Origin: Anaerolineaceae bacterium
GTDB lineage: Bacteria > Chloroflexota > Anaerolineae > Aggregatilineales > Phototrophicaceae
Assembly (NCBI GenBank): GCA_007693385.1
Contig: REDR01000069.1
Span: 1 to 64,000 of the forward strand
Direction: 5' to 3'
DNA length: 64,000 nt
Part shown: positions 1 through 64,000 of the stretch, in pieces
Numbering within the stretch: position 1 is the stretch's first letter
Layout: the number at the start of each line of letters is the position of its first letter
Notes under the pieces: generated by a model
The model's input: the letters and a program-made list of their open reading frames with translations, nothing else
What the model was told of the DNA's origin: nothing
Database searches by the model: none
Made by a program: the position numbers and the translations under genes

Positions 1-11
1 AAAAAGGGTTT

Positions 12-90
12 TCCCTTCGGAAAGGGACGCCAAAAACTTTTGAAAGGATTCAAAGTCTTTTTTGGTTCTTTTTTCTACAGAAAAAAGAAC
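12..90 (+). terminator. Cluster of three hairpins at the left edge, probable end of an upstream transcript
   Basis: Three hairpins follow each other in AT-rich DNA. TCCCTT (12-17) pairs with AAGGGA (22-27). ACTTT-T-GAA (36-44) pairs with TTCAAAGT (49-56) and is followed by six T residues. GTTCTTTTTT (65-74) pairs with AAAAAAGAAC (81-90) across a 6-nt loop. The middle one has the form of an intrinsic terminator on the plus strand. The gene it would serve lies outside the window, so the role is inferred. Confidence 0.4.
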
Positions 91-145
91 GTAGAAAATC
101 ACCTATTGAATCAACTGTACTAGATTTACCGATGAGCCTTTTCAT

Positions 146-196
146 TTGATGATTGCGGCTTTCATCGTTATAATTGAATCATCGTTTAATTGAATT
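146..196 (+). promoter_or_regulatory. Promoter of the first acyl-CoA dehydrogenase, with AATTGAAT boxes
   Basis: A -35 box TTGATG (146-151) and a -10 box TATAAT (169-174) are separated by exactly 17 nt. AATTGAATC (172-180) overlaps the -10 box, and AATTGAATT (188-196) repeats it 16 nt further on; a related ATTGAATC lies upstream at 105-112. The same sequence forms the palindrome over the etfB promoter at 50600-50625, so a shared regulator of fatty-acid oxidation is plausible. The boxes and spacing are seen directly; the regulator is inferred. Confidence 0.6.
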
Positions 197-223
197 GAAA
201 AAAAGTAATGGAGATTTTAACTA

Positions 224-1393
224 ATGGTTGATGTAGCGGCTTCTACAGGTGTCGGTTTTCAGTTGACTGAAGATCAGCAGATGCTGGTCAAGATGGCGCG
301 TGATTTCACCCGCGAGGAGATCATCCCTGTTGCGGAAGAATACGACCACGAAGCAAAATTCCCGGATGAAATTTTCTTAAAAGCATTTGATTTAGGCATC
401 ATCAATATGAATATCCCCGACGCCTACGGCGGCGTTGGCGCGTCGGTCTTTGAGGAATGTCTGGTCGGCGAGGAACTCGGCTTCGGCTGTACCGGCATCA
501 GCACCAGCATCAGCACCAACGGGCTGGGCGCGTTGCCGATCATTCTGGCCGGTAACGAAGCGCAGAAATCGTACTGGCTGGGCGAGCGCTTGATGGATCA
601 AAAGCAATTCGTCTCCTACGGCGTGACCGAAGCCGCCGCCGGTTCTAACGTGGTCGGCATCCAGACCCGCGCCGAGAAGAGGGGCGCGAAATGGGTGATT
701 AACGGCAGTAAGACGTTCATCACCAACGCCAGCCACGCCAATTTCTTCACCGTGTTCGCCAAGACCGACCCCTCCGCCGGACATCGCGGCATGAGTTGTT
801 TTGTCATCGAGCGCGACCAGCCCGGCGTCAGCGTCGGGCGCAAGTTCGACAAGATCGGCCAGCGTGCATCGGATACCGCCGAGATCGTCTTCGAGAACGT
901 CGAAGTGCCGGAAGAGAACATGATCGGCGAAGAGGGCAAGGGCTTCTATCTGGCGATGAAGGTGTTCGACCACAGCCGCCCCGGTGTGGCATCGGCGGCG
1001 GTTGGCTTACAGCGCCGCGCCCTTGAGGAAAGCGTCAAGTACGCGCAGGAGCGCGAGGCGTTCGGCGTGCCGATTTACCAGCATCAGGCCATCGGCCACA
1101 AGATCGCCGATATGGCGATCAACTACGAAGCATCGCGCCTGCTGGTGTGGCAGGCCGCGTGGCAGGTCGATAACGGCATCGCCAACCCGAAAGTGCCCGC
1201 TTACGCGAAGGCTTTCGCGGCGGATATGGCGACGCGGGCGGCGGTGGACGCGGTGCAGGTGTTCGGCGGCTACGGCTACATGAAAGAGTATCCGGTGGAG
1301 AAACTGCTCCGCGACGTGAAAATCTTCCAGATTTACGAAGGCACCAGCGAAATTCAGCGTAACATCATCGTGCGCGAACTGTTTCGCGGCTAG
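224..1393 (+). CDS. Acyl-CoA dehydrogenase, short/medium-chain type
   Basis: A cytosolic FAD enzyme that introduces the alpha-beta double bond into acyl-CoA during fatty-acid or branched-chain acid oxidation and hands electrons to ETF. The 389-residue length and three-part layout (helical N-terminus, middle beta domain, helical C-terminus) match the family. The FAD/substrate signature YGVTEAAAGSN and WVINGSKTFITNA are visible. The C-terminal YEGTSEIQ carries the Glu that is the catalytic base in medium- and short-chain enzymes. The ATG is preceded by GGAG (210-213) at 10 nt. A terminator follows, so it is probably monocistronic. etfBA lies 50 kb away with a similar promoter motif. Chain-length preference cannot be read from sequence alone. 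Confidence 0.9.
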   Translation: MVDVAASTGVGFQLTEDQQMLVKMARDFTREEIIPVAEEYDHEAKFPDEIFLKAFDLGIINMNIPDAYGGVGASVFEECLVGEELGFGCTGISTSISTNGLGALPIILAGNEAQKSYWLGERLMDQKQFVSYGVTEAAAGSNVVGIQTRAEKRGAKWVINGSKTFITNASHANFFTVFAKTDPSAGHRGMSCFVIERDQPGVSVGRKFDKIGQRASDTAEIVFENVEVPEENMIGEEGKGFYLAMKVFDHSRPGVASAAVGLQRRALEESVKYAQEREAFGVPIYQHQAIGHKIADMAINYEASRLLVWQAAWQVDNGIANPKVPAYAKAFAADMATRAAVDAVQVFGGYGYMKEYPVEKLLRDVKIFQIYEGTSEIQRNIIVRELFRG

Positions 1394-1417
1394 TCGTCAT
1401 CGCTGAATCGTAACAAC

Positions 1418-1442
1418 AAGAGGGCGCTCCGGCGTCCTCTTT
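1418..1442 (+). terminator. Terminator after acyl-CoA dehydrogenase
   Basis: AAGAGGGCGC (1418-1427) pairs with GCGTCCTCTT (1432-1441) across the tetraloop TCCG, with one G-T pair. The T-run is short. It lies about 25 nt after the stop codon. Confidence 0.65.
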
Positions 1443-1608
1443 GCGTCCTTGCAAGTTACACCAAGAGATGGATGATTCATTGCGCCCCTACTCGTGCGCC
1501 GCGCCCTGTGTCATAATGGAACTATGGCCGCGCATCGTGTGGCCGTATTCTGACCGTTGTCACCCGCGCCGGTTCATCCGGCCATGACTTGACAGGATAT
1601 GAAACGCT

Positions 1609-2475
1609 ATGACTGACGACCCCAGACGTACCCAGACCCGCCGCCTAGAGCCGGACGACCTGCCATCAACGCCCGCCGTGCGTGGTACCGGCCCGTTAGA
1701 TTACGCGATGCCGTGGGTGATCGAATTGCGGATCGTGGGCACGCCGTCGGTCTTGCAGGTGCAGGTCAGCCAGCGAATTCTCGTCGGACGTACTGACCGT
1801 CATAGCAACGAGAAGCCCGACATCGACCTGGAGCCGTACCGCGCTTATCAGCACGGCGTCTCGCGGCGTCACGCTACCATCTCGGCACGCAACAGCCGCG
1901 TCACCGTGCGCGATAACGACAGTAGCAACGGCACATTCATCAACGGCGTGCGCCTGCAACCGCAGAAAGATTATCGCCTGCGCCACAGCGATACGCTGAC
2001 ATTCGGCAAGATGTCGTTGCAGGTTTTCTTCGTGGTCACGCCCAGCAGTTACGAGAAGCACCGCATCGCTTACGCGGAAATTATCATCCCGCAGATGGGC
2101 GACGGCCAGCAAATCTTGATCGTTGAGGATGATGAACACGTCGGCGACGCGCTTCGCTCCATATTAGAGCAGGCCGGTTTTACGGTGATCTGCCGCCGCA
2201 ACGTGGCCGAAGCGCTGACCAGCATCGACGAAGCGATGCCCGCGCTCATCATCACCGAGCTAATCCTGCCGGATCGCAACGGCGCGGATATTGTCAGTTA
2301 TGTGCGCGGACATCCCGACGGCGCGACCGTGCCGGTAGTGGTGGTTAGCGGTGCGATGGGTGGCTATCAGGTGGGGCAGGCCGTCGAAGCGGGGGCGGAT
2401 GTGTTCCTGACGAAGCCGGTCGGCGTTGATGAGCTATTGCGCGGCGTGCGTAAAGCGCTCGACGAGAACGCATAA
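1609..2475 (+). CDS. FHA domain fused to a receiver domain lacking the phospho-acceptor Asp
   Basis: A 288-residue soluble signalling protein. The N-terminal FHA domain (about residues 45-125) reads phosphothreonine peptides; it shows LVGRTD, the SRRH motif and SSNGTFINGVRL. The C-terminal CheY-like receiver (about 164-285) keeps the acidic pair in LIVEDDEH, the Ser of VVVVSG and the Lys of LTKPVG. The position normally occupied by the phosphorylated Asp is Glu217 (codon GAG at 2257-2259, context IITELILPDRNG), so Asp phosphorylation is not expected and the domain may be fixed in an active-like state. No kinase or DNA-binding domain is attached, and no histidine or Ser/Thr kinase lies nearby. 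It stands alone between the acyl-CoA dehydrogenase and the str operon. Confidence 0.85.
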   Translation: MTDDPRRTQTRRLEPDDLPSTPAVRGTGPLDYAMPWVIELRIVGTPSVLQVQVSQRILVGRTDRHSNEKPDIDLEPYRAYQHGVSRRHATISARNSRVTVRDNDSSNGTFINGVRLQPQKDYRLRHSDTLTFGKMSLQVFFVVTPSSYEKHRIAYAEIIIPQMGDGQQILIVEDDEHVGDALRSILEQAGFTVICRRNVAEALTSIDEAMPALIITELILPDRNGADIVSYVRGHPDGATVPVVVVSGAMGGYQVGQAVEAGADVFLTKPVGVDELLRGVRKALDENA

Positions 2476-2673
2476 CGCGGCTGTTGCGGCGCTTATCGCG
2501 CTCAAATCGGCCTTGACCGAAGCTAATAGCCGATGATAACATAGCAAGTCGCACGCATTCGCGGCGCTGTAACCTCATTATGAGGCAATGCACCGCCGAA
2601 TTGTAGAAGTGATGGCGAAAGCGCTTTGCGTTTTATTGCAAGTGGCTCGCCGTTGGTAAGGTGTATAGCAGGC

Positions 2674-2695
2674 GGCGTATATGTACGCCTGTTTT
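2674..2695 (+). promoter_or_regulatory. Leader hairpin ahead of rpsL, possible attenuator
   Basis: GGCGTA (2674-2679) pairs with TACGCC (2684-2689) around TATG, followed by TGTTTT. An overlapping CAGGCG/CGCCTG pairing is also possible. It lies about 60 nt before rpsL in the 277-nt leader (2476-2752), where no convincing -35/-10 pair was found. Attenuation of the str operon is only a suggestion. Confidence 0.35.
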
Positions 2696-2752
2696 CATGC
2701 CTAGTGACAGGCGAAAACCATAGGCAATAACTAAGGATATTTGGAGTGATTT

Positions 2753-3175
2753 ATGCCAACCATTAATCAGTTGGTGCGTAAGGGGCGCAAGTCGCGGTCC
2801 AAAAAGACCAAGGCTCCCGCGCTTCAGTACACACTAAACGCTTTTTCGCAAAAGCGTTCACGCCGTAGCCGGGGTGCGCCGCAGAAGCGCGGCGTATGCA
2901 CGCAGGTCAAGACCATGACGCCCAAGAAGCCGAATTCGGCTTTGCGTAAGGTCGCCCGTGTGCGCCTGACGAACGGTATCGAAGTCACCGCGTACATCCC
3001 GGGTGAAGGCCACAGCTTGCAGGAGCACAGTGTTGTGCTGGTGCGCGGTGGCCGTGTGAAAGACCTGCCCGGTGTGCGCTATCATATCGTGCGCGGATCG
3101 CTGGATACTGACGGCGTGAAGAACCGCGAGCAGGGGCGCAGTAAATACGGCGCCAAACGGCCTAAGAAACAGTAG
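2753..3175 (+). CDS. rpsL: Ribosomal protein S12
   Basis: Small-subunit protein at the decoding centre. The protein is 140 residues against about 124 in E. coli. The hallmark [11 protein letters not shown] and [13 protein letters not shown] loops, which carry the streptomycin-related Lys and the Asp that is methylthiolated in many bacteria, are intact. The extra length is an insert of about 15 residues after KAPAL (residues 25-42, rich in Arg and Ser), a lineage-type insertion seen in several phyla. It opens the str operon, with GGAG upstream of the ATG and rpsG 12 nt downstream. The rpoB/rpoC genes that often precede it are not in the window. Confidence 0.98.
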
Positions 3176-3187
3176 AGGTATCGACCA

Positions 3188-3655
3188 ATGCCAAGAAGAA
3201 GAACACCCAGCAAGCGCCCGGTTCAACCGGATAACAAGTACGGCAATACGCACGTCACCATGTTTGTGAATCGGATGATGCGCGGCGGCAAACGCAGTAC
3301 CGCCCTGCGCATCATGTACACCGCGTTTGACATCATCGAAGAGCGCAAAAAACAGGATCCGGCTGAGGTCTTCGAGCAAGCCCTGCGTAACGTCACCCCC
3401 AGCGTCGAGGTAAAACCGCGTCGCGTCGGTGGTTCGACTTATCAGGTGCCGATTGAGGTGCCACCGGCACGCGCCACATCGCTGGCGATGCGCTGGCTAT
3501 TGGCAAATTCACGTTCGCGTGCCGGGCGCGGAATGGCGCAAAAATTGGCTAGCGAATTAATGGACGCCGCCGAAGGGCAGGGCGCTTCGATCAAGAAGAA
3601 GGACGACACGCACCGCATGGCCGATGCGAACCGTGCCTTCGCACATTTCCGTTAG
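3188..3655 (+). CDS. rpsG: Ribosomal protein S7
   Basis: Primary 16S rRNA-binding protein that organises the head of the small subunit. The 155-residue protein has the usual length and hallmarks: MPRRR start, NRMMRGGKRSTA, the central VEVKPRRVGGSTYQVPIEV segment and the C-terminal HRMADANRAFAHFR. It sits 12 nt after rpsL and 76 nt before fusA. In E. coli S7 represses its own operon through the rpsL–rpsG spacer; the 12-nt spacer here is too short for that structure. Confidence 0.98.
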   Translation: MPRRRTPSKRPVQPDNKYGNTHVTMFVNRMMRGGKRSTALRIMYTAFDIIEERKKQDPAEVFEQALRNVTPSVEVKPRRVGGSTYQVPIEVPPARATSLAMRWLLANSRSRAGRGMAQKLASELMDAAEGQGASIKKKDDTHRMADANRAFAHFR

Positions 3656-3731
3656 CTTTCGGTGCTGATGCTATCTAGCGCCAGCCACCCTATCTATCGA
3701 ATTAGTCAGGGATAAAGCGGTAAACAGACAC

Positions 3732-5849
3732 ATGGCAAAGAACAAGAATTTCGACCTTAATAAGGTGCGTAACATCGGCATCATCGCCCACATCGACGCC
3801 GGCAAGACAACCACGACAGAGCGCGTGCTGTATTACACCGGCATGGTACATCGCATCGGCGAAGTACACGACGGGGCGGCGACCACCGACTATATGGAGC
3901 AGGAGCGCGAGCGCGGCATCACGATCACGTCCGCCGCCGTCACCTGTGCATGGAACGGCTACCAGATCAACCTCATCGACACGCCCGGCCACGTTGACTT
4001 CACCGCAGAAGTTCAGCGTAGCTTGCGCGTGCTGGATGGCGGCGTGGTGGTATTTGATGGTGTGGCCGGTGTCGAGCCGCAATCAGAAACGGTATGGCGT
4101 CAGGCCGACGATTACAAAGTCCCGCGCCTGTGCTTCGTCAATAAGATGGACCGTACCGGCGCGAGCTTCCAGCGTACCGTCGATATGATCGTCGAGCGCG
4201 TCAACGGTAATCCGATCAAAATCCAGATTCCCTACGGCGAAGGCGACGACTTTAGCGGCATCATCGACTTGATCGACATGGAACTCATCACATACGGCGA
4301 CGATCTGGGCACCGCCATCGAGCGTCATCCCATTCCGGAGAACTTCCGCGAAGCCGCCGAAACCGAGCGCATCGCCATGATCGAGCAGATCATCGAGAGC
4401 GACGAGTTCCTCACCGAGAAGTACCTGATGGAAGAAGAGATCAGCGACGACGAACTGCTCGCCGCCCTGCGCTCCTCCACCATCGCCGGTATCGTTCAGC
4501 CGGTGCTGTGTGGCTCCGCGCTGAAGAACAAAGGCGTTCAGGTCATGCTGGATCGCGTGGTGCAGTTGTTACCGTCGCCGCTAGATGTGCCGCCGATCAA
4601 GGGCGAAGACCCCCGCGACGGCACGCCGAAAGAGCGTTCCGCCGATAGCACCCAGCCGCTTTCCGCGCTGGTGTTCAAGCTGGCTTCTGACAAATACGGC
4701 ACGCTGTCATTCGTGCGCGTCTATAGCGGCGTGTTGCGTAGCGGTACCACCGTACAGAACAGTAGCAAGGGCGCACGCGAGCGCATCGGGCGTATCGTCC
4801 GTATGTTTGCTGACCGCCGCGAAGATGTCGATGAGATCAGCGCGGGCGACATCGCCGCCGTCATCGGCCTGAAAGAAAGCACCACCGGCGATACGCTTTG
4901 TGCGCCGGATAACCCGATCTTGCTGGAAAACATCCGCTTCCCTGATCCGGTGATCGAAGTGGCCGTCGAGCCGAACAGTAAAGCCGATCAGGATAAGATG
5001 GGCTTCGCCCTGCGTAAGCTGGCCGACGAAGACCCCACGTTCAAGGTCGAAGTCGATGACCAACTCGGCCAGACCAAGATCAAAGGCATGGGCGAGTTGC
5101 ATCTGGAAGTGCTGATTGATCGTATGATGCGCGAATATGGCGTGCAGGCGACGGTAGGCCGTCCCCGCGTGGCCTACCGCGAGACGATCACCCGTCCGGC
5201 GCGTGTCGATACCACCTTCAAGCGTCAGACCGGCGGTTCCGGTCAATATGCGCGGGTGGTCGTCGAGTTCGAGCCGATGACCGAAGAAGACCGCGAAGCG
5301 GCGGCCACCGCCAACAAAGACGGCGACACGTCGTTCCTGTTCGTGGACGCCATCAAAGGCGGTTCTGTCCCGCGTGAGTTCATCCGACCCACCGAGAACG
5401 GCATCCGCGAAGCGGTACAGGCGGGCGTCATCGCCGGTTATCCGGTGGTCGGCATCAAGGCCAAGCTGGTTGACGGCGCATCGCATGACGTTGACTCCAG
5501 CGAAATGTCGTTCAAGGTCGCCGGTTCAATGTGCGCCAAAGACGGCGTGCGGCAGGCCGCCCCCGCCATCATGGAACCAACCATGAAGGTTGAGGTCGTC
5601 GTGCCCGATGACTACACCGGCGCTGTCGTCGGCGATCTGTCGTCACGGCGCGGCATCATTCAAGGTATGGAACCACGCGGCGCGGGCGTTAGCACCATCA
5701 CCGCCAACGTGCCGCTAGGTGAAATGTTCGGTTACGCGACCAATCTGCGTAACCTGACACAGGGTCGTGGAAATTTCACGATGGAGTTTGCACAGTATAC
5801 GATTGCGCCGCAGAGCATCGCCGATGAGGTGATTAAAGGGACGATGTAA
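3732..5849 (+). CDS. fusA: Elongation factor G
   Basis: Ribosomal translocase GTPase that moves tRNA and mRNA after peptide transfer and helps recycle ribosomes. At 705 residues it has the full five-domain length. The GTPase motifs are intact: P-loop [14 protein letters not shown], switch [10 protein letters not shown], switch [10 protein letters not shown] and NKMD. Domain IV and V sequence ([39 protein letters not shown]) is complete. It follows rpsG by 76 nt and precedes tuf by 74 nt in the str operon. Nothing marks it as a divergent EF-G2 paralogue. Confidence 0.98.
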
Positions 5850-5923
5850 ACGTCCCTGCGCTGTTTGTTGCGTTGTATAAATAATCGTTTATCCATGAGT
5901 GAGTTCAAAAGGATACAACAGGC

Positions 5924-7123
5924 ATGGCTAAGGGTAAATTTGACCGTACAAAACCGCATGTGAACATTGGCACCATTGGTCACGTTGACCATGGTAAGAC
6001 CACACTGACCGCCGCTATCACGAAAGTGCTGGCGATGAGTGGTGCGGCCAAACGCCAGAACTATGAAGATATCGACAACGCGCCGGAAGAACGTGCGCGT
6101 GGTATCACCATCAACATCCGTCACGTGGAATACGAAACCCCGAATCGGCACTACGCCCACGTAGACTGCCCGGGTCACCGTGACTACATCAAAAACATGA
6201 TCACCGGTGCCGCGCAGATGGACGGCGCGATCCTCGTGGTTAGCGCCCCCGACGGCCCGATGCCGCAGACACGCGAACACGTTCTGCTGGCGCGTCAGGT
6301 AGAAGTACCGGCGATGGTGGTCTTCCTGAACAAGGTTGACCAGATGGACGACGAAGAACTGCTCGAACTGGTCGAGATGGAGCTGTCCGAACTGCTGGAG
6401 AGCTACGAATTCGACCCCGAGACGCCGATTGTGCGTGGTAGCGCGCTAGCCGCCACCGCCAGCGAGAGCGAAGACCCCTCCGCGCCGGAATACGCGCCGA
6501 TCCTTAAGCTGATGGAAGCGGTGGACGAGTGGATCCCCACCCCCGCCCGCGAGACGGACAAGCCGTTCCTGATGCCGGTGGAAGACGTGTTCTCCATTAA
6601 AGGTCGTGGTACGGTGGTCACCGGCCGCGTTGAGCGCGGCGTGCTGACCAAGGGCGAGGAAATCGAGATCATCGGCCTGCGCGAAAAGTCGATGAAGACC
6701 GTCGTCACCGGTATCGAGATGTTCCACAAGGAACTAGACCGCGCCGAAGCTGGCGACAACGCCGGTATTCTGCTACGCGGTGTCACCCGTGACGACGTAG
6801 AGCGCGGTATGGTGTTGGCGAAGCCTTCCTCCATTACCCCGCACCAGAACTTCATGTGTGAAGTGTACGTCCTGCGTAAAGATGAGGGTGGCCGTCATAA
6901 GCCGTTCCTCACCGGCTACCGCCCGCAGTTCTACATCCGCACCATGGATATCACCGGTACCATCACCCTGCCGGACGGCGTGGAGATGGTGATGCCCGGC
7001 GACAACGTGAACCTGCGCGTGGAACTGATTAACGGCGTCGCGCTCGAGAAGGGTTCCAAGTTCGCCATCCGTGAAGGTGGTCTGACCGTTGGTGCGGGCA
7101 TCATCACCGAGATTCTCGAGTAG
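5924..7123 (+). CDS. tuf: Elongation factor Tu
   Basis: GTPase that carries aminoacyl-tRNA to the ribosomal A site. The 399-residue protein has all three domains, the P-loop [15 protein letters not shown] with the catalytic His85 and NKVD. Two surface switch positions differ from the common bacterial sequence: switch I reads [12 protein letters not shown] where TINTSHVEY or TINTAHVEY is typical (Ile65, Arg66), and the residue after the catalytic His is Arg86 instead of Ala. It ends the str operon; an 11-bp hairpin follows. Only one tuf copy lies in this window. Confidence 0.97.
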
Positions 7124-7165
7124 CACGTAGCCAATCACGAATTGCGTCCATGCTGACGTGAAATC

Positions 7166-7200
7166 CATGCCGGGAGAAGTCAAAAACTCCCGGCATGTTT
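7166..7200 (+). terminator. Hairpin between tuf and the S10 operon
   Basis: CATGCCGGGAG (7166-7176) pairs perfectly with CTCCCGGCATG (7187-7197) across a 10-nt A-rich loop, followed by TTT. The stem is strong but the U-run short, so it may be a partial terminator that lets some transcription into rpsJ 33 nt downstream. Confidence 0.7.
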
Positions 7201-7232
7201 CCGCCTAATGGCCGCCTGTGCAAGAGGACACT

Positions 7233-7544
7233 ATGGTATCGAAGAACAAAATCCGCATCCGCTTGAAGGCGTACGATCACCGCGTCATTGACCAATCCGC
7301 CCAGCGCATCGTCGAAACGGCGGAGCGCACCGGTGCGCGAGTGGTCGGCCCGGTGCCGTTGCCCACACGGATCGAACGGTTCACGGTGATGCGTTCGCCG
7401 TTCATTGACAAGAATTCGCAGGAGCATTTCGAGATCCGCACCCATAAGCGGCTGATCGATGTGCTAGACCCGGACAGCAACACCATCGACACGCTGATGC
7501 GGCTGAACTTGCCCGCCGGTGTCGATATTGAAATCAAGATATAA
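7233..7544 (+). CDS. rpsJ: Ribosomal protein S10
   Basis: Head protein of the 30S subunit, also the NusE partner in transcription antitermination. The 103-residue product starting [16 protein letters not shown] has the standard length. An in-frame GTG at 7218 would add five residues, but AGAGGA (7223-7228) lies inside that extension and is well placed for the ATG at 7233, so the shorter start is chosen. It opens the S10 operon; a 129-nt gap separates it from rplC. Confidence 0.96.
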
Positions 7545-7673
7545 GTCCGCAGGCGTAAGCGCGTCCTATGACGTGCCTCTGCGCTGATAAAAACAGGCAG
7601 GGAAAGGGGGCAATTTCCCCCCGCGAGGGCGTGCAAAATCGCGTCCGGTTTATCCCTCTGGAGGCATACGGTA

Positions 7674-8303
7674 ATGAAGGGCATTATTGGTAAGAAAGTC
7701 GGCATGACCCAGATATTCGATGACAAGGGGAACGTCATCCCCGCGACCATCATCGAGGCCGGGCCGTGCTACGTGACACAGGTTCGCACCGCAGACCGCG
7801 ATGGTTATGTGGCGGTGCAGATGGGGTATAGCGAAACCAACCCCAAGCGACTCACACAGGGGCAACTCGGCCATTTGCGCCGTAACAACCTGCCCGCGTT
7901 GCGTCATCTGCGTGAATTCCGACTGCGCGGTGACGATCTGAGCGTCGAAGAAGGCGCGGAGATTAAAGTCGATGTATTTGAGAAGGGCGAACGGGTTGAT
8001 GTGATCGGCATCAGCAAGGGGCGTGGCTTCGCCGGAACGATCAAACGCCATGGCTTCCATCGCCAGCCCAAAACGCACGGTCAATCTGACCGCGAACGCG
8101 CCCCCGGCGCGGTGGGCATGTGTGCCACCCCCGGACGTACCCTGCCGGGCAAGAAAATGGCCGGACGCATGGGCAACGAGCGCGTCACGATCAAAAACCT
8201 TGAGGTGGTGGTCGTGGATGCCGAGCGCAATTTGTTAGCGGTGCGGGGCTCGGTTCCCGGCGCTAAAAATGGCTTGGTCATGATTAAGCCAGCGCGCCAC
8301 TAG
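7674..8303 (+). CDS. rplC: Ribosomal protein L3
   Basis: Early-assembly 50S protein whose extension reaches the peptidyl-transferase region. At 209 residues it is of normal length, starts MKGIIGKKVGMTQIF, and has the central loop GFAGTIKRHGF followed by the long extension with GMCATPGRTLPGKKMAGRMG and its conserved Gln/His/Gly residues. Preceded by CTGGAGG. The 129-nt spacer before it (7545-7673) holds a G5/C5 inverted repeat near 7606-7622 and no gene. Confidence 0.98.
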   Translation: MKGIIGKKVGMTQIFDDKGNVIPATIIEAGPCYVTQVRTADRDGYVAVQMGYSETNPKRLTQGQLGHLRRNNLPALRHLREFRLRGDDLSVEEGAEIKVDVFEKGERVDVIGISKGRGFAGTIKRHGFHRQPKTHGQSDRERAPGAVGMCATPGRTLPGKKMAGRMGNERVTIKNLEVVVVDAERNLLAVRGSVPGAKNGLVMIKPARH

Positions 8304-8325
8304 GAAGACGGAGTTATAAGATATC

Positions 8326-8955
8326 ATGCAAGCAACAGTGCTGGATATAAACGGCAATACGGTCAAGACCATTGACCTGCCAGCCGATATTTTCGAAACG
8401 GATGTGAACGTCGGGCTGATGCATCAGGCGTATGTGCGCCAGATGGCAAATGCGCGGCTGGGCACGCAAAAGACCAAGAATCGCTCCGAAATTCGGGCGA
8501 CGAAGGCCAAATGGTACCGCCAGAAGGGGACAGGCCGCGCCCGTCATGGTGCGAAGAGCGCCCCGATTTTCGTCGGTGGTGGCCGCGCTCATGGCCCGCG
8601 CCCGCGCAAGTACACCAAAGATATGCCCAAGCCGATGCGCCGTAAGGCCATCCGTTGCGCCCTCAGCGCGTTAGCCCGCGATGAGCAACTGGTCTTTGTG
8701 GACGCGATGCAGGTCGATAGCCCCAAGACGAAGGACATGCGCCAGACCTTGCAAAATCTCGTTGGCGATGCGTCAGCGCTGATCTTGCTGGCCGAGCGTA
8801 ACGAAAACGTCGAGCGCGGCGTCCGCAATCTGGAGGAAGCGCGTTACCTGCGCGCTCATTATCTGAACATCCGTGACCTACTCAAGCACGATAAGGTGGT
8901 CATCCCGCTCGATGCGCTGGATGTCATCACCGGCATCTGGGGGACGGAGAGTTAA
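8326..8955 (+). CDS. rplD: Ribosomal protein L4
   Basis: 50S protein lining the exit-tunnel constriction through its long loop; in enterobacteria it also represses the S10 operon. The 209-residue protein has the tunnel-loop signature KWYRQKGTGRARHGAKSAPIFVGGGRAHGPRPR and a complete C-terminal alpha/beta core. It follows rplC by 22 nt and precedes rplW by 2 nt, so translational coupling with rplW is likely. No E. coli-like L4 target hairpin is evident ahead of rpsJ. Confidence 0.97.
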   Translation: MQATVLDINGNTVKTIDLPADIFETDVNVGLMHQAYVRQMANARLGTQKTKNRSEIRATKAKWYRQKGTGRARHGAKSAPIFVGGGRAHGPRPRKYTKDMPKPMRRKAIRCALSALARDEQLVFVDAMQVDSPKTKDMRQTLQNLVGDASALILLAERNENVERGVRNLEEARYLRAHYLNIRDLLKHDKVVIPLDALDVITGIWGTES

Positions 8956-8957
8956 CG

Positions 8958-9254
8958 ATGGGCCAATTACACGTTTATGAAGTGATCCGCCGTCCGGTTG
9001 TCACCGAGAAATCGACCGAACTGCTGGACGACGAAAATAAGTACGTGTTTGAAGTGGCGAAGAACGCCAATAAAATTCAAATCACCGAGGCGGTAGAACT
9101 GATCTTCGATGTTAAAGTCAACAAAGTTAACACGATGATCGTGCCGCCCAAGCGTGGGCGTCGTGGGCGTAAGTGGTACATGCGAACCAAAGCATGGAAG
9201 AAAGCCATTATCACCCTCGAGCCCGGCGAAAAGATCGAGCTGTTTGATGTATAA
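8958..9254 (+). CDS. rplW: Ribosomal protein L23
   Basis: 50S protein at the tunnel exit and docking site for trigger factor and SRP. The 98-residue protein shows the family opening ([11 protein letters not shown]) and the basic loop [21 protein letters not shown]. It lies 2 nt after rplD and 11 nt before rplB. Confidence 0.97.
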
Positions 9255-9265
9255 GGTGTCGAGCT

Positions 9266-10099
9266 ATGCCGGTTAAAGTCTATAAACCCACCTCGGCAGG
9301 CCGCCGGGACATGACGGGGCACGCATTTGAAGAGATTACCAAGTCCAAGCCGGAACGCGCTCTGACCGAGCCGCTTCGCAAAAAGGGCGGACGTAATAAC
9401 ACCGGTCGCATCACGGTGCGGCATCGTGGCGGTGGTCATAAGCGCCGCTATCGCTTGATCGACTTCAAGCGGGATAAAGTGGACGCCCGCGCCGAAGTGC
9501 TGGCGATTGAGTACGACCCGAATCGCTCGGCGCGTATCGCGCTGGTGCAGTACGAAGACGGCGAAAAGCGCTATATCATCGCCCCTATCGGCCTGAAAGT
9601 TGGCGATTTCGTCGGTAACGGCGACAAAGCCACCCTGCGCCCGGGCAACGCGCTACCGATCAAAGACATTCCGCTTGGTACGCAGATTCACAACATCGAA
9701 CTGCAACCGGGCAAGGGCGGCCAGCTCGCCCGCGCCGCCGGTACCAGCGCCCAGCTATTGGCGAAAGAAGGCAACTACGCACAGGTGCGTCTGCCCAGCG
9801 GCGAAGTGCGGCTGGTGCATGAGCGCTGTATCGCCACTATCGGGCAGGTCGGCAATACCGATCACGGCAATATCAAACTGGGTAAGGCTGGCCGCCGTCG
9901 CTGGATGGGCTGGCGCCCGACCACACGCGGTATCGCCATGGACCCCAGCAGTCACCCGCATGGCGGCGGTGAGGGACGCTCCGGCATCGGTATGCCCGCG
10001 CCCAAGACGCCGTGGGGCAAGATTGCGCTGGGCAAGCGTACCCGCGCCAACAAGCGCACACAGCCGTTCATCGTCCGCCGTCGTGGTAAACGGAGATAG
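9266..10099 (+). CDS. rplB: Ribosomal protein L2
   Basis: Largest and most conserved protein near the peptidyl-transferase centre, needed for subunit joining. The 277-residue length is standard. It has [22 protein letters not shown], the SH3-like middle and the C-terminal GVAMNP-like segment, here [19 protein letters not shown]. Asp replaces the usual Asn in that signature, which carries the conserved His of the HPHGGGEG loop. It sits 11 nt after rplW and 13 nt before rpsS. Confidence 0.98.
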
Positions 10100-10112
10100 A
10101 GGAGTTTAGGTT

Positions 10113-10388
10113 ATGTCGCGCTCACTGAAGAAGGGTCCATACGTAGACCCCAAGCTGATGAAGAAGATCGATCGACTGAATCAAGACAAGAAGAAAGTCG
10201 TCGTGCGGACATGGAGCCGCGCCAGTACGATCTTCCCGCAGATGTTAGGGCATACGATTGCTGTGCATGATGGCCGTCGCCATGTCCCCATCTATGTGAC
10301 CGAGAATATGATCGGCCACAAACTAGGCGAATTCGCGCCGACCCGCACCTATCGCGGGCATCTGGTCGAGAAGAAAAAGAAGCGTTAG
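10113..10388 (+). CDS. rpsS: Ribosomal protein S19
   Basis: 30S head protein that forms a complex with S13 and contacts A-site tRNA. The 91-residue protein begins [19 protein letters not shown] and includes [30 protein letters not shown] and [16 protein letters not shown], as expected. It lies between rplB (13 nt) and rplV (12 nt) in the usual order. Confidence 0.98.
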
Positions 10389-10400
10389 AGGCCGAGCATC

Positions 10401-10742
10401 ATGAAAATACGTGCACACAATAAGCATGTGATGATCTCACCGCAAAAATTGCGCCTCGTCTGTGACGAAGTGCGCGGGATGGACGCCCGACAAGCCGACG
10501 TGCTGTTGAAGTTCCTGCCGCAAAAAGGTGCCCAGATCATCCGCAAAACGCTAGCCTCTGCGATGGCAAACGCCGAAGAGAATTTCGAGGCGAACCCGTC
10601 CGATCTGTACATCGAGCAGATTTACGCCAATGAAGGGCCGCGTCTGCGCCGCTTCAAAGCGGGGGCGCGTGGCCGCTACAAGCCGCGTGTTCGTCGTACC
10701 GCACATCTGACGGTTGTTCTGGCACAGCGAGAGGTTGAGTAA
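10401..10742 (+). CDS. rplV: Ribosomal protein L22
   Basis: 50S protein whose beta-hairpin lines the exit tunnel opposite L4 and influences macrolide access and nascent-chain stalling. The 113-residue protein starts at MKIRAHNKHVMISPQKLRLV and carries the tunnel hairpin PRLRRFKAGARGRYKPRVRRTAH. Its stop codon abuts the start of rpsC with no spacer, suggesting coupling. Confidence 0.97.
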   Translation: MKIRAHNKHVMISPQKLRLVCDEVRGMDARQADVLLKFLPQKGAQIIRKTLASAMANAEENFEANPSDLYIEQIYANEGPRLRRFKAGARGRYKPRVRRTAHLTVVLAQREVE

Positions 10743-11447
10743 ATGGGTCGCAAGGTACATCCAATCGGCTTCCGGTTAAAGATTAATCGGGATTGGGATG
10801 CGCGGTGGTATGCGGAGCGCGGTCAGTATGTTGACCTGCTCCACGAAGATCGCGCCATTCGTAATTACATCCAGGATCAGACGGCACGCGCCGGTATCTC
10901 GCGCATCGAGATCGAGCGCTATCCGAATCAGGTGCGCGTCAACGTCCACACCGCCCGCCCCGGTATCGTCATCGGACGCAAGGGCGAAGCGGTCAAGAAG
11001 ATGAAATCTGATCTGGAAACCAAGACCGGCAAAAAGGTCAAAATCGAAGTCACCGAGATTGACAAGCCCGATCTTGACGCGACACTGGTCGCGCAGAACA
11101 TCGCCGGTCAGCTCGAACGCCGCATCGGTCATGGCCGCGCTATCAAACGCGCCATCGGTCAGGCCATGCGTCAGGGCGCTCTCGGCATCCGCATCAACGC
11201 CGGTGGGCGTCTGGGCGGGGCGGATATGGCTCGCCGTGAATGGCAGAGCGAAGGCCGCATCCCGCGTAACACGCTCCGCGCCGATATTGACTACGGCACG
11301 GCTGAGGCCATGACTACCTACGGGCGCATCGGCATCAAAGTGTGGATTTATAAGGGCGATGTGCTGAACTTACAAGAAGACGGTGACAAGCGTTCCGGCG
11401 ACAAGAAAGACTCCTTCAAAAAGAAGGAATCCTTCGCAGGCCAATAG
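10743..11447 (+). CDS. rpsC: Ribosomal protein S3
   Basis: 30S head protein at the mRNA entry tunnel with a role in unwinding mRNA. The 234-residue protein opens with [14 protein letters not shown] and has the KH domain ([12 protein letters not shown]) and the C-terminal domain ([36 protein letters not shown]). A Lys- and Asp-rich tail of about 20 residues ([14 protein letters not shown] region) follows the core and is variable in the family. Confidence 0.98.
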
Positions 11448-11477
11448 GCCGCGCCGGAGTTTGAGGAGCAAACCGCT

Positions 11478-11912
11478 ATGTTAATGCCAAAACGTACAAA
11501 GTACCGCAAGCAGTTTCGCGGCCGCATGAAGGGGCAAGCCTCACGCGGCACGACCATCGCTTTCGGCGATTACGGCCTACAGGCTACCGAGCCAGTCTGG
11601 TTGACCAGTCGCCAGATCGAAGCCGCCCGCCGCGCGATGGTACGCTACATCCGGCGTCGCGGTAAAATCTGGATCCGCGTATTCCCGGACAAGCCCATCA
11701 CCCAGAAAGCCGCCGAAACGCGCATGGGTAAAGGTAAAGGCTCGGTGGAATACTGGGTCGCCGTCATCCGGCCGGGGCGTGTGCTGTTCGAGATGGGCGG
11801 CGTCGAAGAAGCTACCGCCCGCGAAGCCTTACGTCTGGCCGGGCATAAACTGCCCTGCAAGACCAAATTCGTCAAACGCATTGACCCGATTTCCGGGCAG
11901 GAGGTCAGCTAA
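11478..11912 (+). CDS. rplP: Ribosomal protein L16
   Basis: 50S protein that positions the acceptor arm of A-site tRNA. The 144-residue protein begins [19 protein letters not shown], with the conserved central segment [28 protein letters not shown] and [21 protein letters not shown] lies about 10 nt before the ATG. Its TAA shares one base with the ATG of rpmC. Confidence 0.98.
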
Positions 11913-12142
11913 TGGCTAGACTAGACATGAGCGAAGTCCGTGCGATGACTGACGATCAATTGCTGGATCAAATCGAAGATAAGCGGATTGAATTGTTCAA
12001 CTTTCGCTTTCAACAGGCGTCAGGTCAGCTTGAAGATACCAACCTGCTACGGTACGCCAAGCGCGATCTCGCCCGCCTGCTAACTGTCCAGCGCGAGCGT
12101 GAACTAGCCGCGCAGATCACAGAAGAGGGTGCAGATGCCTAA
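11912..12142 (+). CDS. rpmC: Ribosomal protein L29
   Basis: Small two-helix 50S protein at the tunnel exit beside L23. The 76-residue product has the L29 core (residues ending in NFRFQQASGQLEDTNLLRYAKRDLARLLTVQRER) and starts on the last base of the rplP stop. Its own end overlaps rpsQ by 8 nt, so rplP, rpmC and rpsQ are tightly coupled. Confidence 0.95.
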   Translation: MARLDMSEVRAMTDDQLLDQIEDKRIELFNFRFQQASGQLEDTNLLRYAKRDLARLLTVQRERELAAQITEEGADA

Positions 12143-12449
12143 CAATCGTCGGCGGCTACAAGGCCGCGTAGTCAGTAACAAGATGGACAAGACGGTTGTC
12201 GTTGCGATTGAACGTCGCTCGATGCACCGTCTGTATAAGAAAGTGGTCACCAGTACCAAAAAGCTGATGGCGCACGACGAAACCAACGAAATCCCGATGG
12301 GGGCGCTGGTGCGCGTCGTCGAAAGCAAGCCGCTGAGCAAGAATAAACGCTGGGTGGTGGAGCAAGTGCTGGAGACCCCCGACGTGGTGCTCGGCCCGGT
12401 GGATGCCGCGCTGACCACTGAAGAAGCAGAATCGCCGGAGGAGGCGTAG
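12135..12449 (+). CDS. rpsQ: Ribosomal protein S17
   Basis: Primary 16S rRNA-binding protein with an OB fold. The core matches the family ([59 protein letters not shown]). The product is 104 residues, about 20 longer than E. coli S17, because of an acidic C-terminal tail ending [11 protein letters not shown]. The ATG at 12135, with AGAGGG just upstream, is preferred to an in-frame GTG at 12129. It overlaps rpmC by 8 nt and precedes rplN by 2 nt. Confidence 0.95.
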
Positions 12450-12451
12450 CG

Positions 12452-12823
12452 ATGATCCAGACAGAATCACGCTTGAAGGTCGCCGACAATAGCGGCGCTC
12501 AAGAGTTGCTGGTCATCCGCGTGCTAGGCGGCAGTAAACGCCGCTATGGTCGCGTCGGTGACATCGTTGTGGCGACGGTCAAATCTGCCGCCACGCAGGG
12601 CAACATCAAGAAAAGTCAGATCGTGCGGGCGGTCATCGTGCGGACGGCAAAAGAATATCGCCGTTCGGATGGCTCCTACATCAAGTTTGACGACAACGCC
12701 GCCGTCATCCTCAACGAGGACATGACCAACCCGCGCGGCACCCGCGTCTTCGGCCCGGTAGCGCGTGAATTGCGCGACAAAGGCTTCATGAAGATCGTGT
12801 CGTTAGCACCAGAGACACTTTAG
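12452..12823 (+). CDS. rplN: Ribosomal protein L14
   Basis: 50S interface protein and binding site of the silencing factor RsfS. The 123-residue protein starts [16 protein letters not shown] and includes the expected VKKSQ-like [30 protein letters not shown] and [13 protein letters not shown] segments. It lies 2 nt after rpsQ and 12 nt before rplX. Confidence 0.98.
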
Positions 12824-12835
12824 GAGTGCAGAGCC

Positions 12836-13156
12836 ATGCAGAGGATTAAAAAAGGCGATACCGTTATCGTGATCGCCGGTGAGGACATCGGCCTGCAAGG
12901 TGAAGTGGTCGAAGTACGCCCGCGTGAGAATCGCGTTATTGTGGAAGGCATCAACACCCACAAGCGCCATCGCAAAGCGCGGCAGGTCGGCAACCAGCAA
13001 ATCCCGGCGCAGATCGTCGAATTCGACGCGCCGATTCACATCTCGAATGTGATGCTGGTAGACCCGGAGACCAAACAACCGACCCGTGTGGGCTTTAAGT
13101 ACGAGGACGGGCGCAAAGTCCGTTACGCCAAAAAAAGCGGTACGATTTTAGACTAA
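12836..13156 (+). CDS. rplX: Ribosomal protein L24
   Basis: Assembly-initiating 50S protein with a KOW motif. The 106-residue protein shows [21 protein letters not shown] and the typical [11 protein letters not shown] and [17 protein letters not shown] segments. It is placed between rplN (12 nt) and rplE (22 nt). Confidence 0.96.
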
Positions 13157-13178
13157 ACTGACCGGAGCGTATATCATC

Positions 13179-13724
<546 letters not shown>

Positions 13725-13734
13725 GGAGCAACTA

Positions 13735-13917
13735 ATGGCGAAAAAAGCAATGCAATACCGCGAACAAAACCGCAAATATGAGGTTCGTGTCCGCAACCGT
13801 TGCATGAAATGTGGGCGTCCGCGGGGATATATTCGTCGGTTCGGCCTGTGCCGAATTTGCTTCCGCGAGATGGCTCTCAAGGGTGAGATTCCCGGCGTGG
13901 TCAAATCAAGCTGGTAG
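13735..13917 (+). CDS. rpsZ: Ribosomal protein S14, zinc-binding type
   Basis: 30S head protein that binds 16S rRNA near S3 and S10. This is the short 60-residue form with two CxxC pairs (CMKC and CRIC), so it is the zinc-ribbon type Z protein and not the longer zinc-free paralogue. The conserved C-terminus [18 protein letters not shown] is present. It sits 10 nt after rplE and 9 nt before rpsH. Confidence 0.97.
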
Positions 13918-13926
13918 GGAGTGAGC

Positions 13927-14331
13927 ATGACAAGCGATCCGATTGCAGATATGCTAACGCGTGTGCGTAACGCGCTGATGGCAAGGCATTTAACGGTCGA
14001 TGTTCCCTATTCCAAGATGAAGGCCGAAATCGCCCGCATCTTGAAGGAAGAAGGCTACATCGAAGATTATACCGTCGGGGATCAAAGCCCCTTCGCATTG
14101 ATTAATATCACGCTGAAATACTACGGCGAACGGCGCGTCCGTCGGCCAGTTATCACCAATCTTCAGCGTGTGAGCAAGCCCGGACGCCGCGTGTATCGCG
14201 GGCGTACTGAACTGCCGCGCGTACTCAGTGGCGCGGGTATCGCCATCTTAACCACGCCCAAAGGCGTGATGACGGCGCAACAAGCCCGCCGCGAGCGCGT
14301 AGGCGGCGAAGTGCTGTGCTACGTGTGGTAG
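13927..14331 (+). CDS. rpsH: Ribosomal protein S8
   Basis: 16S rRNA-binding protein and, in E. coli, repressor of the spc operon. The 134-residue protein starts [20 protein letters not shown] and ends with the family signature [26 protein letters not shown]. An in-frame GTG at 13921 falls inside the ribosome-binding site GGGAG (13917-13921), so the ATG at 13927 is the start. Confidence 0.97.
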
Positions 14332-14349
14332 CTTTAGGGAGAAGATGTT

Positions 14350-14904
14350 ATGTCGCGCATTGGTAGAAAACCGGTTGCCATCTCTGATAAAGTCGAGATC
14401 AAAATCGACGGTCAGCTGGTGACGGTCAAAGGTCCCAAAGGCCAACTATCTCATACCGTCCATCCCGACATCAGCGTGGCGATGGAAGATGGTCAGGTGG
14501 TCGCCACCCGCCCGTCTGATATTGGCCGCCACCGTGCCCTGCACGGCCTGACCCGTGCGCTGATCGCCAATATGGTGACCGGCGTCAGCGAAGGGTTCCG
14601 CCGTAGCCTGCAAATCGAAGGCGTCGGCTATCAGGCTGATATGCGGGGTAAGGATTTGGTGTTGAAGGTCGGCTACTCGCATGAAGTCGTCGTCAACCCG
14701 CCGGACGCTGATACCGTGTTCACCGTGCCCAGCGAAAGTCGTGGCCGTGTGATCCATGTGGATGGGATTGATAAACAAGTCGTCGGACAAATCGCCGCGA
14801 ATATTCGCGGTTGGCGTCCGCCAGAACCTTACAAAGGTAAGGGTATCCGTTATAGTGATGAGGTCGTCCGGCGTAAAGCTGGTAAGGCCGCCAAAGCGAA
14901 GTAG
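14350..14904 (+). CDS. rplF: Ribosomal protein L6
   Basis: 50S protein near the factor-binding site. The 184-residue protein begins [11 protein letters not shown], has both tandem L6 folds, and the C-terminal [27 protein letters not shown] signature. Spacing is 18 nt from rpsH and 14 nt to rplR. Confidence 0.98.
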
Positions 14905-14918
14905 AGAGTGTTTGCGAT

Positions 14919-15293
14919 ATGGCCGATGTAAAAGGCAAAACCAAAACGACAGCCCGCAGACGCCGCCAACAGCGCGTGCGTGGCCGCATCAGTGGCACCG
15001 CCACCCGTCCGCGTATGAGCGTGTACCGTAGCCTGACCAATATCTTCGTGCAGGTCATTGATGACGAATCCGGGCGCACTATCGCTTCGGCTTCCACCAT
15101 TGACCGCGAAATTGCCGGTCAGCTACAGGGCAAAGGCAAAGTCGAAGCCGCGACCATCGTCGGCAAGACGATTGGCGAGCGCGCGAAAGCGGCGGGCGTC
15201 GAATCCGTCGTGTTTGATCGCGGCGGGTATAAATATCATGGACGTGTTGCCGCGCTTGCCGATGGCGCACGCGAAGCCGGTCTGAAGTTCTAA
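14919..15293 (+). CDS. rplR: Ribosomal protein L18
   Basis: 5S rRNA-binding protein. The 124-residue protein has the basic N-terminus ([26 protein letters not shown]), the core [19 protein letters not shown] and the C-terminal [28 protein letters not shown]. It precedes rpsE by 14 nt. Confidence 0.97.
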
Positions 15294-15307
15294 GGGGTAA
15301 ATAATCA

Positions 15308-15955
15308 ATGGCAGATAACCGTAGAGAACGCCGGGAACGCCGTGATCGGGATGAAGAGCGCGAAGAATTAGATGAGCGCGTAGTGGACATCAAGCGCGTC
15401 GCCAAAGTGATTAAAGGTGGCCGTCGCTTCGCCTTCCGCACGGTGGTTATCGTCGGCGACAACAAAGGCACAATCGGCATTGGCGTCGGGAAAGCGCGGG
15501 CTGTGCCCGATAGCATCCGCAAAGCCTCCGAACGTGCCCGCCAGAACATGGTGACCGTCGCGCTGGCTGGCTCCACCATCCCGTTTCAAGTCACCGCCCG
15601 TTATGGCGGTGCGAAGGTCTTTTTGAAGCCGGCTTCGCCCGGTACCGGCGTCATCGCCGGTGGTGGCGTCCGCGCTGTGTTGGAGGCTGTCGGCATTAGC
15701 GACATCCTCACCAAGTCGCAGGGCAGTCCCAATCTGCTCAACGTGACGATGGCGACGCTTGCGGCGCTACAGCAATTGCGTAGCCCGCAAGATATAGCCG
15801 CTATGCGCGGTAAGCCGGTGGAAGAATTGCTTCCGTTCTGGCAACGCCGCAAGAAGAAAGACGGGCTTGTGCTGGACGATGGCGAAGCCGAATCCGCGCC
15901 CGTGACCGAAGCCGTCGCCTCAACAGATGACGGCGGGGAGGATGGCGATGAGTAA
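15308..15955 (+). CDS. rpsE: Ribosomal protein S5
   Basis: 30S protein important for fidelity and mRNA unwinding. The core carries LDERVVDIKRVAKVIKGGRRFAFRTVVIVGDNKGTIGIGVGKA and the GGVRAVLEAVGISDILTKSQGS region. The 215-residue protein is about 45 longer than E. coli S5: a charged N-terminus (RRERRERRDRDEER) and an acidic, Ser/Thr-rich C-terminal tail extend it. The last 8 nt overlap rpmD. Confidence 0.97.
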   Translation: MADNRRERRERRDRDEEREELDERVVDIKRVAKVIKGGRRFAFRTVVIVGDNKGTIGIGVGKARAVPDSIRKASERARQNMVTVALAGSTIPFQVTARYGGAKVFLKPASPGTGVIAGGGVRAVLEAVGISDILTKSQGSPNLLNVTMATLAALQQLRSPQDIAAMRGKPVEELLPFWQRRKKKDGLVLDDGEAESAPVTEAVASTDDGGEDGDE

Positions 15956-16148
15956 CGAATCCGAACGCACGATCCGCGTCACGCTGGTTCGTAGCCCCAT
16001 CGGTTACACCAAAGACCAGCGCCGCACGGCGGAGGCGCTCGGCTTGCACAAGATGAACGCGAGCCGTGTACACAAGGAAACCCCTCAGATTCGCGGCATG
16101 GTGCGTAAAATCAGCCACCTGTTGCGCATCGAGGAAGTGGACGAATAG
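15948..16148 (+). CDS. rpmD: Ribosomal protein L30
   Basis: Small 50S protein absent from some bacterial groups. The core is [45 protein letters not shown], followed by a short acidic end; 66 residues. Of the in-frame ATGs at 15942 and 15948, only the second is correctly spaced (6 nt) from GGGGAGG (15935-15941), which lies inside rpsE. Confidence 0.95.
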
Positions 16149-16158
16149 GGGAAATATC

Positions 16159-16686
16159 ATGAAACTGCATGATCTCAAGCCCGATCCGGGGTCGCGCAAG
16201 AAAAAGACCCGTGCCGGACGCGGTATTTCGGCGGGTAAAGGCAAGACCGCCGGGCGCGGTCAAAAAGGGCAGGGCGCTCGTTCCGGTGGCGGCAAAGGCC
16301 GCTACTTTGAGGGCGGTCAGTTGCCTTTGGTGCGCCGTCTGCCATTCAAGCGCGGCTTCACCAATATCTTCCGTATTCACTACCAAGAGGTGAATCTGGC
16401 GGCGCTAGAAGACCGTTTCTCCGCCGGTGATACCGTCACGCCGGAGACTCTGGCGGCGATTGGCCTCGTCCGCGATGCCGATAAGCCGGTGGTTGTACTG
16501 GGGCGCGGCGAGCTAACCAAGTCGCTGACCGTTCACGCGCACCGCTTCAGCAAGAGCGCGGCGCAGGCCATCACCGACGCGGGCGGCACGACGGAAGTCA
16601 TCCCGCTAGCCGTCACTGGCGCACGGGCGACGGTCAAGCGTCTGCGTAGACAAGACCTCGCCAAGCTCACCGGCGATAACAGCTAA
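16159..16686 (+). CDS. rplO: Ribosomal protein L15
   Basis: Late-assembly 50S protein. It starts [22 protein letters not shown], then the Gly/Lys/Arg-rich extension [40 protein letters not shown] and the globular C-terminal domain. The ATG at 16159 gives 175 residues; the same frame runs open further upstream through rpmD, but the L15 opening and AGGGGAA support 16159. A 75-nt spacer to secY holds a hairpin. Confidence 0.97.
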
Positions 16687-16701
16687 AGACGAACTAATCG
16701 A

Positions 16702-16728
16702 AGGCCGGTGGTCACGCATTACCGGCCT
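16702..16728 (+). other. Hairpin between rplO and secY
   Basis: AGGCCGGT (16702-16709) pairs with ACCGGCCT (16721-16728) over an 11-nt loop. There is no T-run, so an mRNA processing or stability element is as likely as an attenuator. Confidence 0.4.
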
Positions 16729-16761
16729 ATGCCTTGCAGTGACATATAGAGGAAATTTTCT

Positions 16762-18111
16762 ATGATTCAGGCACTAAGGAACGCATTCCGCCTGCCAGAC
16801 TTGCGCAACAAACTGCTGATTACCGGCTTGATTCTGGTGATCTATCAGTTTGCCGCGCATGTTCCGGTTGTGGGCGTTAACCGCGCCGCGCTTGAGACGT
16901 TGCTCGACCCGACGGCAACCGGCGGTAATCTTGTCAACGTGCTGAACTTGCTTTCTGGCGGTGCGGTGGCGAACTTCAGCATCCTTGCCAACGGTGTTTA
17001 TCCTTACATCACCGCATCCATTATCTTCCAGTTGCTCGTGCCCATCATCCCGCGCCTTCAGCAGATTCAACGCGAGCCGGGCGGACGGGAAAAAATCCAG
17101 CGCTATACGTACTACATGACCATCCCGATGGCGGTCTTGCAGGCGTTCGGCCAGATACAGATTTTCAACGCGCTACTGGTGACCAATGTCGCCGATCCTA
17201 CCGCCGCTAGTCTGGAGATCATCCCCGGTTTCGGCAGTGATTTCTTGTTGACGATCAGCGTGCTAGCCACCATGACGGCGGGCACGATGTTCGCGGTGTG
17301 GCTGGGTGAACTCATCACCGAGCAGGGCATCGGTAACGGTATTTCCATCATCATCTTCGCCGGTATTGTGGCCGAAGCACCGTCCAATCTGGTGAATCTG
17401 GCGACATCTTCGTTGCGTCCGTTCTACGACCTGATCCTCTTCGTGGTGATTACCATCGTCAGTATCGTGACGATTGTCTACATTCAAGAGGGCGTGCGTC
17501 GGGTTCCGGTGCAGTACGGCAAGCGCGTTCGTGGCCGCAAGCAATACGGCGGCACCAGCACGCACATCCCGCTTCGCGTTAATCCGGTGGGCATGATCCC
17601 GCTTATCTTCAGTCAGGCGGTGGTCACGTTCCCGGCGATCTTTGTCAGTTTCTTCCCTGATAGCGGCTTCCGAAGAGCGGTGACCGACTCCTTCGGCAAC
17701 CAGCAAGGGCTGGTGTACTGGGGGACGTTCTTCACCCTTACCGTAGCCTTCACCTTCTTCTACTCCGAAGTGATGATCGGCAACCAGAATCTCGCCGATT
17801 CGCTACAACGGCAGGGCGGCTTTATCCCGGGCATCCGTCCGGGCAAGCGTACCGAAGACTATATCATCCGCGTGACGCGGCGCATTACACTGGTTGGCGC
17901 GGTCTTCTTAGGGATCATCGCCATCGTGCCCGGTATCGTGGACTTCGTGAACGGCATCATCTTTCCGGGCGAGACGGTGGGCGGCACACTGAACGCGGCC
18001 ACCGTATTAACCGGCGCCGGTCTCATCATTGTGGTCGGCGTGGTGATCGACTTCATGCGCCAGCTAGAAGCACAGCTGGTCATGCGTAACTACGAAGGCT
18101 TCATGCGCTAA
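16762..18111 (+). CDS. secY: Protein translocase subunit SecY
   Basis: Central pore of the Sec translocon. The 449-residue protein begins MIQALRNAFRLPDLRNKLLITGLILVIYQ and has ten predicted membrane segments, the plug/pore region (NLLSGGAVANFSILANGVYPYITASII) and the cytosolic loop VRRVPVQYGKRVRGRKQYGGTSTHIPLRVN. It is followed by a terminator-like hairpin before adk. secE and secG are not in the window. Confidence 0.98.
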   Translation: MIQALRNAFRLPDLRNKLLITGLILVIYQFAAHVPVVGVNRAALETLLDPTATGGNLVNVLNLLSGGAVANFSILANGVYPYITASIIFQLLVPIIPRLQQIQREPGGREKIQRYTYYMTIPMAVLQAFGQIQIFNALLVTNVADPTAASLEIIPGFGSDFLLTISVLATMTAGTMFAVWLGELITEQGIGNGISIIIFAGIVAEAPSNLVNLATSSLRPFYDLILFVVITIVSIVTIVYIQEGVRRVPVQYGKRVRGRKQYGGTSTHIPLRVNPVGMIPLIFSQAVVTFPAIFVSFFPDSGFRRAVTDSFGNQQGLVYWGTFFTLTVAFTFFYSEVMIGNQNLADSLQRQGGFIPGIRPGKRTEDYIIRVTRRITLVGAVFLGIIAIVPGIVDFVNGIIFPGETVGGTLNAATVLTGAGLIIVVGVVIDFMRQLEAQLVMRNYEGFMR

Positions 18112-18125
18112 AGACGATAGCGGAT

Positions 18126-18152
18126 GGGGGCGTGCATCTTGCGCCCCCGTTT
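18126..18152 (+). terminator. GC-rich hairpin between secY and adk
   Basis: GGGGGCG (18126-18132) pairs with CGCCCCC (18142-18148), with two G-T pairs possible inside, followed by GTTTC. It probably lowers, without abolishing, transcription into adk. Confidence 0.5.
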
Positions 18153-18204
18153 CACTTCTCGCTGATCGACAACCGTCGATGACACGAACAGGAGTCACAC
18201 CATC

Positions 18205-18921
18205 ATGGGTCTGTATGTCATTATCATGGGCGTGCAGGGTGCCGGCAAAGGCACACAGGCCGCTTACATTCAGGCACAGTACGGTATCCCGCAGGTCTCC
18301 ACAGGCGACCTATTCCGCGCCATGAAAACCCGTGAAGACGAGTTGGCGCGGCGTGTGCAGGACATCATGAACGCCGGTCTACTGGTGCCGGATGAAGTGA
18401 CCAACGAAGTATTACAGGATCGTCTGGAACAGGCGGACGCGGCGGGCGGTGTCATCCTTGATGGCTACCCGCGCAACATCGCGCAGGCCGAATGGCTGGC
18501 GCAATACCTGACCGGACGCGGCGAGTCGTTATCCGCCGTTATCCTGCTGGAACTGGATGCGTTCACCGCCTTCAAGCGGGCTTTCGGGCGCGTGCAGTCA
18601 CCATCTAGCGGGCAGATGTTCAACATCTACAGCGAAGCCGAGCGCCTGACGTGGCAGGCCGTCCCGCATCCGGGGGGCGAGTACCCGCCGCGCATCGAAG
18701 CGACGGACACGCAAACCGGCGAGGCGTTAGCGCGTCGTTCCGACGATGCCGACGCCGCCAGCGTGGTCAAGCGTATTGATACATTCTACGCCGCCACCCA
18801 GCCGCTAGTCGATTACTACCGCGAGCGCGGCGTGCTGGTTTCCGTCAACGCCGACCAGCCGGTTGAGGCGGTCAGCGCGGCGATCAAATCAGAGCTGGAT
18901 CGCATCCAGTCGGGCGGTTGA
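18205..18921 (+). CDS. adk: Adenylate kinase
   Basis: Catalyses ATP + AMP to 2 ADP in the cytosol. The P-loop GVQGAGKGTQ, the AMP-binding STGDLFRAM and DGYPRN motifs, and the LID-closing D-TGEALARRSDD region with the following RI are present. The P-loop has Gln where Pro is most frequent, and the LID lacks the usual RRxHPxSG form, reading GRVQSPSSGQMFNIY. At 238 residues it is slightly longer than the 214-residue long-form enzyme. The position between secY and map is canonical. Activity is likely but LID divergence makes it atypical. Confidence 0.93.
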   Translation: MGLYVIIMGVQGAGKGTQAAYIQAQYGIPQVSTGDLFRAMKTREDELARRVQDIMNAGLLVPDEVTNEVLQDRLEQADAAGGVILDGYPRNIAQAEWLAQYLTGRGESLSAVILLELDAFTAFKRAFGRVQSPSSGQMFNIYSEAERLTWQAVPHPGGEYPPRIEATDTQTGEALARRSDDADAASVVKRIDTFYAATQPLVDYYRERGVLVSVNADQPVEAVSAAIKSELDRIQSGG

Positions 18922-18923
18922 AC

Positions 18924-19721
18924 GTGTCCGAGCCGATCATCAAGACGCCGGAAGAAATCGCCATCATGCGCGAAGCGGGGCGCATCGTCGCGCTCGCACA
19001 TGAGGCCATGCGCGAGGCCGTTGCGCCCGGCGTCAGCACGTTGGCGCTAGACCGCATCGCGGCGGAAGTGCTGGCCGATCATGGCGCGACGCCCGCCTTT
19101 CTGGGCTATCCGAAGCCGGACGCGCCGCCTTTTCCGGCGACGATCACCGCCAGCATCAATCATGAATTGGTGCATGGCATCCCGGACGAGAAGCGCATCC
19201 TGCAAGAAGGCGACATCATCAGCTTAGATGTCGGTTGCCATTACGAAGGGTTCGTCGGCGATGCGGCGCGAACGTGGCCGGTTGGCGAAGTCGCGCCCGC
19301 CGCCCAGCGCTTGATCGACGCCACCCGCGACACGCTGTATGCCGCGATCGAGGAGGCACGCGCCGGTCGGCGTGTCAGCTTTATCGCCCGCACCACGCAG
19401 GGATTCGCCGCCAGTCGTGGTTACATCGTTGCGAAGGAATACACCGGTCACGGCGTCGGGCGCAAGATGCACGAGCCGCCCGCCGTGCCCAACTGGTGGC
19501 CGAGTGGTAGATGGCGGCGGCATCCGTATCATGCGGCTGACGTGGTTTTACAGCCGGGTATGACATTAGCCATCGAGCCGATGCTCATCGTCGGACGTGA
19601 ATATCTGGTCGAACTTGACGACGGCTGGACGGTGGTCACGCGGGACGGCTCGCTGTGTGCCCACTGGGAACACAGTATCGCGGTCACAGAAGGCGATCCG
19701 TTGATCTTGACCTTGCCTTGA
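18924..19721 (+). CDS. map: Methionine aminopeptidase, type I
   Basis: Removes the initiator Met from nascent proteins using a dinuclear metal centre. The pita-bread fold and its metal ligands are visible: Asp in SLDVGCHYEG, Asp in VGDAARTW, His in GHGVGRKMHE, Glu in AIEPM and Glu in WEHSIAVTEG; the substrate His lies in LVHGIPDE. The GTG at 18924, opening MSEPIIKTPEEI, fits the family. A TTG at 18918 overlapping the adk stop would add two residues. It follows adk directly. infA, which often comes next, is missing. Confidence 0.95.
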   Translation: MSEPIIKTPEEIAIMREAGRIVALAHEAMREAVAPGVSTLALDRIAAEVLADHGATPAFLGYPKPDAPPFPATITASINHELVHGIPDEKRILQEGDIISLDVGCHYEGFVGDAARTWPVGEVAPAAQRLIDATRDTLYAAIEEARAGRRVSFIARTTQGFAASRGYIVAKEYTGHGVGRKMHEPPAVPNWWPSGRWRRHPYHAADVVLQPGMTLAIEPMLIVGREYLVELDDGWTVVTRDGSLCAHWEHSIAVTEGDPLILTLP

Positions 19722-19730
19722 TCGCACAGA

Positions 19731-19790
19731 GGGGCGCGATTCGTTGCGCCGCATAAACGGGAATCTGCGGGGGCGTAGCGTGCTACGTCC
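19731..19790. repeat. Pair of dispersed palindromes between map and rpmJ
   Basis: GGCGC (19733-19737) pairs with GCGCC (19746-19750), then GGGCGTAGC (19771-19779) pairs with GCTACGTCC (19782-19790). Two palindromes of these same kinds occur as pairs at 32338-32404 and 49086-49160. The rest of the map–rpmJ spacer (19722-19907) holds no gene. Confidence 0.65.
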
Positions 19791-19907
19791 GTCTGCGGTG
19801 TTGCCAACAACCTGAAATGCACACGCCTTGAATCGGTTGTAGACACGCTCACAGCATTATGATATGATGAACGATCTGTATAAAAGCCAAAACAGGGGCC
19901 GTTTAAC

Positions 19908-20021
19908 ATGAAAGTTTCAGCATCAGTCAGACGCCGCTGTCCAAAGTGCCGTGTGATTAAGCGTCACGGTCGCGTGATGATTATTTGCACGAACCCCAAG
20001 CACAAACAGCGCCAAGGTTAA
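19908..20021 (+). CDS. rpmJ: Ribosomal protein L36
   Basis: Smallest 50S protein. The 37-residue sequence begins [20 protein letters not shown] and ends KHKQRQG. The zinc site C-x2-C ... C-x4-H is complete, so this is the zinc-binding form. AGGGG lies 12 nt before the ATG and GGGAG of rpsM follows the stop. Confidence 0.96.
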
Positions 20022-20044
20022 AAATCGTAGGGAGATAAATCGGC

Positions 20045-20428
20045 ATGGCACGTATTGTAGGTGTAGACCTGCCACGCAACAAGCGCATTGTGATCGCGTT
20101 GACTTATATCTACGGGATCGGGCGCTCCACCAGCGAGCAGATTTTAGCGGAGACGGGCATTGACCCCAGTACGCGGGTACATGACCTGACCGAAGATCAG
20201 GCGCAGTCCTTGCGCGAGGCCATCGCCCCGTTGACGACGGAAGGCGATTTGCGCCGCCAGCTACAGGGCAACATCAAGCGTCTGGTAGACATTGGCACGT
20301 ATCGCGGTTTGCGGCATCGCCGTAACCTGCCGGTGCGCGGCCAGCGTACCCGCACCAACGCCCGCACCAAGCGCGGCGCTAAGAAGACCGTGCCGGGGCG
20401 TGGCCGTCGGCGTGGTGCCAAGAAGTAA
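20045..20428 (+). CDS. rpsM: Ribosomal protein S13
   Basis: 30S head protein bridging to the 50S subunit and contacting P-site tRNA through its C-terminal tail. The 127-residue protein begins [15 protein letters not shown] and contains [14 protein letters not shown] and the basic tail [25 protein letters not shown]. It lies 23 nt after rpmJ and 107 nt before rpsK. Confidence 0.98.
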
Positions 20429-20430
20429 CG

Positions 20431-20510
20431 GCGGTCTGTATCGTACAGGCCGCGTTGCACCAATTTTATCGCATGGCAATTGGCGCCCTGCCAGCCAACC
20501 CGCAGGGCGC
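20431..20510 (+). promoter_or_regulatory. Two hairpins between rpsM and rpsK
   Basis: GCGGTCTGTA (20431-20440) pairs with TACAGGCCGC (20444-20453) around TCG, with one T-G pair. GCGCCCTGC (20483-20491) pairs with GCAGGGCGC (20502-20510). Two good stems fill a 107-nt gap inside an otherwise tight operon, which suggests RNA-level control or processing. Neither has a U-run. Confidence 0.45.
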
Positions 20511-20535
20511 GTGTTGACTTAAAGCGGAGTGATCT

Positions 20536-20934
20536 ATGGCAAAAGGTAGAAAAGGCGGGCGCCGTACCGCCAAGAAAGTCGTAAAGAATATCCCATACGG
20601 ACAGGCGCACATCTACGCGACCTTCAACAATACCATTGTGTCGATGACCGACCAATCCGGTAACGTTGTCGCGTGGTCTAGCGCGGGTACCAGTGGCTTT
20701 AAGGGTAGCCGTAAAAGCACCCCCTACGCCGCCCGTATCGCCGCACAGACCGCCGCCGAGACCGCCCAGACGCACGGCATGAAAGAAGTGGATGTCTTCG
20801 TCAAAGGGCCCGGCCCCGGACGCGAAAATGCCATCCGTGCGATTCAGGCTAGCGGCCTCAAAGTGCGCTCTATCGCTGATATGACGCCGATTCCGCATAA
20901 CGGCGTTCGCCCGCCCAAGAAGCGTCGCGTATAA
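20536..20934 (+). CDS. rpsK: Ribosomal protein S11
   Basis: 30S platform protein near the E-site mRNA. The 132-residue protein has [28 protein letters not shown], the [19 protein letters not shown] signature and the C-terminal [16 protein letters not shown]. rpoA follows after 51 nt; rpsD, which usually lies between them, is absent. Confidence 0.98.
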
Positions 20935-20985
20935 CCAAACCGGCGATACCCGTCCGCGATATTTGTGAAGTGAGGAGACAAACAA

Positions 20986-21972
20986 TTGGTCACGAATCAA
21001 ATGGTTCTGCCCCATCGGGTTGAAAGCGATGCCATGACCCGCAACTACGGGCGCTTTGTGATTAGCCCGCTAGAAAGTGGTTATGGCCTGACGCTAGGCA
21101 ATTCCCTGCGCCGCATTTTGCTGTCCTCTTTGCCGGGTGCGGCTGTGACCAGTATTCGCGTCTCCGACGTGCATCATGAATTCTCCGCCATTCCCAATGT
21201 GCGCGAGGATATGACACAGTTGATCTTGCAGATCAAGCAACTGCGCCTCAAATTGCATGATGGCGTCGAGCAGTCGCGCTTACGTCTGGAGCATCGCGGC
21301 GAGGGCACGGTCACGGCGGCGGACATCGTGTGCCCGTCGGATGTAGAGATCATCAACACTGATCTTTACCTGTTCACCGTGGACGACCCGCGCAACGAAG
21401 CGCACATCGAGATGGAATTCAACGTCATGCTCGGGCGCGGCTATAGCCCGTCTGAGGAGCGTGGCCGCCTGCCGATTGGCGAATTGCCGATTGATGCGGT
21501 CTTTAGCCCGATCCGCCGCGTGAATTACGAAGTCGAACGGGCGCGTGTCGGCCAGCGTACCAACTATGACCGCCTGATTATCGAAATCTGGACGGATGGC
21601 ACGGTACGCCCCGAAGAAGCACTGACGCAAGCCGCGCAAATTATGATCCGCCACATGACCGTGATTAGCGGTCTACAGCCGGATACCACGTTGCCCGATG
21701 GCTGGATTCCGTCGTCCGCGCCGGAAGAAGAAGAAGACAAAGAACAACCCCATCAGCGCTTTAAGGACAAGATGATCGAAGAGCTTGACCTGAGCGTGCG
21801 CGTGTTTAACTCGCTCAAGCGTACCGGCATCGCCACCGTTGGCGATGTGCTGGATATGCTGGATCGCGGACAGGATGCGATGCTGGCAATCCGCAACTTC
21901 GGCGAGAAATCGCTGGATGAGCTGGTGGATAAACTGCGCGAAAAGGGTTATCTGCAACAAGAAGAGGAATGA
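20986..21972 (+). CDS. rpoA: RNA polymerase alpha subunit
   Basis: Alpha subunit that nucleates core RNA polymerase assembly. The N-terminal domain has NYGRFVISPLESGYGLTLGNSLRRILLSSLPGAAV; a Glu-rich linker (about residues 244-252) leads to the C-terminal domain (EELDLSVRVFNSLKRTGIATVGDVL ... NFGEKSLDELVDKL), which contacts UP elements and activators. The start is TTG at 20986, with GAGGAG (20972-20977) 8 nt upstream. The next ATG, at 21001, is 23 nt from that site. At 328 residues the length is normal. Confidence 0.97.
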   Translation: MVTNQMVLPHRVESDAMTRNYGRFVISPLESGYGLTLGNSLRRILLSSLPGAAVTSIRVSDVHHEFSAIPNVREDMTQLILQIKQLRLKLHDGVEQSRLRLEHRGEGTVTAADIVCPSDVEIINTDLYLFTVDDPRNEAHIEMEFNVMLGRGYSPSEERGRLPIGELPIDAVFSPIRRVNYEVERARVGQRTNYDRLIIEIWTDGTVRPEEALTQAAQIMIRHMTVISGLQPDTTLPDGWIPSSAPEEEEDKEQPHQRFKDKMIEELDLSVRVFNSLKRTGIATVGDVLDMLDRGQDAMLAIRNFGEKSLDELVDKLREKGYLQQEEE

Positions 21973-22079
21973 ACCCGCCGCGATTTCTAGCGGCGCTGGA
22001 TCGGTTCACCATAATTTGAGTCTAGGCGGGGCGCGGGCAACAGGTCGCGCCCTTGTGAAGTGTTAAGGGAGCAAACGCT

Positions 22080-22490
22080 ATGCGTCATCGCGTAAAAGGA
22101 AAAAAACTCAGCCGTGATAGCGGCCATCGCAAAGCACTACGTAAAAACATGATGATCGCCATTTTCCAGCATGAGCGCATCCGCACTACAGAGGCCAAAG
22201 CCAAGTTCGTGCGCGGCCATGTGGAGCGCATCATCACCATCGCCAAGCGTGGCCTCGCCAAAGCCGAAGCCGCCGGTGATCCCGCGCCCGCCGTCCACGC
22301 TCGCCGCCTCGTCGCCAGCCGCCTGAACAATGATCGGGTGATGGTCAAGAAGATTTTCGACGAATTAGCGCCGCGCTATGAAGGCCGTCAGGGTGGCTAC
22401 ACGCGCATCTACAAGCTAGGTCCGCGCAAGGGCGATAACGCGCCGATGGTCATTCTGGAACTGGTCGGCGAAGACGACACCGACGAATAA
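22080..22490 (+). CDS. rplQ: Ribosomal protein L17
   Basis: 50S protein at the tunnel exit. MRHRVKGKKLSRDSGHRKALRKNM and TTEAKAKFVRGHVERIITIAKRG are diagnostic, and the C-terminus has GGYTRIYKLGPRKGDNAPMVILELV plus a short acidic tail; 136 residues. The 107-nt gap after rpoA holds two short GC hairpins (about 21977-21996 and 22026-22049). Confidence 0.97.
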   Translation: MRHRVKGKKLSRDSGHRKALRKNMMIAIFQHERIRTTEAKAKFVRGHVERIITIAKRGLAKAEAAGDPAPAVHARRLVASRLNNDRVMVKKIFDELAPRYEGRQGGYTRIYKLGPRKGDNAPMVILELVGEDDTDE

Positions 22491-22505
22491 GCGGGCGAGC
22501 GCAGA

Positions 22506-23270
22506 ATGCCGCGCTGGTGTGCGATACTGGCCTATGATGGCACAGCCTATCAGGGCTTCCAGCGTCAGGCGTCCGGCACGCCGACGGTGCAGGCGGAACT
22601 AGAGGCCGCCATCCGGCGCATTACCGCGCAGGATGTGACGGTGATCGCCGCCGGACGCACCGACACCGGCGTACACGCGACGGGGCAGGTGATCGCCTTT
22701 GATGTCGATTGGCCGCACCCGCCCGCCGCCTTGCTCCGTGCGCTCAACGCGGCTTTGCCGCCGGATGTCGCCTTGCAGGGGATCGTCCGGCGCGATGGCT
22801 TTCATCCGCGCTATGATGCGCGGGAACGCGAGTACGTTTACACCGTGATACATGCGCCCCAGCGCCAACCGTTAACGCGGAATCAGGCGTGGTATGTGCC
22901 CCAGCCGTTGGCGCTCGACGCGATGAACCGCGCCGCCGCCGTGCTGGTTGGCCGCCACGACTTCGCCACCTTCGGTCAATCGCCACACGGCGACAACACC
23001 GTGCGCGAAGTCTTTCGCTCCGCGTGGGCGCAGGTCGCGGGCGAATCCGGCGTGACGACGTTCCGCTACACGATCAGCGCGACGGCGTTCCTGCACCATA
23101 TGGTGCGGCGCATCGTCGGCCTGCTGGTCAACGTCGGGCGCGGCTGGCTGACGGTGGCGGATTTCGCCGCCATTTTCGCGGGTGCGGATCGCTCACGAGT
23201 GGGCATCATCGCGCCGCCGTGCGGGTTAGTCCTGCGCTATGTGGGCTATGATCCGCCGCTATGTTTTTGA
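22506..23270 (+). CDS. truA: tRNA pseudouridine(38-40) synthase
   Basis: Converts uridines 38-40 in the anticodon stem-loop to pseudouridine. The catalytic Asp lies in AAGRTDTGVHATGQV (about residue 53), preceded by MPRWCAILAYDGTAYQGFQRQ. The 254-residue length is normal, and the C-terminal FLHHMVRRIVGLLVNVGRG motif is intact. It lies 15 nt after rplQ and before rplM–rpsI, a common arrangement. The 123 nt before rplM hold no gene. Confidence 0.95.
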   Translation: MPRWCAILAYDGTAYQGFQRQASGTPTVQAELEAAIRRITAQDVTVIAAGRTDTGVHATGQVIAFDVDWPHPPAALLRALNAALPPDVALQGIVRRDGFHPRYDAREREYVYTVIHAPQRQPLTRNQAWYVPQPLALDAMNRAAAVLVGRHDFATFGQSPHGDNTVREVFRSAWAQVAGESGVTTFRYTISATAFLHHMVRRIVGLLVNVGRGWLTVADFAAIFAGADRSRVGIIAPPCGLVLRYVGYDPPLCF

Positions 23271-23393
23271 AATTCCGGCCACTGTGCCGTTTTTCCGGCT
23301 TTGCAAAATCACCGGCGAACGGTGGACAAATCGAAGCCGTCACTGTTTGTTTGATGGCGGAGCGCAACGCCCGCCACAAGTGGAGAGAAACAC

Positions 23394-23828
23394 ATGAAGC
23401 AGAAAACATTTACCCCAACCCCCGCCGACATTGAGCGGCAATGGTGGGTGGTAGATGCCGAAGGCAAGACGCTCGGACGCATGGCGACGGAAATCGCCCG
23501 CATCCTGCGCGGCAAGCATAAGGTCATCTACAGCCCGCATGTAGACGTTGGCGATTACGTGGTGGTCATCAACTGCGATAAGATCGTCGTCACCGGCAAC
23601 CGTATGGACACCAAAATCTATTACACGCATTCCGGTTTCATGGGCGGCTTGAAGTCCAGAACGATGCGTCAGGTGATGGCGAAGCATCCGGAGCGCGTCA
23701 TCAAGAGCGCGGTCAAGGGCATGTTGCCCAAGGGCGTGCTAGGCCGTCAGATGTTCAAAAAGTTGAAGGTCTACGCCGGCGCGGATCATCCGCACGCCGC
23801 GCAAAAGCCGCAAGTTCTGGAACTGTAA
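23394..23828 (+). CDS. rplM: Ribosomal protein L13
   Basis: Early-assembly 50S protein. The 144-residue protein has [27 protein letters not shown], the [30 protein letters not shown] block and [31 protein letters not shown]. Preceded by TGGAGAG. rpsI follows after 9 nt. Confidence 0.98.
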
Positions 23829-23837
23829 GGGGGCACG

Positions 23838-24233
23838 ATGTCAGCACAGTATTATGAAGGAATTGGTCGCCGCAAGTCGGCATCGGCGCGTGTCCGCCTG
23901 TTTCCGGGTGGCACCGGCAACATCATCATCAACGACAAAGACGCCCGCGACTATCTGCCGCGTCCCGGCGATGTCGAGATTTTCATGCAACCGTTGAACG
24001 AAATCGGGCAGGACAACAGCTACGACATCACCATCAAAGTGAGTGGTGGCGGCGTTAGCGGCCAGCGCGACGCCATCCGTCTCGGTGTCGCCCGCGCCCT
24101 GCTGAAGATCGACCCCGATCTGCGCCCGCGTATGCGTTCCGGCGGCTACCTCACCCGCGATGCGCGTGAGAAAGAGCGCAAGAAACCCGGCCTCAAACGC
24201 GCCCGTAAAGCGCCCACATATACCAAGCGTTAA
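23838..24233 (+). CDS. rpsI: Ribosomal protein S9
   Basis: 30S head protein whose C-terminal tail touches P-site tRNA. The 131-residue protein has YEGIGRRKSASARVRLFPG, GGGVSGQRDAIRLGVARALL and the tail KKPGLKRARKAPTYTKR ending in the usual Lys-Arg. It is the last gene of the ribosomal run and is followed by a terminator. Confidence 0.98.
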   Translation: MSAQYYEGIGRRKSASARVRLFPGGTGNIIINDKDARDYLPRPGDVEIFMQPLNEIGQDNSYDITIKVSGGGVSGQRDAIRLGVARALLKIDPDLRPRMRSGGYLTRDAREKERKKPGLKRARKAPTYTKR

Positions 24234-24259
24234 TCCGTTTCGATTGATGTGGTATGCTC

Positions 24260-24289
24260 AAAGGCAAGGCGATTCCGTCTTGCCTTTTT
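24260..24289 (+). terminator. Terminator closing the ribosomal protein run
   Basis: AAAGGCAAG (24260-24268) pairs perfectly with CTTGCCTTT (24279-24287) over a 10-nt loop, with the T-run continuing to 24289. It lies 26 nt after rpsI and inside the apparent 5' extension of the next gene, supporting that gene's later start. Confidence 0.85.
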
Positions 24290-24313
24290 GATTGCCGCTT
24301 AGGAGAGATGACC

Positions 24314-25777
24314 ATGACCATCACCATCGTCGGATTAGGCGCGGGCGACATCGACGACCTGACGCGCAAAGCATGGCGCGTGCTGAAAAATGCGCCGGTG
24401 GTCTACCTGCGGACGGCGCGGCATGGGTGCGTCAGTTGCTTGCCGCAGAGCGACACGCGCTATCATAGCTTTGATGCGCTGTACGAGGCGAAAGACGATT
24501 TCGAGGCGGTCTATACCGCGATTGTCGATACGCTGATGGATGCCGCGCAATCCGGCGATGTGGTCTATGCCGTGCCCGGCGACCCGACAGTGGGCGAGGC
24601 CACCACCGCGCAGATCATCACGCGAGGCCGCGAGGCCGGAATCGACGTGCAGATCGTGCATGGCGTCAGCTTTGTGGAGCCATCGCTGGCGGCGGTGGGC
24701 GTCGATGCGCTAGATGGCCTGCAAATCTACGACGGAATCGACATCGCCCGCGCCCATCACCCGCCGCTTAATCCTGATTTTCCGGCGCTGATCGGGCAGG
24801 TGTATAGCCGCTTTATGGCGTCCAACATCAAGCTGACGCTGATGAACCAGTACCCCGACGATTTCCCCGTCCACCTGATTCACTCTGCCGGAACATCACA
24901 GCAAACCGTCGAATCCATCCCGCTTCATGAGATTGACCACAGCGCCGCCATCGGCCACACCACATCGCTTTTCGTTCCGGCGGTGGGCGGCATGACCAGT
25001 TTCGAGCGCTTTCAGGACATCATCGCCCATCTGCGCGACCCCGAAGGCGGTTGTCCGTGGGACTTGAAGCAAACGCATGAGTCGCTCCGTCAATATTTGC
25101 TGGAAGAAGCCTACGAAGTGCTGGAAGCCATCGACTCCGGCGACACCGCCGAGCTATACCGCGAATTGGGCGACCTGTTGCTTCAGGTGGTATTGCACAC
25201 ACAAATCGCCATCGATTCCGGCGAATTCAGCATGACCGACGTGCTACGCCACGTCAACGAGAAGATGATCCGCCGTCACCCGCACGTATTCGGCGATAAG
25301 TCGGTGGATTCCAGCGAGCAAGTCACCGCCAACTGGGACGCGATCAAAGCGGCGGAGAAAGCCGCGAATCAAAGCGCGGACGACACGCCGCAGTCACGGC
25401 TGGATGGCGTGCCGCGTGCTTTACCGGCGTTGTTACGGTCATTGCAGTATCAAGATCGTGCGGCGCGTGCTGGCTTCGATTGGCCGGTGATTGACGACGT
25501 TCGCGCCAAGCTCAGCGAGGAACTGGACGAGGTGCTATCCGCGCCGGACGACGAAGCGCGGCGCGAGGAATTGGGCGATCTGCTGTTCGTGCTGGTCAAC
25601 TGGGCGCGGTGGCTACGCATTGATCCGGAGAACGCGCTCCGGCTGGCGAACGACAAATTCTATCGCCGCTTCCGGCATGTGGAAATGCGCGTCGCGCAGA
25701 CAGGCCGCCAGATGAACGACCTGACGCTGGCCGAATTAGATGTGTTTTGGGACGAAGCGAAGGCGCAAGGGTTATGA
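24314..25777 (+). CDS. mazG: Tetrapyrrole methylase-like domain fused to MazG NTP pyrophosphohydrolase
   Basis: Two-domain protein of the YabN type. The N-terminal part (about residues 1-215) resembles SAM-dependent tetrapyrrole methylases (VGLGAGDIDDLT, VVYAVPGDPTVGEATT). The C-terminal part is a tandem MazG pyrophosphatase that hydrolyses NTPs or damaged nucleotides: GGCPWDLKQTHESLRQYLLEEAYEVLEAI, ELGDLLLQVVLHTQIA, then a second EExxE-like block (ELGDLLFVLVNWARW). The ATG at 24314 is 7 nt after AGGAGA; an ATG at 24308 is too close, and a frame-open ATG at 24254 would place the rpsI terminator inside the gene. 487 residues. Methylase activity is uncertain in this family. Confidence 0.88.
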   Translation: MTITIVGLGAGDIDDLTRKAWRVLKNAPVVYLRTARHGCVSCLPQSDTRYHSFDALYEAKDDFEAVYTAIVDTLMDAAQSGDVVYAVPGDPTVGEATTAQIITRGREAGIDVQIVHGVSFVEPSLAAVGVDALDGLQIYDGIDIARAHHPPLNPDFPALIGQVYSRFMASNIKLTLMNQYPDDFPVHLIHSAGTSQQTVESIPLHEIDHSAAIGHTTSLFVPAVGGMTSFERFQDIIAHLRDPEGGCPWDLKQTHESLRQYLLEEAYEVLEAIDSGDTAELYRELGDLLLQVVLHTQIAIDSGEFSMTDVLRHVNEKMIRRHPHVFGDKSVDSSEQVTANWDAIKAAEKAANQSADDTPQSRLDGVPRALPALLRSLQYQDRAARAGFDWPVIDDVRAKLSEELDEVLSAPDDEARREELGDLLFVLVNWARWLRIDPENALRLANDKFYRRFRHVEMRVAQTGRQMNDLTLAELDVFWDEAKAQGL

Positions 25778-25842
25778 GGTGCGACGCGATGAACCACCAT
25801 TGCATTTCTGACTGTTGTCACGATACTAGAGGTTTGATCGAT

Positions 25843-25884
25843 GCAAAACAAAAACGCCAGCAACCGTATAAGTCACTGGCGTTT
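25843..25884 (-). terminator. Terminator of tRNA-Pro
   Basis: AAACGCCAG (25852-25860) and CTGGCGTTT (25876-25884) form a 9-bp stem. Read on the minus strand the stem is followed by TTTTGTTTT, immediately downstream of the tRNA. Confidence 0.8.
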
Positions 25885-25885
25885 G

Positions 25886-25959
25886 TCGGGGCGCCCGGAT
25901 TCGAACCGGGGACCTCACCGACCCGAACGGTGCGCGCTACCGGGCTGCGCCACGCCCCG
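25886..25959 (-). tRNA. tRNA-Pro (anticodon CGG)
   Basis: A 74-nt cloverleaf is read on the minus strand. The acceptor stem is CGGGGCG/CGCCCCG with discriminator A. The D-arm contains GGCGCAGCCCGGTAGCGC. The anticodon stem CACCG/CGGTG encloses the loop TTCGGGT, giving anticodon CGG for the proline codon CCG. The T-arm contains GGTTCGAATCC. No CCA is encoded. A terminator follows directly. Confidence 0.93.
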
Positions 25960-26009
25960 ATGAGTCGAGAGCAGTTTACTTGAGAATGCGGCCAATAGCA
26001 AGAGCAAAA

Positions 26010-26648
26010 ATGATGACGACCAAACAATCAACCACACTCACCGACTACGTGCGCAAGTTCACCGGCGGGCCGATGAACCGGCTAGGTATGGTGCTCCATC
26101 GTGCCGGAATCCACCCCGACGCGGTGACGATATTCGGCCTTTTCCTGACGCTGGGCGGGGCTTTTTTGATCGGGCTGGGGCATCTGCAATGGGGCGGCGT
26201 GGTGCTGATTATGGCTTTGCCATTAGACGCGGTAGACGGCGCGATTGCGCGGGCGATGGCGCGGCGCGATAACTTCGGCGCGATGCTGGATTCATCGCTG
26301 GATCGCTATGCCGACGGTTTCATTTTTGCCGCTTTGAGTTATCATTTTGCTATTCAGAATCAACACACATGGATGCTGTGTGCGCTGGCCGCGCTGATCG
26401 GTAGCTTCATGGTCAGCTACACCCGCGCCCGCGCCGAAGGCGTCAATGTGGATGTGAAGGTGGGGTTGTTCACCCGTCTGGAGCGCGTCATCGTCATTCT
26501 GTTGATCTTGCTGTTTCCTGCCGCGTTTGGCCTACCATTGTTAGAGGTCGGCATGGTGGTTCTGGCGGTGGGGACAAACTTTACCGGCTTACAACGTTTA
26601 TGGTACGTCTACCGTGCGCTACAGAAGCGCGAACATGGAGAGGGCTAA
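26010..26648 (+). CDS. CDP-alcohol phosphatidyltransferase family protein
   Basis: Integral membrane enzyme that transfers a phosphatidyl group from CDP-diacylglycerol to an alcohol acceptor. The full family motif D-x2-DG-x2-AR-x8-G-x3-D-x3-D is present (DAVDGAIARAMARRDNFGAMLDSSLD), and about five or six membrane segments are visible. The acceptor (glycerol phosphate, inositol phosphate or another) cannot be told from the motif. The chosen ATG at 26010 gives 213 residues; in-frame TTG 25980 and ATG 25986 are possible but lie close to the tRNA promoter. lgt follows 6 nt downstream, so the two membrane-lipid genes form an operon. Confidence 0.88.
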   Translation: MMTTKQSTTLTDYVRKFTGGPMNRLGMVLHRAGIHPDAVTIFGLFLTLGGAFLIGLGHLQWGGVVLIMALPLDAVDGAIARAMARRDNFGAMLDSSLDRYADGFIFAALSYHFAIQNQHTWMLCALAALIGSFMVSYTRARAEGVNVDVKVGLFTRLERVIVILLILLFPAAFGLPLLEVGMVVLAVGTNFTGLQRLWYVYRALQKREHGEG

Positions 26649-26654
26649 CGCAAA

Positions 26655-27992
26655 ATGGAATTTGAAAGCCAATTTATACGCATTGGTCAGGTACAACTAC
26701 AATATTACGGTATCATCATTGTCGCCGCGATGATTATGGCGACGTTCGTCGGCGTCAATCTGGCGAAGCGCTTCGGACGCGATCCGGAACACATCTACGG
26801 GGCGCTGACATGGGCGATTATCCCCGGCATCATCATGGCGCGGATGTGGTTTGTCGCCTTTCCGCCGGTGACCAGCACCAATATTTTCGTGCCGGAAGAA
26901 TATAACTATGCGTTGCAGATTGATGATCTGGTCGATGAAACCGGCGCGTTCACATTCGAGCTGACGCCCGGCCTAACGTTCGCCGACATCGAAGAAGGCT
27001 CGGCGCTGGATAATACCGGCCTACAGCTCAATGACCGCGTGCGCTCGGTGCGCGTCGGCGACGCGGCGGAAGCCACGCCGGTATTCGACACCACCGCGCT
27101 CGCCAATGTGTTAAGCGGCGTGGACTCCGGAACGGAGGTGCGCCTGACCGTTGATCGACAGGTGCCCAAAGATCGTAACTGGTATTTACGCAACTTCTTT
27201 GATCTGGACGCGGGCGGCATTGCGATATGGAGCGGCGGCCTGAGTATCTTCGGCGCGTTGCTCGGCGGTGCGGCGGGCGCTTATATCTACTTCCGGCGCA
27301 ACGGTCTACACGTTCCGGCATGGCTGGACATCGCCGCTATCTGTATCCCGCTCGGGCAGGCCGTCGGACGCTGGGCGAATTACGTCAATCAAGAGCTATT
27401 CGGCGATCTGGTCAGCAAGAGCTACATCTTAGCGCTAGAAATACCGGAGAATATCGGCCTACAGGCGATACGTGCGGCGGAGGGCTTGCCGCCGAATGCG
27501 TCCGTTGGCCGGAATTTGCTCGATTATTCCGTCGTGGATGGCGCGGGGAATTTCTTCCTGACGTTCCACCCGCTTTTCCTGTACGAATCGCTGTGGAGTC
27601 TGGCGGCGTTCGGCGTGCTGATGTGGCTGTATCTCAATCATCGTGACCGCTTCCGTCCCGGCGATTTCTTCCTGATGTTCATCGTGCAATATTCGTTCAT
27701 CCGCTTCATGCTGGAATTCCTGCGCTTAGAGGTGACGCTGGTCAACGGCGTGAACGTGTCGCAGGTGGTGACGGCTGTCGCCGGTTTGATCGCGCTGGTT
27801 CTGCTGGTCGTGCGTCTGGGTGGACGCGGTAGCGATCCGCGCCGCTATGACGAGATCGCGCCGCCCGAACCGCCCGTCGAAGACCCGAAAGCCAAAGACA
27901 AGAAAGCGGATAAGCCGGCCAAGCGCACGCGCAAGCCGAAAGAAGCGGAGACGCCCAAATCTGAGGACACCCCCGCCGCCGACGCCACCTAA
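26655..27992 (+). CDS. lgt: Prolipoprotein diacylglyceryl transferase with PDZ-like insert
   Basis: Transfers diacylglycerol from phosphatidylglycerol to the lipobox Cys of prolipoproteins in the membrane. The Lgt core is clear: FIRIGQVQLQYYGIII, IWSGGLSIFGALLGG, the signature GRWANYVNQELFG and the HPLFLYESLW and QYSFIRFMLEFLR end motifs. Phe199 stands where E. coli has the His of the HGG motif; such a replacement also occurs in actinobacterial-type enzymes. Unusually, about 100 residues (roughly 74-178) are inserted between early membrane segments, and residues 100-168 read like a PDZ domain (GSALDNTGLQLNDRVRSV ... SGTEVRLTVDR). A Lys/Pro/Glu-rich cytosolic tail of about 60 residues ends the 445-residue protein. 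Confidence 0.93.
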   Translation: MEFESQFIRIGQVQLQYYGIIIVAAMIMATFVGVNLAKRFGRDPEHIYGALTWAIIPGIIMARMWFVAFPPVTSTNIFVPEEYNYALQIDDLVDETGAFTFELTPGLTFADIEEGSALDNTGLQLNDRVRSVRVGDAAEATPVFDTTALANVLSGVDSGTEVRLTVDRQVPKDRNWYLRNFFDLDAGGIAIWSGGLSIFGALLGGAAGAYIYFRRNGLHVPAWLDIAAICIPLGQAVGRWANYVNQELFGDLVSKSYILALEIPENIGLQAIRAAEGLPPNASVGRNLLDYSVVDGAGNFFLTFHPLFLYESLWSLAAFGVLMWLYLNHRDRFRPGDFFLMFIVQYSFIRFMLEFLRLEVTLVNGVNVSQVVTAVAGLIALVLLVVRLGGRGSDPRRYDEIAPPEPPVEDPKAKDKKADKPAKRTRKPKEAETPKSEDTPAADAT

Positions 27993-28133
27993 CGCGCTGA
28001 CCGCACGCGACATAATCGAGACGCCCGCCACTGTGCGGGCGTTTTGCTGTGTCTGCATGTGTCTCTCATCTGCTGATGAGGTTATCGTGCGATAATGATT
28101 GGCGATTCAGTCACAATTGAGGACACCAAGCGC

Positions 28134-29105
28134 ATGATTGAATGTGAAAATCTGACCAAGTATTTCGGCGACTTCTTAGCGGTGGATAACATCAACTTGC
28201 ACGTCGCCGCCGGTGAGGTGCTGGCCTTGCTCGGGCCGAACGGCGCGGGCAAGACGACCAGCGTCCGCATGATGACTTCCATCTTACGGCCATCGTCGGG
28301 CACCGCCCGCATCGCCGGTTATGATGTGGTGGAACATCCCGAAGAAGTCCGCGCCCGCGTCGGCGTGCTGACCGAACAACACGGCCTGTACGAGCGCATG
28401 AAAGGGCTGGAATATCTGGATTTCTTCGGGCGCATCTATCATCTGAACCAGCGCGAACGCGAAGAACGGGCACTTGACCTGATGGCGCGGTTTGATCTGA
28501 CCTTCGCGCTGGATAAGCGGCTGGGCGAATACTCCAAAGGCATGAAGCAAAAGCTGGCGCTGGTGCGTGCCATGCTCCACGATCCGGCGGTGTTGCTGTT
28601 AGATGAGCCGACATCGGCGATGGACCCGTTCAGCGCCAAGCTGGTACGCGATGCCATCATCGAACTACAGCGCGACGAACGCACCTTCTTGATTACCACG
28701 CACAACCTTAACGAAGCGCAGATGCTAGCGGATCGTATCGCCATCATCCGGCACGGCCACATCGTCGCGGCTGGCACATTCGATGAACTGGTGCGACGCT
28801 TCGCCGGTCAGCCGGTGATGGAAATGCGCGTCAACGGTAACGCCGCGCTCAACGGCTTCGCCGACGACATCGCCGACACCGTGACCGTCATCGAGCAGAG
28901 CGCCGACTGGTTGCGCTACCGCACCGATACCCCGCACCAGACCAACCCGCAGATTCTACGGCGGGCGCTGGGCGTCGGGCTGGAAGTCGTCGCGCTATCG
29001 CCGGTCACGCGCACGCTAGAAGACATTTATCTGCAAGTGGTCAAAGAGGATGAACAGGGAGAACGGATCAATGACGATCAACGCGCGTCCATCCCCGCCG
29101 ATTAG
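28134..29105 (+). CDS. ABC transporter ATP-binding protein (ABC-2/Nat type)
   Basis: Cytosolic ATPase of an exporter. It has Walker A GPNGAGKTTSVRM, the signature EYSKGMKQKLALVRAM, Walker B VLLLDEPTSAMDP and the switch His in ITTHNLNEA. The ABC-2 subtype is suggested by the SKGMKQKL signature and by the downstream permease, which overlaps it by 35 nt. ATG 28134 is preferred because GAGGA lies about 12 nt upstream; in-frame ATG 28095 has no ribosome-binding site. The substrate is unknown. Confidence 0.88.
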   Translation: MIECENLTKYFGDFLAVDNINLHVAAGEVLALLGPNGAGKTTSVRMMTSILRPSSGTARIAGYDVVEHPEEVRARVGVLTEQHGLYERMKGLEYLDFFGRIYHLNQREREERALDLMARFDLTFALDKRLGEYSKGMKQKLALVRAMLHDPAVLLLDEPTSAMDPFSAKLVRDAIIELQRDERTFLITTHNLNEAQMLADRIAIIRHGHIVAAGTFDELVRRFAGQPVMEMRVNGNAALNGFADDIADTVTVIEQSADWLRYRTDTPHQTNPQILRRALGVGLEVVALSPVTRTLEDIYLQVVKEDEQGERINDDQRASIPAD

Positions 29106-30636
29106 GGCGGCACGCCGCCAGCCATCCGGCACGCTGGAACGCTGGCGTTACACATTAAGCAACGCGCTCATCATCACGCGCCGCGAAGTGCGCGACAGCC
29201 TGCGCGACTGGCGCATCATCGCGCCGATCATCGTGCTGACGTTCATCTTTCCGTTGTTGTCGCAATTCGTCGCGGTGCAGTTCCGCGAATATCTGGGCGG
29301 CTTCGGCGGTAATGCCATGCTCATCGGCGAGCGCTCCACGCCGTTTCTGCTGATGGTGGTCGGCTTCTTCCCCATCTCGATCTCACTGGTGATCGCGCTG
29401 GAGACGTTCGTCGGCGAAAAAGAACGGCGCAGTCTGGAGCCATTGCTCAGCACGCCGCTTTCCACCACCGAGCTATACATCGGCAAGACGCTAGCCGCCA
29501 TGATCCCACCATTGGGCACTAGCTTGATTGCGATGGGCTTCTACATGCTCATCACGCTGACCGGCTCGCTGGAATGGCGTCCGCAACCGATGCTGATCTT
29601 TCAAATCTTCCTGCTGACCATCGTGCAGGCGCTGGTGATGGTCACGGGGGCGGTGGTGGTCAGTAGCCAGACCACCAGCACCCGCGCCGCTAATCTGCTG
29701 GCGAGCTTCATCATCCTCCCGATGGCGATGGTGGTCATCATCGAAAGCGTGATTATGTTCTCCGCGCCGGACGCCGAATCCGCACGCGGCATCACCGCGC
29801 TATGGGGGATCATCGTCGGTATGGCGATTGTCGCGGTGCTGTTCTTGCGGCTGGGCAGTAGCATCTTCAACCGCGAAGAGTTGCTATCCAGCACCGTCGA
29901 TCAGCTTGATCTGCGCGGCACGTTCGCCAAGATCGGGCGTTACGTGGTGGCCGTCGATGATGACGGCACGCCCGCCCGTAACCTGATCGACTGGTATCGC
30001 CGCGCCATTCCCGACGGCCTGCGCCGCATCCGCGCCAGTATCGCGTTTTCGCTGTTCGTGCTGACTCTGGCGATGATCGTCGGCGCGATTGCGTCCGGGC
30101 AAGAGCCGTATAACATCACCTTGCCGCCACAGGATGAGCTGGTCGCCGAGCGCCCCGACGATCAATCGACGCGCCTTGTGTATAACTCCGTCGGTTCGAG
30201 TCCGGCGGGCGAATTAATCAGCTTCGATTTCATCATCCGCCAGAACCTGACGGTCATCGCGCTGGTGTTCGTCGCCGGTATGTTTAGCTTCGGCGTGGTG
30301 GCGCTGAGCATCGTAATTTTGACGTTCGGCCTGCTCGGATACGTAACCGGACTGGTGTTGAGTAACGGCTACAGCCCGATGTTCCTTGTGCTGGGAATCC
30401 TGCCGCATGGCGTGATCGAACTGCCGGTCATCTTGATCGCCACCGGTACCGCCGTAGCGATGGGGGCGTGCATCATGCGCCCGCCAGCCGGAAAGACGGT
30501 CGGCCATACATGGCTGGTACAGCTAGGCGTCAGCCTGCGCTTGATTATCGGCGTCATCGTGCCCGGCCTCATCATCGCCGCGCTGATCGAAGCCACCATC
30601 ACGCCGTATCTGCTGTTTAATTATCTGGCCGGTTGA
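29071..30636 (+). CDS. ABC-2 type permease fused to a SpoIIM-like membrane domain
   Basis: Membrane partner of the upstream ATPase. The N-terminal part has the ABC-2 exporter layout, with the conserved cytosolic motif VGEKERRSLEPLLSTPLSTTELYIGK and six or so membrane segments. After about residue 320 a second membrane block begins that resembles the SpoIIM/DUF95 family: FVAGMFSFGVVAL, LVLSNGYSPMFLVLGILPHGVIELPVILIATG. This NG ... PHGxxELP pattern is characteristic of that family. ATG 29071 follows GGGAG by 10 nt; ATG 29050 is less well placed. 521 residues. The fusion suggests that the SpoIIM part acts with the exporter. The substrate is unknown. Confidence 0.85.
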   Translation: MTINARPSPPIRAARRQPSGTLERWRYTLSNALIITRREVRDSLRDWRIIAPIIVLTFIFPLLSQFVAVQFREYLGGFGGNAMLIGERSTPFLLMVVGFFPISISLVIALETFVGEKERRSLEPLLSTPLSTTELYIGKTLAAMIPPLGTSLIAMGFYMLITLTGSLEWRPQPMLIFQIFLLTIVQALVMVTGAVVVSSQTTSTRAANLLASFIILPMAMVVIIESVIMFSAPDAESARGITALWGIIVGMAIVAVLFLRLGSSIFNREELLSSTVDQLDLRGTFAKIGRYVVAVDDDGTPARNLIDWYRRAIPDGLRRIRASIAFSLFVLTLAMIVGAIASGQEPYNITLPPQDELVAERPDDQSTRLVYNSVGSSPAGELISFDFIIRQNLTVIALVFVAGMFSFGVVALSIVILTFGLLGYVTGLVLSNGYSPMFLVLGILPHGVIELPVILIATGTAVAMGACIMRPPAGKTVGHTWLVQLGVSLRLIIGVIVPGLIIAALIEATITPYLLFNYLAG

Positions 30637-30644
30637 TATAATGC

Positions 30645-30673
30645 TTGACAGTATCATAAAAAGCGGCTATCTT
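30645..30673 (+). promoter_or_regulatory. Promoter of the aspartate kinase leader
   Basis: A consensus -35 TTGACA (30645-30650) and a -10 TATCTT (30668-30673) are spaced by 17 nt. Transcription would start near 30680, 31 nt before the leader peptide ATG. Confidence 0.75.
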
Positions 30674-30710
30674 TTCACCAGAACAAACAAACACGGAGCG
30701 CATAATCCCG

Positions 30711-30782
30711 ATGGCGTTTAGCATCCGCATCACGACAATCACTATGATGGCGATGACTACCCGGCCACACCATAGACGGTGA
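30711..30782 (+). CDS. Thr/Ile/Met-rich leader peptide of aspartate kinase
   Basis: A 23-codon reading frame begins at ATG 30711, with GGAG (30695-30698) 12 nt upstream, and ends at TGA 30780-30782. Residues 7-17 read ITTITMMAMTT, so ten of eleven consecutive codons encode Ile, Thr or Met, end products of the aspartate pathway. The layout of promoter, control-codon leader, terminator and aspartate kinase gene matches ribosome-mediated attenuation as in the E. coli thr operon, whose leader is Thr/Ile rich. CCACAC at 30765-30770, just past the control codons, is complementary to GTGTGG (30826-30831) in the 5' arm of the terminator and could act as antiterminator. Expression of the peptide is inferred. 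Confidence 0.8.
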   Translation: MAFSIRITTITMMAMTTRPHHRR

Positions 30783-30822
30783 GGGGATTTTCGCGTAGCA
30801 AGTCATCGGCAAGGACTTCAGG

Positions 30823-30851
30823 AGCGTGTGGAAACCCCACACGCTTTTTTT
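30823..30851 (+). terminator. Attenuator terminator before aspartate kinase
   Basis: GCGTGTGG (30824-30831) pairs with CCACACGC (30837-30844) over a 5-nt loop and is followed by seven T residues (30845-30851). It lies between the leader peptide and the kinase start at 30885, so some transcripts must read through it. Confidence 0.88.
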
Positions 30852-30884
30852 GTTGGCTTTTAGACACAGGAGCAAGGCGTACTC

Positions 30885-32294
30885 ATGAGCATCATCACCA
30901 TGAAATTCGGCGGGACATCCGTCGGCAGTCCAGAGGCGATCAGTAATCTCGTTCAGATCGTGCGCGAGGCACGCGACGCGGGCGATCAAGTGGTGGTCAT
31001 CGTCTCCGCGATGGCCGGAACCACCGACGCGCTACTGCGCTCAATCACGTTTGCGCGGGAGGGCAATCGCTGGAGCTACCGCGAGCTATCCGACAAGTTG
31101 CGCGACAAGCACGAAGACGCCATCAATTTTTTGATGGACGCTTCGCCGGAGCGCGAATCCATTATCAACGAAATCCGCCGCTTGCTAGACCAGCATCACG
31201 ACCTATGCGACGCCATCGCCATCTTAGGCGACGCCACCCCCCGCGCCATCGACCATGCGGTGACGTTCGGCGAGCGCATGAGTAGCGCGATGATTTCCGC
31301 CGTCCTCAGCGCACACGGCGTCCCCGCGCAAGCCTTCGACGCCGGTCAACTGCTGGTCACCGATGATGTCCACCAGAACGCCACGCCGCAATGGGACGCC
31401 ACCCGCGCCAACATCACCGAGCGCCTCATCCCGCAGATCGAGAAGGGCGTCGTGCCGGTCATCACCGGCTTCATCGGCGCGACGCCGGACGGCGTATACA
31501 CCACGCTAGGGCGCGGCGGCAGTGACTACAGCGCCGCCATCTTCGCCGCATACGTCAACAGCGATCAATTCATCGTGTGGACGGATGTCGATGGCGTCAT
31601 GACCACCGACCCGCGCATCGACAAACGCGCCCGCGTCCTGTCGAAAGTGTCTTATCAAGAGGTCGGCGAAATGGCGTTTTACGGCGCGAAAGTCCTGCAC
31701 CCCAAGACGGTACAGCCCATCGTCAATCGTGGCATCCCGATATGGGTACGCAACACATTCAACCCGACGCATCCCGGCACGCTCATCAGCCATGACTCCG
31801 ACGACACCGGCACGGTCATCAAAGCGGTGACGGCGGTGCGGCAGGTCAGCTTATTGACCGTTAGCGGCGCGGGGATGCTCGGCGTGCCCGGCATCGCGGG
31901 GCGCTCTTTTCTGGCGACGGCGGGCGCGGGCGCTAACATCCTGATGATCTCGCAGGCGTCGTCCGAGCAGAGCTTTTGCTTCAGCGTGCTACAACATCAA
32001 GCGCCGCAGGTCAAAGCGGCGGTGGAGGCCGAACTCGCCGAAGAAATCCAGCAGAACAACGTGGACGGCGTACACATCCGCGATGATGTCAGCATCGTGA
32101 CCGTCATCGGCGCGGGGATGCGTGGCATCCCGGGCGTGGCCGGGCGCGTATTCACCCGCATGGGCGAGCAGGGCGCTAACGTGTTAGCCATCGCGCAGGG
32201 ATCATCAGAGTGCAGTATTTCGTTTGTCGTTGAGGAGTCCATCGTGCGTGACGCGGTGATTGGCCTGCACGATCTGGCGTTAGAGGCGGTTTAA
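30885..32294 (+). CDS. lysC: Aspartate kinase
   Basis: Phosphorylates L-aspartate, the first step to Lys, Met, Thr and Ile. The kinase domain has MKFGGTSVGS, TFGERMSSAMI, GFIGATPDGVYTTLGRGGSDYSA and the nucleotide-binding WTDVDGVMTTDPR. Two C-terminal ACT domains follow (around SLLTVSGAGMLGVPGIAGRSF and SIVTVIGAGMRGIPGVAGRVF), which bind feedback inhibitors. At 469 residues it is monofunctional, without a homoserine dehydrogenase part. The leader contains Thr, Ile and Met codons but no Lys codons, which argues for control by the homoserine branch; lysC or thrA-type naming is therefore open. Confidence 0.93.
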   Translation: MSIITMKFGGTSVGSPEAISNLVQIVREARDAGDQVVVIVSAMAGTTDALLRSITFAREGNRWSYRELSDKLRDKHEDAINFLMDASPERESIINEIRRLLDQHHDLCDAIAILGDATPRAIDHAVTFGERMSSAMISAVLSAHGVPAQAFDAGQLLVTDDVHQNATPQWDATRANITERLIPQIEKGVVPVITGFIGATPDGVYTTLGRGGSDYSAAIFAAYVNSDQFIVWTDVDGVMTTDPRIDKRARVLSKVSYQEVGEMAFYGAKVLHPKTVQPIVNRGIPIWVRNTFNPTHPGTLISHDSDDTGTVIKAVTAVRQVSLLTVSGAGMLGVPGIAGRSFLATAGAGANILMISQASSEQSFCFSVLQHQAPQVKAAVEAELAEEIQQNNVDGVHIRDDVSIVTVIGAGMRGIPGVAGRVFTRMGEQGANVLAIAQGSSECSISFVVEESIVRDAVIGLHDLALEAV

Positions 32295-32337
32295 TCGCGT
32301 GGGGCATCGCCTGTTCATCGGGTGGAGGGAATCAATA

Positions 32338-32404
32338 GGGCGCAATGAATTGCGCCCCGAACGTTCATAATGCAGAAATCATAGGGGCGTAGCACGCTAC
32401 GCCC
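32338..32404. repeat. Two dispersed palindromes between convergent genes
   Basis: GGGCGCAA (32338-32345) pairs with TTGCGCCC (32350-32357). GGGCGTAGC (32385-32393) pairs with GCTACGCCC (32396-32404). They lie between aspartate kinase (plus) and RNase J (minus), where they could stop transcription from both sides. They belong to the window-wide palindrome family. Confidence 0.75.
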
Positions 32405-32409
32405 GAATT

Positions 32410-34065
32410 TTAATATTCGTTGATGATGCTGAAAACCATCGGGCGGCGCTTGGTTTCGTTGTAGAACAACCGCCCCAGACTGTCCTGAAGTTTTTCGCGG
32501 CGGCGTCCGTTGCTGTTGCGCTCTTTCTTCAACGTGTCTTCAATGGTATTGCGGACTTGATCCAGCAGTTCGTCGGATTCGCGCAGGTACACAAACCCGC
32601 GTGAGATGATCTCCGGCTCGCCGATGATCTTCCCGCTATCGCGCTTGACGTTGACCGACACCAGAATGAACCCATCCCGCGCTAGAATCTCGCGGTCACG
32701 CATCACGACGCGCCCGATGTCGCCCACGCCGCTACCATCAACGAAGATATAACCGCCCGGCACGCGCTCACCCAGCCGCACGCCGCCCTTGTCGATCTCC
32801 AACACGCGACCATTTTCCGCCACAAAGACGCGATCTTCCGGCATCCCCGCGCTCATTGCGAGCTTGGCGTGCTGGTGCAGATGGCGCAATTCACCATGAA
32901 CCGGCAACAGATATTTCGGCTTGACCAGATTCAGCATCAACATCATCTCGTCCTGTCGCGCATGGCCGGACACATGCACCGACTCAATCGGATCATAGAT
33001 CACGTTCGCGCCACGCTGTAGCAGGCGGTTGATGTTACGGCTGACCATCTCCTCGTTGCCGGGGATCGGGTGCGACGATAGCACGATGGTATCGTGCTTC
33101 TCGACTTCTAGCTGGCGATGGCGTCCGGTTGCCATCCGCGCCAGCACCGCCGACGGCTCGCCCTGCGATCCGGTCACCATGATGACCAGCTTATTGTTGG
33201 AGATGTTGTTGGTCTTGTTCAGGTCAACGAATAGGTCTTTCGGCGCTTTGAGGTGGCCGAGTTCCAGCGCAATTTCGACGTTGCGCGTCATGCTATAGCC
33301 AGCAATGGCGATCTTGCGCCCGTGACGCTGGGCGGCGTTGGCGACCTGTTGCACCCGCGAGATCAGCGAAGCGAACGTCGCTACCAGTATGCGCCCCTTC
33401 GCGTCACGGAATACGCGATCCAGCGCCCCGTCAATCACCGTCTCCGATGGTGTCCACCCCGTTTTATCGGAGTTGGTGCTATCGCCCATCAACAGCATGA
33501 CGCCGCGCCGCGAAAAGCTGGCGATGCGGGCGTAGTCCGGCGGTTTGCCGTCTACCGGCGTGTTATCGAACTTGTAGTCGCCGGTGTGGACGATCAAGCC
33601 GTAAGCGGTGTTGATGGCGAAGCCGACACAATCGGGGATGCTATGCGTAACGTGATAGCTCTCCAGCTTAAACGGGCCGATGTCGAACTTATCGCCCGCC
33701 TTGAATATATTGACCGTTGTCTTTTCGGTCAGCCCCGCGTCGCGCAATTTCCCCTCGATCAAGCCCGCCGTCAATGGCGTGGCGTAGATCGGCGTATTGG
33801 GGAAGGCATCGATGACGTGCGTCACCGCGCCGATGTGGTCTTCGTGACCATGCGTGAACGCGATGCCGTGAATCTTCAGGTCTTTGCGCTCCAGCAGATA
33901 ACGAAAATCCGGGATGATGTAATCGACGCCGTGCATATCGTTCGCCGGGAACATGATCCCCGCGTCGATAATCATGGCCTCGTTGCCCCACTCGAAAACG
34001 GTCATGTTCTTGCCGATTTCACCTAGACCGCCAAGTGGGACGATTCTCAATTTTCCTTTTGCCAT
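32410..34065 (-). CDS. rnj: Ribonuclease J
   Basis: Metallo-beta-lactamase/beta-CASP ribonuclease with 5'-3' exonuclease and endonuclease activity in mRNA decay and rRNA maturation. The metal site FTHGHEDHIGA, GLIVHTGDYKFD, the beta-CASP segment and MVTGSQGEPSAVLARMATG and the HVSGHAR motif are present, and the C-terminal domain is complete. The start opening MAKGKLRIVPLGGLGEIGKN (ATG ending at 34065) fits the family and gives 551 residues; a GTG at 34083 is in frame. The leader (34084-34340) contains a 7-bp hairpin at 34152-34170 and no convincing gene. Confidence 0.95.
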   Translation of the reverse strand: MAKGKLRIVPLGGLGEIGKNMTVFEWGNEAMIIDAGIMFPANDMHGVDYIIPDFRYLLERKDLKIHGIAFTHGHEDHIGAVTHVIDAFPNTPIYATPLTAGLIEGKLRDAGLTEKTTVNIFKAGDKFDIGPFKLESYHVTHSIPDCVGFAINTAYGLIVHTGDYKFDNTPVDGKPPDYARIASFSRRGVMLLMGDSTNSDKTGWTPSETVIDGALDRVFRDAKGRILVATFASLISRVQQVANAAQRHGRKIAIAGYSMTRNVEIALELGHLKAPKDLFVDLNKTNNISNNKLVIMVTGSQGEPSAVLARMATGRHRQLEVEKHDTIVLSSHPIPGNEEMVSRNINRLLQRGANVIYDPIESVHVSGHARQDEMMLMLNLVKPKYLLPVHGELRHLHQHAKLAMSAGMPEDRVFVAENGRVLEIDKGGVRLGERVPGGYIFVDGSGVGDIGRVVMRDREILARDGFILVSVNVKRDSGKIIGEPEIISRGFVYLRESDELLDQVRNTIEDTLKKERNSNGRRREKLQDSLGRLFYNETKRRPMVFSIINEY

Positions 34066-34340
34066 ATGTGACACACCCGACACCGAAAACAGTAGTCGGG
34101 CTTCTCCTTCCTTTCACTTCTTCCGTGATGTTTACTAACGTTACAACTCAAAGCTTTCTTGACGAAAGCTCATAACTTCGTCTTGATCTGCATACAAACG
34201 CCCTTGCTCGTGGGGCGTGAATAGCTTTATCAAAAAAATAACGGTGGGAGGCGTGGACGCCGTTCGGCGCGGATTAGTGTTTGTAATACGCCGTGTCGCG
34301 TCGGGAATTGCTACCATCCCACCTGATTTTATCACAGTTT

Positions 34341-36143
34341 TCAGCTTTGTGCATATCGCGCCCGAATCGCTTCGTGGACGCGATTCACCACGCGCTGAAC
34401 CGCCTGCGGGTTATGTGTGCCCGGCACGCCGCCCTCCTCGATGAAGGCGTTACGCAGGATTAAACCCCAGTTGCCGGTACTGCGTAATTTATAGTCGATG
34501 ATGTACTGCTCCACCGTCTCCGCGCTCTGGCCGCTTGGCGGCTCTAACATGCGCTGTAAACTGTGATACACCTCGTCAATATCACGCGGCGAGATCAGCA
34601 CATGCTCGGTCAGGTGGCGGTGCATATACTGGCGTTTGCGCTCGTAGAAATCCGCCAGACTCATCTGCTCGCCGGTGGCGGTCTGTAGCGTCATGTCCGT
34701 GCCTTGCCGGTCTGATTGATCGTGCTGGGCGCTGAAATCGGTGATAGATAGCGGGCCGACGATTGCCCATAGATCGCGGTCATCGTGCATCGGCGCTAAG
34801 TCCAGCCCGTGCTTGCGGAAGTAGCTCTCCATCAGCGCGTGCGTGAACTCGAAGTCGGTCAGCACGGCGGCCTGCCGCGAAGCGCTGACGTTGATCGGCA
34901 TGCCGGTAGACTCAATCGTGCAGATGCGCTTGCTCGTGCCCAGATCAGGCCGCAGACGCCCTAACAGGCTGTGCATCGCGGAGATCGGACTGCCCAGCGT
35001 ATCGTCGTATAACAGGGCGCGTGCCATCGCGTTGGCGCGTTCGTTCTTCAGTAGCTCGGCGTAGCGCTCACGATCCCCCGCGATCAGATGCGGGCTGAGC
35101 GGGCGCTCAATCAGCCGTCCGGTGACGGTGGTCTGCCGCAGATATTCCCGCGTACACAGCAGTTCGCCATCACAAAAACCATTGACGAACGGGCCACCCT
35201 TTAGCACCGCGCTATTGGCGACGGCGCTCGCGCTACGGAGCATCGTATAGAACGCCAGCAAGCCCAGCGCTTCTGAGCGTCCGGCCAGATCAAGATGGAT
35301 GTGACACCCCTGCAAGCGGAACACCTCCACCGCGTTAGTCTCCGGCGGCATGTGATAGCGCTCTTTGGCCTGCCGGATGCGCTCCTGATATTCCGGGAAC
35401 TGTGCGTTGACCTCCACCATCAGATCAACGGCGGTCTGCACTTTGGCGTCGTCCGATAGCTTGAAATCGCTCTCCACCGGATACGACGATAGCACGGCGG
35501 TATACAGCCCTTTGTCGCCACTAGCGGCGGTCAGCGCCGCCATGATGCCATCCAGCGAACGGCGCGTCCGGCTGTAGCCGATGCCCGGCGCGACATGCAC
35601 TTCGACCTGATAGCGGCACGCTTCGCGGTCAACCGTCGGCACGATGCCCAGCCGTTGCGCGTACCCCGCGTAAGCCTGTATGTATTCATCGACCTGCTGT
35701 TCGGTAGGTGGCGTCCCATCAGGCCGCACCAATCCTAGCTCTAGCTCCGCCCCGATAGCGCGAATCTTGACGCCCGGATCGTTCGTCTGCTCGATGTTGC
35801 TATGGTTCACGCTGGGATTCAAATTAAAAGGCACTACCGCCTGCGATAGCGTCTTTGATCCGCGATAGCGCTTACTGACCGCGCACCCCAGCAGATAACT
35901 ATAATCGCCGTGATGGGCGATGATGATATTGGCCGACGCTGGATCGTCGGTTCCGTAGTAGGCGCTGACCGGACTGCCGATAGCTTCCGCGATTTCGTCT
36001 AGCGGCAAACTGTCATCCGTCGCGTTGGCGGCGTGGTCTTTTATGATCTGGTTGAAGATGCGCTTCTGTCGCTCAACTTCCGTCCAGGGGATGGCTTGAC
36101 TATAGGCGATCAAATCATCATTTGTAGGCAAGGGGGTGTCCAT
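34341..36143 (-). CDS. Glutamate-cysteine ligase-like (GCS2-type) carboxylate-amine ligase
   Basis: A 600-residue cytosolic protein that looks like a distant member of the glutamate–cysteine ligase family 2, ATP-dependent enzymes with a glutamine-synthetase-like fold. The suggestive parts are GAELELGLVRPDG (about residues 184-196, similar to the metal-binding GxExE motif), GCHIHLDLAGR and the following helix GLLAFYTMLRSASAVANSAVLKGGPFVNG. It is longer than typical GCS2 proteins (about 370-430 residues), having an additional N-terminal part. ATG at 36143 is chosen because AGGAG lies 8 nt upstream, although the frame stays open to 36302. Substrate unknown; it could make a gamma-glutamyl thiol or an unrelated amide. 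Confidence 0.6.
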   Translation of the reverse strand: MDTPLPTNDDLIAYSQAIPWTEVERQKRIFNQIIKDHAANATDDSLPLDEIAEAIGSPVSAYYGTDDPASANIIIAHHGDYSYLLGCAVSKRYRGSKTLSQAVVPFNLNPSVNHSNIEQTNDPGVKIRAIGAELELGLVRPDGTPPTEQQVDEYIQAYAGYAQRLGIVPTVDREACRYQVEVHVAPGIGYSRTRRSLDGIMAALTAASGDKGLYTAVLSSYPVESDFKLSDDAKVQTAVDLMVEVNAQFPEYQERIRQAKERYHMPPETNAVEVFRLQGCHIHLDLAGRSEALGLLAFYTMLRSASAVANSAVLKGGPFVNGFCDGELLCTREYLRQTTVTGRLIERPLSPHLIAGDRERYAELLKNERANAMARALLYDDTLGSPISAMHSLLGRLRPDLGTSKRICTIESTGMPINVSASRQAAVLTDFEFTHALMESYFRKHGLDLAPMHDDRDLWAIVGPLSITDFSAQHDQSDRQGTDMTLQTATGEQMSLADFYERKRQYMHRHLTEHVLISPRDIDEVYHSLQRMLEPPSGQSAETVEQYIIDYKLRSTGNWGLILRNAFIEEGGVPGTHNPQAVQRVVNRVHEAIRARYAQS

Positions 36144-36337
36144 AGCGAACGCTCCTGTGATGGGGCTGTGTGTGCTTTTACCGGTTATCATAAGCGATTC
36201 CTCATCAATCGCGCAATTCCCGCTTTTTTCGTGCCACTCTGCGCCAATTGTACGCCCATTTTCATCAACGCGCTCGCAATACGCAATCGAGATTCTGCAC
36301 AAGATTCGCCGTGCAGATGATACAGGATGACACGCTG

Positions 36338-37402
36338 TTACGGGGTGGGCGTGATGCCCGGCCAGTCGTCGCCGTCGTCTTCAAGGCCGAGCGCATCGCT
36401 CATCAAGACTGCGCCTTTGTTGGCGCGGGGTAATTTGCTCAAATAGCGCTCGGTGATGGTCAGGTTGCTATGGCGTAGCAGGCGGCTGATCGTCTCCACC
36501 GGCACGCCGCTTTCTTCGAGTGCGCCCGCCACCGAACGGCGTAAATCATGCGGGGCGACTTCGCCCAGTCCGGCATAGTAGGCCGATTGCTTGACGATGA
36601 ACCAGATACCATCGGCGGAGAGCGCCTGCTGAGCTACCGCGCCGCCCTTCCACATGCGCCGCAATACTGCCGAAGTCAGCGCGGGCTGGTTGGTCTGCGG
36701 GTCAACGTGATGGCGCCACTCGTCCAACGCCCGCATCACCGGACGCGGCATATCGACGACGGCCACCTTGCGCCCTTTGCCGCGCACCTGCATGACGGGG
36801 CGCTCGTTCTGCACGGAGAAATCGCCCCATCGCGCATTGGCTAATTCTTCGCGGCGTAGCGCCATCGTACACAGCATGTTAATCAGCACCGCGTTCCGCG
36901 CCCGCGCCCCATCGCTGGCGGCGATTTCGACGGCGGAGCGCATCAACACGCGCAACTGGTCGAGCGATAGCCAGCGTCCGGGACGTTGCCCGTCCTCAGC
37001 GCGGGGGATGCGTACCCGTGACATGCCCGCCGCGATGTGGTCTGGTAGCCATTCGGCTTCGGCCAGCAGGTCGGCTAATGTGACGATGGCCGCCCGCGCC
37101 TGCTCGATGCCCTGTTTGCCGTGTCCATCGGCGGCCAACCGCCCCAGCCACGCCCGCAGGTATTGCGGGGATAGCGTATCCTGCAAGATCGGCAGGGGGA
37201 GCATCTGCATTCGTGCCAGCCGCGCCGCGCCTTTCATCGGCTTCATGCCGGCGTTGTGGGTGAGGTAGGTATCCACCCAGCGAAAATAGGCGCGTTGCGT
37301 GTGCCGACTGCTGGCGCGTCCGGGCAAGGCCAGCGCGAAATTAAACGTCAAGCCGTCCGTTGTGGGGGATAGCTGTCGCTCGTTTACCGTCAGATCAGTC
37401 AT
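36338..37402 (-). CDS. Tyrosine recombinase (XerC/D-like integrase)
   Basis: A 354-residue site-specific DNA recombinase. The N-terminal SAM-like core-binding domain (about residues 25-140) is followed by a catalytic domain with all expected residues: Arg in ALRREELANARW, Lys in RGKGRKVAVV, HxxR in PHDLRRSVAG, His in LLRHSNLTITERYL and the nucleophile Tyr in that same segment. No transposase, att repeat or phage gene is adjacent, and flanking genes are housekeeping. It could be a chromosomal Xer paralogue or a relict integrase. The region 36144-36337 before it holds nothing else recognised. Confidence 0.88.
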   Translation of the reverse strand: MTDLTVNERQLSPTTDGLTFNFALALPGRASSRHTQRAYFRWVDTYLTHNAGMKPMKGAARLARMQMLPLPILQDTLSPQYLRAWLGRLAADGHGKQGIEQARAAIVTLADLLAEAEWLPDHIAAGMSRVRIPRAEDGQRPGRWLSLDQLRVLMRSAVEIAASDGARARNAVLINMLCTMALRREELANARWGDFSVQNERPVMQVRGKGRKVAVVDMPRPVMRALDEWRHHVDPQTNQPALTSAVLRRMWKGGAVAQQALSADGIWFIVKQSAYYAGLGEVAPHDLRRSVAGALEESGVPVETISRLLRHSNLTITERYLSKLPRANKGAVLMSDALGLEDDGDDWPGITPTP

Positions 37403-37565
37403 GAACGCCCTTTTGTCGATTCGGAATATCCGCGCCTTTATGGTAGCACATCCGCCGCGAATCTCACCATTTGATTATTTGATTCCGTGCGGGCGCGGGG
37501 ATACACTGGGCGGGCATAATACGCTATCCGCTACCAGAATAATCACTACGGAACAGGAAAACACC

Positions 37566-38339
37566 ATGAAATTACCGCGTTTTACATGGAAGCGCTTGCT
37601 GGCTGTTATCGGGCTGGTCATCTTGATCGCGCTGGCCGGATTCGTCATCTGGGCGAGTATGACCAACCCGATCATGCCGCGTGCGGAGGCTGACTTGCAG
37701 AGCGACGCGACGGTGAACGTCGTCACCGAGTCCGGATTCATCGGCTTCGGCGGATATATCGCCTTCGAGCCACAGCAGACCGTACCGCAGGCCGGACTGG
37801 TACTGTATCCGGGCGGGCGGGTGCAGGCGGCGGCCTACGCGCCCATCGCCCGCGCCATCGCCGAAGCCGGTTATATCAGCGTCATCGTCCATGCCCCGCT
37901 GAATCTATCGCTATTTAATTCCGGTGCGGCGCGGGGTGTAATGAACGCTTACCCTGATGTTGGCGCGTGGGTGGTGGGCGGCCATTCGCTGGGCGGGGTG
38001 GCGGCGTCACGCTTCGCTAACGGCAACGCCGACGACTTGGCCGGGCTGGTACTGCTGGCTTCCGTGCCGTTTCCGGGCTTGAGCCTGAACGAGCGCGACG
38101 ATCTGCGCGTCGTGTCGATCTACGCCGAGCTAGACGGCTTGCTGAGCGTCGCGGATGTGCTGGAATCGCGGGATGATCTACCGGCGGGGACGCGCTTCAT
38201 CGAGATTGCGGGCGGCAACCACGCCTATTTTGGCTGGTATGGCGATCAATCCGGCGATAATCCGGCGACGATCAGCCGCGAACAACACACGGCGCAGACG
38301 GTACAAGCCATCCTTGATCTGCTGGAAGAAATCGAATAA
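37566..38339 (+). CDS. Membrane-anchored alpha/beta-hydrolase
   Basis: A 257-residue predicted extracytoplasmic hydrolase. The N-terminus has basic residues and one membrane segment (about residues 9-31) acting as an anchor or signal. The fold is alpha/beta hydrolase: GLVLYPGGRV, the nucleophile elbow GGHSLGG (Ser), an acid in SIYAELDGL and the final His in GGNHAYFGWYGDQ. The substrate is unknown. ATG 37566 follows AGGAAA; the frame is open further upstream but that part overlaps the divergent recombinase gene. It converges on citrate synthase, with a shared hairpin between. Confidence 0.82.
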   Translation: MKLPRFTWKRLLAVIGLVILIALAGFVIWASMTNPIMPRAEADLQSDATVNVVTESGFIGFGGYIAFEPQQTVPQAGLVLYPGGRVQAAAYAPIARAIAEAGYISVIVHAPLNLSLFNSGAARGVMNAYPDVGAWVVGGHSLGGVAASRFANGNADDLAGLVLLASVPFPGLSLNERDDLRVVSIYAELDGLLSVADVLESRDDLPAGTRFIEIAGGNHAYFGWYGDQSGDNPATISREQHTAQTVQAILDLLEEIE

Positions 38340-38367
38340 GACCGGCTGACGATCACGGGGCGTAAAA

Positions 38368-38399
38368 CGGGCGAGTCCGCCACATGGAGAACTCGCCCG
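38368..38399. terminator. Bidirectional terminator between hydrolase and citrate synthase
   Basis: CGGGCGAGT (38368-38376) pairs with ACTCGCCCG (38391-38399) over a 14-nt loop. A TTTT tract follows on the minus strand (AAAA at 38364-38367) and GTTTG on the plus strand, so it can serve both convergent genes. Confidence 0.7.
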
Positions 38400-38430
38400 C
38401 CGTGTTTGTCATCAGATGCCGCGCTGAGGT

Positions 38431-39579
38431 TTAGCGCTGGTCAGCAGGCTCCCATTTTAGATCTTTCGGGCCGATGTAGTTGGCCTTCGGACGGATCAAG
38501 CGTCCGGCCATCTGGTCGATGATGTTGGCCGACCAGCCCGCGATGCGCGACATGGCGAATAGCGGCACGAACATATCGACATCGAGCTTGAGCGTGTACA
38601 GCATGATCGCGCTGTAATAGTCCACGTTCGGGTACAGCTTGCGCTCGATGAAGTATTCGTCGGCGCGGGCGAGTTCGGCCAGCTTGTCGGCGATCTCGAA
38701 CCATTTGCTGTTGCCGGAGCTTTCGGCCAGCGCTTTAGAACGATCACGCAGGATCGCGGCGCGGGGGTCGGTGGCCTTATAAACGCGGTGGCCGATACCC
38801 ATGATGCGGCGGTTGCCTTCTTTGATGTTGGTCTTGAACCACGGCTCGACGTTTTCGACTTCGCCGATCTCAAGGAACATCCGCATCGCTTCGGCGTTAG
38901 CGCCACCGTGCGACGGGCCTTTGAGCGTGGCAATCGCGCCGACGACGGCGCTGTGCATGTCGCTTCCGGTGGCGGTGACGACACGGCTACAGAACGTGCT
39001 GGCGTTCATGCCATGCTCGGCCAGCAGAACCAGATAGGCATTAACCGCATCGACGGCAGTCTTGTCCGGTTCTTCGCCGGAGAGCATATACACGAAGTTT
39101 TGCGCTAGATTGTACTCCGCTTTCGGCGCGATGGGTTCTTCGCCCTTGCGGAGGCGATCCCACGCCGCCGAGATGGTGGTGATCTGTCCGGTGAGGCGGG
39201 CGGCTTTTTCCTGCGCCACCGCTTTATCGGTCAGGTTCTCGGAGTCCGGATCGTAGTGCGCCAGCGCGGAAACGGCGGTGCGTAATACCGCCATCGGATT
39301 GGCATCTTTGGGTAGCGCCTTCAGCATATCAATAATCTGCGGCGGGACGGACGCTTCGCTAGCGATCTTCGCCCGCAGTTCTTCGAGTTCCTGCGCGTTC
39401 GGCAGGCGCACATGCCATAACAAAAAGACGACTTCCTCAAACAAAGCGTTGGCCGCAAGGTCTTCGATGTCATAGCCACTGTAAATCAGCTTGCCATTCA
39501 CACCGTCTACTAAACTCGTCGTCACGTCCGCTACGACGACACCTTCCAGCCCACCCTTGTTGGCGGCTTGTTCAGACAT
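38431..39579 (-). CDS. gltA: Citrate synthase (possibly 2-methylcitrate synthase)
   Basis: Condenses acetyl-CoA with oxaloacetate to enter the TCA cycle. The 382-residue protein matches the short (type I, Gram-positive/archaeal-like) form. Active-site regions are visible: LAEHGMNASTFCSRVV, GPSHGGANAEAM with the catalytic His, GIGHRVYKATDPRA with the second His, and NVDYYSAIMLYTL with the Asp, plus Arg residues near the C-terminus. GGAG precedes the ATG. Short-form enzymes sometimes use propionyl-CoA, and the sequence alone does not settle that. Confidence 0.92.
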   Translation of the reverse strand: MSEQAANKGGLEGVVVADVTTSLVDGVNGKLIYSGYDIEDLAANALFEEVVFLLWHVRLPNAQELEELRAKIASEASVPPQIIDMLKALPKDANPMAVLRTAVSALAHYDPDSENLTDKAVAQEKAARLTGQITTISAAWDRLRKGEEPIAPKAEYNLAQNFVYMLSGEEPDKTAVDAVNAYLVLLAEHGMNASTFCSRVVTATGSDMHSAVVGAIATLKGPSHGGANAEAMRMFLEIGEVENVEPWFKTNIKEGNRRIMGIGHRVYKATDPRAAILRDRSKALAESSGNSKWFEIADKLAELARADEYFIERKLYPNVDYYSAIMLYTLKLDVDMFVPLFAMSRIAGWSANIIDQMAGRLIRPKANYIGPKDLKWEPADQR

Positions 39580-39658
39580 CGTTTACTCCTATTCATTGGC
39601 TAATAATTTAGAAACTGTTGGAAATTCGCGTCTGCTATTTATGCACTTTACACTATTG

Positions 39659-39688
39659 AGTATAGCACCCACATGACATACCAAACAA
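39659..39688 (-). promoter_or_regulatory. Candidate promoter of citrate synthase
   Basis: On the minus strand a -35 TTGTTT (39683-39688) and a -10 TATACT (39659-39664) are separated by 18 nt, and TG-C precedes the -10 as an extended -10 element. Transcription would start about 70 nt before the gene. Confidence 0.55.
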
Positions 39689-39726
39689 GCGCGGCGGGGG
39701 TGTCATTTGTCACTTTTCAGGTGAAA

Positions 39727-39743
39727 ATTCGATTAAATCGAAT
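39727..39743. promoter_or_regulatory. Perfect palindrome, candidate operator
   Basis: ATTCGATT (39727-39734), a central A, and AATCGAAT (39736-39743) form a perfect 8+1+8 palindrome. It lies 40 nt upstream of the candidate citrate synthase promoter and 50 nt upstream of a TATAAT (39795-39800) on the plus strand. Repressor or activator binding is inferred from symmetry only. Confidence 0.45.
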
Positions 39744-39863
39744 GCCCCCGCACGATTATGACGGTAACTGCAACATCGTCAGAAATCCGAAATATATAAT
39801 CCGGCGGCAACAGGTACTTGCATCTGCTGGCGAAACGTGTTAGGCTTTGCGTCAATATTGTGG

Positions 39864-39974
39864 ATGAAAGCGTTATATTCGATGAATTCGCCCAAGCAAA
39901 TGATGTGCATGTGTATGTGTAGCCAATCGCGTTCTTCAGGACGTTCGATCGTGTTTGCCATGCCTTGCCCATAA
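39864..39974 (+). CDS. Candidate Met/Cys leader peptide upstream of the homocysteine cassette
   Basis: A 36-codon frame starts at ATG 39864 (or 39882) and ends at TAA 39972-39974. Codons 39900-39920 read MMCMCMC, seven consecutive Met or Cys residues, and a strong terminator follows 27 nt after the stop, before genes for homocysteine synthesis. This resembles a sulfur amino-acid attenuator. Weak points are the poor ribosome-binding site, lack of a clear antiterminator, and the low-complexity ATGTGT tract, which on the other strand lies in a 60-codon open frame (39779-39961). No other gene was found in 39580-40077. Confidence 0.4.
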   Translation: MKALYSMNSPKQMMCMCMCSQSRSSGRSIVFAMPCP

Positions 39975-40000
39975 AGGGCTAAAGACCAGAGCCAACATCG

Positions 40001-40032
40001 AGCCGACTGTCCTGAGACAGTCGGCTTTTTTT
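40001..40032 (+). terminator. Strong intrinsic terminator ahead of the JAMM protease gene
   Basis: AGCCGACTGTC (40001-40011) pairs perfectly with GACAGTCGGCT (40016-40026) around CTGA, followed by T residues to 40032. No conventional plus-strand gene lies upstream, so the transcript it ends must be a leader or small RNA. Confidence 0.9.
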
Positions 40033-40077
40033 GTTTTACGCACCAGCGGCCAGATATGATTTGAGGAAGCAGAGACG

Positions 40078-40506
40078 ATGAGTGAGATCAACCTAGCGGC
40101 GACACTACAGGCGACGATCTTCGCGCAGATGGAAGCGGCCTATCCCAACGAGGGCGGCGGCTTCTTGCTGGGTACGCACGACGAATCCGGCTATCACGTC
40201 GCGGAAGTGGTAGCCGTCGCCAACACATTCGCCAGCGAGGAGCAATATCATCGTTACGCGATGCGGCCAGAGAATTGGGCGCAGATGGAAGACATCGCCG
40301 ACGAGCGCGGTCTGGGGTTGATCGGCTATTATCACAGTCATCCGGATAGCGTCTCGACGCCATCAGAATATGATCGCGTTCATGCTCTGCCGCATTTTGT
40401 CTATATCATTACGTCGGTACGCGCCGCGCAAGCAGTCGAGATGAGCGCATGGCTGTTGCGAGAGGATCGTACCGCGTTTGATCGCGCCGCATTGCTGGTG
40501 AAGTGA
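40078..40506 (+). CDS. JAMM/MPN+ metalloprotease (Mec/HcyD-like)
   Basis: A 142-residue single-domain zinc protease of the JAB1/MPN family. The JAMM motif is complete: Glu25 (NEGGGFLLG), then His85-Ser-His87, Ser95 and Asp98 in the spacing H-x-H-x7-S-x2-D. In Mycobacterium the related Mec cuts cysteine off the sulfur carrier CysO, and in Wolinella HcyD trims the carrier HcyS. Here a CysO-like carrier with residues beyond its Gly-Gly lies in the same cluster, so trimming and/or release of homocysteine from the carrier is the likely job. GAGGAAG precedes the ATG. It may be the first gene of the metY–metX group. Confidence 0.88.
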   Translation: MSEINLAATLQATIFAQMEAAYPNEGGGFLLGTHDESGYHVAEVVAVANTFASEEQYHRYAMRPENWAQMEDIADERGLGLIGYYHSHPDSVSTPSEYDRVHALPHFVYIITSVRAAQAVEMSAWLLREDRTAFDRAALLVK

Positions 40507-40576
40507 CCAGCCGCGAGCGTGTTTTTTGCAATACCTTTTCGTTCATAGGGAATAGTGCCAAGAGGAATCAAAAGAC

Positions 40577-41890
40577 ATGAGTGACCACGACAGCATCGAA
40601 CAGCGCGAACTCGGATACGAGACTCGCGCCCTGCACGCCGGATACAAGCCCGACCCGACCACCGGCTCCCGCGCCGTCCCGATTTATCAGACCACTTCTT
40701 ATCAATTCCGTGATACACAACACGCCGCCGACCTTTTCGCCCTGCAAGAGCCGGGCAACATCTACACGCGCATCATGAACCCGACCAATGGCGTGTTCGA
40801 GCAACGGCTGACCGAACTTGAGGATGGCGTCGGCGCGATTGCGACATCGTCCGGCCAATCGGCGGAACTCATCACCTGTCTATCGCTGGCGGAAGCTGGC
40901 GACGAGATCATCGCCACCAGCGCCCTATACGGCGGGACGTACACCCTGCTGAAATACACGCTGGGGCGGCTGGGCATCAAGACGCATTTCGTCAACAGCG
41001 ACGACCCCGCCGAATACGAGAAGCTCATCAACGATAAAACGCGGCTGATCTATCTGGAAACCGTCGGCAACCCGAAACTGTCGATCCCGGATTTTGAGGG
41101 CATCAGCGCGGTAGCGCACAAGCACGGCGTTCCGGTGGTGGTCGATAACACGTTCGCGCCGTACCTGTGGAAGCCGTTCGAGCATGGCGTGGACATCATC
41201 GTTTATTCCACGACCAAGTGGATCGGCGGGCACGGGCTGAGCATCGGCGGCGCGATTGTCGATAGTGGCCGCTTCGACTGGAAGGCCGCCGGACGCCACA
41301 AGACGCTGATCGAGCCGGAACCGGCTTACGGCAATGTGGTTATCGCGGATTTCGCCGGGCCTGCCGCCTTCATCGCGCGGACTCGCGTGGTCGGCCTGCG
41401 CGACATGGGCGCGAGCCAATCGCCTTTCAATAGCTTCTTGAACTTGATCGGGCTGGAGACGTTGCCGCTACGCATGGAGCGCCACGTCCAGAACACGCAA
41501 CAGGTCGCCGAATATCTGGAGGCGCATCCGGCGGTGGCGTGGGTGAACTATCCGGGCTTAGCCAGCCATCCCGACCATGAACGCGCCACGAAATACCTGA
41601 ACAACCGTCCGGGCGCGGTGCTGGGCTTCGGCATCAAGGGCGGGCGCGAAGCCGGTGCGACCTTCATCGATTCGCTCAAACTGTTCAGCCATCTCGCCAA
41701 CGTCGGCGACTCGCGTTCGCTGGCGATCCATCCGGCGACCACCACGCACCAGCAATTGAGCGCGGAAGAGCAGGCGGCTAGCGGCGTGACCGACGACTAC
41801 GTGCGGCTGTCGGTAGGCATCGAGACGATTGACGATATTCTGTGGGACTTAGGGCAAGCGCTGACCGTCGTGCAGGGTGTCCGCGTTTAG
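40577..41890 (+). CDS. metY: O-acetylhomoserine sulfhydrylase
   Basis: PLP enzyme that replaces the acetyl group of O-acetylhomoserine by sulfur to give homocysteine. The 437-residue length and family blocks fit MetY of the Cys/Met metabolism PLP family: YQTTSYQFRD, SSGQSAELITCLSLAEAGDEI, VVDNTFAPYLWKP, the PLP-Lys in YSTTKWIGGHG, and SVGIETIDDILWDL. metX, which makes its substrate, follows after a 77-nt hairpin-containing gap. Sulfur may come from free sulfide or, as in Wolinella, from the thiocarboxylated carrier encoded downstream. AGAGGAA precedes the ATG. Confidence 0.93.
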   Translation: MSDHDSIEQRELGYETRALHAGYKPDPTTGSRAVPIYQTTSYQFRDTQHAADLFALQEPGNIYTRIMNPTNGVFEQRLTELEDGVGAIATSSGQSAELITCLSLAEAGDEIIATSALYGGTYTLLKYTLGRLGIKTHFVNSDDPAEYEKLINDKTRLIYLETVGNPKLSIPDFEGISAVAHKHGVPVVVDNTFAPYLWKPFEHGVDIIVYSTTKWIGGHGLSIGGAIVDSGRFDWKAAGRHKTLIEPEPAYGNVVIADFAGPAAFIARTRVVGLRDMGASQSPFNSFLNLIGLETLPLRMERHVQNTQQVAEYLEAHPAVAWVNYPGLASHPDHERATKYLNNRPGAVLGFGIKGGREAGATFIDSLKLFSHLANVGDSRSLAIHPATTTHQQLSAEEQAASGVTDDYVRLSVGIETIDDILWDLGQALTVVQGVRV

Positions 41891-41905
41891 TTGTTGACTG
41901 GCTAC

Positions 41906-41944
41906 GGGGCATGATTCGTCCATGAGCATGATGTATCATGCCCC
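41906..41944 (+). other. Hairpin between metY and metX
   Basis: GGGGCATGAT (41906-41915) pairs with ATCATGCCCC (41935-41944), a 10-bp perfect stem over a 19-nt loop, then TACTTTT. It occupies most of the intergenic space. It may attenuate transcription into metX or be a variant of the GGGGC...GCCCC palindromes. No SAM riboswitch core is seen here. Confidence 0.55.
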
Positions 41945-41967
41945 TACTTTTACGGGAGTTTGTAACG

Positions 41968-43158
41968 ATGTCCAATCTACGCCAACTGTTACCGCGCCGC
42001 GCTGTGCGCCCGCGTGATCCGCGTTCGGTGAGCGTGGTTGACCGCCATCATGCCGACTTCGACCAGCCGCTAACCATGCGCTCCGGCGATGTGCTGGAAC
42101 GCTTCCGCATCGGCTATGAGACATACGGCAAGCTGAACGCCGACGCCAGCAACGCCATCTTGATCTGTCATGCGCTGTCGGGCGATTCGCACGTCGCCGG
42201 ATATTACACCGACGACCCCGCCGAGAAGCCGGGCTGGTGGGATGAAGCCGTCGGTCCCGGCAAGATGTTTGATACCGAGCGCTACTTCGTGGTGTGTTCT
42301 AACGTGCTGGGCGGATGTCGGGGCAGTACCGGCCCGGCTAGCATCGCGCCGGATGGCAAGCCGTACGGTTTGCGCTTCCCGTTGGTGACGATTGCCGACA
42401 TGGTGGCGGCACAGGCGCGACTGGCGGATTATCTGGGCATCGAACGCTGGTTCGCGGTGGCGGGCGGCAGTATGGGCGGGATGCAGGCGCTACAGTGGGC
42501 GGTAGATTTGCCGGAGCGCGTCGCCAATGTGCTATTCATCGCCAGCACGCCGCGCTCATCAACGCAGAACATCGCGTTTAACGAGATCGGGCGGCAGGCG
42601 ATCTATGCCGACCCACACTGGCGCAACGGCGATTATTACGGGCAGGCGGTCAAGCCGGACGCCGGCCTAGCTGTCGCCCGCATGATCGGCCACATCACCT
42701 ACATGAGCGAACACTCGCTAGAAGAGAAATTCGGGCGCAACCTGCAAGACCACACCGAGGTGAAATACACGTTCGACACCGAATTCGCCGTCGAAAGCTA
42801 CCTGCAATATCAGGGCTTCAAATTCACCGAGCGCTTCGATGCCAACAGCTATCTGTACATCACCAAGGCGCTGGACTATTACGACGTGGCGCAAGGTTAC
42901 GGCACGATCTACGACGCCCTGCGCGGTGTGCTGGCGAATTTTCTGGTCATCAGCTTTTCTAGCGATTGGCTGTATACCGATAAGCAATCGCGCCAGCTTG
43001 TCGAGCCGTTGCGACGGCTGAAAAAAGAGGTCGAATATCATCGCGTAGACGCCACCTTCGGCCACGACTCCTTTCTGGTGGAGGTCGATAAGATGGCGGC
43101 GATCATCAGCCGCTATCTGGATAAGATGTGGGAACGTCGCCAGCGAGTCGGCGCGTAA
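41968..43158 (+). CDS. metX: Homoserine O-acetyltransferase
   Basis: Acetylates homoserine using acetyl-CoA, giving the MetY substrate. The alpha/beta-hydrolase fold carries the nucleophile elbow in GGSMGGMQALQW, the acid in SFSSDWLYT and the His in DATFGHDSFLVE. NVLGGCRGSTGP and YETYGKLNADASNAILICHALSGDSHVAG are family hallmarks. ATG 41968 follows GGGAG by about 9 nt and gives 396 residues; ATG 41938 is inside the upstream hairpin. Homoserine succinyltransferase activity occurs in some relatives, so acyl specificity is likely but unproven. Confidence 0.92.
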   Translation: MSNLRQLLPRRAVRPRDPRSVSVVDRHHADFDQPLTMRSGDVLERFRIGYETYGKLNADASNAILICHALSGDSHVAGYYTDDPAEKPGWWDEAVGPGKMFDTERYFVVCSNVLGGCRGSTGPASIAPDGKPYGLRFPLVTIADMVAAQARLADYLGIERWFAVAGGSMGGMQALQWAVDLPERVANVLFIASTPRSSTQNIAFNEIGRQAIYADPHWRNGDYYGQAVKPDAGLAVARMIGHITYMSEHSLEEKFGRNLQDHTEVKYTFDTEFAVESYLQYQGFKFTERFDANSYLYITKALDYYDVAQGYGTIYDALRGVLANFLVISFSSDWLYTDKQSRQLVEPLRRLKKEVEYHRVDATFGHDSFLVEVDKMAAIISRYLDKMWERRQRVGA

Positions 43159-43229
43159 GGTTTTTATCATGAGTATCATCAAAATAGACGAATCACGGTT
43201 GTATAGTGAATAACTGAGGAGTAGAGACA

Positions 43230-43517
43230 ATGACGAGCATCAAAATTCCCACCCCGCTTCGCGGCTATACCGGCGGCAATATCAAAGTGGAAGTATCCGG
43301 CGACACCATCGGCGCGGCGCTGGATGATCTGGTGGCACAATATCCCGAATTAGAGCCGCATCTGTTCAATGAGGGCAAATTGCGGAATTTCATCAACATC
43401 TACATGGGTGACGAGGACGTGCGCGGGCTGGATGGGCTGGACACGACGATTGATCGCTCGGTCAGCCTGCGGATTATCCCCAGTATCGCGGGTGGCATCC
43501 ACACAAGGGAGGCATGA
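43230..43517 (+). CDS. MoaD/ThiS-like sulfur carrier protein (CysO/HcyS-like)
   Basis: A 95-residue ubiquitin-like carrier that holds sulfur as a C-terminal thiocarboxylate. The sequence resembles Mycobacterium CysO along its length (IPTPLRGYTGG, GDTIGAALDDLVAQYPEL, FINIYMGDEDVRGLDGLDT, IIPSIAGG). The Gly88-Gly89 end is followed by six more residues, IHTREA, so a protease must expose the Gly-Gly before activation; the JAMM protease at 40078 is the obvious candidate. GAGGAG lies upstream of the ATG. Its stop overlaps the start of the E1-like gene in ATGA, so the carrier and its activator are translated together. Confidence 0.9.
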   Translation: MTSIKIPTPLRGYTGGNIKVEVSGDTIGAALDDLVAQYPELEPHLFNEGKLRNFINIYMGDEDVRGLDGLDTTIDRSVSLRIIPSIAGGIHTREA

Positions 43518-44758
43518 TGCGACCATTGATGACACGCGAGGCCGAACTCTCCCACGCGGAAGTCAGCCGTTATAGCCGCCACCTCATCATGCCGGAAGTC
43601 GGCATCGAAGGCCAGCGCAAGCTGAAAGCGTCCAGCGTGCTATTGATCGGCACCGGCGGGCTGGGTAGCCCTACCGCGCTGTATCTGGCGGCGGCGGGAA
43701 TCGGGCGGATGGGGTTGGTCGATTATGACATAGTGGACGAGTCGAACCTGCAACGGCAGATCATACACGGGCAGAGTACGCTGGGCGTCTCCAAGCTGGA
43801 TAGCGCCGAGCGCCGCATCAAGGATATTAACCCGTTCATCGAGATCGACAAGCACAACGTCCCGCTAACGTCGGATAACGCGCTGGCGATCATCGCGCCA
43901 TACGACATCGTGATCGACGGCACGGACAACTTCCCGACGCGCTATCTGGTCAACGACGCCTGCGCCAAGCTGGGCAAGCCGAACGTATATGGCAGTATCT
44001 TCCGCTTTGAAGGCCAGCTCAGCGTGTTCTATGCTGAAGAAGGCCCATGCTATCGTTGCATGTTCCCCGAACCACCGCCGCCCGGATTAGTGCCCAGTTG
44101 CGCGGAGGGCGGCGTACTCGGTATTTTGCCGGGCACCATCGGCACGCTACAGGCGACGGAAGCGATCAAGCTGTTGCTCGGCATCGGCGACCCGATGATC
44201 GGGCGCATGATACTGTACGACGCGCTAGAGATGAGCTTCACGACGATCAAAGTCCGCAAAGACCCGAACTGTCCGGTGTGCAGTATCCCCGCCGAGCAGA
44301 TCGAATTGATCGACTATGAGCAGTTCTGCGGCGTACCAGCGCACGACCACAGCGATTTTTCCGGCGTGGAAGCGGCGGAGCACAACGGCATGGGCGTCAT
44401 CGACGTGCGGACGTTGAACCAGCGCTTGACCGGCGGCGACGATCTGCTGGTGCTGGATGTGCGCGAGCCGCATGAATGGGCGATTGCCGCCATTGAGGGC
44501 ACGCTCCGCATCCCGAAGGGCGACATCCAGACCGCCAAAAACGCGGTCATCGCCGGGCGCAAGCTGGAAGCGGAGACGGTGCTGAAAGACATCCCGCGTG
44601 ATCGTGAGATCGTGGTGCATTGTCGTTCCGGCAAGCGTAGCGCCGATGTGATTGATCTGCTGGTGCAGGCTGGATACGACGCCGACAAGCTGAAAAATCT
44701 GGAAGGCGGCATACTGGCATGGGCGGAACAGATCGACCCGACGTTGCCGACGTACTGA
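43514..44758 (+). CDS. E1-like adenylyltransferase with C-terminal rhodanese domain (MoeB/HcyF-like)
   Basis: Activates the carrier's C-terminal Gly as an adenylate and receives sulfur through its rhodanese domain. The ThiF/MoeB part (about residues 15-255) has the nucleotide motif GTGGLGSPTALYLAAAG, DGTDNFPTRYLVNDAC, the zinc ligands CYRC and CPVC, and the Cys in PSCAEGGVLG. The C-terminal rhodanese (about 295-410) has the active-site loop HCRSGKRS. 414 residues. The start overlaps the carrier stop. A role in molybdopterin or thiamine synthesis is possible, but the metY–metX–carrier–protease context favours homocysteine. Confidence 0.92.
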   Translation: MMRPLMTREAELSHAEVSRYSRHLIMPEVGIEGQRKLKASSVLLIGTGGLGSPTALYLAAAGIGRMGLVDYDIVDESNLQRQIIHGQSTLGVSKLDSAERRIKDINPFIEIDKHNVPLTSDNALAIIAPYDIVIDGTDNFPTRYLVNDACAKLGKPNVYGSIFRFEGQLSVFYAEEGPCYRCMFPEPPPPGLVPSCAEGGVLGILPGTIGTLQATEAIKLLLGIGDPMIGRMILYDALEMSFTTIKVRKDPNCPVCSIPAEQIELIDYEQFCGVPAHDHSDFSGVEAAEHNGMGVIDVRTLNQRLTGGDDLLVLDVREPHEWAIAAIEGTLRIPKGDIQTAKNAVIAGRKLEAETVLKDIPRDREIVVHCRSGKRSADVIDLLVQAGYDADKLKNLEGGILAWAEQIDPTLPTY

Positions 44759-44774
44759 AGAATTTTGCCGTGTT

Positions 44775-44794
44775 GGGCGTAGCACGCTACGCCC
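44775..44794. repeat. Dispersed palindrome after the homocysteine cassette
   Basis: GGGCGTAGC (44775-44783) pairs with GCTACGCCC (44786-44794); the right flank continues CCTACA, the complement of the TGTAGG that flanks other copies. It lies 16 nt after the E1-like gene and can serve as a terminator. Confidence 0.8.
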
Positions 44795-44936
44795 CTACAA
44801 AATCATCGCGTGACTTTTATTCGCCGTCGCATCCCGTTTGTAACTGCTCTCAAACAAACATATCAAAAAATTCGGAAATTTTTCAGATTCGCGTGTTAGA
44901 ATTGGAATGACGATCACTTCATTGAGGTAAAAAATC

Positions 44937-45653
44937 ATGCCGGTTCTGCTACTCGCTCAGGGCGACGCCGCCGCTAAAGACATGCTACGTCGCGCCATCG
45001 AAGCCCGTTATGGCCCGCGCCCGCCCGCACTAGACCGCCTACAAATCGACTTCAAAGGCCGTAGCCGCTTCAAAGTTGGTCCGGTGATGGCGTGGGTGCC
45101 GGTGGATGTGGTCGCCTATTTCAGCTTTCCAACCGCGATGCGCTGGGATTTCATCGCCAAGCCGTTGAAGTTGCCCGTACAACGCGGCATCGAAGCCTAC
45201 GACGGCACGACATATCGCAGTCTGCGCGGCGGCAAAGCGCCGAACACCATCGACGATCCGGCGGCGGCGAGCGCTATCCGTCAACGTTTATGGGCGGTGG
45301 CGTCGGTCATGCTCACGCCGTTGAGCGATCTATTCGTGCGGCTGGAGCAAGTCGCCGACAACGGCCTGCGGGCGACCAATACCCAGCTCGGCGACTTCGC
45401 CGACATCTATCTGCGCCCCGATGATACGATTGACCATGTGCGCGTGCATTGCCTGAACCCCGATAGTGGCCGGACGCAAGACTTCATCGTGCGGACATCG
45501 CCGGAGCAAAAGCCGGTTGATGACTTGCTCGTGCCGGAGAAATTAACGATGCTGTGGGACGAAGAACCGACCATCGAATTGACGCCGGTACAGGCGCGGA
45601 TCAATCCGGAGCTACCCCCGGCGCTATTCTCGCTGGAAGAAGCGCCGGTCTAA
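44937..45653 (+). CDS. Conserved-looking protein of unknown function
   Basis: A 238-residue protein I do not recognise. It has no signal peptide, membrane segment or catalytic motif that I can name. The N-terminus MPVLLLAQGDAAAKDMLRRAIEARYGPRPPALD looks helical; the middle contains several hydrophobic beta-like stretches (VMAWVPVDVVAYFSFP, ADIYLRPDDTIDHVRVHCL) and a GIEAYDGTTYRSLRG segment reminiscent of lipoprotein-carrier-like beta sheets, but that is a weak impression. GAGG precedes the ATG. Codon use is like its neighbours. It lies alone between the homocysteine cassette and a minus-strand GNAT gene. Confidence 0.7.
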   Translation: MPVLLLAQGDAAAKDMLRRAIEARYGPRPPALDRLQIDFKGRSRFKVGPVMAWVPVDVVAYFSFPTAMRWDFIAKPLKLPVQRGIEAYDGTTYRSLRGGKAPNTIDDPAAASAIRQRLWAVASVMLTPLSDLFVRLEQVADNGLRATNTQLGDFADIYLRPDDTIDHVRVHCLNPDSGRTQDFIVRTSPEQKPVDDLLVPEKLTMLWDEEPTIELTPVQARINPELPPALFSLEEAPV

Positions 45654-45660
45654 ATCCGCC

Positions 45661-46182
45661 TTAGCGATAATGCGCGGGCATCGGCTCTTCGGTGCGCTGG
45701 TAGATGCCAAAGCCGCGCTTGATGTAGTTATCAATCGCGTGCGGGCTATCCAGATTGCAGGTGTGTAGCCACAGGCGGCGCGTCGTTTCGTCGTCCCATG
45801 CGGATTGTATCGCGTGGCTCAACAGATGCTTGCCCAGCCCGCGCCCGATGAAATCCCCGCGCAGGCCGAAGTACGCCAGCTCGACATCGCCCGCCGCCGC
45901 GTCAGACACGGCCAACTCCGCATAACCCGCCGGACATCCGGCCACGTACAGCACATCCACCCGCGCCGGAGCGAGCGCCGCGTTCAATGCTGTGTCATCC
46001 AGCGCGGCGCGGTCACGCCAGCGCCACGCCGCCCCGACTTCGCTATACAAAAAACGGTAAAAAGCCACATCCACGCGCCCCAACCGGATGATTTGCGCGT
46101 CGGGCACATCCACCCACGCCGGTTGAAAATCGGAGCGTCGGCGCATCTCTAAATAAGTGGTCACCAATGTATCAGGAATCAC
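45661..46182 (-). CDS. GNAT-family N-acetyltransferase
   Basis: A 173-residue acetyl-CoA-dependent acyltransferase. The acetyl-CoA loop is in LRGDFIGRGLGKHLLSHAIQSAW (R-x2-G-x-G), preceded by the beta-strand ELAYFGL and followed by LWLHTCNLDSPHAIDNYIKRGFGIY, a typical GNAT ending. The acceptor is unknown. The start is GTG at 46182 with a weak ribosome-binding site. The gene converges with the unknown protein at 45653, 7 nt away, and is divergent from the acyl-CoA dehydrogenase, whose promoter lies next to its start. Confidence 0.85.
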   Translation of the reverse strand: MIPDTLVTTYLEMRRRSDFQPAWVDVPDAQIIRLGRVDVAFYRFLYSEVGAAWRWRDRAALDDTALNAALAPARVDVLYVAGCPAGYAELAVSDAAAGDVELAYFGLRGDFIGRGLGKHLLSHAIQSAWDDETTRRLWLHTCNLDSPHAIDNYIKRGFGIYQRTEEPMPAHYR

Positions 46183-46201
46183 GGTTCATCTTCGCCTCAT
46201 C

Positions 46202-46210
46202 TGCTATAAT
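46202..46210 (+). promoter_or_regulatory. Extended -10 promoter of the second acyl-CoA dehydrogenase
   Basis: TGC-TATAAT (46202-46210) is a consensus extended -10 element. No good -35 is visible, as is usual for this promoter class. It lies 105 nt before the ATG. No AATTGAAT box is present. Confidence 0.55.
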
Positions 46211-46314
46211 AGAATCACGTTGACGGCACGCCGTCCGCGCTACGTGTGCGGATCATATCGCGCATCAACGAGAAATTAAACAGCATAGCGCATTTTTGCA
46301 AAAGGCAAATCTTA

Positions 46315-47547
46315 ATGAACTTCGATTTGACAGACGAACAAAAGCAAGCTCAAAAAATGGTGCGCGATTTCGCCGCCAAAGAAGTGATCCCCGTCATCGG
46401 TGAATGGGATCGCAAACAGGAGATGAATCCGGCGTTTCTGCCGCGCATGGCGGAGCTAGGGATTCTCGGCATCAGCATTCCGGTGCGCTACGGCGGGCAG
46501 GGATTCGACTACATCACGCTGGGGCTGGTATGCGAAGAACTGGAACGCGCCGACACGACTCTGCGCGTGGTGATGAGCGTGCATCACGGCCTGAACAGTC
46601 AGGCGTTGTTGCAGTGGGGCACGGAAGAACAGAAGCAGAAATTCCTGACGCCACAGGCGACGGGCGAGAAATACGCCGGATTCTGCCTGACCGAGCCGGG
46701 CGCGGGGAGCGATGTGGCGGCGATGAATAGCACCGCCCGCCGTGTTGGTGATCGCTACATCCTCAACGGCGAAAAGATGTGGATTAGTCTGGCGACGAAG
46801 GCGCATCATTTTGTGGTGGTCGCCAAGCACGACCCCGACGCGCAACCGGCGCACAAGGGCATGAGCGCGTTCATCGTGACCAGCGACATGGCCGGAGTCA
46901 CCTCCGGCGATATTCACGGCAAGCTGGGCGTGCGGGCGGGTTCAACCGGCTGGATCAAGATGGAAGACGTGGAAGTGCCCGTCGAGAATCGGCTGGGCGA
47001 AGAGGGTGAAGGCTTCAAGATTGCGATGTCGTGTCTGGATAATGGCCGCTACACCGTCGCCAGTGGTGCGACTGGCCTCATCCGCGCCTGTCTGGAAGAT
47101 AGCATCCAGTACGCGATGGAGCGCGAGACGTTCGGCACGCCGATAGCGCAACATCAGCTCATCAAGCAGAAGATCGCCTACATGCAACAATGGTATGATG
47201 CGGCGTTCTTGCTGTGTACCAAAGTCGGCTATTTGAAAAATCAGGGCGTGCGTAACACCCGCGAAACCAGCATGGCGAAGTGGTACGCCACCGACCATAG
47301 CGTGAAGGCGGCGCTGGAAGCGGTGCAGATATTCGGCGCGTATGGCTTCAGCGACGAGTATCCGGTAGAGCGCTATCTGCGTAACAGCAAGGGCGCGGTG
47401 ATCTACGAAGGCACCAGCGAGATTCACCAGTTGATGCAGGCCGACTATGCGTTCGGCTTCCGCGATGACAGGTCGATTCGCTGTGAGATGCCCGCCTACG
47501 ATGCCGAATTCTGGCAATCCGAGCCGGAGCCAGTCGCAGGCGACTAA
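46315..47547 (+). CDS. Acyl-CoA dehydrogenase
   Basis: A second FAD-dependent acyl-CoA dehydrogenase, 410 residues. It has [27 protein letters not shown], the C-terminal [34 protein letters not shown] with the catalytic-type Glu, and an extra 30-residue tail. [14 protein letters not shown] and the [20 protein letters not shown] region resemble enzymes acting on branched or glutaryl-type acyl-CoA, but the substrate is not certain. ATG 46315 follows AAAGG; the frame is open upstream to 46246 without a better site. A strong terminator follows. Confidence 0.9.
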
Positions 47548-47580
47548 CGCATCCGCGAAGATGTGAGCATGGCATAGATC

Positions 47581-47613
47581 AAAAAGCCCCCGTCGGTGTC
47601 ACTGGCGGGGGCT
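47581..47613. terminator. Bidirectional terminator between the acyl-CoA dehydrogenase and the SH3–M23 gene
   Basis: AGCCCCCG (47585-47592) pairs with CGGGGGCT (47606-47613). On the minus strand the stem is followed by TTTTT (A-run 47581-47585), on the plus strand by GTGGTTTTG. It lies between two convergent genes. Confidence 0.85.
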
Positions 47614-47634
47614 GTGGTTTTGCGGTCAGATGCT

Positions 47635-48921
47635 TCAGGCACGCGGGCCGATCAACGGGCCGCCCAGTTGAATCATCGGCTGGTCTAGCGGCTTCGTCCA
47701 TTGTTTCCACTGGTCGCTATGGTAGAAATAGCGCAGTTGCGAGACGCTCCCCTGTCGCGCCGGAGTCGCCGGATTGAACTTGTTGACGATGGCGTTCAGC
47801 AAGCGATCCGGCATCAGCAGAAGCGGGTTAACGATGGTGAATTCACGGTAGCGGATTTCAAAGTGCAGGTGATACCACGGCAACGGCTCGATCTCGGCGA
47901 TGATGGTATCGGGCGTGATGCGCTGTCCCGGATTGAAGCGGCGCGGGTTGGTGATGTGCTGGTAGATCAGCGTGTAGTCACCGGCTTTCAACCACACCGA
48001 CAGATTCGGTGAGACGCGGCGCACGTCGATGAACGTCGCCTCCACACCGGCATAGACCGGAATGCCGGGCGCTTGATTCAAGAAGTCCAGCCCGCCGTGC
48101 AAGCCCTGCGAATAGCCGTCATAGTTGAAGTTTCTGCCGTCAGTATAGGCGAATACGTTGTTGCCGAAATACTGAAACATCGCCGTCTGTTCGATGTTGA
48201 CCGGCAATCGCTGGATCAGCGCCTTGTAGCCGGGTAGGTCGGTTCGCGTCGGCAGGCCAGCATCCACCGGCGGCGGCGGCTGGTTGATGGGTTGTAGAAA
48301 CACGATGTCGCCATTGATCGAACGCTCCGCCGACCACCCGCGCCCGTGCCGTATCCACACGAAACCATCGGCCTCAACGCGGCTGGATGGGTCGGCGGTG
48401 ATGACATGCTCAAGGCCGACGGTGCTATCCGGCTGAACGTCTGGATAATTCAGGCCGGGACCAATCCGCACGCGGACGCGCATCATCGCGCGGAACGATT
48501 GCGCGGGCGTTTCCGTGACTTCAACTTCCGGCTCAGGCTCGGGTTCTGGTTCAGGCTCGGGTTCAGGTTCAGGTTCTGGTTCAGGCTCGGGTTGGGGTTC
48601 AGGTTCGGGTTCTGGCTTGGTGTCGGTAGATTCAAGCTGGCCGCGCTTCGGTGTGCCGGTGCGGGCTTCACGGTCAAAGAAAGCGGCCAGACCTACCCTG
48701 ATTAAAAACGTCTGTGTGCCGTCGATGCGGCGTTCCGGCGACCAGCCGCGCAGGTGTCGCACCCACACATAGCCATCGGCCTCTGTACGCGTGGACGGAA
48801 AGACGATCACCAGACTGCCCTCATAAATCGTGCCGCCGTCCACGCCGTTAAGCGCCGGACGATCACGGATGATGACATCGCTATGCGCCGCCCGCATTCG
48901 CATTGTTCGAGTTATTACCAT
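47635..48921 (-). CDS. SH3-like domains with an M23 (LytM-type) peptidase domain
   Basis: A 428-residue putative cell-wall-associated protein. Two SH3b-like domains (about residues 10-80 and 145-210, each ending in YVWVRHLRGWS- or FVWIRHGRGWS-type strands) are separated by a Glu-Pro repeat hinge (about 101-131). The C-terminal M23 domain keeps the zinc ligands: H-x3-D in LHGGLDFLNQ and HxH in WYHLHFEIRYR, so endopeptidase activity against peptidoglycan cross-links is possible. No signal peptide or N-terminal membrane segment is seen, which is odd for such a protein; the true start might lie elsewhere or export may be non-classical. The ribosome-binding site is poor. Confidence 0.82.
   Translation of the reverse strand: MVITRTMRMRAAHSDVIIRDRPALNGVDGGTIYEGSLVIVFPSTRTEADGYVWVRHLRGWSPERRIDGTQTFLIRVGLAAFFDREARTGTPKRGQLESTDTKPEPEPEPQPEPEPEPEPEPEPEPEPEPEPEVEVTETPAQSFRAMMRVRVRIGPGLNYPDVQPDSTVGLEHVITADPSSRVEADGFVWIRHGRGWSAERSINGDIVFLQPINQPPPPVDAGLPTRTDLPGYKALIQRLPVNIEQTAMFQYFGNNVFAYTDGRNFNYDGYSQGLHGGLDFLNQAPGIPVYAGVEATFIDVRRVSPNLSVWLKAGDYTLIYQHITNPRRFNPGQRITPDTIIAEIEPLPWYHLHFEIRYREFTIVNPLLLMPDRLLNAIVNKFNPATPARQGSVSQLRYFYHSDQWKQWTKPLDQPMIQLGGPLIGPRA
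48529..48618 (-). repeat. Hexamer repeat encoding a Glu-Pro hinge
   Basis: About fifteen tandem hexamers of the type GGTTCA/GGCTCG/GGTTCT (plus strand) encode alternating Glu and Pro in the SH3–M23 protein. Synonymous variation between units shows it is maintained at protein level, but its length may vary between strains by slippage. Confidence 0.85.
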
Positions 48922-49085
48922 CGCAATTTCAGGCGCAGATTACCGAAGCGCCCCCTCCTCTCGCCTCAAATTAAAATGAGTATCTGCTGGCCGATCACAA
49001 CCGGCTTTTAACCGACGGCGAACGGCTTCGTGATACGTTGACATTGTAGCACAGCGATACTATGATTGAAAAATAAGATAAAATA

Positions 49086-49160
49086 GTCGGGGCGTGGCAC
49101 GCTACGCCACGACAGATCATCATCCCGAAAAACGATGTCGGGGCGCAACGCACCGCGCCC
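49086..49160. repeat. Pair of dispersed palindromes upstream of the SGNH hydrolase
   Basis: GTCG-G-GGCGTGGC (49086-49098) pairs with GCTACGCC-A-CGAC (49101-49113), with one mismatch and one G-T pair. GGGCGC (49141-49146) pairs with GCGCCC (49155-49160). Together they fill most of the 49012-49214 spacer, where no gene is seen. Confidence 0.7.
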
Positions 49161-49214
49161 GAAAATTACCTCCCTACGCAGGACTATTCACGGCACGAAC
49201 GGAGACGACCACGC

Positions 49215-49886
49215 ATGAAAATTATCTTTCTGGGCGATAGCCTGACGGCGGGCGTATATGGCGGCGATTTCGTCGCGGAGCTAGCCGCGATGATGCCCGA
49301 CGACCAGATCATCAACGCCGGAATCGGCGGTAGTACCGCGCCGGATATGCTGGCGCGGCTGGATGACATCATCGCCCATGAGCCGGACGCGGTTTTTGTG
49401 ATGGGTGGCGGCAATGATGCCATCTCCTACAGCCAGCCGGACACGCGCCCATATTATCGTCAGGCGCAAGACATCCCCGACGGGGTGGTGACGCCGGAGA
49501 TGTTCACGACGGCTTATCGTGACATCCTGCAAACATTACAACTCGCCTTTGTGCGCGTGTGGGTGGGATTGCCGCCGATGGAGTACAACCCGCAGACCGT
49601 CTCCGCGATGAAGCGCTATAACGACATCGCCCGCGAAGTCGCGGCCAGCTTCAACGTGCCCGCGCTCGATCTGATGGCGCATTTCACGCCGGACGATGTG
49701 CCAGAACGCCCGCCAATCACCATCAAGACGATCAATACCATCGGCCAGCGCACCGCTAACGGCTGGGACGATTACGAAGGCGAACGCGAGCGCGGCGGCT
49801 ACACTTATTCATTTGACGGCATCCACATTCTGCCGCGTACCGCCGAACGTTTCGCCCGCTTGATCTACGATTTCATGGACGAGTAG
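49215..49886 (+). CDS. SGNH/GDSL-family hydrolase
   Basis: A 223-residue esterase or lipase-like enzyme. The four SGNH blocks are present: GDSLTAG with the nucleophile Ser8, the Gly of GIGGST, Asn of GGGNDAIS and the DGIH motif with catalytic Asp and His near the C-terminus. There is no signal peptide, so it is probably cytosolic. The substrate is unknown. A pentapeptide-repeat gene follows 33 nt downstream on the same strand. Confidence 0.88.
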   Translation: MKIIFLGDSLTAGVYGGDFVAELAAMMPDDQIINAGIGGSTAPDMLARLDDIIAHEPDAVFVMGGGNDAISYSQPDTRPYYRQAQDIPDGVVTPEMFTTAYRDILQTLQLAFVRVWVGLPPMEYNPQTVSAMKRYNDIAREVAASFNVPALDLMAHFTPDDVPERPPITIKTINTIGQRTANGWDDYEGERERGGYTYSFDGIHILPRTAERFARLIYDFMDE

Positions 49887-49919
49887 CCGTATAGTATGCG
49901 ATAGGGAGTCTTTAACGTT

Positions 49920-50519
49920 ATGATCCAAAAAATCCGCGCCGGATGGAACAAAGCCCGCACTATCCTGTTGAGCAATGAGCAGTTGATCGCGCAATTACCG
50001 GCGCGACGACACGGCGAAGCGCTCCGCGTGCTGGAAACCCTCAAAGAGCGCGAATGCTTACAAAATGGCACGATGAAACATGCCGACTTGCGCGGCGTGG
50101 ACATTCGCGGAGCGCTGATCGCCATGTCGGATTTTGAAGGCGTCAACTTCGGCGGGGCGAAACTGGACGGCGCGTATCTGGGCTGTTGCAACCTGCGGCG
50201 GGCGGATTTCAGCGCGGCGCAATGTACCGGCGTGAACTTTCGTGAGGCGCACATCAACAATGCGCTGTTCGTCGGCGCGGATTTATCCGGCGCGTACTTC
50301 GCGGAGGCGGTCTTGCGCGGCGCGGATTTATCCGGCGGGCGATTGCACCGCACCAACTTCTGGGGCGCGAACCTGAAAGGCGTCCGCCTGCTGGACGCCG
50401 ATCTATCCGGCGCGAACCTGACCAGCGCGAAGTTCGACAGCGCCACCACTCTCCCCGACGGCACACAATGGACGCCGGACGCTGATCTATCGCGTTTCAC
50501 CGGCCCAACGGCCATCTAA
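49920..50519 (+). CDS. Pentapeptide-repeat protein
   Basis: A 199-residue protein with a helical N-terminus (about 1-48), followed by a run of A(D/N)LxG-type pentapeptides (for example HADLRGVDIRGALI, GADLSGAYFAEAVLRGADLSG, GANLKGVRLLDADLSGANL). These fold into a right-handed quadrilateral beta helix. Some members protect DNA gyrase as DNA mimics, but most have no known function, and nothing here indicates a target. Confidence 0.9.
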   Translation: MIQKIRAGWNKARTILLSNEQLIAQLPARRHGEALRVLETLKERECLQNGTMKHADLRGVDIRGALIAMSDFEGVNFGGAKLDGAYLGCCNLRRADFSAAQCTGVNFREAHINNALFVGADLSGAYFAEAVLRGADLSGGRLHRTNFWGANLKGVRLLDADLSGANLTSAKFDSATTLPDGTQWTPDADLSRFTGPTAI

Positions 50520-50533
50520 CCGAAAATCTGTAG

Positions 50534-50553
50534 GGGCGTAGCGTGCTACGCCC
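50534..50553. repeat. Dispersed palindrome after the pentapeptide gene
   Basis: GGGCGTAGC (50534-50542) pairs with GCTACGCCC (50545-50553), preceded by ATCTGTAG. The same ATCTGTAGGGG stretch appears at the right end of the window (63990-64000). It may terminate the upstream transcript. Confidence 0.8.
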
Positions 50554-50599
50554 AACATTCCCCAACACCGAAAACTCCAATCATGCCTACCCATTATCT

Positions 50600-50633
50600 T
50601 TTAATTGAATCTCGATTCAATTAAAGGTACAAT
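50600..50633 (+). promoter_or_regulatory. Palindromic operator overlapping the etfBA promoter
   Basis: TTTAATTGAATC (50600-50611) and GATTCAATTAAA (50614-50625) are perfect inverted repeats separated by 2 nt. A promoter with -35 TTGAAT (50605-50610), 17-nt spacer and -10 TACAAT (50628-50633) overlaps it, the classic arrangement for repression. The half-site AATTGAATC also sits on the promoter of the acyl-CoA dehydrogenase at 224. Confidence 0.75.
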
Positions 50634-50674
50634 ATCGGGGACAAATAGATTTTGATAACAGGGAGGATTTTACC

Positions 50675-51454
50675 TTGTCAATTATCGTTTTTACGAGAAG
50701 TACGCCGGATACCGCCGCGAAAGTGGAAGTAGACGGTAGCGGCAACGTGACATGGGGTGATGCGGCGACAGTCGTCAACCCGTGGGACGAGTACGCGCTG
50801 GAAGAGGGCATCGTGCAGGCCAAGAACGGCGGCGGCAAAGCGTCCGTCATCGCTATTGGCGGCGAGATGCACAACGACGCGCTGAAGCATTCGCTGGCGA
50901 TGGGACTCGATCAGGCTATCCGCGTTGAAGATGACGCGCTGGACGCGAGCGACGCGCTAGCCTACGCGACAGCCGCTTCTGCCGCCGTCAAGAAGGTGGA
51001 CGACGCCAAGCTGGTGATCTTCGGCAAGGAGAGCATCGACGTAGGCACCGATCAGCACGCCTATATGACGGCGCGTAAGTTGGGCTGGACGATGCTCAGC
51101 TATGTCTCGCAGATCATCGAAGTCGATTATGAAGCCGGTACGATCAAAGTTGAGAAGATGTACGAGCAAGGCAAGCAGGTTGTCACCAGCCAGCTACCCG
51201 CCGTCATCACCGTGATGAAGGAAATCAACGAACCGCGTTATCCATCCTTCATCGGCATCCGCAAAGCCAGCAAAGCGCAGATTCCGGTGTGGTCGCTGGC
51301 CGATCTCGGCATCTCAGCGCCCACCGCGAAGACGCAAACGCTGGCCTTCAACAACCTGCCCGCCCGCGAGGTCAAGACCGAGATGATCGAAGGTGAGCCG
51401 GAAGAGCAAGCGCGGATTCTGGTCGATAAACTGCTGGAGGAGAAGGTACTATGA
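50675..51454 (+). CDS. etfB: Electron transfer flavoprotein beta subunit
   Basis: Half of the ETF heterodimer that takes electrons from acyl-CoA dehydrogenases and passes them to the quinone pool. The 259-residue protein has NPWDEYALEEGI, the AMP-binding region and the KEINEPRYPSFIGIRKASK signature near residue 190. The start is TTG at 50675, supported by GGGAGG (50661-50666) 8 nt upstream. etfA overlaps its end by 4 nt. No bifurcating-partner genes lie nearby. Confidence 0.95.
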   Translation: MSIIVFTRSTPDTAAKVEVDGSGNVTWGDAATVVNPWDEYALEEGIVQAKNGGGKASVIAIGGEMHNDALKHSLAMGLDQAIRVEDDALDASDALAYATAASAAVKKVDDAKLVIFGKESIDVGTDQHAYMTARKLGWTMLSYVSQIIEVDYEAGTIKVEKMYEQGKQVVTSQLPAVITVMKEINEPRYPSFIGIRKASKAQIPVWSLADLGISAPTAKTQTLAFNNLPAREVKTEMIEGEPEEQARILVDKLLEEKVL

Positions 51455-52488
51455 GCGTGTTCGTACTGATCGAGACGTTTGAAGGTTCACCCAGCCCGAC
51501 GAGCTGGGAAGCGCTGGGCGCGGGCAAGATGCTGGCTGATGCGTGGAGCGTGCCGTTAACCGCGCTGGTATTCGGCGAAAACGCGGAAGCCGTCGCCAAG
51601 ACCGCCGGACAGTACGGCGCGGCGTCGGCGCTGGTCTGCGCCGATGATACGCTGAAGGAATTCCGGCTAGAGCCATACGCCGCACTGCTGACCGCGCTGG
51701 TCAATGAACACAGCCCGAAGGCAGTCGTCGCGGTGGGCACCAGCCGCGCCCGCGAGCTACTATCGGCCAGCGCCGCCGATACCGACAGCGGCATGATTAG
51801 CGAAGCCACCGAATTGACTTTAGACGGCGCGACGGTCAAAGCGGTGCGTCCGGTATACGCCGGTAAGCTGGTCAGCGATGCCAGCGCCAGCGCCGACGAT
51901 GGCACGGTGTTCATCACGTTGCGGGCGCGGGCGTTCAAGCCGAATGACATGGACGAGTCCGCCGCGATTGACGTGACCGCCGTCGAGCCAGCGCTGGCCG
52001 AAGGCGACATCGTGAGCAAAGTCGAATCGTTTGAGGCGGCGAAAGGCACGGTCAACCTGACCGACGCGGCGATCATCGTCTCCGGCGGGCGCGGCATGGC
52101 GAACAATCCGAAAGACGCGCCCGGCGACGCGGAAGATGCGACGATCTGGAAGGCGCAAGACGGCTTCGCCAACACATTACAGCCGCTAGCCGACGCTCTC
52201 GATGGGGCGATGGGCGCGAGCCGTGCGGCGGTGGATGCCGGTTTCATCCCCTACGCGCATCAGGTCGGGCAGACCGGCAAGACGGTAGCGCCTGATCTGT
52301 ACGTGGCTGTCGCCATCTCCGGCGCGATTCAGCATCTGGCCGGTATGCGTACCAGCAAGTTGATCGTCGCCATCAACAAAGACGCGGAAGCGCCGATCTT
52401 CAACGTGGCGCGTTACGGTCTGGTTGGCGATCTGTACAAGATCGTTCCGGCATTGACCGCCGAATTGAATAAGCGTCTGGGCAAGTAG
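51451..52488 (+). CDS. etfA: Electron transfer flavoprotein alpha subunit
   Basis: FAD-binding partner of EtfB. The 345-residue protein has the C-terminal FAD domain with ASRAAVDAGFIPYAHQVGQTGKTVAPDLYVAVAISGAIQHLAGM and IVAINKDAEAPIFNVARYGLVGDL, the hallmark of EtfA. Start and the etfB stop overlap as ATGA, which implies equimolar translation. A 13-bp terminator follows. Confidence 0.96.
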   Translation: MSVFVLIETFEGSPSPTSWEALGAGKMLADAWSVPLTALVFGENAEAVAKTAGQYGAASALVCADDTLKEFRLEPYAALLTALVNEHSPKAVVAVGTSRARELLSASAADTDSGMISEATELTLDGATVKAVRPVYAGKLVSDASASADDGTVFITLRARAFKPNDMDESAAIDVTAVEPALAEGDIVSKVESFEAAKGTVNLTDAAIIVSGGRGMANNPKDAPGDAEDATIWKAQDGFANTLQPLADALDGAMGASRAAVDAGFIPYAHQVGQTGKTVAPDLYVAVAISGAIQHLAGMRTSKLIVAINKDAEAPIFNVARYGLVGDLYKIVPALTAELNKRLGK

Positions 52489-52496
52489 CACAGATC

Positions 52497-52530
52497 ATCG
52501 CGGGGCGTACATCCTACGCCCCGCGATTTT
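52497..52530 (+). terminator. Terminator of etfBA
   Basis: ATCGCGGGGCGTA (52497-52509) pairs perfectly with TACGCCCCGCGAT (52515-52527) over CATCC, followed by TTT. The inner GGGGCGTA/TACGCCCC core resembles the dispersed palindrome family. It also faces the convergent VWA–FHA gene. Confidence 0.88.
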
Positions 52531-52536
52531 GTGCCG

Positions 52537-54177
52537 TCATTCGATGGTGTAATTGACGGTGTTGCCCGGCGCGTCATGAAAGACCAGCTTTTCGTCGCAC
52601 AGATAGATCACATCGCCGATGCTGACCGGCTTCGGTGCTTCGATTAGTGCGCCGCCGAGCATCGTGCCGTTGGTACTGCCTAAATCTTCGATCATGACCT
52701 GATCGCCTTCGCGCTTGACGCGGCAATGAAAGCGCGAAATCCCCCGTACCGCCAGCACAATCTCATTTTCCGACGAGCGCCCGATGCGCGTCACATCCGC
52801 GATGAGTTCGTGCGTCTGGTCGCGCCATGTGATATGCGTCGGGGCGACGCCTTCGCGCTTCTCAACGTTGATTTGCGGTTGCGGTAGCATGTTCTTCTGG
52901 CGCTGGGCGTTGCGGTTGCGTAATTCGACGGTGTTATCGTGGCGGTTAGTCATGGTGTAAAGCGACTGCGTGGACATCATCTTGCGGCTGTAATCGTCAT
53001 AGCGATTGCGGGCGAATTCGTCCGCCTGCAAGATCAGCGCGTTGCGTTCTTCCAGCAGGCGCGGGTCAACGGTGGAGGAGGCCAGTCGCTCGGCGGCTTC
53101 GCGTAGCAGGGCGGCGGCGGCTTCATAGTGCCCTTTGTCGGCGGCGATGATCGCTTCGCGGCGGGCACGCGCCGCGCTCAACAATAGCACGCTCTGGTTA
53201 ACGTCCGCGTGCGGCACGATGGCCGCGCCACTCTCGACGGTGACATACACCGCGACATCAACGACGCGCCGTTCGGTGTGGCCGCCGTCTAATTCGTCGT
53301 ACTCGAAGCGTAACGTGGCGATCTTCTGCGATTCGTCGCCCGTCGGACGGTACGCGGGCAGGTCAATCTCCAGTACCAGCGCCTTGACTTCATCGGCGAA
53401 GATGTCGCCCAGCCGGAACACGGTCTGGCCGTCGTTCGCCTGTGCCGGGTAAGCGTTCAATTGTTGCTTGATGCTGACGCCGGTTTCCGGCTCGAAGCGC
53501 ACGCTGAGGTTCTGCCCGACGACGTTCAGCAGGCCGCGCAATTCTTCTTGAAAGATGGCGGGCGTCACTTCCGGGCTTTCGATGAAATAGAACGCGCCAC
53601 CGCCCGCGCTCGCCAGCGCCATCATCAAATCTTCGTTGAAGTCGCCGCCTAGCCCCATCGTGGTGGTGCTGACGCCGCCTTCGTGCTTTTGCTGGGCGAG
53701 AGATACCAGTTCTTCCGTCGCGGTGACGCCGCGATTGGTCAGCCCATCGCTCATCAAGATGACGCGATTCAGGCGGGATTCGTCATAGTTCTGGCTGACA
53801 AGCTGGCAACCTTCCAGCCAGCCGCCGCTAAGATTGGTGGTGCCGCCCGCGCTGATGCTGGCGATACGCTGATTAATCGCGTCTTTGCGCTGGACGTGTT
53901 CCGGCGATAGCAGTGTCTCCACTTTGTCGTTGTATAGCACAATGGACAGAATATCCTGCGATGTCAGGTTCTGCACCAGAAACTGCGCCGCCTGCCGCGT
54001 GTAATCGAGCTTCTGCCCCGCCATCGAGCCGCTACGGTCAATTACCAGACTGAGGTTTAGCGGCCTGCGGGCGGGGGAACGGGATACTTTGCCCGCCGAA
54101 AAACGCGCCATTAGATTCAAGGTGCGCGGCTTGTCGGGTTCAATCGTCGCATAATCGAGTACATAATCTGCTTGCAT
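52537..54177 (-). CDS. VWA domain protein with C-terminal FHA domain
   Basis: A 546-residue cytosolic protein. The von Willebrand A domain (about residues 38-215) has a complete MIDAS metal site: DRSGSM, the Thr in GGTTNLSGG and the Asp of LMSDGLTNRG. A beta-rich middle and a helical segment (RAREAIIAADKGHYEAAAALL region) follow. The C-terminal FHA domain (about 455-535) has IGRSSENEI, SRFHCRV and LGSTNGT, so it should bind phosphothreonine. Such proteins often act as scaffolds in Ser/Thr kinase signalling. No kinase gene is in the window. AAGGTGG precedes the ATG. Confidence 0.9.
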   Translation of the reverse strand: MQADYVLDYATIEPDKPRTLNLMARFSAGKVSRSPARRPLNLSLVIDRSGSMAGQKLDYTRQAAQFLVQNLTSQDILSIVLYNDKVETLLSPEHVQRKDAINQRIASISAGGTTNLSGGWLEGCQLVSQNYDESRLNRVILMSDGLTNRGVTATEELVSLAQQKHEGGVSTTTMGLGGDFNEDLMMALASAGGGAFYFIESPEVTPAIFQEELRGLLNVVGQNLSVRFEPETGVSIKQQLNAYPAQANDGQTVFRLGDIFADEVKALVLEIDLPAYRPTGDESQKIATLRFEYDELDGGHTERRVVDVAVYVTVESGAAIVPHADVNQSVLLLSAARARREAIIAADKGHYEAAAALLREAAERLASSTVDPRLLEERNALILQADEFARNRYDDYSRKMMSTQSLYTMTNRHDNTVELRNRNAQRQKNMLPQPQINVEKREGVAPTHITWRDQTHELIADVTRIGRSSENEIVLAVRGISRFHCRVKREGDQVMIEDLGSTNGTMLGGALIEAPKPVSIGDVIYLCDEKLVFHDAPGNTVNYTIE

Positions 54178-54312
54178 CGTGCCACCTTAACGGACTAAAT
54201 TCACGCGCCATCGCCCTGCGTGCGCTTTCAATATGCTGATAATGATAGCACAAAATAGAATTTCGCGGCACGATGACGCCACATCAGAACATCGCGCCCG
54301 ATTCATCGCGGA

Positions 54313-54996
54313 TCAATCTTCCGGCACGATGACGCCATCAATTAGCGTCAATGTGCGGTCAGCACGGCGGGCGAGTTCGATGTCGTGCGTGACCAGCAGG
54401 ATTGTCGTGCCGGATTCGCGCCGGATGTCGTGCAGGGCGTCCAGCACGCGCTGTCCGGACTCGGTGTCCAGATTGCCCGTCGGCTCGTCGGCCAGCAGAA
54501 GCGGCGGGTTGTTGGCTAAAGCGCGGGCGATGGCGACGCGCTGTTGTTGCCCGCCGGATAATTCAGAGGGGCGATGGTGCAGGCGATCCGACAGGCCGAG
54601 AAGCGCCAGCAGTTCTTTAGCGCGGCGCATCGGCGAGTAGGTCGTGCGGCGGGCGAATTGAATCGGCAAGGCGACATTTTCCAGCGCGGTCAGCGTGGGG
54701 ATGAGGTTGAAGAATTGGAAGATGAAGCCGATCTTCTCGTTGCGGATTTCGGTTAGCTGATCTTCGCTCATGCGGGAAACGTCGATGCCGTCGATCTCGA
54801 CAGTGCCCGACGTGGGGTTATCCAGCCCGCCGAGAATGCCGAGCAGGGTACTTTTGCCACTGCCGGACGGCCCGACGATGCTCACCAGTTCCCCGGCGCT
54901 CACGTCGAGATTAACGCCGCGCAAGGCGTGAACGGCGGTCTTGCCTAAGGGTAACGTCTTGACAACATCACGGATGCGAATAACAACGTCTGGCAT
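54313..54996 (-). CDS. ABC transporter ATP-binding protein, LolD/MacB type
   Basis: A 227-residue ATPase. It has Walker A GPSGSGKST, the family-specific GFIFQFFNLIPTLTALENVALP, signature LSGGQQQRVAIARAL, Walker B LLADEPTGNLDTESG and switch His in VTHDIELA. LolD/MacB-type ATPases drive transmembrane mechanotransmission rather than classical transport. No permease lies beside it, so its partner is elsewhere. The start at 54996 gives the family opening MPDVVIRIRDVVK; the frame is open to 55068. Confidence 0.88.
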   Translation of the reverse strand: MPDVVIRIRDVVKTLPLGKTAVHALRGVNLDVSAGELVSIVGPSGSGKSTLLGILGGLDNPTSGTVEIDGIDVSRMSEDQLTEIRNEKIGFIFQFFNLIPTLTALENVALPIQFARRTTYSPMRRAKELLALLGLSDRLHHRPSELSGGQQQRVAIARALANNPPLLLADEPTGNLDTESGQRVLDALHDIRRESGTTILLVTHDIELARRADRTLTLIDGVIVPED

Positions 54997-55098
54997 ATAC
55001 GAACTTTCGTCTACGATAAAGTCGATCATCAACTTGATGATGATACACAACCGCGTCGTATATGCCAAACATCGTTTAGACTGCTATAAGGTGATCGC

Positions 55099-55539
55099 CT
55101 AGACTTCGGCGTTTTCGACCTGTGGCTTGACGATCATGCGGAAAACGTCGGATTCGGTCACGATGCCGATTACCACGTTATTTTCATCAACTATCGGCAG
55201 GCCGCTAATCTTGTGTTCCAGCATCAGCGCCGCCGCCTTAATCATCGGGTCATCCTCGCGCAGGGTCAGCACTTTATGCGACATCACATCTTTAACCAGC
55301 AACTGCGACCACAGGTAATTCAATTCCCAGATGCTCAGCGTCGTCGCACCGGAAGGGCTGGCCTCGCGGACATCGCCAATCGTGACGATCCCCTTCAGCA
55401 CATCGCCTTCGACAACTGGCAGGCGGCGGATATGATTCTTCTTCATGATCTGATGCGCCTGTGCAATCGGCGTCTCCGGCGTCACGCTGACAATATCGGC
55501 TGTCATCCAGTCACGGACTAAAATTTCTTTGAGTTGCAT
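55099..55539 (-). CDS. CBS-domain pair protein
   Basis: A 146-residue protein consisting of two CBS domains that together form one Bateman module. VRDWMTADIVSVTPETPIAQAHQIMKKNHIRRLPVVEGDVLKGIVTIGDV and VKDVMSHKVLTLREDDPMIKAAALMLEHKISGLPIVDENNVVIGIVTESDV show the typical GIVT and GLPIV motifs. Such modules bind adenine nucleotides and regulate partners. AAGGAG precedes the ATG. The neighbouring UspA gene, also adenine-nucleotide related, suggests stress or energy sensing. Confidence 0.9.
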   Translation of the reverse strand: MQLKEILVRDWMTADIVSVTPETPIAQAHQIMKKNHIRRLPVVEGDVLKGIVTIGDVREASPSGATTLSIWELNYLWSQLLVKDVMSHKVLTLREDDPMIKAAALMLEHKISGLPIVDENNVVIGIVTESDVFRMIVKPQVENAEV

Positions 55540-55558
55540 CGCTCTTCATCTCCTTATG

Positions 55559-55583
55559 TGTAGGGGCTGTCATTCACCCTACA
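55559..55583. repeat. Degenerate member of the dispersed palindrome family
   Basis: TGTAGGG (55559-55565) and CCCTACA (55577-55583) form the outer arms of the family, while the inner GTAGC/GCTAC core has decayed. It lies 20 nt upstream of the CBS gene start. Confidence 0.5.
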
Positions 55584-55682
55584 CTATGCCACAAATACCA
55601 TGCGCGGGACAATGCACGCGCATAAATACGCAGACGGTAATAAACGTCACAAAAATTGTTTTATTTGGCGGGGCGGCCTGTT

Positions 55683-56171
55683 TTATTCAGCCGCATCCTT
55701 AGTCTTTTTTCCGTCAAATTTTTTGGCCGGTATCACGAAAACCGGAATGCAGACGCTGGTCAGCACCTTGTTCGCCACGCTACCGAATAGCCAGCGACTG
55801 AGGCCGGAGCGCCCATGCGTAGACATCACGATGGCGTCCGTCTCGCGTTCGTTGGCGTGTTCGACGATGGCGGTGGCCGCTTCGCCGACCGCGACTTCTA
55901 CCGTCACTTTGTAGCCATACGAGCGCAGGGTTTCGGCCAGCCGATTGAGGTATTCTTCGGCTTGTGGCACCACATCGCGCTGTAACTCGGTGCGCGTCAG
56001 GTCGAACGCGGGCAATCCTGCCGGATAGTAGACGCTGGTCGGATATTCCGGCGCATCAATCACCGTCAGCAGGTCAATTTGACCGTCTTTAGAGACGATC
56101 TGGCGGGCATAGGTCAACGCCCGCTCCGCCAACTCCGAACCGTCCAGAGGTACCAGAATATGATTTAACAT
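55683..56171 (-). CDS. Universal stress protein family (UspA-like)
   Basis: A 162-residue single-domain stress protein. It starts MLNHILVPLDGSELAERAL, with the ATP-binding loop STHGRSGLSRWLFGSVANKVL near the C-terminus, equivalent to the G-x2-G-x9-G-S motif with the first Gly replaced by Ser. ATP binding is therefore probable. GGGAGGTGG lies upstream of the ATG. Its stop is separated from the CBS gene by 143 nt that hold only a degenerate palindrome. Confidence 0.9.
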   Translation of the reverse strand: MLNHILVPLDGSELAERALTYARQIVSKDGQIDLLTVIDAPEYPTSVYYPAGLPAFDLTRTELQRDVVPQAEEYLNRLAETLRSYGYKVTVEVAVGEAATAIVEHANERETDAIVMSTHGRSGLSRWLFGSVANKVLTSVCIPVFVIPAKKFDGKKTKDAAE

Positions 56172-56282
56172 GATGAGCCACCTCCCTATTCGAATACACT
56201 GTGTACATTAAAGTATAGCCGCGTCGGGAGGCGGGCGCTAGTAATAGAGATCACACCATGCAAAGGCGATTGTCACCAAAAA

Positions 56283-58766
56283 TTAACCGTCATCGCCGCG
56301 CCGCCAGAAGCGGAAGCGATCCGCCCAGCGCGATAGGATACTGCGGCGGGCGTCCGTCCATGCCATGTCTGCCGCTTCGTCGCGTTGCTGGCTGGTGGCG
56401 TCGGCGGTCTGCTGGCGGCCATAGCGCTCGGTGGCGTATAGGCGGGTGATCGCATTGACCGGACGCTGTGCCAGTGGCAGAACGCGCACGATGCGCCCGC
56501 GTCGCTCTTCGGTGGTCTCGTGCGCCTGTGGCGATATGCCGATCAACGGCACGTATCGCTCCAGACGGGCATAAGCCCGCGAGATCGGACTCAGGCCGCG
56601 CATCCCGCGCCATTCCCACCACCAATAGACGAACAGCAACGTCAACACGATGACCACGAACGCGAACAACAGCAACAGGAAGATTCCCAGCGCGGGCAGG
56701 ATCATCTCAAGCGGGTTATTCGGCTCTGGCGGCGTCGGCGCGGGCTGGGTCGGGATGATGACCGGCGTCGGCGTCGGTGTGGGGGAGGGCGTCGGCGTCG
56801 GCGTCGGCTCTTCGACGGGCGGCGGGGCGATGCTCTCATCATCTTCCGGCGGCGTCGGTGACGGCTCCGGCGTGGGGGATGGCTCCGGTGTCGGCGTCAG
56901 GGTGGGCGTCGGTGTCGGCTGGTCGGGCGGGGATTGCTCCTCCACGATGGGCTGACGGTCATCGCCGTCGCGGTTGATTTCGTTCTGTGCCGATGTCGGC
57001 TCGAATTCGATCCAGCCATAGCCCGGGAAATACGCTTCAACCCATGTGTGCGCGTCGCGCTCGGTGACGACGAAAGCGTTACGTGCCGGGTCCCATGTGC
57101 CCTGCGCGAAGCCCGCCGCCATGCGCGACGGGATGCCCAACTCGCGCAACATGACGATCATCGCGGAGGCGTAATAGTTGCAATACCCCTGCTGAATATC
57201 GAACACGAACCAGTCTACCGGGTCTTGATCGCGTGGCGGCGAAGGGATCGTCTCGTTATACGTCATGTTCTGGCGCAGATAGCGCTCGATAGCCTTCGCC
57301 TGATCGTAGGGGTTGGTCGCGTTAGCGTCGGCGACGATCTGGCGGGCGAGGGTGCGCGTGCGTTGTGTCACCGACGGCGAGACATACGTATAAAGCGGCA
57401 CGACCCACTCCGGATAATCACGCGAGGCGGCACGCAGTTGATCCGCCGTCGCCACACTCATCATGCTGGTGGCGGTGTAGCTCTCGCCACTGCGAATGAC
57501 TCGCGTCGGGCGGATAACGGAGACGTTCATCGCCCGTGCGGGCGAATTCTCCGGCGCGGTGTACGATAAATCGGTGCGCGTGGGCAGATCAATCTGGAAC
57601 GGTTGCGGCGCGGTGTAGATGATGCGCGTCGCGTTCAGCGCGATGGTCACGCGCTGGCTGACCAACTCGCGGGCGGCGTCCGGCTGTAGCTGAATGTCGG
57701 TGGGGGCGTTGTTGTTGGTCAGGCGAATTTGTGCCGCCGGAGTCCAGCGCCCGCCCTCATAAGTATCGAACACCCGCGAGCGCCAATAATAGCGCCGCCC
57801 ATCGTTGGGTACGCTCACCCAGAACACATCTTGATCGCCCAGACGGATCGCGCCGCTAAGGTCGAGCGTATCCCCGCCGTAATAGTCGGCGGTGGTCGGC
57901 CCGGCGGCGTCAATCGGCGAGAATAGGCGGCTCCACAGCTCGGCCATCTCCTGCAACGGGTCGGACTGTAAGAACTGCTGGAACTCGTCGAGGCGCTCCT
58001 GCACGTCATTAGAGGGCACCATCCAGCCGGCCAGCAGGACGATAGACGCCAGTATCGCGCCAACCTGCATGAACTGGCGGCGCATATCACGCGGCGGGCG
58101 GATGCCGCGACTGTACCAGTCCCATTCCCGCGCATCGAGATGCGAACGCGCGATCAGCAACAGTGACAGGAACAGGAATAACACCATGTAGATATTGAGG
58201 TCGGTGGCGCTGGTATCAAAGATGACGTTGGTCATCAGGATGAGGCCGGGCGGGACAATCACGCGCCACACGCGATCAATGCGGAAGGTGTGCCACGCCG
58301 CGTTATAGCCGAGAAACCAGAAAAGCGTGGCGACCAGCAAGGTGAAAACGTTGTCGTTCTGGTCGATGCCGCCGGTCAGCGCCGCTTCAACCCAGATCAC
58401 GGTCTGCTCGAATACCGCGTAGATGCTCTCCACGAAGTTGCCTTCGATGGTGAATGCGGTGAACATCAGGACTAACAGTGCCCCGTATGTACTGCTCAAC
58501 ATCAGCGCGGTTAATTCATCGAAGCGACTGCGCGAGAAGATCAGGCCAAAGACTACGCTGAAGATCGTCGTCGGGATGACAACCGACATCGACAGCGGCC
58601 ACGCCGCCGCCGAGAGCGATAACGGCGTCAGCGCCATCAGCACGATCAGCACAAAAAGCGACAGGAAATCGCCGGGCGCGAAAAAACGCCGCCAGCCGAT
58701 CACGAAGCGTTGAAACGCCGGAGGTCTAGGCGACGCCGGTTTATCTCGATATGTCGTCGTGGTCAT
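56283..58766 (-). CDS. TgpA-like membrane transglutaminase-domain protein
   Basis: An 827-residue membrane protein. The N-terminus (about 1-260) has six or so membrane segments; an extracytoplasmic region follows with a transglutaminase/cysteine protease core: Cys in QQGYCNYYASAMIVMLRELGIPSRMAAGFAQG and His in ERDAHTWVEAYFPGYGWIEFEPT. A long Pro/Thr/Glu-rich linker, encoded by GC-rich repeats, leads to another membrane segment and a cytosolic DUF4129-like C-terminus. The family is often encoded beside a MoxR ATPase and a DUF58 protein, but neither is here. Enzymatic function is unproven. Confidence 0.88.
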   Translation of the reverse strand: MTTTTYRDKPASPRPPAFQRFVIGWRRFFAPGDFLSLFVLIVLMALTPLSLSAAAWPLSMSVVIPTTIFSVVFGLIFSRSRFDELTALMLSSTYGALLVLMFTAFTIEGNFVESIYAVFEQTVIWVEAALTGGIDQNDNVFTLLVATLFWFLGYNAAWHTFRIDRVWRVIVPPGLILMTNVIFDTSATDLNIYMVLFLFLSLLLIARSHLDAREWDWYSRGIRPPRDMRRQFMQVGAILASIVLLAGWMVPSNDVQERLDEFQQFLQSDPLQEMAELWSRLFSPIDAAGPTTADYYGGDTLDLSGAIRLGDQDVFWVSVPNDGRRYYWRSRVFDTYEGGRWTPAAQIRLTNNNAPTDIQLQPDAARELVSQRVTIALNATRIIYTAPQPFQIDLPTRTDLSYTAPENSPARAMNVSVIRPTRVIRSGESYTATSMMSVATADQLRAASRDYPEWVVPLYTYVSPSVTQRTRTLARQIVADANATNPYDQAKAIERYLRQNMTYNETIPSPPRDQDPVDWFVFDIQQGYCNYYASAMIVMLRELGIPSRMAAGFAQGTWDPARNAFVVTERDAHTWVEAYFPGYGWIEFEPTSAQNEINRDGDDRQPIVEEQSPPDQPTPTPTLTPTPEPSPTPEPSPTPPEDDESIAPPPVEEPTPTPTPSPTPTPTPVIIPTQPAPTPPEPNNPLEMILPALGIFLLLLFAFVVIVLTLLFVYWWWEWRGMRGLSPISRAYARLERYVPLIGISPQAHETTEERRGRIVRVLPLAQRPVNAITRLYATERYGRQQTADATSQQRDEAADMAWTDARRSILSRWADRFRFWRRGDDG

Positions 58767-58835
58767 ATACTCACACCATCAGCCAACGAAACGCGGTTCA
58801 TTGTAAAAGGCATCCGAACGGCTGACAACCGACTG

Positions 58836-58864
58836 TTCACCGACGGTCAACCCACCGCTATAAT
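58836..58864 (+). promoter_or_regulatory. Promoter of rnpB
   Basis: A -10 TATAAT (58859-58864) is preceded at 17 nt by TTCACC (58836-58841), which matches four of six -35 positions. The expected start site, 7 nt downstream, coincides with the first base of the RNase P RNA helix. Confidence 0.75.
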
Positions 58865-58870
58865 AAAAGT

Positions 58871-59232
58871 GTCAGGCGGGCAAGGTGATCGCGCCGGTGC
58901 GTTATGTGCCGGTGAGGAAAGTCCGCACTCCACAGGGCACGGTGCTAGCTAACAGCTAGGCGGAGCGATCCGACGGCAAGTGCAACAGAGAGCAGATTGC
59001 GTCCGGCAACGTCCGGGCGTGAGGGTGAAACGGTGGTGTAAGAGACCACCAGCGTCGGTGGTGACATCGGCGGCTAGGCAAACCCCACCGGGAGCAAGGC
59101 CAAGCAGATGCGATGGTGTCGCCCGCACCGCATCGGGTAGGCCGCTTGAGGCGTCAGGTGACTGGCGTCCTAGATAGATGATCGCCACCCGCCGCGCGCG
59201 GGTACAGAATGCGGCTTATGCGCCCGCCTGAC
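58871..59232 (+). ncRNA. rnpB: RNase P RNA (bacterial type A)
   Basis: Catalytic RNA that removes 5' leaders from tRNA precursors. The terminal helix P1 is seen as GTCAGGCGGGC (58871-58881) pairing with GCCCGCCTGAC (59222-59232). Conserved core elements follow in order: GAGGAAAGTCCGCACTCCACAGGG near 58914, GAGGGTGAAACGGTGGTGTAAGAGACCACCAG near 59020, AGATAGATGATCGCC near 59173 and ACAGAATGCGGCTTATG near 59204. The length of about 362 nt fits type A. Confidence 0.96.
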
Positions 59233-59258
59233 CGTGTAATTGTGGCCTGTTGGTCGCG

Positions 59259-59498
59259 TCAAATCATACATTCGTAACGATCATAAGCCTCATCAAAGCT
59301 CATACTACCGAAAATCGCTTTATACTGGTCGGAACTTGCCATTTGATTCAAATAACCGATGTCGTCGTTTTCGTAGGCGGCGTCGATAGCGTTATGATTC
59401 TGCATCATGAAGATCATCTGGTCAGTGTCTAATGTCCAATCATCCGCTTCATTTTGCGGCGTTGTAGAGGGTGCATTAGATGGCTTTGCTTTTAACAT
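59259..59498 (-). CDS. Small acidic protein of unknown function
   Basis: A 79-residue protein with no recognised domain. The N-terminus is Lys/Pro/Ser rich and the rest acidic and aromatic (DDWTLDTDQMIFMMQNHN, YENDDIGYLNQMASSDQYK, FDEAYDRYECMI). ATG 59498 is chosen because AAAGGA (59506-59511) sits 7 nt upstream; an in-frame TTG at 59513 would include that site. It lies 42 nt downstream of trmB on the same strand and is somewhat richer in AT than its neighbours. A small regulatory or interaction protein is possible, but no function can be assigned. Confidence 0.6.
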   Translation of the reverse strand: MLKAKPSNAPSTTPQNEADDWTLDTDQMIFMMQNHNAIDAAYENDDIGYLNQMASSDQYKAIFGSMSFDEAYDRYECMI

Positions 59499-59540
59499 CG
59501 CTTTTCCTTTCAATTCTGTTCGGCGTAATACGTCGTGCCG

Positions 59541-60530
59541 CTACCCAATCTTATCATGAATGACCGATACATCGGGAGACAGCGCCAGCAGGCCGTCGGC
59601 GATGATCCGCGCCGCGTTCTGCACGCCTGCCGTCGGGCGCGGATGGCCGAGCGCACTCAATTTCAGCGTGAAAGCGCCGCTTTCGTCCTCTTTTTCCACC
59701 AGCACAAACGCGATGCGCTGATCGAGTGTCGGCTCGTGGATGAACACCTCAAAAAGCACGGCACGCGCCCCGCGATAGCGGTCTAAAAATTTGATGGTCA
59801 GCCCGTCGTCGTGATAATTGGGCGTGGCGACGGCCTGCATCATCGCGTCTAAATCAAGCGGCGTCTTGAATACGATATGCGGCATGGGTAACTCCGTGAT
59901 AGTGGGCACAATCGGCGCAGAGACATCCGCCCGACGGTAGACGAAATAATGACACGGCCGGCCCTCTTTGCGGGCGCGGGCTTCGTACTTGGTGGCGAAC
60001 GGTTGCGGGCGTTCCTCCGCCCAATCGGACGGGAGCGCGTTGACCAGCGCCGGAGTCTGGCGTAGGAGATCGCGGCTCATTTCGGCGTATTCGATGATGT
60101 CGGTCGCCAGATACAGCAGGCCGCCGACGACTAAGCGGCTGGCGATGGCGTCCAGTGTGGCGCGTTTGATGAGGCGGCGTCCGGCGTGCCGCGCTTTGAA
60201 CCATGGGTCGGGGAAATTGACGTGAATCTGTTGCAAGCGCTCCGGCGGAAAGAGATGCTGTAGCGCGGTTTCCGCAAACCCGCCGACGACGCGCACATTC
60301 GCCCAGCGTTCGCGGGGGATGCGCTTCTCGGCTTTGCGTAAGCTGGTGTTATCGACTTCCAGCCCGATGATGTTGTGGTCAGGATGCGCGGCCTGTAGAT
60401 AGGCCAGCGAATGACCGTAGCCGAAGCCGATGTCGAGTATCAGCGGGCGCTTTGCGCCGAAGATGGCGTCCCAGTCCGTCGGCCAATCTAAATTGGTGGT
60501 GGTCATGATGGGCAAGGGTGTTGTCGTCAT
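59541..60530 (-). CDS. trmB: tRNA (guanine-N7-)-methyltransferase with C-terminal extension
   Basis: Methylates G46 in the tRNA variable loop using SAM. The SAM site LDIGFGYGHSLAYL, IGLEVDNTSLRKAEKRI, the substrate motif IHVNFPDPWFKARHAGRRLI and TKYEARARKEGRPCHYFVYRR are all present. The usual TrmB domain ends near residue 215 of 329; about 110 further residues (from TELPMPHIVFKTPLDL onward) form an alpha/beta-looking extension. C-terminal extensions are known in TrmB of some thermophiles. ATG 60530 follows AAAGG by 5 nt; an ATG at 60545 is in frame. Confidence 0.92.
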   Translation of the reverse strand: MTTTPLPIMTTTNLDWPTDWDAIFGAKRPLILDIGFGYGHSLAYLQAAHPDHNIIGLEVDNTSLRKAEKRIPRERWANVRVVGGFAETALQHLFPPERLQQIHVNFPDPWFKARHAGRRLIKRATLDAIASRLVVGGLLYLATDIIEYAEMSRDLLRQTPALVNALPSDWAEERPQPFATKYEARARKEGRPCHYFVYRRADVSAPIVPTITELPMPHIVFKTPLDLDAMMQAVATPNYHDDGLTIKFLDRYRGARAVLFEVFIHEPTLDQRIAFVLVEKEDESGAFTLKLSALGHPRPTAGVQNAARIIADGLLALSPDVSVIHDKIG

Positions 60531-60617
60531 AGTCGCCTTTTGCATTCTGAATCGTCTTGCGCTTTAATATACAGGCCATCCGTTACGGTTTCAACAACAA
60601 GGAGGCTATGCCATCCC

Positions 60618-61205
60618 ATGCGCGAAGACCGCACACAAACCATCGCGCTGATTTTGCTGGCCGTCGCGCTCGTCGTCGGGGCGTTCGTCGTCCTCAACAC
60701 GCGCCCGACTCCGGTGGAGATCGCGCTAATCCCGCCCGCGCCGACGGCCACCCCCGCCCCCAGCGCTACACCCGCGCCGATCACGGTGTACATCACCGGC
60801 GCGGTAGATAATCCGCAGATCACATTGACGTTATCTGCCGGTAGCCGCGTATCGGACGCCATCAGCGCGGCGGGCGGCTTGCTGGATGACGCCGACCTTG
60901 ACCGCGTGAACATGGCCGCGCTGTTGCGCGACGGCGATCAGGTGCATGTATTCGCGGTGCATGAACGCGACGAACAGGCGCAAACAACCATCGCCACGCC
61001 ATCCGCGCCGCAAGTCATCTTCATTAATCAGGCGGACGCGGAGGCGCTGACCGCTTTGCCCGGCATCGGCCCGGCGCTAGCGGAGCGCATCATCGCCCGC
61101 CGCGATTCCATCGGGCGCTTCAACACCTATGATGATCTGCTGGCGGTTAGCGGCATCGGCGAAGCGACCATCGAGCGCCTGCGCGGGTTGATCGACTTCG
61201 ACTGA
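60618..61205 (+). CDS. comEA: ComEA-like helix-hairpin-helix protein
   Basis: A 195-residue membrane-anchored DNA-binding protein related to the competence receptor ComEA. An N-terminal membrane segment (about 9-28) is followed by a Pro/Thr/Ala linker, a SLBB-like domain (VYITGAVDNPQITLTLSAGSRVSDAISAAGGL ... LLRDGDQVHVFA) and a helix-hairpin-helix pair (INQADAEALTALPGIGPALAERIIARRDSIGRFNTYDDLLAVSGIGEATIERLRGLI). It may bind incoming DNA at the cell surface; comEC is not in the window. GGAGG lies 12 nt before the ATG. It is divergent from trmB. Confidence 0.9.
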   Translation: MREDRTQTIALILLAVALVVGAFVVLNTRPTPVEIALIPPAPTATPAPSATPAPITVYITGAVDNPQITLTLSAGSRVSDAISAAGGLLDDADLDRVNMAALLRDGDQVHVFAVHERDEQAQTTIATPSAPQVIFINQADAEALTALPGIGPALAERIIARRDSIGRFNTYDDLLAVSGIGEATIERLRGLIDFD

Positions 61206-61206
61206 T

Positions 61207-62280
61207 TCAGCCGATTCGCAAGCCGGTTTCCGCGTCGAAGAAATGCGCGAATTCGCGTTCGATACAGCAATACACCGTCGCGCCGCGTGGCGTGTCGGCG
61301 CCCATCGGGAGCGCCATCGCCCAGCGCTCGCCGCCCAGCCACACCGTCACCAGATTGCGCCGTTCCGATAAGTACGGCACGACGGAATCGACCACGCCGG
61401 CCACGCCGCCATCGCACAGATGAAAATACTGCGGGCGCACGCCCATCGTTACCGGCGTGCCGTCCGGTAGATCGCGGCGGAACGGATAGCCGCCGAAGTT
61501 CTCGCCGTGCCATGCGCCATCACGCACCTCGCCCTCGAAGAAATTCATCGCCGGATGGCCGAAGAACTTAGCGACGAACAGATTCACCGGACTATCGTAA
61601 AGCTGACGATAACTGCCCGCTTGTTCGATGCGCCCGTGATTCATGATGACCAGTCGATCCGCCAGCGTGACCGCTTCATCTTGATCGTGCGTGACGTATA
61701 GCGCGGTGATCGGGAATTCGTTCAGCAGGCGGCGCAATTCCAGCCGCGCCTGCCCGCGTAGGTGCGCGTCAAGGTTGGAGAATGGCTCGTCGAACAGCAG
61801 TAATTTGAGGTCACGCGCCAGCGCTCGCGCCACCGCTACCCGTTGCCGTTCGCCGCCGGATAGCTGATTGGGGCGGCGGGTCATCAGCGCTTCCATGCCG
61901 ATTCCGGTGATCTGCGAGATGCGGCGCACGCGCTCCGGCACTTCATGCTCGCGCTGGCGTAGGCGCAAGAAAAAGCCGATGGTGCGCTCTGACTCCCAGT
62001 GCGGCATCAATGCGCCGTGCTGAAACACCATGCCGATTCCGCGCTCCTCCATCGGCCTTTCGGCCATCGGCGTTTGATCGTACAGGATTTCGCCGGAATC
62101 CGGTTGATCGAGTCCGGCAACCAGCCGGAGGAGCGTGGTCTTGCCACAGCCGGAAGGCCCCATCAAGGCCAGCACTTCGCCTTCGCGCACGCGCAAGGAC
62201 AGGTCATCAATCGCCTGAACGCTCTGGCCGCTGTCGTCAGTGAATCGTCGCGTGATATTCTGTAAGGTGATCGTCGTCAT
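61207..62280 (-). CDS. ABC transporter ATPase, sugar/polyamine (UgpC/PotA) type
   Basis: A 357-residue importer ATPase with Walker A GPSGCGKTTLLRLVAG, Q-loop VFQHGALMPHW, signature LSGGERQRVAVARAL, Walker B LLFDEPFSNLDAHLR and switch His in VTHDQDEA. A C-terminal TOBE-type regulatory domain (about 240-350) is present, as in UgpC, MsmK and PotA. No binding protein or permease lies alongside, so it may be a shared ATPase serving several importers. AGGAA precedes the ATG. The stop is adjacent to that of comEA. Confidence 0.9.
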   Translation of the reverse strand: MTTITLQNITRRFTDDSGQSVQAIDDLSLRVREGEVLALMGPSGCGKTTLLRLVAGLDQPDSGEILYDQTPMAERPMEERGIGMVFQHGALMPHWESERTIGFFLRLRQREHEVPERVRRISQITGIGMEALMTRRPNQLSGGERQRVAVARALARDLKLLLFDEPFSNLDAHLRGQARLELRRLLNEFPITALYVTHDQDEAVTLADRLVIMNHGRIEQAGSYRQLYDSPVNLFVAKFFGHPAMNFFEGEVRDGAWHGENFGGYPFRRDLPDGTPVTMGVRPQYFHLCDGGVAGVVDSVVPYLSERRNLVTVWLGGERWAMALPMGADTPRGATVYCCIEREFAHFFDAETGLRIG

Positions 62281-62404
62281 CAGTCATTCCTAAAAATATG
62301 CTATTTATCGTTCATCGTGTCAGTGGGCGCGATGGTTGCCGTTTAGCATACCCTCATGATACTATGGCTTTGGTTATTGGCGATCACAACATAGCGAAGC
62401 GAAC

Positions 62405-63163
62405 ATGGCGAAAATCGTAATTTTAGGCTCGGCGGCGGCGGTTAACGACGCACAACACGACTACACACATTTTTTACTGATCGGGGAGCGCACGCGCCCT
62501 ATTCTGGTGGATGCTGGCTCGAACCCATTGGGCAAGATCAAAGATATGGGCATCGACGACGAAGATTTGCACGATGTCATCCTGACGCACTTTCACCCCG
62601 ACCATGTGGCCGGCGTGCCTAATATGTTAATGCACATGTGGCTGTTGGGGCGGCAGAACCCGTTATGCTTCTACGGCTTGCACCATTGCATCAACCGCGT
62701 GGAGGACATGATGCACGGTTACGGCTGGCTGGAATTTCCCGACTTTTTCCCGACGGCGTTTCATCGCATCAGCGAGCGCTTCGCCGCGCCGGTACTGGAA
62801 AACGAAGAATTCCGTATCACGTCATGGCCGGTCAAGCACTTCATACCGACAATCGGCTTACGCATCGAAAACAAATTGACCGGAAAGGTGCTGGCCTACA
62901 GTTGTGACACCGAGCCGACAGGTTCCTTGAAGCATCTGGCGGAAGGTGCGGATTTGCTGATCCACGAAGCCGCCGGTGATCCGCCCGGCCACAGTACCGC
63001 CACCCATGCCGCCCAGCTCGCGGTAGAAGTCGGCGCTAAATCGCTGTACCTGATCCATTATCAGGTGTGGAATACCGATCCCACACCGCTTGTCGATGAA
63101 GCCCGCGCCACCTATGACGGCCCGGTGACGCTGTGCCACGACTTCGATGAATACACGTTCTGA
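62405..63163 (+). CDS. Metallo-beta-lactamase fold hydrolase
   Basis: A 252-residue protein with the HxHxDH metal motif in ILTHFHPDHVAGVPNML, a further His in VKHFIPTIGLRIE, Asp in LAYSCDTEPTGSL and His residues in LIHEAAGDPPGHS and LIHYQV. The overall order resembles RNase Z-like and phosphodiesterase members of the superfamily. The substrate cannot be assigned. It is divergent from the ABC ATPase and converges with a minus-strand pair. Confidence 0.85.
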   Translation: MAKIVILGSAAAVNDAQHDYTHFLLIGERTRPILVDAGSNPLGKIKDMGIDDEDLHDVILTHFHPDHVAGVPNMLMHMWLLGRQNPLCFYGLHHCINRVEDMMHGYGWLEFPDFFPTAFHRISERFAAPVLENEEFRITSWPVKHFIPTIGLRIENKLTGKVLAYSCDTEPTGSLKHLAEGADLLIHEAAGDPPGHSTATHAAQLAVEVGAKSLYLIHYQVWNTDPTPLVDEARATYDGPVTLCHDFDEYTF

Positions 63164-63175
63164 GGGAGCTAGCGG

Positions 63176-63406
63176 CTACCAGTAATCTTCGTCGGCGTGT
63201 TCCAGTTGATCGACGGGCGCGACGGTGGCCTGTACGAACTGGAAGCCATCACGCGGCGCCATCATCTCGTGTACTTCGGTGATGTGGAAGACTCGCGGCC
63301 CGATCTTGACGGTACTACCGACTCGCGGCAGGTGTTGCTCGTTGCGAATGCCGCCCGGATACGATCCGCCCAGCACCACATAGCTCACTTTGTAAATCAT
63401 GCTCAT
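63176..63406 (-). CDS. Small protein of unknown function downstream of a cNMP-binding protein
   Basis: A 76-residue protein, mostly beta-like (YKVSYVVLGGSYPGGIRN, VGSTVKIGPRVFHITEVHEMM, FQFVQATVAPV) with an acidic end. I do not recognise the family. Its ATG overlaps the stop of the upstream cyclic-nucleotide-binding gene as ATGA, so the two are probably translated together and may act together. Confidence 0.75.
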   Translation of the reverse strand: MSMIYKVSYVVLGGSYPGGIRNEQHLPRVGSTVKIGPRVFHITEVHEMMAPRDGFQFVQATVAPVDQLEHADEDYW

Positions 63407-63864
63407 ACGCCACTCCCTCCACTACGCTTGATGTCCGAGTGTCTATGACGCAGTTTGAAGGATAAGTCCTGCGCGATATTGCGCATCAGCACATAGCCGA
63501 TGTCGGTCTGCATCTGGCACAAGCGCGTGAACGCCGCGACGGGCAAGCGATACAACGTCGTCGGCTCATCTACCGCGATGATCGTGGCGGAACGGGCGGC
63601 CTGATCGATCAGCGCCATCTCGCCGACGGTCTGCCCGTCGCCCAGATAAACGGCGGAGTCGGTCACATCGTCATTTTGCACGCGCACCTCAACCTGTCCG
63701 CTATTGATGACGTACAGCGCATCGCCGTCTTGCCCTTGCTCGAAGATCACATCTCCGGCGGCATAAACGCACGGCTCGACGATCTGCGCGACGGCTGTAA
63801 GCTGGCGTTCGTCCATCCCGTGAAATAGCTCTACGCGCTTTAATGTTTCGATTATGTCGGTCAA
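63403..63864 (-). CDS. Cyclic-nucleotide-binding domain protein
   Basis: A protein consisting of one cNMP-binding fold: LFHGMDERQLTAVAQIVEPCVYAAGDVIFEQGQDGDALYVINSGQVEV, then GEMALIDQAARSATIIA, the phosphate-binding cassette with Arg, followed by a C helix. There is no HTH, so it is not a Crp-type regulator. The start is probably TTG 63864, 6 nt after AAAAGGA; ATG 63888 is in frame but lies within a few bases of the predicted transcription start. The 76-residue protein gene overlaps its end. Confidence 0.85.
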   Translation of the reverse strand: MTDIIETLKRVELFHGMDERQLTAVAQIVEPCVYAAGDVIFEQGQDGDALYVINSGQVEVRVQNDDVTDSAVYLGDGQTVGEMALIDQAARSATIIAVDEPTTLYRLPVAAFTRLCQMQTDIGYVLMRNIAQDLSFKLRHRHSDIKRSGGSGV

Positions 63865-63897
63865 GGTCAATCCTTTTAACTGGCACATTACCCTATT

Positions 63898-63906
63898 ATT
63901 ATAACA
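63898..63906 (-). promoter_or_regulatory. Extended -10 promoter of the cNMP-binding gene
   Basis: On the minus strand TG-T-TATAAT (63898-63906) is a consensus extended -10 element. Transcription would start near 63890, which disfavours the ATG at 63888 unless the mRNA is leaderless. Confidence 0.55.
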
Positions 63907-63987
63907 GATGATAAGCGCGATTCGGGCATTTTGCGCCTAACAAAACTGACACACGATAGCGCAAGGCGCAATTCAACGGAAAACGGA

Positions 63988-64000
63988 AATCTGTAGGGGG
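63988..64000 (+). repeat. Truncated dispersed palindrome at the right window edge
   Basis: AATCTGTAGGGGG (63988-64000) matches the left flank and first arm of the copy at 50526-50536. The remainder lies beyond the window. The preceding 63907-63987 holds no gene. Confidence 0.5.

Follow-up and report, generated by a model that had tools for sequence, protein, structure and literature searches.

In Escherichia coli, the thrL attenuator of thrABC uses Thr and Ile codons, and a Thr leader family is represented in Rfam. The leader described here resembles thrL in combining codons for aspartate-branch end products with an intrinsic terminator and a predicted, mutually exclusive antiterminator ahead of aspartate kinase, the first regulated enzyme. 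It differs from thrL in that its codons are of the Thr and Met type while Ile stays at the background level, in that segment 2 of the leader RNA takes the loop and 3' arm of the terminator instead of chiefly its 5' arm, and in that a lone monofunctional kinase lies downstream in place of an operon.

Leader-peptide attenuators have also been described for trp and ilvB in Actinobacteria (PMC1262725) and, in Firmicutes, for his (PMC2965389) and for leu in Staphylococcus aureus (PMC5794164); PMC2965389 stated in 2010 that, until its own Firmicutes case, Proteobacteria and Actinobacteria were the only groups with known leader peptides. They share their mechanism with the present leader and also lie outside Proteobacteria, in other phyla and on other amino acids. 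The window, by which we mean the whole stretch of 64,000 nucleotides that was analysed, belongs to Chloroflexota, so a first-pass annotation made from the letters alone was right to place its proposed attenuator outside Proteobacteria; among named records the nearest is the MAG Chloroflexi bacterium J038, with a kinase 68% identical. Leader-peptide attenuation in Chloroflexota had no report in the literature searched, a coverage that leaves out most subscription journals, and priority for the phylum is not certain. The mechanism itself is classical, and what is new is the phylum, the pairing of Thr with Met, and the capture of loop and 3' arm by segment 2.

Layout of the aspartate kinase leader

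The following features make up the locus, all on the plus strand of the window.

30645 to 30673 (+): sigma-70-type promoter, TTGACA (30645-30650), 17-nt spacer, TATCTT (30668-30673)
30711 to 30782 (+): leader peptide ORF of 23 codons, MAFSIRITTITMMAMTTRPHHRR, with its TGA at 30780
30729 to 30761 (+): control codons ITTITMMAMTT (residues 7-17), conserved for Thr and Met but not for Ile
30760 to 30771 (+): segment 1, the 5' strand of the protector, CCC (30760-30762) and CACC (30768-30771), fold of -8.5 kcal/mol
30778 to 30793 (+): segment 2, GGTGAGGGGATTTTCG, which includes the stop codon; predicted antiterminator partner of the terminator loop and 3' arm
30821 to 30851 (+): intrinsic terminator, stem 30821-30831/30837-30847, loop 30832-30836, T run 30845-30851
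30885 to 32294 (+): aspartate kinase, 469 aa, with AA_kinase and ACT domains

The promoter, the 23-codon ORF with its residues 7-17, the terminator with seven T residues and the 33-nt gap had all been named by the first-pass annotation and were confirmed, as was the identity of the downstream gene from its two domains. The promoter matches the consensus at 10 of 12 positions (shuffles yield 0.4 such sites per region), and the terminator has an 8-bp GC-rich core and a stability of -17.6 kcal/mol, its T run ending 33 nt before the kinase ATG at 30885. No clear Shine-Dalgarno sequence precedes the ORF in the window leader. In segment 1, CCC pairs with GGG at 30784-30786 and CACC with GGTG at 30778-30781. 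Against Rfam, the window leader gave no match to the SAM-I riboswitch aptamer (RF00162), to the stem I or T-box bulge of the T-box (RF00230), or, up to E = 10, to any amino-acid leader family, that of Thr included.

The kinase gene is apparently monocistronic, the next gene lying on the other strand. In NCBIfam its product scores best against a model for monofunctional aspartate kinases and one for the kinase part of ThrA, neither score reaching the cut-off of its model, and the lysine-sensitive kinase model ranks behind these two. A second aspartate kinase in the same genome is 34% identical to that of the window, and no comparable leader was seen upstream of it. Directly 5' of the attenuator promoter lies an ABC-2 type permease with a SpoIIM-like C-terminal region (29050-30636, plus strand), adjoined by its ATPase partner (28095-29105). 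The window also holds a bacterial RNase P class A RNA (58873-59234, plus strand, 290.9 bits).

Conservation and the amino acids probably read

Of 98 genomes in the window's family, 90 have an orthologue of the kinase, and for 89 of these the upstream DNA was read. A promoter, a short Thr/Met-rich ORF and a terminator precede the kinase in 85 of the 89, L042 being a weaker case, and the remaining four (L021, L031, L033 and L106, from G002 and the whole of one three-member genus) lack both the codon run and the terminator. A terminator kept without the codon run, the pattern that the first-pass annotation had set against its own proposal, occurs in 0 of the 89 genomes. The promoter is nearly invariant, in the form TTGAC-17-TAnnnT, with TTGAC in 82 of 84 orthologous leaders and the 17-nt spacer in 78 of 82. 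Three genomes of a neighbouring family likewise carry the leader (L038, L041 and L049), and candidate related ORFs, Thr/Met or Thr-rich, are found before the kinase in a few other families (L110, L111, L113 and L143).

After the start codon, 20.0% of the in-frame residues in 86 distinct leaders are Thr and 13.4% are Met; the other two frames give 2.5-2.7% and 0.2-0.8%. Each of the four Thr codons occurs in these leaders. The relatives' ORFs were chosen for Thr/Met content, and the shuffle control used the identical rule; under it, shuffled upstream regions scored as high as the real ones 0.12% of the time, and among 3000 dinucleotide shuffles made from the window leader none gave a Thr/Met ORF equal to that of the window. 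Enrichment over shuffled leaders was 3.3-fold for Thr, 8.8-fold for Met, 1.5-fold for Gly, 1.04-fold for Ile and 0.8-fold for Lys. Of the Thr/Ile/Met attenuator first proposed, Thr and Met therefore stand, the Met codons being a real and conserved part of the predicted sensor, while Ile as a third input is ruled out by the composition of the leaders. As had also been noted, the leader has no Lys codon, and Lys is not enriched in the relatives. Judged from these sequences, the conserved message is Thr and Met, and the Ile codons are particular to the window leader.

The Met codons could instead be incidental, serving for example as codon spacing or alternative starts in an attenuator that reads Thr only. 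This is unlikely, in our estimation, given that Met is more strongly enriched than Thr and that at least two internal Met codons occur in 85 of the 86 leaders. The other sensors found before the same gene bear on both sides of the question. SAM-I riboswitches precede the orthologous kinase in sister families (L036, L039, L040, L132, L134 and L136), which speaks against reading Thr alone, whereas T-boxes precede it in L122, L145 and L147 (below the Rfam gathering score, E of 1e-16 to 1e-18), with an apparent ACC (Thr) specifier as read from the alignment to the Rfam consensus. These Thr T-boxes, together with the Thr-rich leader without internal Met at class level in L110, would favour it. A two-input sensor has its own complication, as sensing Met through stalls in elongation must contend with the need for Met at initiation.

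Since SAM-I riboswitches and T-boxes with an apparent Thr specifier sit on the same gene, Met/SAM and Thr are kinase signals elsewhere in the class, and the two would be combined in the peptide leader. Like it, these leaders control the kinase by premature termination in response to Met/SAM or, apparently, Thr; they sense by an aptamer or by uncharged tRNA, whereas the window type would sense by a translated peptide.

Pairings and the predicted switch

In the window, segment 2 folds with the terminator loop and 3' arm at -17.8 kcal/mol as a duplex and -21.2 kcal/mol as a hairpin, although a bulge and a mismatch interrupt the helix, and many relatives have a stronger one. Fixed-column counting was dropped for this antiterminator in favour of swap tests and per-column pair types, since the register moves with loop length; the swap tests leave part of the effects of relatedness in place. 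Across 84 sequences, natural partners of segment 2 and the terminator top paired far better than swapped ones (z of -11.6, 0 of 10000 swaps as good), and with one sequence for each of the 48 distinct tops z was still -8.9. Both sides of the helix vary together, with G-C, A-U, U-A and C-G pairs exchanging. The protector, the pairing of segment 1 with segment 2, behaved similarly (z of -9.6, 0 of 10000 swaps as good), and the terminator stem covaries in 30 relatives, with 18 double-change cells against 3.4 in shuffles. The elements, their conservation, the covariation of the three stems, the codon enrichment and the spacing are all computed quantities.

The first-pass annotation had proposed a different antiterminator, between CCACAC (30765-30770) and GTGTGG (30826-30831), and suggested testing whether the leader codons and both stems covary in relatives. 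Both sequences are in place, the Thr and Met codons are kept and the terminator stem covaries, but neither the Ile codons nor this pairing held up: 6089 of 10000 swaps were as good, so that natural leaders match their own 5' arm no better than a stranger's, and the predicted antiterminator instead joins segment 2 to the terminator loop and 3' arm. CCACACC is instead part of the protector hairpin. A possible longer pairing, between the ORF end and the base of the terminator 5' arm, was weak: it shows in one genus-level group (81 of 10000) but not in the others (6730 of 10000).

The last Thr or Met codon lies a median of 17 nt from the core of segment 2 (10-90% range 14-22), and 22 nt separate the start of that core from the end of the stop codon, which in the window sits within segment 2. 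With these spacings, a ribosome on any control codon would free segment 2 and one at the stop would cover it, a tight spacing that fits the ribosome footprint, as expected.

We folded the RNA left outside the ribosome cover, using a partial transcript in which the terminator is half made. In the stalled state, the antiterminator averaged 0.65 and the terminator 0.14 (0.78 and 0.00 in the window). The terminator rose to 0.84 with the ribosome at the stop (0.98 in the window) and to 0.62 with the ribosome absent (0.93 in the window). In full-length RNA the terminator is the equilibrium winner in most cases even when the ribosome is stalled (0.91 in the window); the switch must therefore be kinetic, as in known attenuators, and the choice between structures appears to be made during transcription. 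This folding upholds the first-pass direction of control, readthrough on stalling and termination on completion, but not its premise that a stalled ribosome leaves CCACAC free: CCACACC lies in segment 1, which a stalled ribosome has to cover.

From the sequence we infer a transcript start, ribosome stalling and a response to Thr and Met, as follows. Transcription would begin near 30680 and a ribosome would load on the leader ORF. When Thr or Met is short, it would stall on the control codons (30729-30761) and cover segment 1 (30760-30771); the freed segment 2 (30778-30793) would pair with the emerging terminator loop and 3' arm, no terminator would form and the kinase would be transcribed. With both amino acids plentiful, the ribosome would reach the TGA (30780) and cover segment 2, and the terminator would form, stopping transcription 33 nt before the gene. 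In the absence of a ribosome, segments 1 and 2 would pair, and termination would follow as well. A stall caused by scarcity of Thr or Met thus most likely keeps the kinase gene on in this model.

As in a leader-peptide attenuator, an ORF with a run of codons for pathway products lies downstream of a promoter, and an intrinsic terminator lies between leader and gene; computationally, an antiterminator that excludes the terminator and a protector between segments 1 and 2 that gives ribosome-free termination were found too. From the comparative data, the presence of a putative peptide attenuator before aspartate kinase is close to certain. That it is ribosome mediated and would set kinase transcription according to the availability of charged tRNA-Thr and tRNA-Met we put at roughly 90%.

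At the leader 3' ends of relatives (e.g., L013, L015, L017 and L075), a peptide end G-x-F-x-L-[P/L/S]-stop recurs. Its terminal Pro is spelled 7 times CCA, 6 times CCG, 5 times CCC and twice CCT, and this use of all four codons hints at selection on the residue, which perhaps slows ribosome release. Arrest of the nascent peptide by such an end could take the place of slow decoding of control codons, and the frequent ends FRLP, FRLL and FGLL, along with the hint of amino-acid selection, would suit it. We regard such arrest as quite improbable: many leaders are without such an end, including that of the window, which ends in HHRR, the universal feature is the codon run, and the Thr/Met content fits the end products of the pathway. 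A fixed promoter-proximal terminator that merely damps expression, next to an unrelated small protein, has hardly any standing, as terminator and codon run are lost together, the antiterminator and protector stems covary, and the spacing is tight.

Peptide leaders elsewhere in the phylum

A covariance model of the element and a search by gene family were applied to the window's own genome. There the model found only the kinase site at E <= 0.01, and in 301 genomes across the phylum it gave few matches beyond the family, as is to be expected when a model leans heavily on sequence. Its weaker matches in relatives included Phe/Tyr-rich leaders upstream of genes for AroH-type chorismate mutase, prephenate dehydratase and DAHP synthase, the last two named from translations only and chorismate mutase also by Pfam. 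In the window's own genome (L232, contig C5, upstream of 31060-31407 on the minus strand), the Phe/Tyr-rich leader MMLASGHNNTFAYYYFYFTDDIEDGRQMCLGAIGR precedes an AroH-type chorismate mutase, with a TTGACA promoter of its own and a terminator to which the end of the ORF pairs at -27.6 kcal/mol, and many relatives have similar leaders there (e.g., L215, L218, L224, L229 and L239). In L205 (about positions 80-290), a Phe-rich leader, MILLMKHFTFSFTRFTTLLGRRK, and a terminator immediately precede a gene whose translation reads as prephenate dehydratase. In L202 (around 1340-1610), from a genome that shares the window's phylum but not its class, a Tyr/Phe-rich leader, MARLDSTCAYYFYRFFWYYAAVSTRGRVVTPPD, and a terminator precede a gene reading as DAHP synthase. 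No comparable leader was found upstream of homoserine dehydrogenase, acetolactate synthase or anthranilate synthase in relatives, with starts assigned automatically. Given the Phe/Tyr leaders, that of the window's own genome included, peptide attenuation is not a one-off in this lineage.

We consider it likely that leader-peptide attenuation is widespread in Chloroflexota, with Thr/Met leaders on aspartate kinase and Phe/Tyr leaders on chorismate mutase, prephenate dehydratase and DAHP synthase, that the kinase leader is a two-input sensor in which internal AUG codons report Met shortage, and that peptide leader, SAM-I riboswitch and Thr T-box have been exchanged before the kinase across the class. 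If true, this would extend classical attenuation to a phylum without a report in the papers searched. It would also offer a rare test case of whether AUG codons within a leader can report methionine shortage, given the need for Met at initiation. With three interchangeable sensors on one gene in a single class, replacement among regulatory RNAs would become directly accessible to study.
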